A model generated the notes under the pieces. That model ran no database searches and had not been told where the DNA came from. It saw only the letters and a list, made by a program, of their open reading frames with translations. Of a stretch of DNA of 42,738 nucleotides, positions 1 to 42,738 are shown piece after piece. Positions within the stretch are counted from its first letter, which is position 1; every line of letters begins with the position of its first letter. A program made the position numbers and the translations under genes. This DNA is from Labilibaculum euxinicum. GTDB taxonomy: Bacteria; Bacteroidota; Bacteroidia; Bacteroidales; Marinifilaceae. Location: assembly GCF_009795715.1 (NCBI RefSeq), contig NZ_WTCR01000022.1, positions 1-42,738 on the forward strand. The letters are read 5' to 3'.

Positions 1-45
1 TCTGCACCTGTTTCATTTCATCAACCGCTTTATACTACAAACACC

Positions 46-331
46 AAAGTGCTTTGCACTTTAACAACAAAATTGTGTAATTGGTTTTTTAAGCGACAGA
101 GTCGCGCAGTCTTTGCAGCATATCGTAAGTTTGATTTTTTAAGGTGCAGAGCACCGGGGTTTTTGATTTGATTGTTTTTTTGCGATGATAATAGGTAAGC
201 TAAGCTTGTTTCGGTGCTTTGCACCAAAATGCTTATGGTAGATTTATAGGCTGATTGAAGTTTTTAGGCGACAGAGTCGCGCAGTCTTTGTAGTTATATC
301 GTGAGTTTATCTTTTTAAGGTGCATCGCACC
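46..331. repeat. Cluster of short perfect hairpins with a duplicated 66-bp unit
   Basis: Six tiny perfect inverted repeats, each with 5-7 bp arms and a 3-base loop, lie in under 300 bases: AAAGTGC/GCACTTT at 46-62, GCGAC/GTCGC at 93-105, GGTGC/GCACC at 143-155, GGTGC/GCACC at 213-225, GCGAC/GTCGC at 268-280 and GGTGC/GCACC at 319-331. Loops are AGA, TTT or ATC. Segments 91-155 and 266-331 are direct repeats of one unit: a GCGAC hairpin, then GCAGTCTTTG, a spacer, a T-run with AAGG, then a GGTGC hairpin. No convincing gene lies here; the open frame across it is only a translation of the repeats. Confidence 0.85.
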
Positions 332-341
332 GTGGCTTTAT

Positions 342-782
342 TCAAAAGCCGAACAACATTTGTTCCTTTGCTGGTATTGGATTAAAAATATACTGTATTG
401 GAATCATATCCAGATCCTTCTGATAAACTTCTACCGAAACGGAAAACACTCCCTGATTGATATTGCCTATCTCTTTTATTGCCGATTTGGATAGATCTAT
501 TATTCTCCCCTTTGCATATGGCCCACGATCGTTAATACGAACGATTACAGCCTTTTTATTGTCCAGATTAACCACTTTTACCAAAGTGCCAAAAGGAAGG
601 CTTCTGTGAGCTGCAGTATAGTTTTTGTGATGATATCTTTCTCCGCAAGCAGTTCGTTTTCCTTCAAATCTGTCGGCATAGAAACTGGCTTTTCCAATTT
701 GAACCGCTGTATTCGTTTTTTGAGCATGCAAATTGAATTGCAGCAGGGTGAAGCAAATTATCATAGACAAACGAAACATCAT
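342..782 (-). CDS. RlpA-like double-psi beta-barrel protein (septal ring/peptidoglycan associated)
   Basis: 146 residues. An N-terminal signal peptide (about 1-20, ending LHAQ) is followed by a double-psi beta-barrel domain of the RlpA type: [19 protein letters not shown] near 30-48, then [10 protein letters not shown] and [11 protein letters not shown] with the conserved Asp, and [10 protein letters not shown]. RlpA proteins are envelope proteins that bind or cleave glycan strands lacking peptide stems. This one is short and has no SPOR domain, so peptidoglycan targeting by SPOR is not expected. Two adjacent Met codons are possible starts. It is transcribed alone; the next gene upstream (ending at 855) is separated by a terminator. 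Lytic activity is not shown by the sequence. Confidence 0.85.
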
Positions 783-807
783 ATTTAAAAGCTTTTTGCG
801 TTAATAC

Positions 808-836
808 AAAAAATCCGGACAAACGACCGGATTTCA
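808..836 (-). terminator. Rho-independent terminator after the lipoprotein gene
   Basis: Perfect 8-bp stem AAATCCGG (811-818) / CCGGATTT (827-834) with an 8-base loop. Read on the minus strand it follows the stop of the 371-residue lipoprotein gene and runs into a short T-tract. It lies between that gene and the start of the RlpA-like gene. Confidence 0.8.
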
Positions 837-854
837 ATTTTTTATGAACAACTG

Positions 855-1970
855 TTAGCTGCCTGCCTGATTCATATAATATGCTTCGTGAGCTACTTTA
901 TTAACCACGTGATTCACGAAATACATGTCGTACATCGAGCTGAAAATCTCAGCCATTTTATCGCGGGTATCTTGTCCTAATAGTTCTGAAAGAACAACAA
1001 CTGAATCATCAGCAAAAGTAATTTTTAAATCACGGCCTTTTCTACAGAATACAGCATCAGCTTCGGTTGACTCGCCGCTGTTGTTGATTACTTCAATAAC
1101 AGCACCTTCCTCTAAAACACCATCGCGGTATACCATGTACGAATCGCTGGTTGAATTCTTAACAATCTCGATAATTCCGATTGCCAGTTTGTATTCGTAG
1201 GCTCTGCTGTTTGTACTATCTCCTTTTGTGAATTGCATTTCTTCTTTAAAAAGAACATCTTCCCCGTTTTTAAGGTTGTAAGCATAAGAAACAGTATCTC
1301 CGTGTGAGAATTTAATACCTACAGAGTAATCATCAATAAATGAAAATTTAGATTCGTACTCAAAGTTTAGGTTGTTGTTTATAGACCAATCAACGAATAA
1401 TTCACCGGCAGGAACGCTATCCACCTCAATAGCTGAATTTAAAAGATAATCAAAGCTAAATCCTTCTCCTGCAGAAAATGAATAGTTGTACTGAGTTGTA
1501 GTGATCACAAAATCATTTACCAATACGCTGTCACCATCTTCTGTCATATACAGTTTCCAAGGATTTCCAGCTTTTTCTTTAGGCAATTTAACAATGAAAT
1601 TTTCACTGTCACCTGTTTTTTCAAACTTTGAGTTGTAACCCATTTTTGTTTCGGTAGTTGCAGCAGGTATAGCTGCACTGTATTCGTAAACACCTTTTAC
1701 ATCATCAAGAGTGATATTTGCAGAAAATCTGGTATCGTCTCCTTGTTTTGTTGTACCGGCAACAGTTTCCGGATCGTTCATTGTAATGATATCAAATCCT
1801 TTCGAGCTGGTAATTTCATCAACTGCAGTAGTTAAACTAACAGTCTTTTCTTTTAAGGACTGCTCTAAAGAAAGACCCTTCTCCGGATTATTATCTGAAT
1901 TGTCTGAACAGCTAAAAAGAACTGCAGAAAAAAATAATAATGCACCAACGGCAATAATGTTTCGTTTCAT
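855..1970 (-). CDS. Hypothetical exported lipoprotein, 371 residues
   Basis: The N-terminus has a classic lipoprotein signal: MKRN, a hydrophobic stretch, then the lipobox LFSC with the lipidated Cys at about 21, followed by an Asp/Asn-rich linker. The rest is soluble and rich in beta-type strands (repeated short hydrophobic/Asp/Gly patterns) with a helical C-terminus. I do not recognise a family. It is probably anchored in the outer membrane or periplasm. A terminator follows it at 811-834 and 347 bases without a gene precede it, so it looks monocistronic. Confidence 0.8.
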   Translation of the reverse strand: MKRNIIAVGALLFFSAVLFSCSDNSDNNPEKGLSLEQSLKEKTVSLTTAVDEITSSKGFDIITMNDPETVAGTTKQGDDTRFSANITLDDVKGVYEYSAAIPAATTETKMGYNSKFEKTGDSENFIVKLPKEKAGNPWKLYMTEDGDSVLVNDFVITTTQYNYSFSAGEGFSFDYLLNSAIEVDSVPAGELFVDWSINNNLNFEYESKFSFIDDYSVGIKFSHGDTVSYAYNLKNGEDVLFKEEMQFTKGDSTNSRAYEYKLAIGIIEIVKNSTSDSYMVYRDGVLEEGAVIEVINNSGESTEADAVFCRKGRDLKITFADDSVVVLSELLGQDTRDKMAEIFSSMYDMYFVNHVVNKVAHEAYYMNQAGS

Positions 1971-2317
1971 ATCTAAAAATTTAAATTATAAGTTTTTGAA
2001 ATCAATATAAAACCAACTTAGATTGATTTAAAGAATCATTTTAAATTAACGTTACTTACTTATGCAAATAGGATACCAATTCACTTTATTTGGTTTGTTT
2101 CTCCTAAAGTATGAAATGTAATGCACTGAAAGTTAAATGATAAGATTCTTTGTTTCGGATGAGGTAAAATTGTTTTAAAGAAAAATTTAAATTCGTTTTG
2201 TGGAGAATTGGAGACAGTTGTGTAGAATAAGTCTACACAAGAAAGTCAGGAATCCAACAGCAGATTTTTTGATTCAGTAAGTTTTGACCGTGAAATCAAC
2301 ATTGTGAATAATGGGAT
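1971..2317. other. Intergenic region, no gene seen
   Basis: This 347-base AT-rich stretch separates two minus-strand genes. I see no convincing open frame, tRNA or strong hairpin. It should hold the promoter of the lipoprotein gene, but I find no clean TAnnTTTG match on the minus strand. Confidence 0.5.
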
Positions 2318-2881
2318 TTATTTTATGGGGGCAAGTAGATCGTATCTGCGCTTTATTTCTTTAAAATCTTTCCAGGAGACTTGTTTTTTCGAGGGATCTC
2401 TAAGAAGAGCCGAAGGATGATAAACAGCGGTAATCAAGAAGCCTTTTCGCTCGAACCAGACTCCTCTTTCACGTGTAATTCTGAAGGATGAATCAATGAT
2501 TTCCTGAGCTGCAATTCTCCCTAAGCAAACGACTATTTTCGGACGAATAAGCCGTACTTGATTTCGCAGGTAAGGGAGACATGTTTTTTTCTCATTTTCT
2601 TCCGGATCCCGGTTGTTGGGTGGTCGGCATTTAACAATGTTGGCAATATAAACATCTTCTCTTTTTAGATCTATTGCTTGTAATATTTTATCAAAGAGTT
2701 GTCCGGCTTTTCCTACAAAGGGAACACCCGTCTCATCTTCCTGTTGTCCGGGGCCTTCGCCAATGAACATTAGCCGGGCATTTCGGTTGCCTGTACCAAT
2801 TACTACTTTGTTTCTCGTTTTGCAGAGATTACATTTGGTGCAATTATTACATTCCTGAATTAATTCTTTCCATTCAAGCAT
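2318..2881 (-). CDS. Family 4 (iron-sulfur) uracil-DNA glycosylase
   Basis: 187 residues, a normal length for family 4 UDG. The enzyme removes uracil from DNA to start base excision repair. Key features: the Cys-rich N-terminus (C11, C14, C17, C20), with C85 in NIVKCRPPNN and C101, can supply the four ligands of the [4Fe-4S] cluster. The water-activating/uracil loop is GEGPGQQED at 41-49, followed by GVPFVGKAG at 52-60. The C-terminal leucine-loop motif is VYHPSALLRDP at 153-163. It stands alone, with 220 bases to the next gene upstream. Confidence 0.93.
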   Translation of the reverse strand: MLEWKELIQECNNCTKCNLCKTRNKVVIGTGNRNARLMFIGEGPGQQEDETGVPFVGKAGQLFDKILQAIDLKREDVYIANIVKCRPPNNRDPEENEKKTCLPYLRNQVRLIRPKIVVCLGRIAAQEIIDSSFRITRERGVWFERKGFLITAVYHPSALLRDPSKKQVSWKDFKEIKRRYDLLAPIK

Positions 2882-3101
2882 ATGTATTTGTTTTAAGAGG
2901 TTAGATTCCGATACAAATTAACATCAAAACATGCCTTATAAAAAGTTTCTTTTCAGCTATATCTTCGTTAAAAAAGATGCATCGTAACATGGCTGTGCTT
3001 TACTTTTTTGCCTCGGTACAGCTTAAAATTAATTCATTTTAATTAAAGTCTGTTTTGAAATTAAATGGGTATAAAAATAAGGTGAAAGCAGGATGATAAT
3101 T

Positions 3102-3842
3102 TTATTCTTTTTGTATTGTTTGAGTCTGTATCTGTTCCTTTTTGCGCTTTACTGCAGCCAAATGATCTGCTACTGATTTGTTATTGTCCTCTATAATTGT
3201 AGTCAGCAATCCGGCAAATTCTTTGTACTGGCTTGGTTTTGCCTTTGCCATTGATTGAAGATAAACAGAAAGTTCATTGTTGATTAAATCTCTCAGATCT
3301 TTGGCAAGAGCAGTTGCCGATTTTGTTTTTTTCCGATCAACCGTATTTTCAATAAATTCCAGGTTAGACAATTCAAAATCGGACTGAGAGCTTTGCAGGT
3401 TCGCAAGTAATTTGTCTAAATCGGGTATCGAAGCTCTTTCTTCGGCTAATTCGGGAGCCGTTAAATCGACTAACATAGCGTTAATGTTCGCACTTTCGTT
3501 GATATAGGTGTACTCAGTAATCTCTATTCCAAACCGATCCAATATCTTTTTTATCCGCAAAGCTTTTTTTTGATTTTCATCTGGTCTTCGGTTGCATCTG
3601 GCCATTACTTCATAAAACACGGCACGTACATCTGCGTCGCGTATTGCATCTTTCTCCTTCCTGTCATTGTGCACACCTCCCCGGTTAATCGAGTCAATCA
3701 ACTCCTTGGTTATAAGCAAAAGTTTTTTAAAAATATCCGTGTAATAGTGATCCTCTTTTATTGAATATTTTTGAAATAAAGAGATAAGCTTGTTACCAAT
3801 TTCGGCACAATGTTTTGTAGAGGAGTTAGAATTTATTTTCAT
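3102..3842 (-). CDS. Conserved hypothetical protein, possibly DUF6261
   Basis: 246 residues, no signal peptide and no membrane segment, strongly helical with a Lys/Gln-rich tail (KRKKEQIQTQTIQKE). The length, the early helical pattern and the MLVDLTAPELAEERASIPDLDKL-type segment recall the Bacteroidota DUF6261 group, but this is from memory. Function unknown. It is preceded by a 572-base gap and so probably has its own promoter. Confidence 0.7.
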   Translation of the reverse strand: MKINSNSSTKHCAEIGNKLISLFQKYSIKEDHYYTDIFKKLLLITKELIDSINRGGVHNDRKEKDAIRDADVRAVFYEVMARCNRRPDENQKKALRIKKILDRFGIEITEYTYINESANINAMLVDLTAPELAEERASIPDLDKLLANLQSSQSDFELSNLEFIENTVDRKKTKSATALAKDLRDLINNELSVYLQSMAKAKPSQYKEFAGLLTTIIEDNNKSVADHLAAVKRKKEQIQTQTIQKE

Positions 3843-4414
3843 AAGTGGGGAAACGATTAATTTTTGACAACTAAAAAACTAAATTACATAAAATTATCAA
3901 AACAGATGAAATATATTGATTTATGATGATAAATTACGATTCGGCATGTGTTGGTTATTCAAGATAATGCGCGATGCCGGCTTTTTTTAAACTACTTTGT
4001 GTTGATACTATTTGCAGGTTTATCTGAATTGCGCACTCTGATATTGGAATTTGGCAGCCGGTAATCAATATTAAGCATTCGGATACCCGATTTAGCAAGC
4101 GATCTGTAAAATTCCACTTTCTGTTTGTAGAAATAGCAATTTGCACCAAAGAATTCATCATTCTGGCATCAGAATTGCCAATTTGTTTCATCCGATAAGC
4201 TTTTCTGATACCCGAACATTCTGTTTTATTCTTCGATTCTGTAATTCATAAATCAGAATGGCCAATTTTATTGAGAACCCGTCTTTTCTGAATTTAGGAT
4301 GTGCCAAAATGGGGGAGTGCTCGAATTGTTAAGGAACTATTTATCCGTTAAAAATGCCGTTGCTTACCTATTTTAACCAGCTTTTGTAATTTAAAAAGAT
4401 TTGGATTTAATTGT
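3843..4414. other. 572-base gap, no supported gene
   Basis: A 78-codon open frame on the minus strand (3955-4191) lies here, but it has no recognisable domain and sits in low-complexity DNA where the phrase CAGAAT-GCCAAT occurs twice (near 4170 and 4255). I see no tRNA or clear terminator. It may be decayed sequence. Confidence 0.45.
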
Positions 4415-5884
4415 TTACTCAAATCTACGGAGATAATACTTTTTTTCATTGGAAGAGTAATAACCTAAAACGAAGTAATCGTTTACCTTGAATATAGTTT
4501 GAGTTGATTGAGGCGTTTTAATTGTGCCGACGAATTCTTTTATTTTGTCAAAAGGATTTGGGCTTGAATTGCCGGTTACATGTTCCAAATTTTGTTTGTC
4601 AAAAAGGCATTTGAAATAAACCGAACGACTATTTGCATAGGATGAGTAAGAATTCATAGTATAATTTGGAACGGCATAATATGCTCCGCCGGATACTAAA
4701 GGAACCGCAACAGTTCCAACGAGTCCCATGGCGATCAAACTTCCCGTTGAAGGAGATTCCTTAATCCCGCCCAATAACACTTCCAGATTGTTACCGGTTT
4801 CGTATACACTAATGCCTAAATATCCCGTAAGCAGCTTTCTCAAAACCTGTTTTGTTTTGTCTAATTCCCTTTCGGAAGTGCTAAATCCATTTCCGTCAAT
4901 TTTTTGAAGTAAAGCAGAGTTTCTGAAATAGATTTCCTCTTCGCTTTTTACGCTGTATGTTTTAAGTAAGCTGTCCGTTTTAAGGCTGTGAACCGTAAAA
5001 CACAATCCGGTTTTATTTACTATTAGTTGATAAAGCTTATTACCATGGATGTAAGAATTCGATAAAGTTGCCAGCTTATTTGTTTTTTCAAGTTCTCCCT
5101 GCTTAAAGTTTTTTGATGTATAGGTGTAATTGTTAAGGTCAATGGTAATTAGGGTCGTTTTGTCCTTCTCTCCGTCAAAGCTCAATACTATTTTATCATC
5201 GTAGCAGTAGAGTTTGTTTTCTTCGGATGTAATATCCAGTGAATTTGGATTGCTGCATTCAATTCTTTTAATGTTGGTAGTGGTTGTTGCACTGGGAGTA
5301 TCGTAAAGATCATCGGCAATTCGATCGGGTTTTGAATTTGCCGAAAGAATTTTTGTAAAATCATGCTCAATACAAACAGCAGGTTCGCATCCCTCAAACA
5401 CACGTAATTTGTAAATGGAAGAGTAATAGATACGACTCAAAATATAGAGTTTGTTTTTGTAAGAAACAGATTCAAGATATTCTTCGCGATTGAGCTTGAG
5501 AGGGATTTTGTATTCCTTACTTGTATTGTTATTTAAATCAATGGTTTTAACCAGAAACTCCGTTTTCCTCTTGTTGGTGAAAAACAGATTGCACTCATTT
5601 TGGACAACTGTATTTCCGATTAAAATTTTAAACTTTCCGTTTGGTCTTGGGCACTTACAGGAATTTAATGGTTCATAATTTTTGCTGTAAGTAAGAGCGT
5701 TTATCGTATCATTGTCAAGTAAGAATAAGGCTATTTTACCCGACAAATCATCTAAAACAGGATATACATCTCTTCTGTCGGAAAGGTAGGAGCGAAGGCA
5801 AATGTCCTGTTCCATTAAAATATCCTGGGAGTAGGAGTTGACAGTTAATAGCAATAGAAGGAAGAAGATAGGGTATTTTTTCAT
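4415..5884 (-). CDS. Large exported hypothetical protein
   Basis: The start at 5884 is chosen because it gives a proper signal peptide (MKKYPIFFLLLLLTVNSYSQ); the longer frame from 5911 adds nine polar residues in front of it. The mature protein (about 470 residues) has many regularly spaced beta-strand segments and DLNN/DKIVLSFDGEKDK-like turns, suggesting a beta-propeller-like or repeated-strand fold, with a Gly/Ala-rich hydrophobic stretch near residue 390 (LIAMGLVGTVAVPLVSGGAYY). No family is recognised. It lies 39 bases downstream of the TonB-C gene and is probably cotranscribed with it. Confidence 0.75.
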   Translation of the reverse strand: MKKYPIFFLLLLLTVNSYSQDILMEQDICLRSYLSDRRDVYPVLDDLSGKIALFLLDNDTINALTYSKNYEPLNSCKCPRPNGKFKILIGNTVVQNECNLFFTNKRKTEFLVKTIDLNNNTSKEYKIPLKLNREEYLESVSYKNKLYILSRIYYSSIYKLRVFEGCEPAVCIEHDFTKILSANSKPDRIADDLYDTPSATTTTNIKRIECSNPNSLDITSEENKLYCYDDKIVLSFDGEKDKTTLITIDLNNYTYTSKNFKQGELEKTNKLATLSNSYIHGNKLYQLIVNKTGLCFTVHSLKTDSLLKTYSVKSEEEIYFRNSALLQKIDGNGFSTSERELDKTKQVLRKLLTGYLGISVYETGNNLEVLLGGIKESPSTGSLIAMGLVGTVAVPLVSGGAYYAVPNYTMNSYSSYANSRSVYFKCLFDKQNLEHVTGNSSPNPFDKIKEFVGTIKTPQSTQTIFKVNDYFVLGYYSSNEKKYYLRRFE

Positions 5885-5923
5885 TGGACTGTTTTCTTGT
5901 TGGCTAAGCAATAGTTTTATCTG

Positions 5924-6730
5924 TTATCGCAACTTAAAATTGACCGGAACAATTGAGTAAACCTTCACTGGTTTGTTGTTCTTAAAGGCAGGTTTCCAAT
6001 TCTCACAATCTTTAATTGCAGTAATGGCTGCCTGATTAAAATATTGATTGGTTTCTGATAGAATCTGAAAATCAGATGGAGTTCCGTTTGTGTCTATTGC
6101 GAATAGAACTAGAACGAGTGCTTCGAGTTTATTTTTTTGACAAATGTCTGGATATACAATCTTCTTGGATAAGTCCGAAGAAAATGATTTAGCACCTTTT
6201 TTGTACATAGCCAGGGTATCTGCATTTGCATAGGTGTTGGTCGGAAATCGCGCGTTATTTTTTCCAATTAAACAAGAATAAGTGAGTACAGCTTCTTTGT
6301 ATAGATTGACGCTTCTTTGTTTGCCGTGGCTATATACATTCCATTGTCCTTCTCGATGCAGGGGGAAAAGACTTCTACTTATGCCTTTGGTGCTTTGCTC
6401 TCCTTTTTTGATATTATCTTGAATTTGATATCCTCCGGGTATTGTTTCAAACTTACGTTGATATTGATATTTTCCACCATCAACATAGTAAGTGTTAGGT
6501 TTCTTTAGTTTTATGGTTTCGGTTTGAGTCACTTTCCATTTACCATCTCTAAATGCGCACTTCTGCACAACAGAAGTCTTCTTGTTTTTTTGTCGTACGA
6601 TGTATTGATAATCTGCACCTTCGGAAGTCGCTTGCGGCACATGCTTTTTATAATAAACAATAGTATCCTGTTGTGCAAGTGCGCACTGAGCTCCGATAAA
6701 CAGTATAAGAATGGTAAGGATGTTCTTCAT
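5924..6730 (-). CDS. Exported protein with TonB C-terminal domain
   Basis: 268 residues: signal peptide (1-19, ending ALAQ), a middle region of beta-strands with KGEQSTKGISRSLFP, and a C-terminal TonB-like domain (about 190-268: IVYPDICQKNKLEALVLVLFAID, then AAITAIKDCENWKPAFKNNKPVKVYSIVPVNFKLR). The domain is the one by which energy transducers touch outer-membrane receptors. There is no N-terminal membrane anchor and no Pro-rich spanning region, so this is not a normal TonB. Similar exported TonB_C proteins are common in Bacteroidota. It forms a probable two-gene unit with the downstream gene at 4415-5884. Confidence 0.85.
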   Translation of the reverse strand: MKNILTILILFIGAQCALAQQDTIVYYKKHVPQATSEGADYQYIVRQKNKKTSVVQKCAFRDGKWKVTQTETIKLKKPNTYYVDGGKYQYQRKFETIPGGYQIQDNIKKGEQSTKGISRSLFPLHREGQWNVYSHGKQRSVNLYKEAVLTYSCLIGKNNARFPTNTYANADTLAMYKKGAKSFSSDLSKKIVYPDICQKNKLEALVLVLFAIDTNGTPSDFQILSETNQYFNQAAITAIKDCENWKPAFKNNKPVKVYSIVPVNFKLR

Positions 6731-6760
6731 GAATTTGTATTTCCTATTAATAATAGGGTA

Positions 6761-6768
6761 CGAATATA
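6761..6768 (-). promoter_or_regulatory. Near-match -7 box upstream of the TonB-C gene
   Basis: Read on the minus strand this is TATATTCG, one base from TAnnTTTG, 30 bases upstream of the start codon at 6730. A second TTCG variant occurs at 6904-6911 for the divergent gene. Confidence 0.35.
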
Positions 6769-6903
6769 ATATTTATTTACATATTTCAGATTATTTAAGG
6801 AAAGTAACCCTCTTTAAACGAAGGTTGATATCAGTTAAATAGGATTTGGTAAAAAATGAAAGTGTCTGTATGCGAATGCCAAATTTGATATCCTTATTTT
6901 TTG

Positions 6904-6911
6904 TATCTTCG
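6904..6911 (+). promoter_or_regulatory. Near-match -7 box upstream of the 254-residue gene
   Basis: TATCTTCG, one base from TAnnTTTG, 40 bases before the ATG at 6952. Position fits a start site near 6918. Confidence 0.35.
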
Positions 6912-6951
6912 TACTAACCATTGCCACATTAATTGTTAAATATTGACTTAG

Positions 6952-7716
6952 ATGCCTTACAGAAGACTACCAAATACTGATTCTGCACGTGTACGTGCTT
7001 TAAAATCTGCCCTTGATATTAGTTACAGAATAAATCGTTTTGAACTGGCTTTTTCTTTTCTGCTTTTGCAGAAAATAGAGACGTTTTTGCCTCATTACGA
7101 ATTGGCAATTAGAAATCAGCGTCAGGCACTTAGTCAGCAATCCATCAGAAGTAAAGAATACAACGAGAAGCTGCGTAAAGCGCGATTGTATGTTTCTCAT
7201 TTTATTCAGGTTTTGAATTTCACAATTATCAGAGGTGAAATGAAACCTGAGATTCGGGAATTTTACGGATTAAAAACCAGTTCGAAAGCAGCTCCGTCCT
7301 TATTACAGGATGTAAAAGTAATTGAGTGGGGAGAGAAATTGATAAAAGGAGAACAAGAGCGAATGAGAATGGGAGGGAATCCAATTTACAGTCCTTCGAT
7401 TGCATTGGTAAGAGTAAATTGTGAGAACTTTAAACAGGCATTTAACAATCAAAAAACATTACAGAATAATACACATCGGTTTTCGGAAAAAGTGGCAGAA
7501 TATCGCGATGAGGCTGATAGTTTGATTCTTTCTCTTTGGAACGAGGTGGAAGCTAAATTTGCTGATCTGCCGGATGAAAAGAAAAGGGAGAAATCATCGG
7601 AATATGGAATTGTTTATGTTTGGCGTAAAGGTGAAAAAGAGAAATTGAAACAAATAAAACAAGCTGAAGAAGTCTCACTCACTTTGCCTTTCTCTCGATC
7701 TATAAAGGCTGAATAG
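6952..7716 (+). CDS. Conserved hypothetical cytoplasmic protein
   Basis: 254 residues, basic and mostly helical, without signal peptide or membrane segment. It has long amphipathic helices (ELAFSFLLLQKIETFLPHYE and a C-terminal EVEAKFADLPDEKKREKSSEYG), and ends in a Lys/Glu-rich coil. I do not recognise a named family. Its 3' end overlaps the convergent CPBP protease gene by 42 bases (7675-7716), so the two transcripts are antisense to each other at their ends. Confidence 0.75.
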   Translation: MPYRRLPNTDSARVRALKSALDISYRINRFELAFSFLLLQKIETFLPHYELAIRNQRQALSQQSIRSKEYNEKLRKARLYVSHFIQVLNFTIIRGEMKPEIREFYGLKTSSKAAPSLLQDVKVIEWGEKLIKGEQERMRMGGNPIYSPSIALVRVNCENFKQAFNNQKTLQNNTHRFSEKVAEYRDEADSLILSLWNEVEAKFADLPDEKKREKSSEYGIVYVWRKGEKEKLKQIKQAEEVSLTLPFSRSIKAE

Positions 7717-8601
7717 CAACAGTGTAAGGATTATCATTGAGATAAATCCACTAATCCAGATGCTTGCATCATTGCCACCAAATTTTTCAATGTCTTCGGG
7801 TAATTTCCCTTTATTGATGAAATAAGACACGCAAACAGCCATTCCGTTATTGATCAAATGTGCTAAAATAGGAACCCATAAACTTTTTGTCCATACCAGT
7901 AGGTAGCCAAACAGAATTCCCATTGCCATTCTTGGTATCAAACCAAAGAATTGCATGTGCAGAGCTGCGAAAAGAAAAGCTGTTATAATGATTCCCCAAT
8001 GCACGTTTTTAGTCATGTTAGAGAAGATTCGCTGAATAACTCCCCGAAACAAAAGTTCTTCTCCCAAGGCAGGAATTACCGCAATTAAAATCAAATTTAC
8101 AAGCAGATCAAAAGGTGTTTCCATCACCAAAAATTTCTTGGTGATGATTTCGGCCTGATCTTCGCTATGTCTCATCCATTCTTCAACTCCCGAAAGAAAT
8201 TCAGGCAGCTGCAAATGAGAGTTGATATCTGCAAGTAGATTGATCGCCGGCAAGGCCGCAATAATTGTTAGTGTTGCTAACAGGTATTGAGAAGACGAAG
8301 ACTTTCGGTCTAAAAAAAGATAGGTCAGCACTTTGTTATTCAGTAACCAGGCGATGATAAAAGGTGGAATAATGAACATACCTGTAGAGTAGATCGACTG
8401 ATAAAATTTAAGAACAGAAATGTTCACAGAAGCACCATTTATATCCAGGCTTGTCGCGTCGGTGAAGATATTGACATCAAAAATAAGATAGGCCAGTACA
8501 CTGCCGGCAAACATGCACAACATAAAAGAACCAACTACTACAAGTAGACTCATCATTAATTGCGAAAGCGGGGAGTAATGGCTCAACGATCCTTTTAGCA
8601 T
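7675..8601 (-). CDS. CPBP family intramembrane metalloprotease (Abi/Rce1-like)
   Basis: The start at 8601 is chosen because the -7 box at 8628-8635 lies inside the longer frame's upstream extension. 308 residues with about eight membrane helices. The CPBP signature is present: EELLFRG (glutamates near 181-182), then FAALHMQFFGLIPRM with the conserved His and VPILAHLINN with the second conserved His. Members cleave CAAX-like substrates or act in bacteriocin and stress functions; the substrate here cannot be told. A soluble loop (about 125-155) separates the early and late helices. Confidence 0.9.
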   Translation of the reverse strand: MLKGSLSHYSPLSQLMMSLLVVVGSFMLCMFAGSVLAYLIFDVNIFTDATSLDINGASVNISVLKFYQSIYSTGMFIIPPFIIAWLLNNKVLTYLFLDRKSSSSQYLLATLTIIAALPAINLLADINSHLQLPEFLSGVEEWMRHSEDQAEIITKKFLVMETPFDLLVNLILIAVIPALGEELLFRGVIQRIFSNMTKNVHWGIIITAFLFAALHMQFFGLIPRMAMGILFGYLLVWTKSLWVPILAHLINNGMAVCVSYFINKGKLPEDIEKFGGNDASIWISGFISMIILTLLLFSLYRSRERQSE

Positions 8602-8627
8602 AGAGTTTCTGTTTTTAGTTTGATGAA

Positions 8628-8635
8628 CAAAAGTA
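8628..8635 (-). promoter_or_regulatory. Bacteroidota -7 promoter box for the CPBP gene
   Basis: Minus-strand TACTTTTG matches TAnnTTTG exactly. It implies a transcript start about 20 bases before the ATG at 8601 and argues against translation from 8649. Confidence 0.55.
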
Positions 8636-8752
8636 GCAAATAGTATCAAGATTTACAGACAGACAAAGCGCATTTAAGAAATTCATTTTGTCGCTTGCCG
8701 GACTATTTGGCTTTTCGACTTTCGACCTTTTACGACTATTAAGACTTTCTAT

Positions 8753-8760
8753 TATCTTTG
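8753..8760 (+). promoter_or_regulatory. Bacteroidota -7 promoter box for dusB
   Basis: TATCTTTG is an exact TAnnTTTG match. Its last three bases are the TTG that would be the start codon of the longest open frame, so that TTG is promoter, not coding. Confidence 0.6.
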
Positions 8761-8784
8761 CAGCCAGATAAAAAAGAAAAGAAA

Positions 8785-9780
8785 GTGAAGATAGGAAATC
8801 TGGATTTAGGAGAACGGCCGGTATTGTTGGCACCAATGGAGGATGTTACCAATCCGCCTTTTAGGGTTTTGTGCAAGCGTTATGGCGCGGATTTGATGTA
8901 TACTGAATTTATTTCGGCGGATGCATTGATTCGTTCGGTAAACCGTACCATGAAAAAATTGACCATTTTGGACGAGGAGCGCCCTGTTGCCATTCAAATT
9001 TATGGTAAAGATGTTGATCCAATGGCTGAGGCTGCTAAAATTGTTGAAGCTGCCAATCCGGAATTTTTAGATTTGAATTTTGGTTGCCCGGTGCGTAAAG
9101 TGGCAACTAAAGGAGCTGGTTCGGGCATGATGAGAAATGTACCGCAGATGCTGAAAATTACCGAAGCAGTTGTTAAGGCGGTAAATATACCGGTAACGGT
9201 AAAAACCCGCTTGGGTTGGGATGAAGATTCAAAGATCATTGTTGAGTTGGCAGAACAATTGCAGGATGTGGGTATTCAAGGTTTAACTATTCACGGCAGA
9301 ACCCGGTGCCAAATGTACAAAGGGGAAGCAGACTGGACTTTGATTGGAGATGTGAAAAATAATCAGCGCATGCACATTCCAATTATTGGAAACGGTGATA
9401 TTACAAATCCTGTAAAAGCAAAGGAAGCTTTCGATAAGTACGGAGTTGATGCAATCATGATTGGTCGTGCTTCGGTAGGTAAGCCATGGATTTTTAGAGA
9501 TATAAAGCACTATTTTAATACAGGTGAATTGTTGCCTCCTGCAACAGTATCGCAACAGGTGGAAATGCTAAAAGAGCAAATTGATGCTGCCATTGAGTGG
9601 ATTGATGAAAAGCGCGGTATTTTGCACATGAGAAGACATATGGCGGGTATGTTTAAAGGTTTGGTGAATTTTAAGCAAACCCGGATTGATATGCTTAGAG
9701 CCAATCATTATGCCGATTTAATGCCGATATTGGATCGGATTTCGATGGAATGGGGCAATCTCCAAATAGATGATGAATAA
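8785..9780 (+). CDS. dusB: tRNA-dihydrouridine synthase (DusB type)
   Basis: FMN enzyme that reduces uridines in tRNA to dihydrouridine. The GTG at 8785 is chosen: it gives the family-typical N-terminus MKIGNLDLGERPVLLAPMED, follows a purine-rich stretch, and lies downstream of the -7 box at 8753-8760 (the longer TTG frame at 8758 overlaps that box). 331 residues. Visible motifs: LAPMEDVTNPPFR (FMN site), the catalytic Cys near 101 in LNFGCPVRKV, GAGSGMMRN, VKTRLGWD, IHGRTR, and IPIIGNGDI with DAIMIGRASVGKPWIF (phosphate binding). The C-terminal tRNA-binding helical domain is complete. Monocistronic, with a terminator at 9781. Confidence 0.95.
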   Translation: MKIGNLDLGERPVLLAPMEDVTNPPFRVLCKRYGADLMYTEFISADALIRSVNRTMKKLTILDEERPVAIQIYGKDVDPMAEAAKIVEAANPEFLDLNFGCPVRKVATKGAGSGMMRNVPQMLKITEAVVKAVNIPVTVKTRLGWDEDSKIIVELAEQLQDVGIQGLTIHGRTRCQMYKGEADWTLIGDVKNNQRMHIPIIGNGDITNPVKAKEAFDKYGVDAIMIGRASVGKPWIFRDIKHYFNTGELLPPATVSQQVEMLKEQIDAAIEWIDEKRGILHMRRHMAGMFKGLVNFKQTRIDMLRANHYADLMPILDRISMEWGNLQIDDE

Positions 9781-9806
9781 AAAAAGACGCTTCAGCGTCT
9801 TTTTTG
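9781..9806. terminator. Bidirectional terminator between dusB and the convergent gene
   Basis: A-run, stem GACGC (9786-9790), loop TTCA, stem GCGTC (9795-9799), then a T-run. The flanking A and T runs pair as well, so it can act for dusB (+) and for the gene ending at 9807 (-). Confidence 0.85.
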
Positions 9807-10454
9807 TTATTTGATTATTTTGGGAAGTTCTTTTACGAAATAGTCAGGATTGAAAATTTCATAACTTTCAGTTCGCCTGCTCCAGTACATCTCCACTTTT
9901 TCGAGATAGGCATTCTGTAATTTCCGGATCTGATCTTCATTCAATTCAAGTTCCGCCGTGAAGGTGGTGAATTTGTACTTAGGATATTCTTTCGGTTCAA
10001 AATCTTCAGCATACTGTAGTTCAATACTCTCTCCGTTCGAAAGGCTAAACAGCATTTTCGATTTTTTGGTGATGAATCCAAAAAATCGAAACCCTTCAGC
10101 ATCCATAATTTTCCAATTGGTTTTTAGTATTACTTTTCCCTCTTTAGAGATGATTTGAAAATCAGCTTTGACCTGATTATTGGTATCCGAGAATTTATTT
10201 AATTTTTCGCTAATGCCTTTAATAACAGTCTGAGACTCCAATTCAGCATCAATAATTACTAAAGGCTTGGCAATTTCTTCAGCAGATTTTATTGGAACAA
10301 CAGGTTCTTCTACCTTTTTAATTTCCTCGTATTTCCAGGTGCCGTTATCAAACAAAAGAACGACTTTTCCTTCCGGAGTTCTTAATTTTAGCTGTGCATT
10401 TATCTGGCTGATTGTGCCTAAGAGCAGAATGGACAGAATTAAAATATTTTTCAT
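9807..10454 (-). CDS. Exported NGTWKY-motif protein, second copy of a tandem pair
   Basis: 215 residues with a signal peptide (1-20, ending INAQ). It begins with the LFDNGTWKYEE motif near 34-44, then a variable linker, then a C-terminal region with NWKIMDAEGFRFFGFITK, FEPKEYPKYKFTTFTAELELNEDQIRKLQ and YWSRRTESYEIFNPDYF. It is clearly homologous along its length to the neighbour at 10464-11138, so the two arose by tandem duplication. The arrangement recalls DUF3157 proteins, which I cannot confirm. Function unknown; probably periplasmic. Only 9 bases separate it from the upstream paralogue, so both are on one transcript. Confidence 0.8.
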   Translation of the reverse strand: MKNILILSILLLGTISQINAQLKLRTPEGKVVLLFDNGTWKYEEIKKVEEPVVPIKSAEEIAKPLVIIDAELESQTVIKGISEKLNKFSDTNNQVKADFQIISKEGKVILKTNWKIMDAEGFRFFGFITKKSKMLFSLSNGESIELQYAEDFEPKEYPKYKFTTFTAELELNEDQIRKLQNAYLEKVEMYWSRRTESYEIFNPDYFVKELPKIIK

Positions 10455-10463
10455 GCAATTGAA

Positions 10464-11138
10464 TTATTCAGTGATTTGTGGGATTGCTTTAATGAAATAA
10501 GAAGGATTCACAACCTTATATTCTTCAGCTCTGCGGCTCCAGTTCATTGTGGCTTTCATTACAATTTTGTTTTGAAGTAATTTAAGCTGATCTTCGGTTA
10601 AATCCAGTTGAGCAGAATAGGTAGAAAATCCATATTGACTAAATTCCTTTGGCTCAAATTCATTCATGTAAACCAAATCAACAATTTGTCCTCCAAGTAA
10701 TTCCAGACTTAGTTTGGTTTCTTTTTTAATATAGCCAAAGTACGAATACGCTTCGCCGGTCATAATTTTCCAATCAGTTTGAAGAGTAGCTTTTCCATCC
10801 TTAGAGCGAAGAGTAAAATCGCATCGGACAATGTTTTTATCCTTAAAATACTTTAGAAGTTTTGCACTTGGGCCTTCAATAAAAGTGATTTTCTCAACAT
10901 CGGCTTCTTTTAGTACAAGAGGTTCATCTGAAATTCTTGTTTCTTCAATTGCAGCTTGTACTGTATTTCCGGTTTGCTGAGCTGGGTTTTCTCCTGAAAC
11001 ACTTACATCAGCATATTTCCATGTGCCGTTTTCATAAAGAATCACAACTTTTCCTTTCGAAGTAAGAGCAGTTTCCTGCGCGTTGGCAAGTAAGGAGAAC
11101 CCAAATGCAAAAAAGCAAACAACAATAATTTTTTTCAT
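10464..11138 (-). CDS. Exported NGTWKY-motif protein, first copy of a tandem pair
   Basis: 224 residues, signal peptide about 1-20 (LLANAQ). It has the same plan as its downstream paralogue: LYENGTWKYADV near 34-45, a longer Gln/Thr-rich linker, then DWKIMTGEAYSYFGYIKK, FEPKEFSQYGFSTYSAQLDLTEDQLKLLQ and NWSRRAEEYKVVNPSYF. Possibly DUF3157; function unknown. It is the promoter-proximal gene of the pair, and a 19-base palindrome sits 30 bases upstream of its start. Confidence 0.8.
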   Translation of the reverse strand: MKKIIVVCFFAFGFSLLANAQETALTSKGKVVILYENGTWKYADVSVSGENPAQQTGNTVQAAIEETRISDEPLVLKEADVEKITFIEGPSAKLLKYFKDKNIVRCDFTLRSKDGKATLQTDWKIMTGEAYSYFGYIKKETKLSLELLGGQIVDLVYMNEFEPKEFSQYGFSTYSAQLDLTEDQLKLLQNKIVMKATMNWSRRAEEYKVVNPSYFIKAIPQITE

Positions 11139-11167
11139 TTCAATAATTATTAAAAAGTTCTTCTTGA

Positions 11168-11186
11168 AATGGACAATTTGTCCATT
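11168..11186. promoter_or_regulatory. 19-base palindrome, candidate operator
   Basis: AATGGACAA, a central T, TTGTCCATT: 9-base arms with perfect symmetry. It lies between the end of the ABC permease gene and the start of the NGTWKY pair, has no T-run, and so looks more like a dimer binding site than a terminator. Confidence 0.45.
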
Positions 11187-11236
11187 CAGAAATTTAAAAC
11201 GGTATAGCAGGTAGTTTGGTATCCTGACAATCCAAA

Positions 11237-12454
11237 TTAATTGAATTGCAGGAAACGTTTGGTGATGTAGCGAACCGGATAGCGCGATGCGGCATATCCA
11301 ATTGAAACAACAGTTGTAAAGATGATAAAAATATCGGTAAAATGAACATCAACGGGATAGGAATCCATTATAAAAGCTCCGTTTCCTGATAGGGTAATCA
11401 AGCCAAATTTTATCTGTAAAAAGCAGATAGCAAGTCCCAATCCGACACCAATAGCTGCACCTAACAGAGAGATAAGCCAACCTTCAAGCAGAAATATTTT
11501 TTGGATCGTTTTTTCTTCAGCACCCATGCTTCTTAGCGTAGCAATGTCATTTTTTTTATCCAAAATAAGCATGGTTAACGAACCAATTACATTAAAGGAT
11601 GCAATGACAAGAATAAAAGCTAAAATAAAGAAAATGGCCATTTTTTCCGATTGCATCATTTTAAATAAAACATCGTGCAGTTCGAATCGGTTTTTTACTA
11701 CAAAATCGTCACCTAAAAGAACTTGAATTTGTTCCTTTACATTTTCTACTTCATCCTGATTTTTAATGGAGAGTTCAATACCACTCACCTCATTGGTGTA
11801 GTCGAATAATTTTCTGGCAAAATCCAGAGGAACCAATACATATTGAGAGTCAAAATCTTGTTGAATGGAAAAATATCCTGAAGGATACAGATATTCAGTC
11901 GAAAATGCATTCATTGGGTTCAATCCCAATTTTGCATTGCGTTTGGGTACATAAAACTTAATGTAATTGGTAAAAGTGAGCCCCACACCAAGATCCCGGG
12001 CAACACCGTAGCCAAGTACAGCAAACTGATGCTTTCCACTATTCAGCAAAAAATTTCCCTCAACCATCATGGTGTCGATGCCGGTCATTAAGGTAAACTC
12101 CTCATCTACACCTTTTATGATTGCAGGGCGTTGTTTGTTTCCGTATTTAAGAAGGGCATTTTCTTCCAGCACTTCGGAGTAGAAAACCACATTTTCCATT
12201 TTCCTGATTTGCTGGAAAGTAGAATCAGGAACAAAGGTTTTACCTGTTCTTGGAAGAATTTTTAAATCAGGATCGAAGCTGCCAAAAAGGTCACGAATCA
12301 ATCCATCAAAACCATTGAATACAGAAAGAACAATTACCAGAGCCATAGTTCCAATTGCAACACCAATAACCGATATCATCGAAATGACATTGATTACATT
12401 CTGTTTTTTTTTCGAAAACAGATAACGTTTGGCAATATGGAAGGGAAGGTTCAA
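11237..12454 (-). CDS. LolC/LolE-type ABC transporter permease (FtsX/MacB fold)
   Basis: 405 residues with the fold of lipoprotein-releasing permeases: N-terminal FHIAKRYLFSKKKQNVINVISMIS and the first membrane helix (about 20-45), a large extracytoplasmic domain (45-265), and three C-terminal helices including the coupling segment LDKKNDIATLRSMGAEEKTIQKIFLLEG. LolC/E proteins with LolD lift lipoproteins from the inner membrane toward LolA. The ATPase partner is not adjacent. It lies 46 bases downstream of rbfA and is probably cotranscribed with it. The exact substrate is inferred. Confidence 0.88.
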   Translation of the reverse strand: MNLPFHIAKRYLFSKKKQNVINVISMISVIGVAIGTMALVIVLSVFNGFDGLIRDLFGSFDPDLKILPRTGKTFVPDSTFQQIRKMENVVFYSEVLEENALLKYGNKQRPAIIKGVDEEFTLMTGIDTMMVEGNFLLNSGKHQFAVLGYGVARDLGVGLTFTNYIKFYVPKRNAKLGLNPMNAFSTEYLYPSGYFSIQQDFDSQYVLVPLDFARKLFDYTNEVSGIELSIKNQDEVENVKEQIQVLLGDDFVVKNRFELHDVLFKMMQSEKMAIFFILAFILVIASFNVIGSLTMLILDKKNDIATLRSMGAEEKTIQKIFLLEGWLISLLGAAIGVGLGLAICFLQIKFGLITLSGNGAFIMDSYPVDVHFTDIFIIFTTVVSIGYAASRYPVRYITKRFLQFN

Positions 12455-12500
12455 GTAATTTACATTGACTTAAGAGAAGTACTGCTGTTTGTGAGCTGCA

Positions 12501-12836
12501 TTATGAAAGCAAGTTGTTGATGTTTTCGATATAATCTAACGAATCATCAACAAAAAATGCCAATTCAGGAACTATTCTAAGTTGTTTCCCAACCTTATTT
12601 CCAAGAATTCTGCGAACATTCTTTGTGTTCATCTTAATTAATTTCATCGTCTCTTCAGTTTCACTGGAAGGGAAAATGCTAAGATATACTTTTGCAAGTC
12701 CTAAATCCGGACTAATACGAACAGTAGTAACCGAAATCATTTTACCACCAAAAAGATTTCTCGACTCCATCTGAAATATCTCACTTAAATCCTTTAGCAG
12801 CAATCTTGAAACTTTGCTTTGTCTTGTAGTTTCCAT
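12501..12836 (-). CDS. rbfA: Ribosome-binding factor A
   Basis: 111 residues, full length for RbfA, a small KH-fold protein that helps mature the 5' end of 16S rRNA in the 30S subunit. Family hallmarks: RQSKVSRLLLKDLSEIFQ at the N-terminus, ISVTTVRISPDLGLAKVYLSIFP in the middle, and LGNKVGKQLRIVPELAFFVDDSLDYIENINNLL at the C-terminus. An exact -7 box lies 23 bases upstream, and the LolC/E-like permease follows. Confidence 0.95.
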   Translation of the reverse strand: METTRQSKVSRLLLKDLSEIFQMESRNLFGGKMISVTTVRISPDLGLAKVYLSIFPSSETEETMKLIKMNTKNVRRILGNKVGKQLRIVPELAFFVDDSLDYIENINNLLS

Positions 12837-12858
12837 AAATAATGTTCTAATTTTTTTA

Positions 12859-12866
12859 CAAAGATA
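12859..12866 (-). promoter_or_regulatory. Bacteroidota -7 promoter box for rbfA
   Basis: Minus-strand TATCTTTG, exact TAnnTTTG match, giving a very short leader before the ATG at 12836. Confidence 0.6.
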
Positions 12867-12988
12867 GAATAAAAGTCTGGAAGAGTGGGAAAGTAGTAAA
12901 AGTCTTGAATAGTAAAATGTGGATGGAATTAAATTAGTGCACTTTCCTCTATTATTAATTCGTCATTCTTAATTTATAATTGAATAGC

Positions 12989-12996
12989 TACCTTTG
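12989..12996 (+). promoter_or_regulatory. Bacteroidota -7 promoter box for the YqaA gene
   Basis: TACCTTTG, exact TAnnTTTG match, ending only 6 bases before the ATG at 13003. The transcript would be leaderless or nearly so. Confidence 0.6.
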
Positions 12997-13002
12997 CGCC
13001 TT

Positions 13003-13449
13003 ATGGCAGATTTGTTTGAATATGGATATTGGGGATTGTTTGTGGCAAGTTTTTTGGCAGCTACTATATTGCCGTTTAGTTCCGAAGCAATTTTAAGCCT
13101 TTTTGTTTATTCTGGTTACGATATATCTGTAACCATTGCTGTTGCCAGTCTTGGGAATTGGCTGGGAGGAGTGTTAACCTACTATTTGGGTTATTTGGGA
13201 AAGTGGGAATGGATCGAAAAATTTCTTCGCATAAATCAGGCGAAGGCCGAAAAAACAAAACTGTTTCTTCAGAATAAAGGAAGTGCACTGGCCTTTTTTG
13301 CTTTCCTGCCTTTTGTTGGGGATATTATTCCTTTGGGATTGGGCTTATTGAGAAGTAAGCCTGTTTGGGTTGCCCTTTTTATGGCAGCAGGGAAATTGTG
13401 CAGGTATATTGTGTGGGCGTGGATTACACTGCAAATAATTAATGCCTAA
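13003..13449 (+). CDS. YqaA-type DedA/VTT-domain membrane protein
   Basis: 148 residues from the ATG at 13003; a longer frame from the TTG at 12994 falls inside the promoter box. The protein has the small YqaA layout: EYGYWGLFVASFLAATILPFSSEAILSLFV, then GNWLGGVLTYYLGYLG, a basic loop with WIEKFLRINQAKAEK, then ALAFFAFLPFVGDIIPLGLGLLRS and a last helix rich in Trp. DedA-family proteins are linked to lipid-carrier transport and membrane homeostasis; the cargo here is not evident. Confidence 0.88.
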   Translation: MADLFEYGYWGLFVASFLAATILPFSSEAILSLFVYSGYDISVTIAVASLGNWLGGVLTYYLGYLGKWEWIEKFLRINQAKAEKTKLFLQNKGSALAFFAFLPFVGDIIPLGLGLLRSKPVWVALFMAAGKLCRYIVWAWITLQIINA

Positions 13450-13537
13450 GCAAGACAAATAAGAACAAATCTTCTTCATATTAGCAGATTACCACTATTT
13501 TCAGGCCTTCAATATTTTTTTTGTTCGATTCGTTTCA

Positions 13538-13545
13538 TAATTTTG
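13538..13545 (+). promoter_or_regulatory. Bacteroidota -7 promoter box for trpS
   Basis: TAATTTTG, exact TAnnTTTG match, about 60 bases before the trpS ATG. Confidence 0.45.
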
Positions 13546-13604
13546 CTGGATAATTTTTTTAAATATAAACGGCTCAATGCTTGGGCTATTAATAAAATCA
13601 GATC

Positions 13605-14594
13605 ATGAATACAGTAGTTAGTGGAATTCGATCTACAGGAAATTTACACCTGGGGAACTATTTCGGAGCGATAAAGAATTTTGTTCAAATGCAGAACAAT
13701 AACAATTGTTTTTTCTTTATAGCTGACTGGCATTCCTTGACTACACATCCGACTCCTGCTGATCTTCACTCAAATGTTAGAAGTGTATTGGCTGAATATT
13801 TAGCTTGCGGAATCGATCCTGAAAAAGCAACGATTTACGTGCAGAGTGATATTCCTGAAATTCCTGAGCTGTATTTGCTGATGAACATGAATGCATATCT
13901 GGGAGAACTGGAACGAACTACTTCTTTTAAAGATAAAGCACGTAAAAGCCCTGAGAATGTGAATGCCGGTTTGTTAACCTACCCGGTTTTAATGGCGGCA
14001 GATATTTTAATTCACAAAGCGCAAAGAGTACCGGTGGGGAAAGATCAGGAGCAGAATCTAGAGATGGCCCGTAAATTTGCAAAAAGATTCAATAACACAT
14101 ACGGGGAAGAAACCTTCCCAATTCCTCAGCCTTATTCGTTCACCGGAGAATTTGTGAAAATTCCGGGATTGGATGGATCCGGGAAAATGGGTAAATCGGA
14201 AGGAAATGCAATCGGCTTGGTCGAAGATCCAAAAGAGATTCGTAAAAAAGTAATGAAAGCTGTTTCGGATAGTGGTCCAACAACTATGAATCAGGAAAAA
14301 CCGGAAGCAATTCAAAATTTATTTACTCTAATGGACGTGGTTTCGACCAAAGATACTTACGATTTCTTCAACGATAAATACAACAACTGTGAGGTTCGTT
14401 ACGGTGATCTCAAAAAGCAGTTGGCCGAAGATATCATCAACTTTACAGCACCAATCAGAGAGCGTTTTCTTGATATCTCTCAGGATGATGCTTACCTAAG
14501 AAAAGTAACTCAGCAAGGAGCCGAAAAAGCCCGCGAAAGCGCAGCTAAAACTCTTGAAGAGGTTCGCAGGTTAATTGGTTTTCGTAAATTCTAA
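13605..14594 (+). CDS. trpS: Tryptophanyl-tRNA synthetase
   Basis: 329 residues, a normal bacterial TrpRS length. This class I synthetase charges tRNA-Trp. The HIGH-equivalent is GNLHLGNYFGA (12-22), the KMSKS-equivalent is KMGKS (about 194-198), and the tryptophan pocket region includes DWHSLT and YPVLMAADIL. The C-terminal anticodon-binding helices are complete (VRYGDLKKQLAEDI and LEEVRRLIGF). Monocistronic, with its own promoter and terminator. Confidence 0.97.
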   Translation: MNTVVSGIRSTGNLHLGNYFGAIKNFVQMQNNNNCFFFIADWHSLTTHPTPADLHSNVRSVLAEYLACGIDPEKATIYVQSDIPEIPELYLLMNMNAYLGELERTTSFKDKARKSPENVNAGLLTYPVLMAADILIHKAQRVPVGKDQEQNLEMARKFAKRFNNTYGEETFPIPQPYSFTGEFVKIPGLDGSGKMGKSEGNAIGLVEDPKEIRKKVMKAVSDSGPTTMNQEKPEAIQNLFTLMDVVSTKDTYDFFNDKYNNCEVRYGDLKKQLAEDIINFTAPIRERFLDISQDDAYLRKVTQQGAEKARESAAKTLEEVRRLIGFRKF

Positions 14595-14616
14595 AAAGTA
14601 CGATTATACAGATATA

Positions 14617-14650
14617 AAAAATGCCATTCCGTACGGAGTGGCATTTCTTT
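14617..14650 (+). terminator. Terminator after trpS
   Basis: AAATGCCA (14618-14625) pairs with TGGCATTT (14639-14646), with TCC/GGA pairing inside, followed by a T-rich tail. It lies 23 bases after the trpS stop. Confidence 0.8.
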
Positions 14651-15210
14651 TCCAGGGCGTTTCATATTGGAGCGGACTTTTCGTTTTCACTTCTTAATTT
14701 ATGAATTGCTTCGCAAAAAAAATAGGTTGAGGGGCAAGCACTTTTCCCGAATTCTATGGTTAAATCAAGAATTTCCGGTTAAAGTTTAAATTAATTTTAT
14801 GCCGCAATGCGAATATTCTGCAAGTAATTATCTTTGCCGGATTACTGTTTAACGTAGAGGTAACTTGTGATGCGTTTGCACATACTTAAAATTTATATTG
14901 TTTGTTAGCCTTCTAAAAACGGACATACTTTGAAATTGGATTTTGAGGGATAAAACTGAAGGATTTGAATTATAAACAGGAGGTAAGTTTTGCAATTAAA
15001 ATATCGTCGAAAATTTATCGTTTTAATTAATGAGAATGAACAAAAAATGAAAGGGATTGATTAGAATTTTATCTTGATTTGCTGATTCAAGATAATAAAT
15101 CTTAATTTTGCTTCATTAAACAGTAGGTATAATTTTTGGGTTAACAGATACAATCAAGTGGTTATAGCCTAAAAATGTATGTAATTACAATCAAATATTA
15201 GATTTTAAAA
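14651..15210. other. Long intergenic region before plsC
   Basis: About 560 bases without a gene I can support. A TAnnTTTG match (TATCTTTG, 14829-14836) could start a small RNA or a long leader, but no -33 TTG sits at the expected distance and no hairpin/terminator follows. The plsC promoter lies at its right end (15079-15110). Confidence 0.45.
15079..15110 (+). promoter_or_regulatory. Full Bacteroidota promoter for plsC
   Basis: TTG (15079-15081), 21 bases, then TAATTTTG (15103-15110). This is the best complete -33/-7 pair in the window. It predicts a leader of about 95 bases. Confidence 0.6.
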
Positions 15211-15963
15211 ATGAATATATTGATATTTCCAATCAGGTTCTTATACAAACTATATTTCTTTCTTTATTTCGTAATAACATTATTGCTTTTTTATCCGGTA
15301 TTTAAGTATTTGTTATCCAAAAAAGAACGTTTCCCAAAGGCTTTTAAGGTGATAAAAGTGTATGCAAAGGTATGGCTTTACGGATCAGGAATATTTCTTC
15401 GGGTGAAGGGAAGAGAGAATATAATTACCGGTCAGCCATTTCTAATCTGCTCCAATCACAGCTCTTTTATCGATCCGGCAACATTGTATATTGTTTTCGA
15501 TCAGCACTTTGTGTTTACAGGTAAAAAAGAGATTGAAAAATGGCCTTTGTTTCACATTTTTTATACCTCAGGGATGAATATTTTGGTAGACAGACACAAT
15601 CGTTTGGGGGCACTAAAAAGTTTTAAGAAAATGATGGATGTAATTGCAGAGGGGTATCCATTGGTAATTTTACCAGAAGGAACCATTCCTCCAAATGCTC
15701 CTAATTTGGGAGAATTTAAACCTGGGGCTGTTTCCATCGCCATACAAACGGGGATTCCGATATTGCCAATTACTCAAACTACCAATTGGAAAAGATTGCA
15801 GCGGGGAACTATGTTTAAAGGCAATGCGAGTCCTGGTATTGCCGAGGTAATTATTCATCCGTTAATTCCAACTACCGGATTAACCAAACAGGATGCGGAA
15901 GCATTATCGGAAAAGCTGCGGAATGTAATTAATAAGCCTTTGCAGGAAAAATATGGTATTTAA
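15211..15963 (+). CDS. 1-acyl-glycerol-3-phosphate acyltransferase (PlsC family)
   Basis: 250 residues. It transfers an acyl group to lysophosphatidic acid or a similar acceptor in phospholipid synthesis. An N-terminal membrane helix (about 10-32) is followed by the acyltransferase motifs: NHSSFID with the catalytic pair H83/D88, then FTGKKEIEKWPLF and VDRHNRLGALKSF, then LPEGTIPPNAPNLGEFKPGA with EGT at 156-158, and IPILPITQTTNW. The acceptor is not certain; some PlsC relatives acylate ornithine lipids. Its stop codon overlaps the stop of the convergent histidine kinase gene. Confidence 0.92.
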   Translation: MNILIFPIRFLYKLYFFLYFVITLLLFYPVFKYLLSKKERFPKAFKVIKVYAKVWLYGSGIFLRVKGRENIITGQPFLICSNHSSFIDPATLYIVFDQHFVFTGKKEIEKWPLFHIFYTSGMNILVDRHNRLGALKSFKKMMDVIAEGYPLVILPEGTIPPNAPNLGEFKPGAVSIAIQTGIPILPITQTTNWKRLQRGTMFKGNASPGIAEVIIHPLIPTTGLTKQDAEALSEKLRNVINKPLQEKYGI

Positions 15964-18740
15964 CCTTTAATAGGAATGGTAAAAAAGAATTGGGAGCCAA
16001 CACCTTTTTCCGATTCCATCCATATCTCACCTCCGAGTAATTCTACGTAGGCTTTGGTTATCGATAAGCCAAGACCAGAACCTTCAATTGCTTTGGTGTT
16101 TTCCAGATCTACCCGAGTGAATCGTTCAAAGATGCTTTTTTGTACATTTTGTGGTATTCCAATTCCGGTATCCTTTACAAAGAATTCCAGTAAATCGGCC
16201 TTTTTTGTGCAGCCAAATGTAATTGAGCCTGAATTAGTATATTTTAGGGCATTATTAATTAAGTTGGTAAGAATAGAGGTCAACATTGTGTAATCAGTGA
16301 ATATGAAAGATTCATCGACCGGCAGTAATGATTTGACTCTTAGCGTAATTTTTCTCTTGTTTGCATCGGGTAAGAAAAAAAGAAGTTGATTTTGGAGCAA
16401 TTCGGTTACATTTACTTGCGAAATGCATTTAACGATTTGATTGGTTTCAATTTTCGAAATTTCAATAATGGCATTGATTGTTGCGAGCATTCGTTCCCCG
16501 CTCTGCGATATTATTTTAATGTATTTTTCGCGTTTTTCGCCACTTAATTTTGGTGTGCTTAACAAATCGGCAAACCCAAGGATGCCATTCATTGGAGTCC
16601 GGATCTCATGACTCATATTGGCTAAAAACGCTGTTTTCAATTTTTCACTTTCTTCTGCTTTTTCTTTAGCAGCAATCAGCTCATTTTCAATGTTTTTTTG
16701 TGCAGTTAAATCGATAAAGTTTGCAAGGAAGTCATCACCCAATACAATTCCGGATATTAAAATTTTCTTTATACTTCCATCCTTACAGGTTATATCGTAT
16801 ATATCCGGTGTAATGTCAGTTTTATATTTTATTCCATAGTCAATGGCTTTTTCCCAGTTGTCCATTACCCATTTCCTGTATTTAGGATCAGGATATGCCA
16901 ATTGCGACCAATCATCCAGGTGAGGAATATCATTCAGAGTATAGCCGAAAGTATTTAAAAAACGATCGTTCAGATATTTAATTTTACCGCTTGTGATGTT
17001 CACAAGACTAAGAGGTATTGGAACCCGCTGAACAAAAGTTTTAAATTGACCTTCACTCTTTCTTAATGCTTTTTGTGCTTCCTTTTGATCGGTTATGTCC
17101 CGGTGAGCCAATACAATGTGGGTGACTTTCTCAAATTCATTTTTTATAGGATACACACGGGTTCTCAGCCATCGACTTTGGCTTTTATAAATAGAACCGG
17201 CTTCAATTTCTGATGTAAACTGATAATCAGGAATATCTAGTGTTTCTCCGGTATAAGCACGCTTGATATAGTTTAACATGCCCGATGAGCGAACCTGTGG
17301 ACTTTTAAGAATATTAAATTTGAATAAAGTTATTTCTTTGGGTATTTGCCAAAGTTCTTCGTACGCTTTGTTAACAGAAATCTGTAATCCATTTAAATCA
17401 TATATTTCCACAGTAAATGGAGATTGTTCCATTAACAGTCTGTATCTTTCTTCACTCTCTTTTAGTTCATCTTCCGCTTTTTTTCTCGAAGTAATGTCTT
17501 GAAATACACAATATGTTTTTTTAAATGTCCCATCAGGGTGGCAACCTGTGCAACCCTGCAGCGAGATGTATTTGTAGTGCCCTTTTTGATGTCTGATTTT
17601 AAAATGAACATCATTCACATAACCACAAACCTTAAATTTTGGAAAATTTGTATCAAAAACATGTTTCCAATCAGGATGAAGGAAATCACCGTAGTTCTTG
17701 CCAATTACATCTTTCTTTTTGTAGCCTAAAAACTTCAACCAGGTATTATTAACATCAACTATATTGCCATCGCTGTTTAAAGAGTGATAGGAAAGAGGCG
17801 CATTTTCGAAAAGGGTTTTGTATTTTTTCTCACTTTGCTTTAAGTGGTGATAATAATGCAAGCGATTTATTGTATCCCCTAATCTTCTGCTGATTTCAAT
17901 AAATAATTTTTTTTCAAGTTGAGTCCACTCCCGTATTTTTGTACATTGATGAACTCCCATTAAATAATTAGTGTTATTTGAAATTGTTATGGCAGTAATC
18001 ATTTCCGATTTAATATGAAGCTCCTCAATATAAGATTTGTTTTCTTCTGGTTCAGAGTAGGTTGAAACGGAAGTGTTATCGCCGGGATATTTTCTTTTTT
18101 CAAAAAGTTCTTGCCGGTAATTGTTTGCTATCTCGTTTTCGTCAAATATTGAAATACATGCTACACCGGGTTTAATAATTTCAACAGGTGGAAAATGAAA
18201 TTGATCCTTTGTATTGTCAGAAGAAATAAAAAAAGTTCGGTCTGCTTTAAACACTTCCTGTACCACATTAAGTACATCGGAAATCATTTTTTCAATGTCT
18301 TTTGAAATTAGAGTAATCTGGTGTATTTTCTCGAGTGTATCAATGTAGGTGAAAAGATTTTGTTTCACCTCAACCTGTTCAGATATGTTGCGTGAAATAC
18401 CAAGTATAAGTTTGTTGCCGTTTTCATCTAATAAAGAGATACTAACTTCAACAGGAAATGTTGAACCATCTTTTCGTTTGTGATAGGTAGTTTGTTTGTA
18501 ATTTTTTTCACGATTCAGAATTGAGAAAAATTCGAGAAGTTTTTCTTTGGTTTTGTACTCAGTATCAACGTCAAATAAAGATAGAGCAAGAAGCTCTTCT
18601 CTTGTGTATCCCAAATTAGCACAAGCCTGTTTGTTCACCTCAACCAACTTCCCATCAAGATTGAACAAATACATTGCGTCTCCTGAATTAAGGACTAAGG
18701 ATCGGTATAAATTGGCGTGCTTTTGGTTGGGGATGGTCAT
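15960..18740 (-). CDS. Cytoplasmic multi-PAS/GAF sensor histidine kinase
   Basis: 926 residues, no membrane helix. Domain order: PAS (about 10-125, GKLVEVNKQACANLGYTREELL and HKRKDGSTFPVEVSISLL), a GAF-like region (about 130-300), PAS (305-425, with a Cys pair in LQGCTGCHPDG), PAS (430-555), PAS (560-680), a short coiled coil, HisKA (700-765; phospho-acceptor His near 709 in MSHEIRTPMNGILGF), and a HATPase (800-925; NLINNALKYT N-box, DTGIGIP G1, GSGLGLSI G2). There is no receiver domain and no response regulator nearby, so the partner is elsewhere. The CxxC pair in the second PAS is unusual and could bind metal or sense redox. Confidence 0.93.
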   Translation of the reverse strand: MTIPNQKHANLYRSLVLNSGDAMYLFNLDGKLVEVNKQACANLGYTREELLALSLFDVDTEYKTKEKLLEFFSILNREKNYKQTTYHKRKDGSTFPVEVSISLLDENGNKLILGISRNISEQVEVKQNLFTYIDTLEKIHQITLISKDIEKMISDVLNVVQEVFKADRTFFISSDNTKDQFHFPPVEIIKPGVACISIFDENEIANNYRQELFEKRKYPGDNTSVSTYSEPEENKSYIEELHIKSEMITAITISNNTNYLMGVHQCTKIREWTQLEKKLFIEISRRLGDTINRLHYYHHLKQSEKKYKTLFENAPLSYHSLNSDGNIVDVNNTWLKFLGYKKKDVIGKNYGDFLHPDWKHVFDTNFPKFKVCGYVNDVHFKIRHQKGHYKYISLQGCTGCHPDGTFKKTYCVFQDITSRKKAEDELKESEERYRLLMEQSPFTVEIYDLNGLQISVNKAYEELWQIPKEITLFKFNILKSPQVRSSGMLNYIKRAYTGETLDIPDYQFTSEIEAGSIYKSQSRWLRTRVYPIKNEFEKVTHIVLAHRDITDQKEAQKALRKSEGQFKTFVQRVPIPLSLVNITSGKIKYLNDRFLNTFGYTLNDIPHLDDWSQLAYPDPKYRKWVMDNWEKAIDYGIKYKTDITPDIYDITCKDGSIKKILISGIVLGDDFLANFIDLTAQKNIENELIAAKEKAEESEKLKTAFLANMSHEIRTPMNGILGFADLLSTPKLSGEKREKYIKIISQSGERMLATINAIIEISKIETNQIVKCISQVNVTELLQNQLLFFLPDANKRKITLRVKSLLPVDESFIFTDYTMLTSILTNLINNALKYTNSGSITFGCTKKADLLEFFVKDTGIGIPQNVQKSIFERFTRVDLENTKAIEGSGLGLSITKAYVELLGGEIWMESEKGVGSQFFFTIPIKG

Positions 18741-18900
18741 TGCACAATCATTTTGGTTGAATGCTTACTAAGATACAAAAAATAACAGGCTATGTCGCTT
18801 TATTTCAGGTTATTTAATTGGATTGAATGCAATTGAATTCTTTGTTTCCAGAACTGATCATACATAAAAGAACCCTATTAGGTAAAGCAATATTGCAGTA

Positions 18901-19974
18901 TTAATATTTCAAGGCTGATTCAATTCCGTCAATTACCCGAAAAGCACCTTCTGCCAGAGCTTCCATTTCGTTTTCGCCTGGATAAACAAAGAAATCAGTA
19001 AGGTCTGAAACATATTCTTTTAAATCAGAAATAAAGCGCTCCGAATAGGCTATCCCACCAGTTATGATAATTCCATTCGCCTTGCATTTTAGAGCAACAT
19101 GGTAAGCACCAATCTCTTTGGCAATTTGATAGACAAAAGCATCGTAAATCAGCTGTGCTTTTTCATTCCCTTCATCAATTAGTTTGAAAACATCACGTAA
19201 GTCATCAACACCTAAGTAGGCTTTAAGTCCGCTATTTTTACTTAGCAGCGTTTCAACCTCTTTTCGAGGCATCGAGTAACATAAATCCATTACACCACGT
19301 GTGGGCAAAGCTCCGGCCCGGTTAGGCGAGAAAGGTCCCATTCCCATCAAAGCATCGTTTACATCTGCAATTTTGCCACCGTCAACTGCTGCAATGGAAA
19401 TTCCGCCTCCCAAATGAGCAATAACATATTTGGCCTCTTCGAAAGGTATATTTTGTTGTTTTGCAATTTTCCGGGCAGTCATTTTCATATTTAAAGGATG
19501 CCCTCTTCGGTTTCGTTCAATGCCCGGCACACCTGATATACGTGCTTTTTCCCAGATGTTGCCGGCAGAAACAGGATCAACAGTAAAACTCTCATCGAGA
19601 TTAAAATGTTTAGCCAGTTTATCGGCAAGCATACTTCCCAGATTCGAGGCATGATCGCCAAAGCTACCTGTTCTTGCGTCTTCAAGGAAGCTGTTGCTGA
19701 TTGTGTAAGTTCCCCCTTCAAGAGGTTTTACAATGCCACCCCGGCCTACGATGCCAACCACAATTACATCCTTTTCTGATAACATTTTATCCAATCCGGC
19801 TTCTACCATTTGGTACCGGTATTCAAACTGATCGGTAACTTTATGAAATTGATCGAGCTCCTTTTGCGAATGGCGGATGATATGTTCATTAATAAGCTCT
19901 GATCTGTTGTATAATGCGATTTTAGTAGATGTTGACCCTGGGTTGATTACGATGACAATTTCCTTTGGATTCAT
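18901..19974 (-). CDS. buk: Butyrate kinase (acetokinase family)
   Basis: 357 residues, the usual Buk length (acetate kinases are about 400). It converts butyryl phosphate and ADP to butyrate and ATP, or the reverse; branched-chain acids are also used by some members. N-terminal phosphate-binding motif VINPGSTSTKIALYN, then VGRGGIVKPLEGGTYTI, AHLGGGISIAAVDGGKI (adenosine/phosphate site), RAGALPTRG, and NGIIITGGIAYSERF near the C-terminus. The usual partner, phosphotransbutyrylase (ptb), is not next to it in this window. Confidence 0.93.
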   Translation of the reverse strand: MNPKEIVIVINPGSTSTKIALYNRSELINEHIIRHSQKELDQFHKVTDQFEYRYQMVEAGLDKMLSEKDVIVVGIVGRGGIVKPLEGGTYTISNSFLEDARTGSFGDHASNLGSMLADKLAKHFNLDESFTVDPVSAGNIWEKARISGVPGIERNRRGHPLNMKMTARKIAKQQNIPFEEAKYVIAHLGGGISIAAVDGGKIADVNDALMGMGPFSPNRAGALPTRGVMDLCYSMPRKEVETLLSKNSGLKAYLGVDDLRDVFKLIDEGNEKAQLIYDAFVYQIAKEIGAYHVALKCKANGIIITGGIAYSERFISDLKEYVSDLTDFFVYPGENEMEALAEGAFRVIDGIESALKY

Positions 19975-20090
19975 AGAGTAGGAGAGTTGAGTTTAAGATA
20001 TGATTCTGAAAGTACGAAAAGAAACTCAATCATGAAATCATGCAAAGTATTTTTCGGGATTTAAATCGTGGTCAATAAGTTTTTTTTGCA

Positions 20091-20813
20091 TTAAATTCGT
20101 TTTTTTACGTTCATCCAATCCTCAGTAGTCAAAAAACTTTCGTCCATATTCTGTATCATATTTTTGAATTTTTTCATTGGGACTGCATAACTCAATGTGT
20201 TTTCGGGAACATAAGGTCGGGCCGAAACATCAAACATCCCTAAAATAGCCTTCGGATTCTCCTTTTTGCTTTCCAGATAAGGGTAGGAGATAATTGAACC
20301 GCAACCCGATGAAAATGGTGCAATGTTCGTAAAAGGATCTGTTTGATCGAAGTTGGCTAATGTGAACAAGCCGGAAAGAACATCAGGAGCAGCAAAGAAA
20401 ATCACTACATCGGGTTCATCCTTTTCATTGAGCAGATCCCAGCGTTTAAATGTAATGTATTTTGCCGTTGCAGCGAATACCGGAAACTGATCAATGGCCT
20501 GTTGAGCGATTTCAGGAGTCTTCAGATATTTCTCTTTACCAGTGGAAAGAAACATATTTAATCCGGCAGGACGACCGGCAAAACCGGAATAGCATTTTCC
20601 ACCCATACACCCAAATGAATCGGCAGAAAAACTGGCCGCAGTTCCTTTTCGAACTTTGTGCAGAAGGGCAATGATACAGTTCCACGATTTGGCAACTATT
20701 TCCTGATCCTGAACCTTTTCATTGCTGTACCAAAAGCAGATAGGCAATTCGGTTTCGCTTCCGAAATATTTCGCCCATTTTGCAGTAAATTCTTCTTGAA
20801 GTTCTTTTTTCAT
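20091..20813 (-). CDS. DUF169 domain protein
   Basis: The start at 20813 (MKKELQEEFTAKW) is preferred to 20840. 240 residues. The DUF169 pattern is clear: ELPICFWYS near the start, CIIALLHKVRKGTAASFSADSFGCMGGKCYSGFA with a run of conserved Cys, then FFAAPDVLSGLFTLANFD and APFSSGCGSIISYPYLE. Members are found in anaerobes and have several conserved Cys and Gly residues; no function is established. No signal peptide. It lies 116 bases upstream of buk, so cotranscription is possible. Confidence 0.88.
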   Translation of the reverse strand: MKKELQEEFTAKWAKYFGSETELPICFWYSNEKVQDQEIVAKSWNCIIALLHKVRKGTAASFSADSFGCMGGKCYSGFAGRPAGLNMFLSTGKEKYLKTPEIAQQAIDQFPVFAATAKYITFKRWDLLNEKDEPDVVIFFAAPDVLSGLFTLANFDQTDPFTNIAPFSSGCGSIISYPYLESKKENPKAILGMFDVSARPYVPENTLSYAVPMKKFKNMIQNMDESFLTTEDWMNVKKRI

Positions 20814-20999
20814 AGCTTTAGCAGATTGGTTCTTATACAAATATCAGACTTGTTTGATGGACCGGCAACTGAAATGAATAGATTTTTAAGGATAAATACG
20901 TCATTATCCGAAACACGATAAAAATCGATCAACTCGCATAATTACAAAGCTTTCATGCATTTGTAAAGGCCTTCGGGAGCGTTATCTTATAAAAAAAGA

Positions 21000-21007
21000 T
21001 ATATTTG
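21000..21007 (+). promoter_or_regulatory. Bacteroidota -7 promoter box for hemN
   Basis: TATATTTG, exact TAnnTTTG match, 30 bases before the ATG at 21038. A TTG within the box (21005) begins the longest open frame, which is therefore too long. Confidence 0.6.
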
Positions 21008-21037
21008 TATGGTATTAATCCGAAAGATGGTTTAGTT

Positions 21038-22402
21038 ATGGACAGAGAATTATTAATTGAAAAATATAATGTGCCGGTGCCTCGGTACACAAGTTACCCT
21101 ACTGTTCCTTTTTGGGGAGATCAGCGCCCGGAAGCGGGAGATTGGCTAAAAGTTGTAAAAAGGACTTTTGATGAATCGAATGCTTCGAAAGGAATTAGTA
21201 TTTACATTCATTTGCCTTACTGTGAAAAGCTTTGTACTTATTGTGCCTGTACAAAAGTGATTACCCGTAATCACGGGGTAGAAGATCAATACATAGATGC
21301 TTTATTGAAGGAATGGCAAATTTATCTGAATACTTTTCAGGAGCAGCCAATTATTCGGGAGCTTCATTTGGGTGGTGGAACGCCAACTTTTTTCAATCCT
21401 GAAAATCTGAAAAAGTTAATCATTGGCCTGAAAAAGAATGCAAAACTGCATCCCGAGCATGAATTTAGCTTTGAGGGGCATCCGAATAATACCACCCGTG
21501 AGCATTTACAGGCTTTGTATGATGTTGGATTTCGAAGAGTGAGCTTTGGGGTTCAGGATTTCGATCCCGAGGTACAAAGGGTAATTGACCGTCCGCAAAG
21601 TTTCGAAACTGTTAAGGAAGTAACTTTAGCTGCACGCGAGATAGGATATCATTCGGTAAACTTTGATTTAATTTATGGACTGCCTAAGCAGAAATTGACA
21701 TCGGTGAGCGATACTTTTGAGAAGGTAGCGGAGCTGAAACCAGATCGGATTGCTTACTATTCATACGCTCATGTGCCTTGGAAAACAAAAGGTCAGCGCA
21801 TTTTTACCGATGCCGATATTCCGGATAGTGCAGGAAAACGTGCTTTGTACGATTTGGGAAATGAGAAACTGGCTGAATTGGGCTACAGTGATGTGGGAAT
21901 GGATCATTTTTCATTGCCTCACGACGAATTGTTCATTGCCCGCGAAGCCAGGCGCTTGCACCGTAATTTTATGGGATACAATACTTCGCACACCGAATTA
22001 CTGATTGGTTTGGGGGCTTCTTCCATATCAGATGCTAAATATGCTTACGCACAAAATGTAAAGCTGATTAAGGCTTACGAAGAGGCTTCAATGAAGAATG
22101 AACTTGATTTGGAAAAGGGTTACTTCCTAAGCGATGAGGATGTGATTGTAAAGCGTGCAATATTGGATATTACCTGTCGGCGCGAATTGCTTTTTACCGA
22201 TGATTTAAAAGCTTATTTGCCGGCAAGCATTAATGAAGAACTGCAGGTATTAGCCGATGAGGGAATTATTATTGTTGATGATGAAAAATTGGTGGTAACC
22301 GATTTGGGTATGATCTTCCTAAGAAATATTGCCAAGCTCTTCGATAACAAACTGCGTGCTGCCAAAAGTGGCGGAGACAACATGTTTTCGAAGTCAATTT
22401 AA
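21038..22402 (+). CDS. hemN: Oxygen-independent coproporphyrinogen III oxidase
   Basis: 454 residues from the ATG at 21038 (MDRELLIEKYNVPVPRYTSYPT), matching HemN in length and N-terminus. This radical-SAM enzyme makes protoporphyrinogen IX without oxygen. The cluster motif is YCEKLCTYCAC (Cys 62, 66, 69, with the extra Cys of true HemN). Also LHLGGGTPTFF, FEGHPNNTT, RVSFGVQDFDPEVQRVI and NFDLIYGLPKQ. The HemN C-terminal domain is complete, with CRRELLFTDDL. These HemN-specific features argue against the HemW class. Confidence 0.95.
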   Translation: MDRELLIEKYNVPVPRYTSYPTVPFWGDQRPEAGDWLKVVKRTFDESNASKGISIYIHLPYCEKLCTYCACTKVITRNHGVEDQYIDALLKEWQIYLNTFQEQPIIRELHLGGGTPTFFNPENLKKLIIGLKKNAKLHPEHEFSFEGHPNNTTREHLQALYDVGFRRVSFGVQDFDPEVQRVIDRPQSFETVKEVTLAAREIGYHSVNFDLIYGLPKQKLTSVSDTFEKVAELKPDRIAYYSYAHVPWKTKGQRIFTDADIPDSAGKRALYDLGNEKLAELGYSDVGMDHFSLPHDELFIAREARRLHRNFMGYNTSHTELLIGLGASSISDAKYAYAQNVKLIKAYEEASMKNELDLEKGYFLSDEDVIVKRAILDITCRRELLFTDDLKAYLPASINEELQVLADEGIIIVDDEKLVVTDLGMIFLRNIAKLFDNKLRAAKSGGDNMFSKSI

Positions 22403-22420
22403 GGCAGAAAAAAAATAGAA

Positions 22421-22455
22421 AAATCCGGTAATTAAAATTGATTACCGGATTTTTT
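22421..22455. terminator. Bidirectional terminator between hemN and the DUF5715 gene
   Basis: Perfect 12-bp stem AAATCCGGTAAT (22421-22432) / ATTACCGGATTT (22441-22452), loop of 8, with an A-run before and a T-run after. It serves two convergent genes. The core AAATCCGG also occurs in the terminator at 811-834. Confidence 0.9.
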
Positions 22456-22461
22456 ATGGGT

Positions 22462-23169
22462 TTACTTTACCGTGATATGAATGCACTTTGTTTGACCTTC
22501 CAAAAGAACGTAACATTTGCCTTCATCCTGCATTTTAATTAATACGCGCAGTAATACATTTCGAAGGCGGTAGGAATAAACGGGTTTACTATTCCCTCTC
22601 TCAAAAAAACGCGTTTGCGAAATATCAAAGGTTCGGCCGTAATAATGCGATGATTTATTTGGCGTAGCGTTTACATTGCTTCTACGAAGCGATTTTTGAT
22701 CTGCCAGAGTTCGTAATATGGAGGTAACTGAAAACCGATACTTTCTCATTCCCAATTCTTCGAGTTGCCCGCAAAATTCTTCCCCAAGCAGGTCTAAGAA
22801 TTTCACGGCAGGTTCCTGCAGGTAAGGCAGTGAATTAGTTAAATGCGGTATTTCATAGAATTCGTTATCGTTTATTTTTTCGAGATCATAGCGATCCCCA
22901 AAATCGTCAGGGTTTTCTTTGTATTCGGCTTTCGAAACTAAAGGTTTTTCCAATCCCTTTTCCTGAGCCAGATCAAGATGGTAAGTATTGTTATAGCGAC
23001 GCAAGGCTCTGCTTTCATCTTTTGTTAGCACGGGAACAGATACCTGAGCTTCGGTTTTGCCTTTAGGCCGTAAGCTTTTGGCAATAAATAGTAACAATAT
23101 AATGCCTGTTGCCAGCACAGCAAGTAGCAAGATTTTACGAACTTTAGGTTTTAATTTTCTTTTAGTCAT
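22462..23169 (-). CDS. DUF5715-like membrane-anchored protein, M15-peptidase-like
   Basis: 235 residues. A basic N-terminus and one membrane helix (about 12-31) anchor it with the rest outside. The C-terminal domain has SVTSILRTLADQKSLRRSN, then SHYYGRTFDIS, which fits the S-x-H-x-x-G-x-x-x-D zinc motif of M15-type carboxypeptidases, and ends CIHITVK, with a His that could be the third ligand. DUF5715 is my best family guess. If zinc binding holds, it may trim peptidoglycan peptides; this is inference. Confidence 0.75.
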   Translation of the reverse strand: MTKRKLKPKVRKILLLAVLATGIILLLFIAKSLRPKGKTEAQVSVPVLTKDESRALRRYNNTYHLDLAQEKGLEKPLVSKAEYKENPDDFGDRYDLEKINDNEFYEIPHLTNSLPYLQEPAVKFLDLLGEEFCGQLEELGMRKYRFSVTSILRTLADQKSLRRSNVNATPNKSSHYYGRTFDISQTRFFERGNSKPVYSYRLRNVLLRVLIKMQDEGKCYVLLEGQTKCIHITVK

Positions 23170-23187
23170 TTCTTGGTTTTACGCTCA

Positions 23188-23195
23188 CAAAGCTA
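23188..23195 (-). promoter_or_regulatory. Bacteroidota -7 promoter box for the DUF5715 gene
   Basis: Minus-strand TAGCTTTG, exact TAnnTTTG match, 18 bases before the start codon at 23169. Confidence 0.55.
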
Positions 23196-23562
23196 AAAAA
23201 ACAAACTTTATTTAATTTACGTACAGTCCTTTATTTTGCTTTATGAGTACCATAAGCCGACTATTTTTTTAATGAAGGTTTATGTGTTTAATTTTTAATG
23301 TTTAGGGATAAGGACAGTTTGCAGGAATTGCACTTGTTGTGGATAGTTCCATTTTGGGTACTACAATTACTCTTGAAAGATTACAGAAACGTGCTTATGA
23401 ATCGATGCTCGGCATTTACAAACAAATCACGCCTAACAGACGTGATTCTTTATTCCCATAACTTAACGAACCGCTCAGTATGTTACTCTTGCGCTGGTTT
23501 GGGTGAGAGATTTTCCGCTAGGCTAATGACCTGGTAGATTGCTGCTTAATTGGCAGCAGTAC
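23196..23562. other. Intergenic region with gene-remnant-like DNA and two hairpins
   Basis: No complete gene is supported. A plus-strand frame from 23312 to its stop at about 23472 reads protein-like (GIALVVDSSILGTTITLERL, then QKRAYESMLGIYKQITPNRRD) but has no good start. Inside it AATCACG (23425-23431) pairs with CGTGATT (23441-23447). A second hairpin, TGCTGC (23540-23545) / GCAGCA (23553-23558), sits just after the aspartic protease gene's stop and may end that transcript. Confidence 0.45.
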
Positions 23563-24831
23563 TTATTCAAATCTGATAAACATCTTGTCAAAATTAATAA
23601 TCATTGTGTCGAATTTTTGAATTAAGTCCTGTCCAATATTTCCATAAACAGTCTCACTTTCTTTTATTTTTTCTTTTAACAAATTTATATTCTCAAGTTT
23701 TACTTGCTCTCCTCCAATATTTAAGATGTAATCAATATTGTACCCGTCAAATTCCTTTCTTCCGCCTGCACCTCCAAAACTGATTTTTTCAGCTTGATAT
23801 TTTTCATCTATTTCCTTTTGATTCTCCGTATAAAATATTTGATATAAAATGGTTTGGTCAGCACCCGTATCAAAAGTAAAATGTTTGTCGTTGATATAGA
23901 TTAATGGAGTTAATCCATTCATTGCCATATTAGAACTTTCCGAAGAGGTAGACTCTACAAGTGGAACGATAAAGTTGCCGTTTTGGGTTATTCGGATTTC
24001 CTTCAGTGCTTCAATCACAGGAAAACCTAATATACCATATATCTGATAATTAATTTGGGGGAAAGAAAGTGCTTCATCTGGTAAAACCAGAAAAATTACA
24101 TTAAATAGGTCAATATTCCCCATTGTTAACTTGTTACATACGGCTAGCTTTGCCAAAACTTTATCCCCTGTGATTGTCCCGACTTTTATATCAACAGGAA
24201 TTATCTTCATATTTAGCTGTTTTGCAACCGACAGAGATGTGGTTGATAAATTAGCTCCTGTGTCAAAAATAAAATTAAGAGAATCGTTATCAGCAAACAT
24301 TTTTAACGTATTCAAGCCTGCAATATCTTTCTCCATTTTAATGTTTGTCATTTTTTTAACATCAACTTTTTGTGCGGGAGCGTTTTCTAATGCAGTCCAT
24401 ATTTTAAGACTATTTTCATAGTCGTCTGTTTGCTCATTGTCTAAATACTTTTTATAATCATTCAATATGGTTAGAACCGTATTTTTTGCTTCCTTATAAT
24501 TATATAGTTTCAAGGCATTGTCGTACTTTGTTTCATACAATTTAAATTGAAGTGAATCTGGAATAGAATTCTCATTTTTTATTAAATTCTCAATAGTTTG
24601 TTCTGATGCACCAAGTTTGTTAAAAGCGTTGTCTAAAACTGCTACTATAAATTTTTGATAAGGCTTTGACAAAGCATTTTTGTTTAATTCAAACTGTTTT
24701 TTGGCTTTGAAAAAATTATTTTGCTCAGTTAATTCATAAATCTCATTAAATACAGTTTCATTATTTCTAACACAAGCATTTAAGCTCAATAAAATCCATA
24801 AAAGGATTAAGATTTCTTTTAATTGTTTCAT
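23563..24831 (-). CDS. Lipoprotein with two retropepsin-like aspartic protease domains
   Basis: 422 residues. Lipoprotein signal ending LNAC, lipid Cys at 20. A helical, TPR-like N-terminal part (20-150) is followed by two tandem retropepsin-like halves. The first has FIFDTGANLSTTS with DTGA at 190-193 and the flap/psi-loop IYGILGFPVIE near 264-274. The second has FTFDTGADQTILY with DTGA at 321-324 and YGNIGQDLI near the end. Two catalytic Asp motifs in one chain mean it could form a pseudo-dimeric active site like pepsin. Likely periplasmic side. Neighbours give no hint of the substrate. Confidence 0.88.
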   Translation of the reverse strand: MKQLKEILILLWILLSLNACVRNNETVFNEIYELTEQNNFFKAKKQFELNKNALSKPYQKFIVAVLDNAFNKLGASEQTIENLIKNENSIPDSLQFKLYETKYDNALKLYNYKEAKNTVLTILNDYKKYLDNEQTDDYENSLKIWTALENAPAQKVDVKKMTNIKMEKDIAGLNTLKMFADNDSLNFIFDTGANLSTTSLSVAKQLNMKIIPVDIKVGTITGDKVLAKLAVCNKLTMGNIDLFNVIFLVLPDEALSFPQINYQIYGILGFPVIEALKEIRITQNGNFIVPLVESTSSESSNMAMNGLTPLIYINDKHFTFDTGADQTILYQIFYTENQKEIDEKYQAEKISFGGAGGRKEFDGYNIDYILNIGGEQVKLENINLLKEKIKESETVYGNIGQDLIQKFDTMIINFDKMFIRFE

Positions 24832-25055
24832 TTCCTCATTCTATTTAAGTTTCTGTATCATCGGTATTGATGCCAAACGATAAATTGTTTGTTGTCGTTG
24901 CGGAATTCGAAGAGCATCAGTATCCGGCAGGAGATGACGGTCGGGAAAGGAGCGGAGACAACGCACCGCACGAACTCCGCAATGCAATTTGTTTGTGCCT
25001 TGAATGATAAATTTAGTAAAAGTTCTTTTATAATGTTAAGTTTTGTAAAAGAAAG
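24832..25055. other. GC-rich patch before the intron fragment, no gene supported
   Basis: The stretch 24895-24990 is richer in GC than its surroundings. Open frames exist on both strands (about 81 codons each), but both run on into the group II intron sequence, so I do not accept them. It may be residue of foreign DNA. Confidence 0.4.
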
Positions 25056-25130
25056 TCCAGAGGGTGCAAGTCCCTTATGCACTGGGGTGGCTCCCGGAAG
25101 CATTAGCTATCGGAAGTTTTTAACTCTGAC
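25056..25130 (+). mobile_element. 5' fragment of a group II intron (domain I)
   Basis: The first 34 bases (25056-25089, TCCAGAGGGTGCAAGTCCC and on) are identical to 40271-40304 in the second intron. GAGGGTGCAAGTCCC is a typical group II domain I phrase. After that the two copies drift apart (GCTCCCGGAAGC here, ACTCTGAGAAGC there) and this one is lost after about 25130. The very 5' end (GUGYG) is not recognisable. Confidence 0.75.
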
Positions 25131-25260
25131 TTAGCTTCAATTCACCGGGAAAATACTCCATGGGCTGCTTCTGTTGATTTTCTTTGCAAAAATTGTTTCT
25201 CGAATTGTCAGGATTGACTTAACTTGATGGAATCATTCGCGAATCGAAAAAAAACTTGTC

Positions 25261-26460
25261 ATGAAGGAACCCATTGTTTGCGATTACCTGATCATTGGTG
25301 CCGGAATCGTTGGTTTAAGTCTGGCTTACGAGCTAACAAACCGCTTTCCCGAAAAACACATTGTCCTTATCGAGAAGGAGGACCGGGTGGCCTGTCATGC
25401 AAGTGGACGCAACAGCGGGGTGTTGCATGCCGGGTTCTACTACTCTTCCGATTCCCTGAAAGCCCGCCTGTGTGTGGAGGGCAATCGACTGATGAAGGAA
25501 TTTTGCAGTGAGCATGAGATTGCGGTGAAACGCTGCGGAAAGGTTGTGGTTGCGGCAAATGAGGCTGAACTGGAAGGTTTGCACGAGTTGGAGCGGCGCG
25601 GAAAAAGAAATGGTGTGGAGGTCAGCTTGATCGGTACCGATGAACTTGCACGCATCGAGCCCAATGCAAAAACGCACAAACAAGCGCTCTACTCGCCCAC
25701 CACCGCGAGCGTTGATCCGGCTTTGGTGTGCGAAAAGCTGAGCGAGGCGCTAAAGAAGAAAGGGGTGCGTATTCATTTTGCTGTGCGGTACCTGAGGCGA
25801 AAAGGCGGTTTGATCCTTACCAATCGTTCGGCCTATCAGGCGAAACGACTCATCAACGCAGCGGGTTTGTATGCCGATAAAATTGCCCGCGATTTTGGCT
25901 TTTCAAAACACCGGGTGATCCTCCCCTTTAAGGGAATTTATCTGCAATACAACGGAAACGATTTGCCCTGCCAAACTCACATCTATCCGGTACCAAATCT
26001 ACTGAATCCCTTTTTGGGCGTACACTACACCCTTACCGTACACAACCGGGTGAATCTGGGTCCAACTTCCATTCCTGCCTTTTGGAGGGAAAACTACAGC
26101 GGTTTCGAAGGTTTCAAATGGGGAGAATTCCTGCAAATACTTTACTACGAAGCCAAATTGTTCCTGTTCAATTCGTTCAATTTCAGAAAACTGGCCATCC
26201 ACGAAATCAGAAAATACAACCGAAAGCATTTCGTTGGTCTGGCCAAAGATCTCACGCACAACTGCAAGGCAAATGCTTTCAACGAATGGCTGGCTCCAGG
26301 CATCAGGGCTCAACTGCTGAACACCGAAACCCTGAAACTGGAGATGGATTTTCTGCTCGAAGGCGATGAACATTCACTGCACATCCTGAATGCGGTTTCG
26401 CCCGCTTTCACCTGCAGCTTTGCCTTTGCCCGTTACATCATCAGCGAAAAACTGGCGTAA
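25261..26460 (+). CDS. lhgO: L-2-hydroxyglutarate oxidase (FAD-dependent)
   Basis: 399 residues, full family length. It oxidises L-2-hydroxyglutarate to 2-oxoglutarate with FAD, passing electrons to oxygen or quinones. DAO fold: LIIGAGIVGLSLAYEL (dinucleotide motif, 11-26), then ASGRNSGVLHAGFYY (FAD/substrate region), RLCVEGNRLM, RLINAAGLYADKIA, ILPFKGIYLQY, FLGVHYTLTV and the C-terminal NAVSPAFTCSFAFA. Base composition and codon use are visibly more GC-rich than the surrounding genes, a sign of transfer. It sits between the 5' fragment (25056) and the 3' fragment (27336) of a broken group II intron. Confidence 0.93.
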   Translation: MKEPIVCDYLIIGAGIVGLSLAYELTNRFPEKHIVLIEKEDRVACHASGRNSGVLHAGFYYSSDSLKARLCVEGNRLMKEFCSEHEIAVKRCGKVVVAANEAELEGLHELERRGKRNGVEVSLIGTDELARIEPNAKTHKQALYSPTTASVDPALVCEKLSEALKKKGVRIHFAVRYLRRKGGLILTNRSAYQAKRLINAAGLYADKIARDFGFSKHRVILPFKGIYLQYNGNDLPCQTHIYPVPNLLNPFLGVHYTLTVHNRVNLGPTSIPAFWRENYSGFEGFKWGEFLQILYYEAKLFLFNSFNFRKLAIHEIRKYNRKHFVGLAKDLTHNCKANAFNEWLAPGIRAQLLNTETLKLEMDFLLEGDEHSLHILNAVSPAFTCSFAFARYIISEKLA

Positions 26461-26764
26461 AAAAATGAGGCTGTCCAAAGAGTAAAATTTTAGGATCATT
26501 GTGAGCTTGGCGAAAAATCTTTATTCCTTGAACAACAGATGTTTCGGTTTCATTATTTTTTGTATGTTTTCGTCTTCCGTACTCACTCAAATACCTCTTT
26601 TGTTTCTCTTCGTTGTTCCAGAAGGCGTATTTACCGTAAGTGCGGATTTCGCCGACCAATTGTTTCAGGTAAGTGTAGGCTCTGCCATGCATGAGCTTTT
26701 CCGGTCTTTTTTTGCAAAAATACCAGCAGGTAATATCAATAAACTCTATTTCATTTTGTTTCAA
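26441..26764 (-). CDS. Small hypothetical protein, uncertain
   Basis: 107 residues, basic, with EFIDITCWYFCKKRPEKL near the start, AYTYLKQLVGEIRTYGKYAFW in the middle and an RRKHTKNNETE segment. I do not recognise a family. Codons look normal in the first 70 residues. The last part is the antisense of DNA starting GAGGCTGTCCAAAGAG, which resembles an insertion-sequence end. It overlaps the lhgO 3' end by 20 bases. It could be a real small gene or a mobile-element remnant. Confidence 0.35.
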   Translation of the reverse strand: MKQNEIEFIDITCWYFCKKRPEKLMHGRAYTYLKQLVGEIRTYGKYAFWNNEEKQKRYLSEYGRRKHTKNNETETSVVQGIKIFRQAHNDPKILLFGQPHFFTPVFR

Positions 26765-26781
26765 TCAAAATTCTGACCAAG

Positions 26782-26863
26782 GTCAGTCAGTCTAAAAACT
26801 TATAAAACAGCTCAATTAAGATTCAAATACAGCGGTTTTCATCCCATACATCTGAAATTGAAA
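26782..26863 (+). repeat. Dispersed 80-bp repeat, copy 1
   Basis: It starts GTCAGTCAGTCTAAAAAC and contains GCTCAATTAAG and AGCGGTTTT. It aligns along its length with 42616-42694 in the same orientation. Flanks on both sides differ, so the unit is about 80 bases. It lies just upstream of the group II maturase fragment. Confidence 0.75.
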
Positions 26864-26904
26864 CGGGGCGGAAGCTTTCTTCAATTTGATTGTATCATGA
26901 GTTG

Positions 26905-27336
26905 AAAATCAAAAGTGAGACTTACCGGTGTTCTGCGCGATTTAAAATTTCACAATAAAAGTCAGCATACAATTCAGGATTTGGCAATATTGCTCAATCC
27001 TAAAATACGTGGCTGGTTAAATTATTATGGAAGAATTCATCGACGGTGCATGAAACCCGTGTTTTATTACCTACATCATCGTCTGATAAAGTGGATATTG
27101 AACAAATACAAAGGCTTTAAGCGTAGCAAGGTGAAAGCTGTGAGATGGTTAAGGCGTATCTGTAATTGTTATCCCAATCTATTTTATCATTGGACATTAG
27201 GCTGTCAATTAACCTAAAATTGAATTGACTGCATAATAAGAGCCGTACGAATTGAGAGGTTTATTGCCTGTCCCGATTTTTTTCGGGATACGGTTCTGTG
27301 AGAAGTTAGGGGTGGAATTCCCCTAGCTTACTCGAC
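26905..27336 (+). mobile_element. 3' fragment of a group II intron with maturase end, domains V and VI
   Basis: It contains the C-terminal coding part of the maturase (26915-27219), then domain V starting GAGCCGTACGAATTGAGAG (27240-27258 region), and domain VI ending CTTACTCGAC at 27336, with the bulged A seven bases from the end. The end matches the second intron (41016). Domain V here carries an inserted palindrome. The reverse-transcriptase part and domains I-III are missing, so this copy cannot splice or move by itself. Confidence 0.85.
26915..27220 (+). pseudogene. Group II intron maturase, C-terminal remnant
   Basis: About 100 codons that read as the maturase-specific (GIIM/domain X) region: VLRDLKFHNKSQHTIQDLA, NPKIRGWLNYYGRIH, then YLHHRLIKWILNKYKGFKR and RWLRRICNCYPNLFYHW. 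The whole reverse-transcriptase domain (about 300 residues) is absent; an in-frame stop lies just upstream at 26903. Its last 24 codons match the stub in the second intron with only a few changes. Confidence 0.88.
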
Positions 27337-27557
27337 TACCAAAAGTATTTTATATAATTATTTTTAAATAAACCCTAATTGCTTCATTACGGTTATTCTA
27401 TCGAAAACCTGGGTGTGTCAATTAATCAGGTCGTCTTTAAAAATGATAAATTGTCATTCCTTATCGGCAAATAAGCATAAGCATCAATAAATCAACGTGT
27501 TAATATTTTTGGTTGCATTGTTTATATTCTAATAATTATTCACGAATTTGATATTCA

Positions 27558-29420
27558 CTAAAACTGTGTAGCAAATTCATAAAACATATCTGGCCACGAC
27601 ATTGATCCGGGAGTAAAACCATATTCAAATCCCAGTCTTATTATAATAAGCTTCTTTTGTGGACAGATATAAACATATTCACCCTTGTTTCCCATGCCAA
27701 AAAAATCATTGGCATTTTCCTGTCCTTCACGAAATTTTCCCCACCAGAGATAGTTGTAATATGTATTATTTTCTAAAAGATAATCGTAATATCCCTTTGG
27801 TTTTTTTTGTGGTTGCGTTGCTTTTTGCACCCAGCTTTCAGGTATTACTTGTATACCCTTGTATTTTCCCTTATTAAGCAAAATCAACCCAAATCGTGCA
27901 TAATCATAAGCATTGCAGTTTATTCCACTTTCCATTTTCTCAAAACCATGTTCGTCAAGGCTCCAACTTGCATTACTTCCACCCATTTTTTTCCATAATT
28001 TTCCTTCTGCATATTTAGCAACTGACTTGCCAGTAGTTCGTTCCAATATCATACCCAGCAATAAAGGGTTATAATTATTGTAAAGCCAATGTTTTCCTGG
28101 TTGCTCCGAGATGCGGACATGATCAAGAGTGGTTTTCCTTAAATCGGGAGCTACATAGGTAAACTCATCATCTGAAGGAAAACCATCATGTGAATAAGCA
28201 AGTCCTGAACTCATTCCTAACAAATCTTTTATAGTGATTTTTGAAAAAAGGGTGTCTTTTTTCATCAACTCAGGCAGATATTCTGTTATTTTATCATCTT
28301 CGTTTTTTATATATCCATCTGAAATAGCCAACCCTACCAGTGTACTAACAAACGATTTGGCCACCGAAAATGATGTGAATATGGAATCTTTATTAAAACC
28401 ATTAAAATAGTCTTCGTAAATAATGGTATCATTTTGCAATACCATAAATGCTGTAGTCTGGGATCTTTCTAACATGGTTTCGAAGTCTATATTTGTATTT
28501 AAATTTTTGAAATACGAGGTATTTTCAAATATTCTCTTAACCCTTTCTGTTTGCATGTTGTAATGAAGTATCCTGGGATGTTCAGCCCCACTAATATCCC
28601 TCTTCTTAAATATTAAATAGTCCATTACTGAGGCATCCCCGCCCTGGCATCTTCCCAACAAGGTGGTAACATCAATTTTCGATTTTTTATATGTCAACCT
28701 GTCCGAAATATTTACACCTGACAAATTTTGAGGATGTGTTTGGTTTATTCCATGTAGAACTATGGCTTGATACTTTCTAATATTCTTGGTCGGCGGCCAT
28801 TGAACCATTTGGTTGTTTTGCTTATCGTTTCTTATAAATTGTATGGCCATTGTCACACTATCCTTGTTCCACCTTATGGGCAGGTTCTCAAGTGGAATTT
28901 TCATTTCAACAGTATATGCATCTTGATTTATTTCAACTGCAGAAGTCCATTTTGAGGAAAAAGAAAATGACAAATCCCTTGTTGGCGGATTTAAAGCACC
29001 ATCCAATTCATTGCCGGCAGCATCTACAAGAAATGCATATGCATTGATTCCATCATCATAAGTATCAACACAAAATGCAATCCAGTCATTGGTTAACATT
29101 AGTTCGTTGTCCTTATCCAATGGCTCTTTGTTTAGTTTAGAAGTGTCGTTTATGTGACACCTGGAAGCAACATACAGATTATCTGAATCATAAGTGAAAA
29201 GAACTTCTGTATTGTCATATTTACCATTCTCATCATATAATTCATTTGTGAATATTGTTTTTTGCCAAATAGTTTCATTTAATTTTCCGTCAATAGTAAT
29301 TTCACTTTCGGTTGTAAGAGGTTTCAGTATGTCTGCGTCAGTCGATTTGTTTTGAGTAAAAGCATTTATTGAAATAAAGGTTAATAATATTTGGAGGTAA
29401 ATTGAATTCAGTTTATTCAT
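27558..29420 (-). CDS. Exported fusion: CBM9-like domain plus serine hydrolase (beta-lactamase family)
   Basis: 620 residues. Signal peptide (1-22). Residues about 35-220 form a CBM9/DOMON-like beta-sandwich (ITIDGKLNETIWQ, VLFTYDSDNLYVASRC, WTSAVEINQDAYTVEMKIPLENL) as found in exported carbohydrate-binding proteins. Residues about 310-615 are a class C beta-lactamase/PBP-like hydrolase: SVAK (S352, K355), YNN (Y447-N449), YNYLWWGKF and a late FGMGNKGEYVYICPQKKLIII in place of the KTG strand. Such proteins are usually esterases or D-peptidases, not antibiotic resistance enzymes. The fusion may direct the hydrolase to a glycan. Confidence 0.85.
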   Translation of the reverse strand: MNKLNSIYLQILLTFISINAFTQNKSTDADILKPLTTESEITIDGKLNETIWQKTIFTNELYDENGKYDNTEVLFTYDSDNLYVASRCHINDTSKLNKEPLDKDNELMLTNDWIAFCVDTYDDGINAYAFLVDAAGNELDGALNPPTRDLSFSFSSKWTSAVEINQDAYTVEMKIPLENLPIRWNKDSVTMAIQFIRNDKQNNQMVQWPPTKNIRKYQAIVLHGINQTHPQNLSGVNISDRLTYKKSKIDVTTLLGRCQGGDASVMDYLIFKKRDISGAEHPRILHYNMQTERVKRIFENTSYFKNLNTNIDFETMLERSQTTAFMVLQNDTIIYEDYFNGFNKDSIFTSFSVAKSFVSTLVGLAISDGYIKNEDDKITEYLPELMKKDTLFSKITIKDLLGMSSGLAYSHDGFPSDDEFTYVAPDLRKTTLDHVRISEQPGKHWLYNNYNPLLLGMILERTTGKSVAKYAEGKLWKKMGGSNASWSLDEHGFEKMESGINCNAYDYARFGLILLNKGKYKGIQVIPESWVQKATQPQKKPKGYYDYLLENNTYYNYLWWGKFREGQENANDFFGMGNKGEYVYICPQKKLIIIRLGFEYGFTPGSMSWPDMFYEFATQF

Positions 29421-29453
29421 AATTAAAAAGGATTTAATTGTGCATAGTTTTTT

Positions 29454-30038
29454 CTAACGGGCTTTTGTGTAGTGAATTAATTCATTGACATAAACACCAT
29501 AACCATCATTATTTACATGCTTTATATATGTTTTTAATTCAGGGGAATACCACCACGTATCCGACATCTCCCCTTTATAACCTCTTGAATTAGTTACCAT
29601 TCCCTTGTATTCTATTTTGTAAGCCATGAAATTCCCTGCTTCAACATTTAATTCTTCATATGAAACAACTTCAACATCCTGACTCGTTTTTCCTTTGGTA
29701 CCTTCATCATTTTCCCATTCTGATTCATATTTCCATTTTTTTCCAACAAATAAGGGCCAATCACGAAAGGGTGTGTTACTTTGTTTCTGGTCTAATATAG
29801 TCGAAATCCGGACGGTATCAACACCATTCCACAATCCTAAAACTCCATTATAGTCGACCACTTCCTGTAAATCTTCTCCTTGCGCACGTACCTCACCTTC
29901 TACAGTACGTTTCCAATTCCAGACCCATTTTTCTCCACTTTGATAATCATTTAAACTTGGTTTGTTTGTTGTTGAAGGTGAACAGCTAACAAGCAACAAT
30001 AGCAATGCTGTTATTTGAAATATTACTTTTTTTATCAT
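29454..30038 (-). CDS. Hypothetical lipoprotein
   Basis: The start at 30038 (MIKKVIFQ) is preferred to 30065. About 194 residues with a lipobox LVSC (Cys about 19). The body is all-beta with Trp-rich segments (GEKWVWNWKRTVEG, PLFVGKKWKYESEWE) and FMAYKIEYKG, like small lipocalin- or DUF3108-type periplasmic lipid/ligand binders, but no family is certain. It lies between the CocE hydrolase (63 bases upstream) and the CBM9/serine hydrolase (33 bases downstream), all in the same direction. Confidence 0.75.
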   Translation of the reverse strand: MIKKVIFQITALLLLLVSCSPSTTNKPSLNDYQSGEKWVWNWKRTVEGEVRAQGEDLQEVVDYNGVLGLWNGVDTVRISTILDQKQSNTPFRDWPLFVGKKWKYESEWENDEGTKGKTSQDVEVVSYEELNVEAGNFMAYKIEYKGMVTNSRGYKGEMSDTWWYSPELKTYIKHVNNDGYGVYVNELIHYTKAR

Positions 30039-30101
30039 GGCAGTAATTTTAATTGATGTTAACATTCGTTGAAACTTATGATAATGCTCTACTTGCCGGT
30101 T

Positions 30102-32348
30102 TTAATCTTCATTATAAATGGGAATATTTATTTTGCTGTTGGAACTAATCTTTAAAAGCAAGGGATCATTGGCGTCTTCAATCGATTCTGTGCTGACATC
30201 CTTGCCTGTTCCGTAATTAATTTGAGCGTCTGGATTTTTATTACCATTGACAATAACAATAAGTCGACTTCCTTTTGATATTTCTTTACTGACAATTCTT
30301 GTGTTGTCAAATGTGATTGTTGTCTCTTTATTGAGAGTTAGAAGCTCCCTTGCTTCCCTACTTTTTGAATAACTGGCCCTACCGATATAATAACTCAGTT
30401 GAAAATACCTGCCTTCTGGTGTTAACTCATACAAATTAACCGAGTAGTCAAAATCCTTTTTATTGGCTGAAATTTCTAAATTACCTGAAAAAGATCCATT
30501 GATGATTTTTCCTTTTTGGAACGGTTCACTGATAAAAACAAGACCATCATTTAAAAGGATACTATCTTTTATAACCGGCCAGGGATAATAGTACGCATTA
30601 TTCATTTTTGTTCTGTCAGCGAAATCAACCTCAAGTTTTAGATATTCTTTTTTTGGTTTCTTGCTAAGCAAAGTGTAATGACCGTTTGATTTATAGCCGC
30701 CTAAATAAAAAGTACAGGTTTCATTACTCATTGCTGAAACCGACGGCTTATGCATCCATTTATTCATACCCATTACCTGAAAATTTACTTTGTCTTTCAA
30801 GATTTCAGGCTTTCCCTTCCCTTTGAGAATGCAATCGAACCAGTCGAAGATCAATTGATTCTGGATATCTATCTGCGCAGCTTTATCGAGCTGATAACCT
30901 CGCAGATTGGCACTGGGAGTTGATTGTGCTCCCCAATGATCGTAGGGTCCTATCAATAAATAGTGCTCTGCGTTGGGATTGTATTTTAAATGCTGATTAA
31001 AGTAATACATGGCACCCCTTTGTCCGTCATCATAATAACCAGTGATACTTAGAATTGGGATATCAATATGCGCAAATTCATCTTTATAGGGAATCATGCT
31101 TTGCCAGTAACTGTCATAGCTGGGGTGGCTGATCCACTCGTGAAATAAAGGATTGGGTGTTCTATCAAGAGAATCCATTTTGTTATAAGGTGCACCAGAA
31201 TGAAACCACGTATTTTGAAGGTTTTCCCATCGTTGGTAATTGGTATTAAACAAATAGTTGTTTTCAGTAACATACGAAATCCACTTGTAGGGAAAATTGT
31301 AGAAGATATTATTCTCCATAGGTACATCAATTCCCGGAGCAGCCGAAACACAAGGCACAATTGTTTTTAAAGCCGGATGTACACTATCTTTCATGGATGC
31401 CCACTGAGCAAAACCATTGTAACTACCGCCAAACATTCCAACTTTACCATTGTTCCAAGGTTGCTTACTAATCCAATCAATCACTGCATAAACATCATTG
31501 TGCTCATGCTTATAAGGCTCAATAGCTTCATTACTCAGGCCCTTACCTCTGGAAGTAGCTAAAACCCCAACATAACCTTTAGATGCAGGTATTAAGGCCT
31601 GATTAATATTTAATGAATCCGCATAAATGGTAAAAGTTAGGATGGCCGGAAGGGGTTCAGTCCGCCTTTTGCGAACAACAGTAACGGAAATCTCAGCGCT
31701 ATCTATGGGGGAAATGATCACTTTTTGTTCGATATGATATCTTCTTTTTTGTTCCCTTTTTATCTCCCCGAAGACAATAGGCTCGGTATGATGAAACACC
31801 TGGTAAAGGAAATAGGATCGCAACAGCGTTAAAGCTTCCTCCTGAGTGATCCCTGGTGCTGAAGCTTTGTCATAGTTTTCCTTAAATCGGTTCGTAAATT
31901 GAGCAACCTGATCATAAGTTGTCAATACAATATTGACCGAAGAGAGCTGCTGATCACTACAGTTCTGCAAATAATCAGACAATACCTTTCGGTAAGTGGT
32001 TTCAAAAGGGATTTGCTTCGCTGACTCCTCAATTTTTGCCATAGTAAATAGCTCATAAGGAAGCTTGTCGGGGTGACCGTTTTGAACGGAAACATCTTTT
32101 CTGGTCGATTGAATTGTTTTGATGGCGCGCTCATACATCCCCGCCAGAATTTCTATTAAGAAAAGGTCGTTTGATTCGATTTTCAGGCCTCTGATTTTAC
32201 TTTGCTTTAAATAATCTGTTGCCAGATTTTGCATTGCCTTTGTCAAAGATACGGTGTCGGAGAACGCTGCTTTTTCAAATTTTATTGACTGACCTTTAAG
32301 TGTTATGCTAAGGTTTACTAAAATCAATAATATCAGTAAATTTTTCAT
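30102..32348 (-). CDS. Exported CocE/NonD-family alpha/beta hydrolase (peptidase S15 type)
   Basis: 748 residues. Signal peptide (1-20). A helical N-terminal extension (about 25-190) is not part of the usual CocE core. The hydrolase core has GMFGGSYNGFAQW with the nucleophile Ser near 307, YYDDGQRGAM with the acid Asp near 438, and GPYDHWGA with His near 469. The C-terminal jelly-roll of X-Pro dipeptidyl-peptidases/cocaine esterase follows (about 530-740, LEVDFADR, INGSFSGNLEISANKKDFDYSVNLYE). These enzymes cleave acyl or peptidyl esters/amides; the substrate here is unknown. Confidence 0.9.
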   Translation of the reverse strand: MKNLLILLILVNLSITLKGQSIKFEKAAFSDTVSLTKAMQNLATDYLKQSKIRGLKIESNDLFLIEILAGMYERAIKTIQSTRKDVSVQNGHPDKLPYELFTMAKIEESAKQIPFETTYRKVLSDYLQNCSDQQLSSVNIVLTTYDQVAQFTNRFKENYDKASAPGITQEEALTLLRSYFLYQVFHHTEPIVFGEIKREQKRRYHIEQKVIISPIDSAEISVTVVRKRRTEPLPAILTFTIYADSLNINQALIPASKGYVGVLATSRGKGLSNEAIEPYKHEHNDVYAVIDWISKQPWNNGKVGMFGGSYNGFAQWASMKDSVHPALKTIVPCVSAAPGIDVPMENNIFYNFPYKWISYVTENNYLFNTNYQRWENLQNTWFHSGAPYNKMDSLDRTPNPLFHEWISHPSYDSYWQSMIPYKDEFAHIDIPILSITGYYDDGQRGAMYYFNQHLKYNPNAEHYLLIGPYDHWGAQSTPSANLRGYQLDKAAQIDIQNQLIFDWFDCILKGKGKPEILKDKVNFQVMGMNKWMHKPSVSAMSNETCTFYLGGYKSNGHYTLLSKKPKKEYLKLEVDFADRTKMNNAYYYPWPVIKDSILLNDGLVFISEPFQKGKIINGSFSGNLEISANKKDFDYSVNLYELTPEGRYFQLSYYIGRASYSKSREARELLTLNKETTITFDNTRIVSKEISKGSRLIVIVNGNKNPDAQINYGTGKDVSTESIEDANDPLLLKISSNSKINIPIYNED

Positions 32349-32682
32349 TTGTTGTAATTATTATACACTGATTCCCGTGTAGTAAAGGATATTAATTCCG
32401 GTTTTACTTCCTTTAATAAATTCTGTTTATTGTTGAAGCAAAAGTAACAACAATCTTCTGCATAAATATTCGGGATTATAATTACGAACCAAAAAGCCTG
32501 ATTTCATATTTTGATGGAAGAAATGCACAACTATCATAGAAATTTTCATTGGTGTTAGCGGTCCGGGTTTTCTTGTTTCTTATTTTCTAAGCTCATAAAT
32601 AACTCCTTCGTATCCGTCAAAGTCAAAAGTTACTAAAGAATATTCCATTTAATGTTTTCTTATTTCCATTTAATATTTAGTT
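32349..32682. other. Intergenic region, promoter for the CocE gene
   Basis: 334 bases between two minus-strand genes. It holds an exact -7 box for the CocE gene (32439-32446) and no convincing open frame. Confidence 0.5.
32439..32446 (-). promoter_or_regulatory. Bacteroidota -7 promoter box for the CocE gene
   Basis: Minus-strand TACTTTTG, exact TAnnTTTG match, about 90 bases before the start at 32348. It suggests that the CocE, lipoprotein and CBM9/hydrolase genes form a separate transcript from the genes further right. Confidence 0.5.
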
Positions 32683-33573
32683 CTAATAGTATTTGTATTC
32701 TGTATCACTATTGTATGCGCCATTCGCAATGGCTTTAATTTTAGTCGGATAATTTAGAGTATCATATGTAAATACATTCTCAAGAAGAAATTTATAGGGT
32801 GCAGGACTTGTTTTTTCCTCTATACTAATAATATTGTTTTTTAGATATGGAAACCTAAAATCATCACCAGAAGCACTTAGGTTACTCATTCCTAGAGCTG
32901 CCGAATCACTAAAAAAGTCTATAAAACGGACAAGGTAAGCTGATTTTAATTGACCATAGAAAGGATTTGGATTTTGATCATATTTTATCTCATATGCATT
33001 CAATAATGAATCATTTGAATCATAGTCTTTAGCATTGGTTAAATTGCCGTCCGAGTCATAATCGAAGGTAGAATAAGAATCGACTCTAGATAGTTTGCTA
33101 ATCAAATTTGCCGCATTTAGCTCTAAAGTAATTTCTTGATTGGCAGACATAAATTTTCCTTTTGCCAAAATGGTTTGTCCATTGTGCGTTAAAACATAAG
33201 AATGAGAACCGCCCTCGGCTTCAAAAGAAATTATTTCTCCGGCTGAATTATAGGTATAGAAATCTCTATACATTTCACTTACATTATTATTGCATTGATA
33301 TTCGAAAATGTACTCTTCATCATATGCAGATGTAAATTCTCTTTCCGTTGCCAAAAGATTGAATTCATTGTATGTAAATTCAGAGGTACGAACTGCAGAT
33401 TGATTATTCACTGGAGTCCGGTTCATTTTCTTAATGTATCTGCCAAGAGTTATAGTATAATTATCTCCAACACAGGTATCCTCTTCTGCGATCGGATCAT
33501 TTTGTGTACAAGAAATGAAAAAGCTACTGGTTAACAATAGTATCAGCAAAATTGATGTTTGTTTGAAATTCAT
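32683..33573 (-). CDS. Hypothetical lipoprotein with YD-repeat-like strands
   Basis: 296 residues. Lipobox FISC (Cys about 22) after a hydrophobic signal. The body repeats a YD-like pattern (FTYNEFNLLATER, FYTYNSAGEIISFE, FDYDSDGNLTNAKDYD, FTYDTLNYPTKIKA) as in exported Bacteroidota proteins of the DUF4595 or RHS-repeat-like type. Anchored at the outer membrane, function unknown. Next upstream is a degraded TPR gene. Confidence 0.75.
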   Translation of the reverse strand: MNFKQTSILLILLLTSSFFISCTQNDPIAEEDTCVGDNYTITLGRYIKKMNRTPVNNQSAVRTSEFTYNEFNLLATEREFTSAYDEEYIFEYQCNNNVSEMYRDFYTYNSAGEIISFEAEGGSHSYVLTHNGQTILAKGKFMSANQEITLELNAANLISKLSRVDSYSTFDYDSDGNLTNAKDYDSNDSLLNAYEIKYDQNPNPFYGQLKSAYLVRFIDFFSDSAALGMSNLSASGDDFRFPYLKNNIISIEEKTSPAPYKFLLENVFTYDTLNYPTKIKAIANGAYNSDTEYKYY

Positions 33574-33613
33574 TTTTAAAATTTTAGAAAGCTTAATTGT
33601 TTTGTTTTGAATA

Positions 33614-33956
33614 TTATTTATGTTTCAACTTCTGTTTTACTATTTCTAAATCTTTCTGAAATAATTCGAGATCCCTATCTTCATTTGCAATGGCAATATC
33701 AACCGCTTTTTGATAGTTCTTAACGGAAGCTTCTAAATCACCATTTATCATTAGTAATTCAGCATAACTATCAAATGAATATTTCAGTCGTTCTTTAAAT
33801 TCAGCATTATTCAACGTTTTGCCCTCCCATGGATCAGCATAGTCAACATGAATGGGATATTCGTTGTGGACAGACCTTTTCGACTTTGTTAAAGCCTTGC
33901 ATATTCCATACTTCTAAAATAAACTCACGTAAAAATTTCTCTTTATTAATTTTCAT
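33614..33956 (-). pseudogene. Broken TPR gene remnant
   Basis: From the ATG at 33956 the frame reads MKINKEKFLREFILEVWNM and stops early near 33846. Another frame, free of stops from about 33915 down, reads KALTKSKRSVHNEYPIHVDY, then DPWEGKTLNNAEFKERLKYS and SYAELLMINGDLEASVKNYQ with a TPR-like pair of helices, ending at 33614. The two frames overlap without a shared reading, as expected for a frameshift and large internal deletion. The tail resembles the C-terminal TPR part of serine hydrolases such as the one at 34970. Confidence 0.65.
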
Positions 33957-34010
33957 TATTATTCTTAATTAAAACTATACAATGTATTTGTCGGGTTTCT
34001 TATACTACTC

Positions 34011-34937
34011 CTATTTTTCCTGAGTCAGCTGCCAATCGATATCAAATCTTTCTTTCAGGTATACACTTAAAGGCTCAAGTCCAATTTCCGCTCTTCGCTT
34101 ATCTACATTTTGAGGATCTTCAATTGGCTGAGGCACACGTGTATTTTCTTCAAATTTTAGTTGGGTTCCATAGATTTGCTCTTTTCCTTCTTCCACCAAC
34201 AACCTATCCCGCATTTTAGCGTACCGCAAAGGTTGTGCCTCACCCTTTTTAAAGGCTTCTTCAAGCGTTGGGAAATATTTTTTACGAACTTCGTAAGAGG
34301 AATGGTTGATAATCAAAGCAGCCCCGGCAGCTGCATATTCAGTAACCTCTGATGCAGTCGGCCATCCATATTTATCAAGAAGATTTGGCAACATCTCCTC
34401 ATTTTCTTTCTTGTTCTTTTCCTCCATGGCAAGTACAGGAAAAATAGCAGGTGTGCTAAAATAACCGCCGTTTTGCATATATTTTCTTCTTTCGATATTT
34501 CCAGCATACATCAATCCCTGATCTTTAATAATCATTCGGAAAAGTGCCCTGGCAAATGCTTCATTTCTTATAGCACCATTTTTAGCTTCATATTTTCTAA
34601 TTTGAGCATCGTTAATCTTCTCCCACCTTGGGTCATCAATTAAACTTAAGAACTCAGGATTGTATAGTGCCTCTAATGTTGAATCATCCTGGAGTGCATG
34701 ATTAAGAAAATAGAAAGCAGTATCTCTCATATTAGAAGTCCACAAAAGTGCGGACGTTGAAGCTAATTTATATGATATTTCAGCAGAAGGATTTTGCATC
34801 ATTGCTCCTCCGTATTCCATTAATGCAGGCATAAGAAGCCCTATGTTTTTTAGGCTGTCTCCTTTAGTTATATGGTCTTGTCCGTAGCTTGTCTGGAAAA
34901 GGACAATAATTAAACAAAATGTGATTGTTTTTTTCAT
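34011..34937 (-). CDS. Exported DUF6624-type protein with TPR-like N-terminus
   Basis: 308 residues. Signal peptide (1-19, TSYGQ). An N-terminal TPR-like region (about 25-110) includes LKNIGLLMPALMEYGGAM and DDPRWEKI. The C-terminal part fits DUF6624: KYGWPTASEVTEYAAAGAALIINHSS, LEEAFKKGEAQPLRYAKMRDRLLVEEGKEQIYGTQ and PQPIEDPQNVDKRRAEIGLEPLSVYL. The family is seen in exported Bacteroidota proteins with no known activity. It sits 32 bases after the serine hydrolase gene and is probably cotranscribed. Confidence 0.82.
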   Translation of the reverse strand: MKKTITFCLIIVLFQTSYGQDHITKGDSLKNIGLLMPALMEYGGAMMQNPSAEISYKLASTSALLWTSNMRDTAFYFLNHALQDDSTLEALYNPEFLSLIDDPRWEKINDAQIRKYEAKNGAIRNEAFARALFRMIIKDQGLMYAGNIERRKYMQNGGYFSTPAIFPVLAMEEKNKKENEEMLPNLLDKYGWPTASEVTEYAAAGAALIINHSSYEVRKKYFPTLEEAFKKGEAQPLRYAKMRDRLLVEEGKEQIYGTQLKFEENTRVPQPIEDPQNVDKRRAEIGLEPLSVYLKERFDIDWQLTQEK

Positions 34938-34969
34938 AATTGATTGATTTTAAAATTTATAAACTATAA

Positions 34970-36517
34970 TTAATCTAATACTTTAAGTTTCTCTGTTGCC
35001 CAATTATTTTGAGGTTTTAGTTGTAAAGATTTTTTGTAATACACAATTGCAGAATCCACTTCATCAGCTAAGGAGAAAGCCTCAGCTAGATTGTTGTATG
35101 CATTCCACGATCCAGGGTGAGTTTTAAGGTTCAGTTCAAATAATTTCTTTGCATCGTCTATTTTCCCTCCGTTCAGATAGGCATATCCTTTATCCATTAA
35201 GAAGCGCTCACTAAACGGATGAATTGAGTCATTTCTTACTTCATAGTACTCACTAATTGCTTCGGTTACTCCTTTCTGGTTGACTTTCTTATGAAAATCA
35301 TTAAATTTTATACAATCTGCTACATGCCACAAATCATAAGCGCTGAATAGTTCGTTTGAGTTTCCACAATGTACAATAATGATTTCTTTATCAGGAATCA
35401 CATAAATAGCTTGTCCGAGGTTTCCATTGGCAAAAAACTGAAATGTAGAATCGCATTCCGTATGCCCCCACCACTGATAACTGTAATAGGTGTGATTGCA
35501 ATTTTCACCACCCAACCACACGGGATAAATATTACGTGGAATACTGGCATTTTCCTTTGTTGATTTATTTACCCAGTTCTGTGATATAATTTGCTCACCA
35601 TTCCAGTTACCACCTTTAAGGTATAAACGTCCAAAGCGTGCATAGTCTATAGCTCTTGCAATCAAACGACTAGGTATGTATTCAAATCCGGATTCTTTAC
35701 TGTCGATAGAGAAAAGTGCACTGTATTTCATCATTTTAGTCCAAAGCTTTTCCTGTAGATATTCCGAAACAGTTTTGCCTGTGGCTCGTTCAATAATTAA
35801 TCCCAAATAACTTGTGTTATAATTGCAGTACTGAAATGTTTTACCGGGTTCTTGTGCAATGTCAACTTTTTCCAGTAATAATTTTCTGACCTTTGGGTGA
35901 TAATATCCAACAGCTTCGTCGTGCCAAGGCAGATGTATATGAGTTCCTGGAAAATAGCCTTCATAATATTTCAAACCAGAGCGCATTTCGAGCAGGTTAC
36001 GAATGGATATTTTTTCAAATCTGGGATCTCTGTCTTTTAACTCAGGTATATATTTAGTCATGGAATCGTCCAAGCCTGAAATCAGTCCATCATCTAAGGC
36101 GGCACCTATCAAAAATGAGATAAAAGATTTGGCCATTGACTGCGAGTGAAAATAAGATTCTCGTGCAAAACCATTGAAATATTTTTCATACAGAATGGTA
36201 TCCTTTCGGATAAATATCAATGCAGTAGTTTTGGATTTTTTAGCCCATTCATCAATGCTATTGAACTTTGACTGCAAAACCCTATCGGAAAATAATGATT
36301 CTACATAAGATTCATCCAGATTCTTTTCAAATTCAAATGTATTTCCAGATCCTTTAATTTTACGGTTTTCAAAATTTTGATAATCATATACATCAGCCAC
36401 ATTCATGGTTAGCAATCGATAAACATATGCCGGAGAATATTTTGCCGAAAGCACAATTAGTACAAGTAAAAGCAAAGCCAGTGGTATGATTAGTATAATT
36501 TTGAGTGTTTTCTTCAT
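34970..36517 (-). CDS. Membrane-anchored serine hydrolase (beta-lactamase family) with C-terminal TPRs
   Basis: 515 residues. One N-terminal membrane helix (about 5-25). The PBP/class C beta-lactamase domain (about 85-400) has SMAK (S127, K130), YCN (Y230-N232) and FFANGNLGQAIYVIPDKEIIIV for the third motif. A C-terminal pair of TPRs (about 440-510, RFLMDKGYAYLNGGKIDDAKKLFE and AYNNLAEAFSLADEVDSAIVYYKKSLQLKP) follows. Likely an esterase or D-amino-acid peptidase in the periplasm. The DUF4386 gene lies 12 bases upstream and the DUF6624 gene 32 bases downstream, so these form one operon. Confidence 0.9.
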   Translation of the reverse strand: MKKTLKIILIIPLALLLLVLIVLSAKYSPAYVYRLLTMNVADVYDYQNFENRKIKGSGNTFEFEKNLDESYVESLFSDRVLQSKFNSIDEWAKKSKTTALIFIRKDTILYEKYFNGFARESYFHSQSMAKSFISFLIGAALDDGLISGLDDSMTKYIPELKDRDPRFEKISIRNLLEMRSGLKYYEGYFPGTHIHLPWHDEAVGYYHPKVRKLLLEKVDIAQEPGKTFQYCNYNTSYLGLIIERATGKTVSEYLQEKLWTKMMKYSALFSIDSKESGFEYIPSRLIARAIDYARFGRLYLKGGNWNGEQIISQNWVNKSTKENASIPRNIYPVWLGGENCNHTYYSYQWWGHTECDSTFQFFANGNLGQAIYVIPDKEIIIVHCGNSNELFSAYDLWHVADCIKFNDFHKKVNQKGVTEAISEYYEVRNDSIHPFSERFLMDKGYAYLNGGKIDDAKKLFELNLKTHPGSWNAYNNLAEAFSLADEVDSAIVYYKKSLQLKPQNNWATEKLKVLD

Positions 36518-36529
36518 GATAATACAATT

Positions 36530-37206
36530 TTAATTTATGGCCGGCTTTGCGTTTTTCAAATGCATATATATCATCCAGACAGCCAATAACATCTCACCCA
36601 GAGCCATTGGTAAGGCTAATTCATTTACTAAAATTTGAACCGTTTGCACATCCAATAATGAGCTATTCTTTACAATATTGATTTCGCTATAAATGACACC
36701 TCCAAGGTAAAGTAAGTATCCTAAGACATTGGGGACATGCGTTGACTTTATTGACAAATAACCTAAACCAATCAAGTGCAGGCCAAAAAGAATAAGCCCA
36801 AACGACCATATTTGTTCAAAAAACCCCAATAATTCGGTAATATCATTTGCGAAAACAGTTGGTTGTTCAATGAAACGAATAGCTGCCAGTTGATACACTG
36901 CCAAAATCAAAAATACGGTATAAATCAAACGTATACCAGCAGTTATCATCGATATTTTTCGATTAGTAGATATAAAAAATGTACAAAGTGAGAAGGCTAC
37001 AATTAAATCGGTACTAATAATTACGATCCATCCTGCTATTCCGGCTAACAACAATTCACTATTGTCAGCCAGATTTTGAGCAGTTGCCAATGGCGTTTTT
37101 GCCATCAGGCTAGTGTAAACATATCCATATGAGAATCCTGCTGCTATTGCCATTATAATAAGAGAAATACCAGCAATTAATCCTGCTTTTTTTCTTTTTT
37201 ATTCAT
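36530..37206 (-). CDS. DUF4386 multi-pass membrane protein, N-terminus frameshifted at a poly-A run
   Basis: From 37153 the open frame gives 207 residues with about six membrane helices and the DUF4386 pattern (IVIISTDLIVAFSLCTFFI, GIRLIYTVFLILAVYQLAAI, GYLLYLGGVIYSE). The family N-terminus, however, lies further upstream: KAGLIAGISLII is encoded just before that Met, and an ATG at 37206 followed by NKKEKK would join it if the 7-base A run (minus strand, 37187-37193) had one more A. The ATG at 37206 also gives a tight 11-base gap to the upstream gene. It is either a frameshift mutation, a slippage site, or a sequencing error. Function of DUF4386 is unknown. Confidence 0.8.
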
Positions 37207-37217
37207 GTCGCCTGTAT

Positions 37218-38195
37218 TTATGATTCAACAATAATTACAACATTTCCTTTTTTATGCCCTGTTGCAATATACTGATGTGCATGAGCTACCTTCTCAAGAG
37301 GAAACTGACGATCAATAACTGTTTTAAGTTTTCCGGATTTAAAAATCTCCAATAATTCTAAAAGCAATGCACGAAGTTCGTCCTTTGATTTTAAGCCTGA
37401 TGCGCCAAATTTTGCTTTTCTGCTGCCAAGTATTGAAGTACGAATCATTTGTAGAAGTAATGAAGATTTTAGTACCGGTGATATGTATACTCCTTTATTC
37501 GTTAATATGCGTTTAGATTTTCTGAATGAGCTACTTCCAATGGTATCGTAAATTATGTCGTAGCGATTTTCAGATTTTGTAAAGTCATTCTTTTTATAAT
37601 CGATGGTATGGTCGGCTCCTAAGGATTTTACCAGCCTCACATTTGCAGTACTGCAAACACCCGTTACTTCTGCTCCAAAATATTTTGCCAGTTGAACAGC
37701 TGCCATCCCCAGACTTCCAGAAGCTCCGTTAATCAGAACTTTTTGTCCGGGTTTAATATTCCCTATTTCTTTAAGAAAATTAATGGAGGTCAGGTGGCCA
37801 TCACAAAATGGAGCTGCATCGGCATAAGATAAATTCTCTGGTTTATGAAGAATTACACCATCTTCAGGAACAGTTACATATTCGGTATTTGTACTAAACC
37901 CTAATGTAGTCTCACCAAAGACAGCATCTCCTATAGTGAACTTTAGAACACTTGAACCTACTTCAACTACCTCTCCTGCAAATCCGGTTCCCGGAATAGG
38001 ATATTTTGGTTTTCTGATTCCTAAAAACAAACGGCTAAAATAGGGTTTCCCAGAGAGCATCATAACATCAGCTCTGGTAGCTGAACATGCATGAACTTTT
38101 ACCAAAACTTTGTTTTCTGTTGGTTTTGGAATTGCAATATTTTTTAATTTTAATACATCATGATTACCGTATCCCTCAGCTATAATTGCTTTCAT
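37218..38195 (-). CDS. Medium-chain NAD(P)H-dependent alcohol dehydrogenase/quinone reductase
   Basis: The start at 38195 (MKAIIAEGYGNHDVLKLKNI) is preferred to 38210. 325 residues of the zinc-independent MDR type: IPGTGFAGEVVEVGS, VFGETTLGFSTNTEYV, then the Rossmann motif INGASGSLGMAAVQLAKYFGAEVTGVCS, LGADHTIDYKKNDF and C-terminal QFPLEKVAHAHQYIATGHKKGNVVI. The Cys ligands of the structural and catalytic zinc are missing, which fits quinone oxidoreductase-like or enoyl reductase members. It is the first gene of the probable operon behind a -7 box. Confidence 0.88.
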   Translation of the reverse strand: MKAIIAEGYGNHDVLKLKNIAIPKPTENKVLVKVHACSATRADVMMLSGKPYFSRLFLGIRKPKYPIPGTGFAGEVVEVGSSVLKFTIGDAVFGETTLGFSTNTEYVTVPEDGVILHKPENLSYADAAPFCDGHLTSINFLKEIGNIKPGQKVLINGASGSLGMAAVQLAKYFGAEVTGVCSTANVRLVKSLGADHTIDYKKNDFTKSENRYDIIYDTIGSSSFRKSKRILTNKGVYISPVLKSSLLLQMIRTSILGSRKAKFGASGLKSKDELRALLLELLEIFKSGKLKTVIDRQFPLEKVAHAHQYIATGHKKGNVVIIVES

Positions 38196-38241
38196 TGTAT
38201 CTGCTTCCATAATTTTTACTCCAAAAAAAAAATTTCTAAAG

Positions 38242-38249
38242 CAAATCTA
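38242..38249 (-). promoter_or_regulatory. Bacteroidota -7 promoter box for the reductase operon
   Basis: Minus-strand TAGATTTG, exact TAnnTTTG match, giving a leader of about 40 bases. It lies between the AraC-type regulator gene (ending at 38300) and the reductase. Confidence 0.5.
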
Positions 38250-38299
38250 CGCGCAAGGAATGGTTAAGAAGTTCTGAAAAACTAAAAATGAATTCGGAT

Positions 38300-40120
38300 T
38301 TATAAATGCGAACTGTTTTTTTCTTGATCTAAGCTTTTCAGATACTCTAAAGGCGTTATTCCTAACTCTTTTTTGAAGAAGGTATTAAAAACGGTTTTCG
38401 AATTGAAACCGCTTTCAGAAGCAAGTCCGATAATGGAAATATGTGCGTTTTCAGGATTTTTTGCCAGTTCTTTAAAATGTTCCAAACGGTAATAGTTTAT
38501 AAATTCGTTGAACTTTTTCCCAACATATTCATTCAACAACCATGAAAGTTGATTTGGGTGAATTTCAACTTGATTGGCTAAATCACGCAAGGAAACAGAT
38601 GGGTTTAAATATGGTTTTTCAGTTTGTGTAAAATCAAATACTTTATTGGCAAATTCAGTGGCCGTTTTTTTGTCTAGTAAAGGTTTCTTTCTCGGAATAG
38701 TCTTGGGTTTTTTAATATGTCCGAACAATTGCTCATGAAATCGCAAATATCGGTCATCTTTTACTAAGTCATTCACAAGTGGATCAGAAAAACTTAAAAG
38801 CAATACCGAAGATTTCATTTTCAACGAACGTTCCAATAAGTCAAATGCTTTATCAAACATTTGAAGATTTGCATAAGCCAGAAACAGGTATGAGTGTGCC
38901 TGGAAAGCTGCCGGGTTTTCAGCTTCTTTCTCTAACTTTTTTAATTGAACTTTAGCATTCGTTTTGTCACCTTTTAAAATATTGGTTAGACAAACTATCC
39001 CCAGTTGTTCATGCGGAATTAATATGTCTTTGGGTATATCTTCAATTTTTTGTAGCAATTCATCATACCTTTTTTGAAAGATCATGCAATAGGAATGAAC
39101 TACAAAAGCAGGAATATTTTTGGGATTCTTCTGCAATAATTCCTGAAAAATTATCATTGCCTTTTCAAATTCTCTGGTTCGATAATGATAATAAGCTTTA
39201 TAAAAAAGTGTTTCCTGATTTAAAGGATCTATCCCTAATGCAAATTGCAAATGATGTTCTGCCTTTTCTATTTCACCGGAAAGAAGGTAGAGAAAGGCTA
39301 TAAATTGCTGTGCTTCAGGGTAACTTGGTCTTAGCTGTAAGGATTTCAGTATATGCTTTTGTGCATCCGCAAAATTACAGTCAGTAAAAAACGAAAGATT
39401 GGCCAATAGATAATGTACACCAGCATTTTCAGGATTTAATGTATATGCTTTATGTGTGTACTCGACTGTCTTTTTCCATGCTTTTTCAGGTTGCATAAAT
39501 TGAGTTGTGGCCATAAAGCTGTATGCATCAGCAAGTCCGACATAGGCGTCTGTATAATCTGGATCAAATTCAATGGCCCGATTAAACATCTCAATAGAAG
39601 TCTTTACATCCACGGGGTTCCACTTATTGAAATGATATCTTGCCTTCAAATAATAATTGTAAGCATCCAGGTTAACGGTTTTACTTTCTATTAAATGTTC
39701 TTTAATTTCCAGATGTCCCAGCTCCTCCCGGAGCTTGTCCGCAATTATAAGGCTGATTTCATCTTGAATTTCCAGGATATTTTCCAGCTTTCTGTTCCAT
39801 GATTCCGACCAAAAATGAAAATCATTTGCAGCCAGAATCAACTGAGCCGTTATTCTCACTTTATTACCTGCAATACGAACGCTTCCCTCAAGAATGACTT
39901 CAGCATTTAGTTGATCTGCAATTTGCTTTAGCGTATACTCTTTGTTCTTAAAATAGAATGAAGATGTTCGGGAAATGACTTTTAATTGTTCGATTTTGGC
40001 TAGTGCATTGATAATTTCTTCAGTAATTCCATCACAAAAATATTCATTCTCAACGTTTGCACTAATATTTATAAATGGAAGTACTGCTATGGTTTTATCT
40101 TTTAGGTTTGTTTCCTTCAT
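38300..40120 (-). CDS. AraC-type regulator with TolB-like N-domain and TPRs
   Basis: 606 residues, no signal peptide. Domain order: a TolB/FlgO-like adenylate-cyclase-associated domain (about 9-140: IAVLPFINISANVENEYFCDGITEEIINALAKIEQLKVISRTS, then VILEGSVRIAGNKVRITAQLI), about seven TPR helical pairs (about 150-450), and a C-terminal AraC HTH (about 490-600: SLRDLANQVEIHPNQLSWLLNEYVGKKFNEFINYYRLEHF and IIGLASESGFNSKTVFNTFFKKELGITPLEYL). The plan is typical of Bacteroidota regulators that sense through a TPR part. It is the most upstream gene of the minus-strand block and likely controls it. Confidence 0.9.
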   Translation of the reverse strand: MKETNLKDKTIAVLPFINISANVENEYFCDGITEEIINALAKIEQLKVISRTSSFYFKNKEYTLKQIADQLNAEVILEGSVRIAGNKVRITAQLILAANDFHFWSESWNRKLENILEIQDEISLIIADKLREELGHLEIKEHLIESKTVNLDAYNYYLKARYHFNKWNPVDVKTSIEMFNRAIEFDPDYTDAYVGLADAYSFMATTQFMQPEKAWKKTVEYTHKAYTLNPENAGVHYLLANLSFFTDCNFADAQKHILKSLQLRPSYPEAQQFIAFLYLLSGEIEKAEHHLQFALGIDPLNQETLFYKAYYHYRTREFEKAMIIFQELLQKNPKNIPAFVVHSYCMIFQKRYDELLQKIEDIPKDILIPHEQLGIVCLTNILKGDKTNAKVQLKKLEKEAENPAAFQAHSYLFLAYANLQMFDKAFDLLERSLKMKSSVLLLSFSDPLVNDLVKDDRYLRFHEQLFGHIKKPKTIPRKKPLLDKKTATEFANKVFDFTQTEKPYLNPSVSLRDLANQVEIHPNQLSWLLNEYVGKKFNEFINYYRLEHFKELAKNPENAHISIIGLASESGFNSKTVFNTFFKKELGITPLEYLKSLDQEKNSSHL

Positions 40121-40257
40121 AGACTCAATATTTTAGTAGGAGACATATATGTTTTTTACCGCGTGTGTGTGCCCTGCATGAGCATGACCACACCCACCGA
40201 AAGGTCATTGAAAATGTTAAATATACAAATTTAGCATAAACAAAGATTATCGGAGGG

Positions 40258-41016
40258 ATGTATTTTTTTTTCCAGAGGGTGCAAGTCCCTTATGCACTGG
40301 GGTGACTCTGAGAAGCTCTAGTAAGTAGCAAGCTGGTTTACCGTGAAGTATGCAGTAAAGGAAGCGAGACTGCAAAATCCGGTACTGACGAACAGTACCG
40401 AACTTGTGAGATTGTGAATGCCATTTAAGATAGCAGGAATGAACCAACCTGATATGAGGCTATAAGTTTGGATAAGACAGCACATCATGTCGACGTCCCA
40501 GTTCTTTTTTTTAAGAGAATAAACGAAATAGTAGATCAGGCAGGCATTGGAGGAAGGTGCCGAGCGAAGGGAGATCATGAACACTATATTAAAATTATTA
40601 CGTGAATAAAATGCTCTTACCAGAGGAGGTCTCATCAACCACGTGTTGGTTATGGTGAGAATTGGAGCGAAGCGGAAATCGCGAATTCGCATGGAATTAT
40701 TTTATGAGCAACTCAGCCGAAGCCATAGTAGCTGCAAGACAATGAGCCACAAATAGAAATTGTGGAGGGCTCACAGAGCAGTGAAGGTTGAACTCATTGT
40801 TCAGTAAAAAGCAGTGGTTCCAGTGAGATGGTTAAGGCGTATCTGTAATTGTTATCCCAATCTATTTTATCATTGGAAATTAGGCTATCAGTTAACCTAA
40901 AATTGAATTGACTGCATAATAAGAGCCGTATGAATTGAGAGATTCACGTACGGTTCTGTGAGAAGTTAGGGGTGAATTGAAAATCGACGAAGTCAAATTC
41001 CCCTAGCTTACTCGAC
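40258..41016 (+). mobile_element. Group II intron with deleted maturase
   Basis: Domain I begins near 40271 (CCAGAGGGTGCAAGTCCC), with the usual domain I landmarks after it (GTAAGTAGCAAGCTGG, AAATCCGGTACTGACGAACAGTACCG, GGTGCCGAGCGAAGG). A 25-codon stub of the maturase end follows (40823-40900), then a normal 34-base domain V (40923-40956) starting GAGCCGTATG with a GAGA tetraloop, and domain VI ending CTTACTCGAC at 41016. The exact 5' end is not visible as GUGYG. It lacks a maturase, so any splicing would need help from another copy. Confidence 0.85.
40823..40900 (+). pseudogene. Maturase C-terminal stub (25 codons)
   Basis: Reads VRWLRRICNCYPNLFYHWKL and ends with a stop at 40898. It matches the same end in the copy at 26915-27220 with a few changes. 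The rest of the open frame is gone; what precedes it is intron structural RNA. Confidence 0.8.
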
Positions 41017-41030
41017 TAGGTGCTGGCATT

Positions 41031-41738
41031 TCAGTAGGTTATGTATTTTAATCTTCGATATTCTTCCACTTTTGTTATTTCAGCATTTGGATATTGTTTC
41101 ATATAGTAGGTCGTTAAATCTTGCTTTAATGTCATCATATTTCCTCCGCCTACAATTTCATATGATTCATTTCTACCACCATAACTTAGCTTAAGAATTA
41201 AATCTTTTACTTTATAGCTGCCATTTTCAGTAGCCGATCCGTCCTGAGACTGATAAGAAAAACCATCTGGATAGCTAAAATTATATTTTGAATCCACTCT
41301 TTTTTCTGCATTTGTTACTAGTTCGGTCTTTATTAGTTCTGAGATATCTTTATTTGCGGACTCTACAAAAATGAATTCAATACCAATTGGGAAGTATTCC
41401 TGCCATCCTCCAATTCTCGGTCCTGTTGCTGAAACAGTGATTTTGGAAAAGTCATTAAACTTGTCTTTTATAGTTAGGATTGCTTTTCCCATTTCGGAAG
41501 TGGTGATGATTATGTTTTTCCCTTCGATGATTGCAGATGCAACATTTTCATTGTCTGTTGCCACAGTATATTCACCGTTGATTGATAAAATTGCAACAGT
41601 ATCTTTAGCTCCAGCAATTAATTCAATTAAGTTTTTACTCAAAACAATTGAAGTGTCATTCTTTTCACTAGAACACGATGTCATAAGAAAAGCAATTAAT
41701 CCAATTGTTATCGTGGGAAAAAATATCTTTTTAATCAT
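41031..41738 (-). CDS. Lipoprotein with Ig-like (BIG2-type) N-terminal domain
   Basis: The start at 41738 gives a lipoprotein signal (MIKKIFFPTITIGLIAFLMTSC). A longer frame reaching 41891 only translates the attC-like palindrome. 235 residues. After the lipid Cys, residues about 30-105 resemble a bacterial Ig-like group 2 domain (IELIAGAKDTVAILSINGEYTVAT, ENVASAIIEGKNIIIT, MGKAILTIKDKF). The C-terminal half (SKYNFSYPDGFSYQS and LKLSYGGRNESYEIVGGG) is unknown. Its 3' end lies 14 bases from the intron end. Confidence 0.75.
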   Translation of the reverse strand: MIKKIFFPTITIGLIAFLMTSCSSEKNDTSIVLSKNLIELIAGAKDTVAILSINGEYTVATDNENVASAIIEGKNIIITTSEMGKAILTIKDKFNDFSKITVSATGPRIGGWQEYFPIGIEFIFVESANKDISELIKTELVTNAEKRVDSKYNFSYPDGFSYQSQDGSATENGSYKVKDLILKLSYGGRNESYEIVGGGNMMTLKQDLTTYYMKQYPNAEITKVEEYRRLKYITY

Positions 41739-41777
41739 ATATCTGAAATTTACGGTTATTCTATTTTTTATGCTTGC

Positions 41778-41913
41778 ACCTAACGGTAAATTGTATGATG
41801 AGTAGTGGCAGATTGCGTGGTAGGTTCCTGTCAAACCGCTACGCAGTTTGAGTAGGCTACAAACCTTGATATTTAGCACTTTACCTGCCATTACTTATAC
41901 AAAGTGTTAGCAC
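41778..41913 (-). repeat. attC-like imperfect palindrome (integron-type cassette end)
   Basis: Read on the minus strand it starts GTGCTAACAC and ends GTTAGGT, which fits the integron core GTTRRRY. The arms pair: TTGTATAAGTAATGGCAG near the start with CTGCCACTACTCATCATACAA near the end, with a further inner hairpin AAACTGC/GCGGTTT. Its length (about 136 bases) is within the range of attC sites. The inverse core overlaps the last codons of the gene ending at 41891. The inverse core is not a perfect RYYYAAC, so this is a good but unproven match. Confidence 0.6.
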
Positions 41914-42586
41914 AAGTATTTTTTATTTTATTTTCATCAATTTTATAGACAATAATTTCTTTTGTATCCCAGTAATTCTTCTTTATAAACTTATTTAATG
42001 ATCTAAATATATCAGGTTTAAACATCCCATTTTTTGTATAAAATATTTCATCACAGTAATATACAGTGTGAATAGTCCAGCCAAAATCGTTGACAAAAGC
42101 AAGTATTACATCATTCGGAATAGTTATTTTTAGATTTTTTCTGGGTTTTGTGCTAAATTCAGTAATTTTTGTAAAAGAATTATTCAAAATTTTTTCTAAT
42201 GATACTCTATCTGTATTTGTTGTTTTTCTAAAAATATTTTGACTATATGTCTTACTGTTTTCAAAATACTTTTCCAGTGCATATGAATAGCAATTCTGTA
42301 TGGCTGTTTCATTTGAGAGAAAATAACCTTTTGAAGCAAAATAGCCCGCGTGATTGATATTGTCAGAAAGAGTGTCTATTCTTTCTTGATTTAAAACACT
42401 TACTCTTATAGTGTCATTTAACCATAAAACATTAATGCTTATAGACTTCTTTCCTACTTCTATTGTATCCAACGTAATAGATTTGATATTAATCGGAGAA
42501 TGAGTTGACAAGCTCATCTGACAATAACTTTCAATGAAAATAAAGTTTAGAAGTATTATGATGATATATTTTTTAAAAGTGCTCAT
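41891..42586 (-). CDS. Hypothetical exported protein, possible cysteine-peptidase-like fold
   Basis: 231 residues. Signal peptide (1-22, ending SYCQ). The middle has AIQNCYSYALEKYFEN, a Cys at the start of a helix, and later NDFGWTIHTVYYCDEIFY with a His in a beta strand; this Cys...His spacing resembles NlpC/P60 or CHAP-like peptidases, but no family can be named. The last residues (CANTLYK) are encoded by the attC-like inverse core, a sign that it is a cassette gene. Confidence 0.65.
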   Translation of the reverse strand: MSTFKKYIIIILLNFIFIESYCQMSLSTHSPINIKSITLDTIEVGKKSISINVLWLNDTIRVSVLNQERIDTLSDNINHAGYFASKGYFLSNETAIQNCYSYALEKYFENSKTYSQNIFRKTTNTDRVSLEKILNNSFTKITEFSTKPRKNLKITIPNDVILAFVNDFGWTIHTVYYCDEIFYTKNGMFKPDIFRSLNKFIKKNYWDTKEIIVYKIDENKIKNTCANTLYK

Positions 42587-42607
42587 TTTCTCCTTTATTC
42601 AGTATTT

Positions 42608-42615
42608 GTGCTAAC
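42608..42615 (-). other. Candidate integron core on the 5' side of the cassette gene
   Basis: GTGCTAAC on the plus strand, read GTTAGCAC on the minus strand, 22 bases before the start at 42586. Together with GTTAGGT at 41778-41784 it would bound a cassette of about 830 bases. The match to GTTRRRY is imperfect in the third purine. Confidence 0.4.
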
Positions 42616-42694
42616 GTCAGTCTGTCTAAAAACTCATCAAACTGCTCAATTAAGTGTTAAATATAGCGGTTTTAAGGATACATAAAAATTGAAA
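42616..42694 (+). repeat. Dispersed 80-bp repeat, copy 2
   Basis: Starts GTCAGTCTGTCTAAAAAC directly after the CTAAC of the candidate core site and aligns with 26782-26863. Confidence 0.75.
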
Positions 42695-42738
42695 ATGCTT
42701 TTATTTGGAAATAGAATTGAGGTCTTATTTGGGCGACA

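Follow-up and report, generated by a model that had tools for sequence, protein, structure and literature searches.

A palindrome of an apparently dispersed Bacteroidota family in place of one G in domain V of a 5′-truncated group II intron

The stretch of DNA analysed here (the window; 42,738 nt, positions 1 to 42,738 of contig NZ_WTCR01000022.1 of Labilibaculum euxinicum, assembly GCF_009795715.1) carries a remnant of a group II intron near 27 kb (the 27k copy) and a second copy near 41 kb (the 41k copy). The features to which we refer are as follows.

25057–25110, + strand: separate fragment resembling the intron 5′ part, AAAGTCCAGAGGGTGCAAGTCCCTTATGCACTGGGGTGGCTC, about 2.2 kb upstream of the 27k copy (by sequence).
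25261–26457, running with the intron: oxidoreductase gene between the 5′ fragment and the 27k copy (Pfam DAO).
26915–27217, + strand: C-terminal remnant of the intron-encoded protein, 100 aa, with the maturase domain and without the reverse transcriptase part (Pfam GIIM, E 2e-12).
27240–27296, + strand: interrupted domain V (DV), GAGCCGTACG-AATT-GAGA-GGTT-TAT-insert-TACGGTTC, not detected by RF00029.
27265–27288, + strand: insert P1, 24 nt, T + GCCTG + TCCCGA-T6-TCGGGA.
27298–27338, + strand: domain VI and intron 3′ end, without insert P3; putative end point from alignment of the other copies.
40280–41019 (boundaries approximate), + strand: second intron copy, without a reverse transcriptase (RT) gene (RF02001 at 40337–40565, RF00029 at 40921–41016).
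40923–40956, + strand: uninterrupted DV, 34 nt, GAGA loop, the uninserted reference state (covariance match and fold).
40977–40996, + strand: insert P3, 20 nt, TTGAAAATCGACGAAGTCAA, in domain VI of the second copy (by sequence and alignment).

Covariance scores place the 41k copy among group II introns (RF00029 61.7 bits, RF02001 43.5 bits), and its DV has the normal 34-base form with a GAGA loop, just as a first-pass annotation of the window had described it. Membership of the 27k copy is indicated by its GIIM remnant, its DV scoring below the RF00029 threshold. The 5′ fragment AAAGTCCAGAGGGTGCAAGTCCCTTATGCACTGGGGTGGCTC also opens the 41k copy and an intron at another locus (L087, at about 685).

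P1 lies directly 3′ of the AC bulge of DV and occupies the place of a single G in uninserted copies (GATTCAC[G]TACGG). Its hairpin part, at 27271–27288, is TCCCGA-TTTTTT-TCGGGA, with 6-bp arms and a loop of six T. The first-pass annotation had recognised this palindrome, and the string it gave for searching was correct; its loop of five T was one short for arms of this length. It had also taken the 3′ side of the distal stem to be replaced by about 30 bases. In fact AATT-GAGA-GGTT is retained at 27250–27261 despite P1, so the distal stem-loop sequence is present, the sequences of both basal strands, GAGCCGTA and TACGGTTC, are intact, and 24 nt stand where one G is expected. The hairpin does not have the layout of an intrinsic terminator, as the T-run forms its loop and TACGG comes after it.

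Domain V is the active site of the ribozyme and the counterpart of spliceosomal U6. Its metal-binding parts are the AGC triad and the AY bulge, as given in an excerpt of PMC4424553, and P1 therefore adjoins the active site. Folded in silico, a plain DV gives the expected structure; in the predicted minimum-energy structure of the DV with P1, the basal helix persists with the new hairpin stacked on it, and the GAGA stem is gone. On this predicted fold, P1 likely abolishes splicing, and the loss of catalysis that the first-pass annotation expected is plausible. Natural inserts beside the AY bulge offer ready-made tests of what the active site tolerates.

P1 is not peculiar to the 27k copy. The 5.06-Mb genome contains TCCCGATTTTTTTCGGGA five times, and all five lie in DVs of this one intron family. 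Eight copies in this genome carry a DV, five with P1 and three without, and RF00029 detects exactly the three uninserted ones; a ninth family match (C33) retains only the 3′ 45 bases. Across six Labilibaculum genomes, 25 copies have both DV strands, and P1 sits at the same base in 17 of them and is absent from 8. Two further copies have the palindrome and, of this DV, the 3′ side alone. One of the two, locus L072 (G003:C24, around 3238–3310), is a hybrid, in which the left half of a type-C DV and a type-B domain VI, the type of the present family, are joined at the palindrome, and one more copy (L084, G007:C1 around 4015250), an ortholog of the intron fragment on contig C32 of the present genome, ends inside the palindrome. 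Past this break, a CRISPR-like array with repeat TTTCAATTCCAGTATGGTGCGATTGAGAG directly adjoins.

Introns of type C, for which an intact 438-aa RT with RVT_1 and GIIM domains is found at L087, also have decayed copies that carry palindromes in DV. The type-C GAGA loop is filled on contig C24 of the present genome and empty on C8, C17 and C21. We also observed decayed type-C introns (L089, L132, L133, L134, L144, L145), located at several sites with differing 3′ flanks, in which the DV 5′ strand is replaced by TCCCGATTCCTCGGGA or TCCCGATCACTCGGGA and the 3′ strand bears a CTTCGCAAGCTCAGCATAAACC-like insert.

The first-pass annotation had suggested that the hairpin may be a small mobile palindrome and had proposed searching for it together with the preceding GCCTG. 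Within the window alone a palindrome of this kind is unsurprising, TCCCGA-N6-TCGGGA with up to two mismatches being expected 0.67 times and found at least once in 48 of 100 shuffles. Genome-wide, the exact TCCCGA-N6-TCGGGA pattern has 21 places versus none for the reversed-pattern control. With the leader included, CCTGTCCCG-N3-14-CGGGA is found 17 times in the own genome and at 111 places in nine genomes of the genus (control 0 in each), 57 of the 111 lying in genome G005, chiefly in one larger repeat. The pattern GCCTGTCCCG-N3-14-CGGGA has 123 places in 37 of 148 sampled Bacteroidota genomes versus 11 for the reversed control; the distribution is patchy, the pattern being absent from the other 111. 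Scanning genome contigs for GCCTGTCCCGATTTTTN{1,4}CGGGA gave at least 118 stretches, and among the matches listed 78 of 80 titles are Bacteroidota by name (exceptions L189 and L200). The suggestion is thus supported: the hairpin is dispersed, it occurs in many contexts across Bacteroidota, and other sites have uninserted counterparts. Judged by its sequence, P1 belongs to what appears to be a tiny, non-coding, dispersed palindrome family in Bacteroidota, N-GCCTG-TCCCG(A)-loop-(T)CGGGA.

Other repeats accompany the family. A dispersed intergenic repeat of about 120 nt, common to Labilibaculum and Algoriphagus (L026, L135, L137, L138, L140–L143, L150, L151), has, at a roughly constant position, either the GCCTG palindrome or TCCCGAAAGCTTTCGGGA. 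Neither the larger Labilibaculum repeat (six loci, E 0.05) nor L026, L141–L143 and L151 of the 120-nt repeat gave an Rfam match as a structured RNA. A second repeat, GGCTAAAGCC-GAC-G-GCAAAGGATA, is itself invaded by the palindrome (L161, L165, L175, L181, L183, L197, L203) and resembles repeats beside a gene for a Y1 transposase in L126.

Across all collected loci, uninserted counterparts were sought by requiring the 13 bases on either flank of the insert to match, with up to two substitutions allowed in each flank and 0–8 bases between the flanks. The 155 distinct filled sites fall into 58 context clusters, of which 15 have an uninserted counterpart; some contexts are repeats related to one another (CATTGCGA type), so the independent events number at most 15. 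Among the contexts are the bulge of this intron's DV, loops of DVs in other introns, one site in domain IV, repeats of the CATTGCGAGG and CCTGAGCG types, and the larger Labilibaculum/Algoriphagus repeat. In 14 of the 15 clusters the gap is exactly one G, the exception being empty (L172, 0 bases, 4 substitutions). All 10 clusters with close counterparts (up to two substitutions in 26 bases) show the G, six of them in exact matches, while the other five of the 15 have weak counterparts (3–4 substitutions). Minority gaps of C or none, seen in three clusters, come from worse matches. By comparison, 155 displaced 24-nt decoy blocks gave seven counterparts with gaps of 0, 0, 2, 3, 5, 7 and 8 bases, none of them a G. 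In the 14 clusters one G is lost and none duplicated, which differs from the terminal inverted repeats with target-site duplication of a MITE.

The first base of the insert is A at 92, T at 18, and G and C at 6 each of 122 sites, and therefore both replacement of the G and insertion after a G that later changed fit the data. There is a weak site-base preference: in 24 strictly independent contexts, C precedes the insert in 11 and A stands two bases before it in 11. Dispersed bacterial palindromes are known mostly by copy number; clean before-and-after pairs combined with a fixed one-base rule provide a handle on how such units are placed. Rickettsia palindromic elements and the GC clusters of yeast mitochondria are likewise very small palindromes that look mobile and insert into other sequences, and they differ from the GCCTG palindrome in sequence, host and size. 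We know of no description of a one-G rule for either.

Domain V recurs among the filled sites. By eye, 11 of the 125 sites of the genome-contig sample, among the matches listed, lie in a DV, several of them in other genera. Nine are in or near the loop, for example in Algoriphagus (L194, L221), Salegentibacter (L152), Draconibacterium (L210) and Flavobacterium (L155), and two (L154, L191) are on the 3′ strand, as in the window. Because DVs make up a very small fraction of a genome, this looks like strong enrichment; the figure is a raw count from a sample biased by survival in non-coding DNA. A phylum-wide search with one such DV yielded further loop inserts with variant hairpins (L279, L281, L303, L307). 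Five loci, these four and L280, were classed as interrupted by eye; by a strict motif, L280 alone counted as interrupted in DV, and the two other positives of this motif, L300 and L308, are not DVs. An open reading frame (ORF) with an RT motif accompanies 5 of 23 loci of uninterrupted relatives, several of which have short upstream DNA, and none of the five interrupted loci, numbers too small for an association.

These observations permit a wider proposition that we advance tentatively and regard as somewhat doubtful, namely that hairpin elements of about 24 nt throughout the phylum replace a single G with no target duplication through an undescribed activity on single strands, and that they repeatedly enter group II DVs, at the G of the GNRA loop or of the bulge, inactivating retroelements and marking points of recombination. 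If the preference for DV is true, such mini-palindromes would act as a natural brake on retroelements.

For the locus itself, we consider it probable that P1 is a dispersed palindrome in place of one G in the DV of a 5′-truncated group II intron, one that was moved in trans, abolished splicing and was then spread by recombination. In this scheme an activity supplied in trans, working on exposed or single-stranded DNA, would place the hairpin next to a G; DV would be hit because of its AC-G sites; P1 would displace the catalytic bulge and the distal stem, with loss of splicing; and P1 would later pass between decayed copies by recombination or gene conversion and not by intron retrohoming.

An enzyme for such movement can be proposed by analogy with the REP/BIME sequences mobilised by TnpA-REP (RAYT) transposases of the Y1 class, and the palindrome might then be a REP element moved by a Y1 protein, perhaps of Bacteroidetes subclass 2.6, an explanation that we think unlikely. 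The resemblance lies in size and dispersal (REPs are 20–40 nt palindromes; the 17 copies in the own genome fit this), in a short tag 5′ of the hairpin, in the lack of target duplication and in other repeats nearby. This genome has six Y1 genes, and the part of PMC6006769 on Bacteroidetes describes subclass 2.6 as having atypical structures that lack GT[AG]G and are found elsewhere in the genome. The tag here, however, is GCCTG, not GTAG or GTGG (nor CGTC), one G is replaced, and the palindrome is unlinked to a Y1 gene and lies inside other repeats and intron DVs. REPs are also species-specific according to the same excerpts of PMC6006769, whereas here the same core sequence is found in many genera. 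Copies of a REP flank their tnpA-REP gene; a tblastn search with five Y1 proteins of this genome found a relative at only 1 of 118 palindrome loci (L183) among the matches listed. Repeats flanking three of the six own Y1 genes differ from the palindrome, and the tyrosine motifs differ from the YIH[QN]NP of subclass 2.6 (L129 and L130 gave no motif). A TCCCGA/TCGGGA palindrome with GCCTG does lie elsewhere in locus L126, about 0.85 kb from the Y1 gene, and no such motif occurs in L129–L131. We have rejected a Y1/REP transposase as the mover, the association being absent in the genomes examined.

The nearest literature consists of REP reviews and surveys (PMC3733652, PMC6006769 and PMC12306157, each available to us in excerpt). 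Among open-licence papers, a scope in which absence is no proof, we found no account of the GCCTGTCCCGA family or of palindromes in DV; matches to the sequence letters included none relevant by title among the matches listed.

The palindrome may also have needed no enzyme of its own. If replication or repair went wrong, a 3′ end that had stalled at a site able to form a hairpin would switch to a distant palindrome, copy it and return. We hold this to be improbable, while noting that inserts lie in palindrome-rich repeats, that loop sequences vary, and that several unrelated small hairpins (P1, P2, P3 and TCCCGATTCCTCGGGA) enter the same introns. Against it, the constant GCCTG leader and the exact loss of one G are too regular for microhomology, and complementary flanks are not enriched. 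Targeting of hairpin tips as a general rule was rejected on the same data: over 39 dereplicated contexts flank pairing scores −2.74 versus −2.53 for permuted pairs (sd 0.36), with 63 of 200 permutations as good, and a helix is found in 9 of the 39 versus 6.0 expected (sd 2.0, maximum 12 in 500 permutations), which points in the same direction and leaves tip targeting unsupported.

How P1 came to be in so many copies bears on a further alternative, a single ancient insertion into DV that was spread by intron copying or retrohoming, with the P1-bearing DV still able to splice while the hairpin bulges out harmlessly. P1 copies do stand at many sites with differing 3′ flanks and an identical 3′ end, 5′ truncation is the expected leftover of incomplete reverse transcription, and neither strand of the basal helix nor the sequence of the GAGA loop has been lost. 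We nevertheless find this explanation quite unlikely. None of the 17 P1 copies has an RT of its own, and an ORF with an RT motif was found upstream of none of the 15 examined with at least 2.2 kb of upstream DNA and at none of the 12 P1 loci of other genomes (two with less than 1.4 kb upstream). Covariance search with RF00029 misses the P1-bearing DVs of this genome, and other genera carry the palindrome at the loop G of different DVs. The eight uninserted copies are decayed and without an own RT as well, the one RT upstream of them (C23) belonging to a separate intron, and P1 therefore need not be what killed the intron.

Nor do the inserts fit a simple tree. A further insert, P2 (20 nt, containing GAAGTTCGGCGAAGCC), lies in the DV 5′ strand, and in the six genomes seven of the eight possible combinations of P1, P2 and P3 are seen, with each pair of inserts in all four states, which implies recombination between copies or more than one insertion at the same base. 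The orthologous pair G000_C32/G007_C1a differs in P2: this genome has it and G007 lacks it, between flanks 98.6% identical over 2489 nt, so inserts have been gained or lost in place; the intron part shows two substitutions, a divergence no greater than that of the flanks, and gene conversion is thus not shown by this pair alone. A second candidate pair, for presence and absence of P1 (G002_C21/G007_C1b), was set aside, as the unit and the upstream gene are common and both flanks differ.

A chance palindrome arising by decay of a dead DV is refuted here, for while the host intron is decayed and about one loose palindrome per window is expected, an identical 23–24 nt that recurs at one base in 17 of the 25 copies, and elsewhere in the phylum in other contexts, with 111 and 123 places versus 0 and 11 in the reversed controls, is not what decay produces.

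The introns resemble those of integron cassette arrays in being truncated and, on contig C8, facing against array genes, with adjoining attC-like AACG/GTTAG motifs, a 34-nt DV and a maturase remnant, and differ in their palindromic inserts in DV and domain VI. To our knowledge, no palindromic inserts have been reported in these domains of integron-array introns. The AACG/GTTAG motifs stand at the intron ends; on contig C8 the genes lie on the opposite strand, and in the window the gene at 25261–26457 runs with the intron. Group IIC-attC introns lie beside attC sites and against array genes, as described in part of PMC7923331, and from the motifs and the orientation on C8 we tentatively file the present introns with them. 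No integron integrase scored above the TIGR02249 cut-off (best 118 of 265 bits; all 14 control genomes also gave signals below the cut-off), and any array here is therefore without a recognised intI. Many of the truncated intron units begin with a CAGTCTGTCTAAAAAC stretch directly after an AACGG attC-like motif (L022, L068, L085, L087 and the window near 26780), as if the stretch were a fixed unit end.
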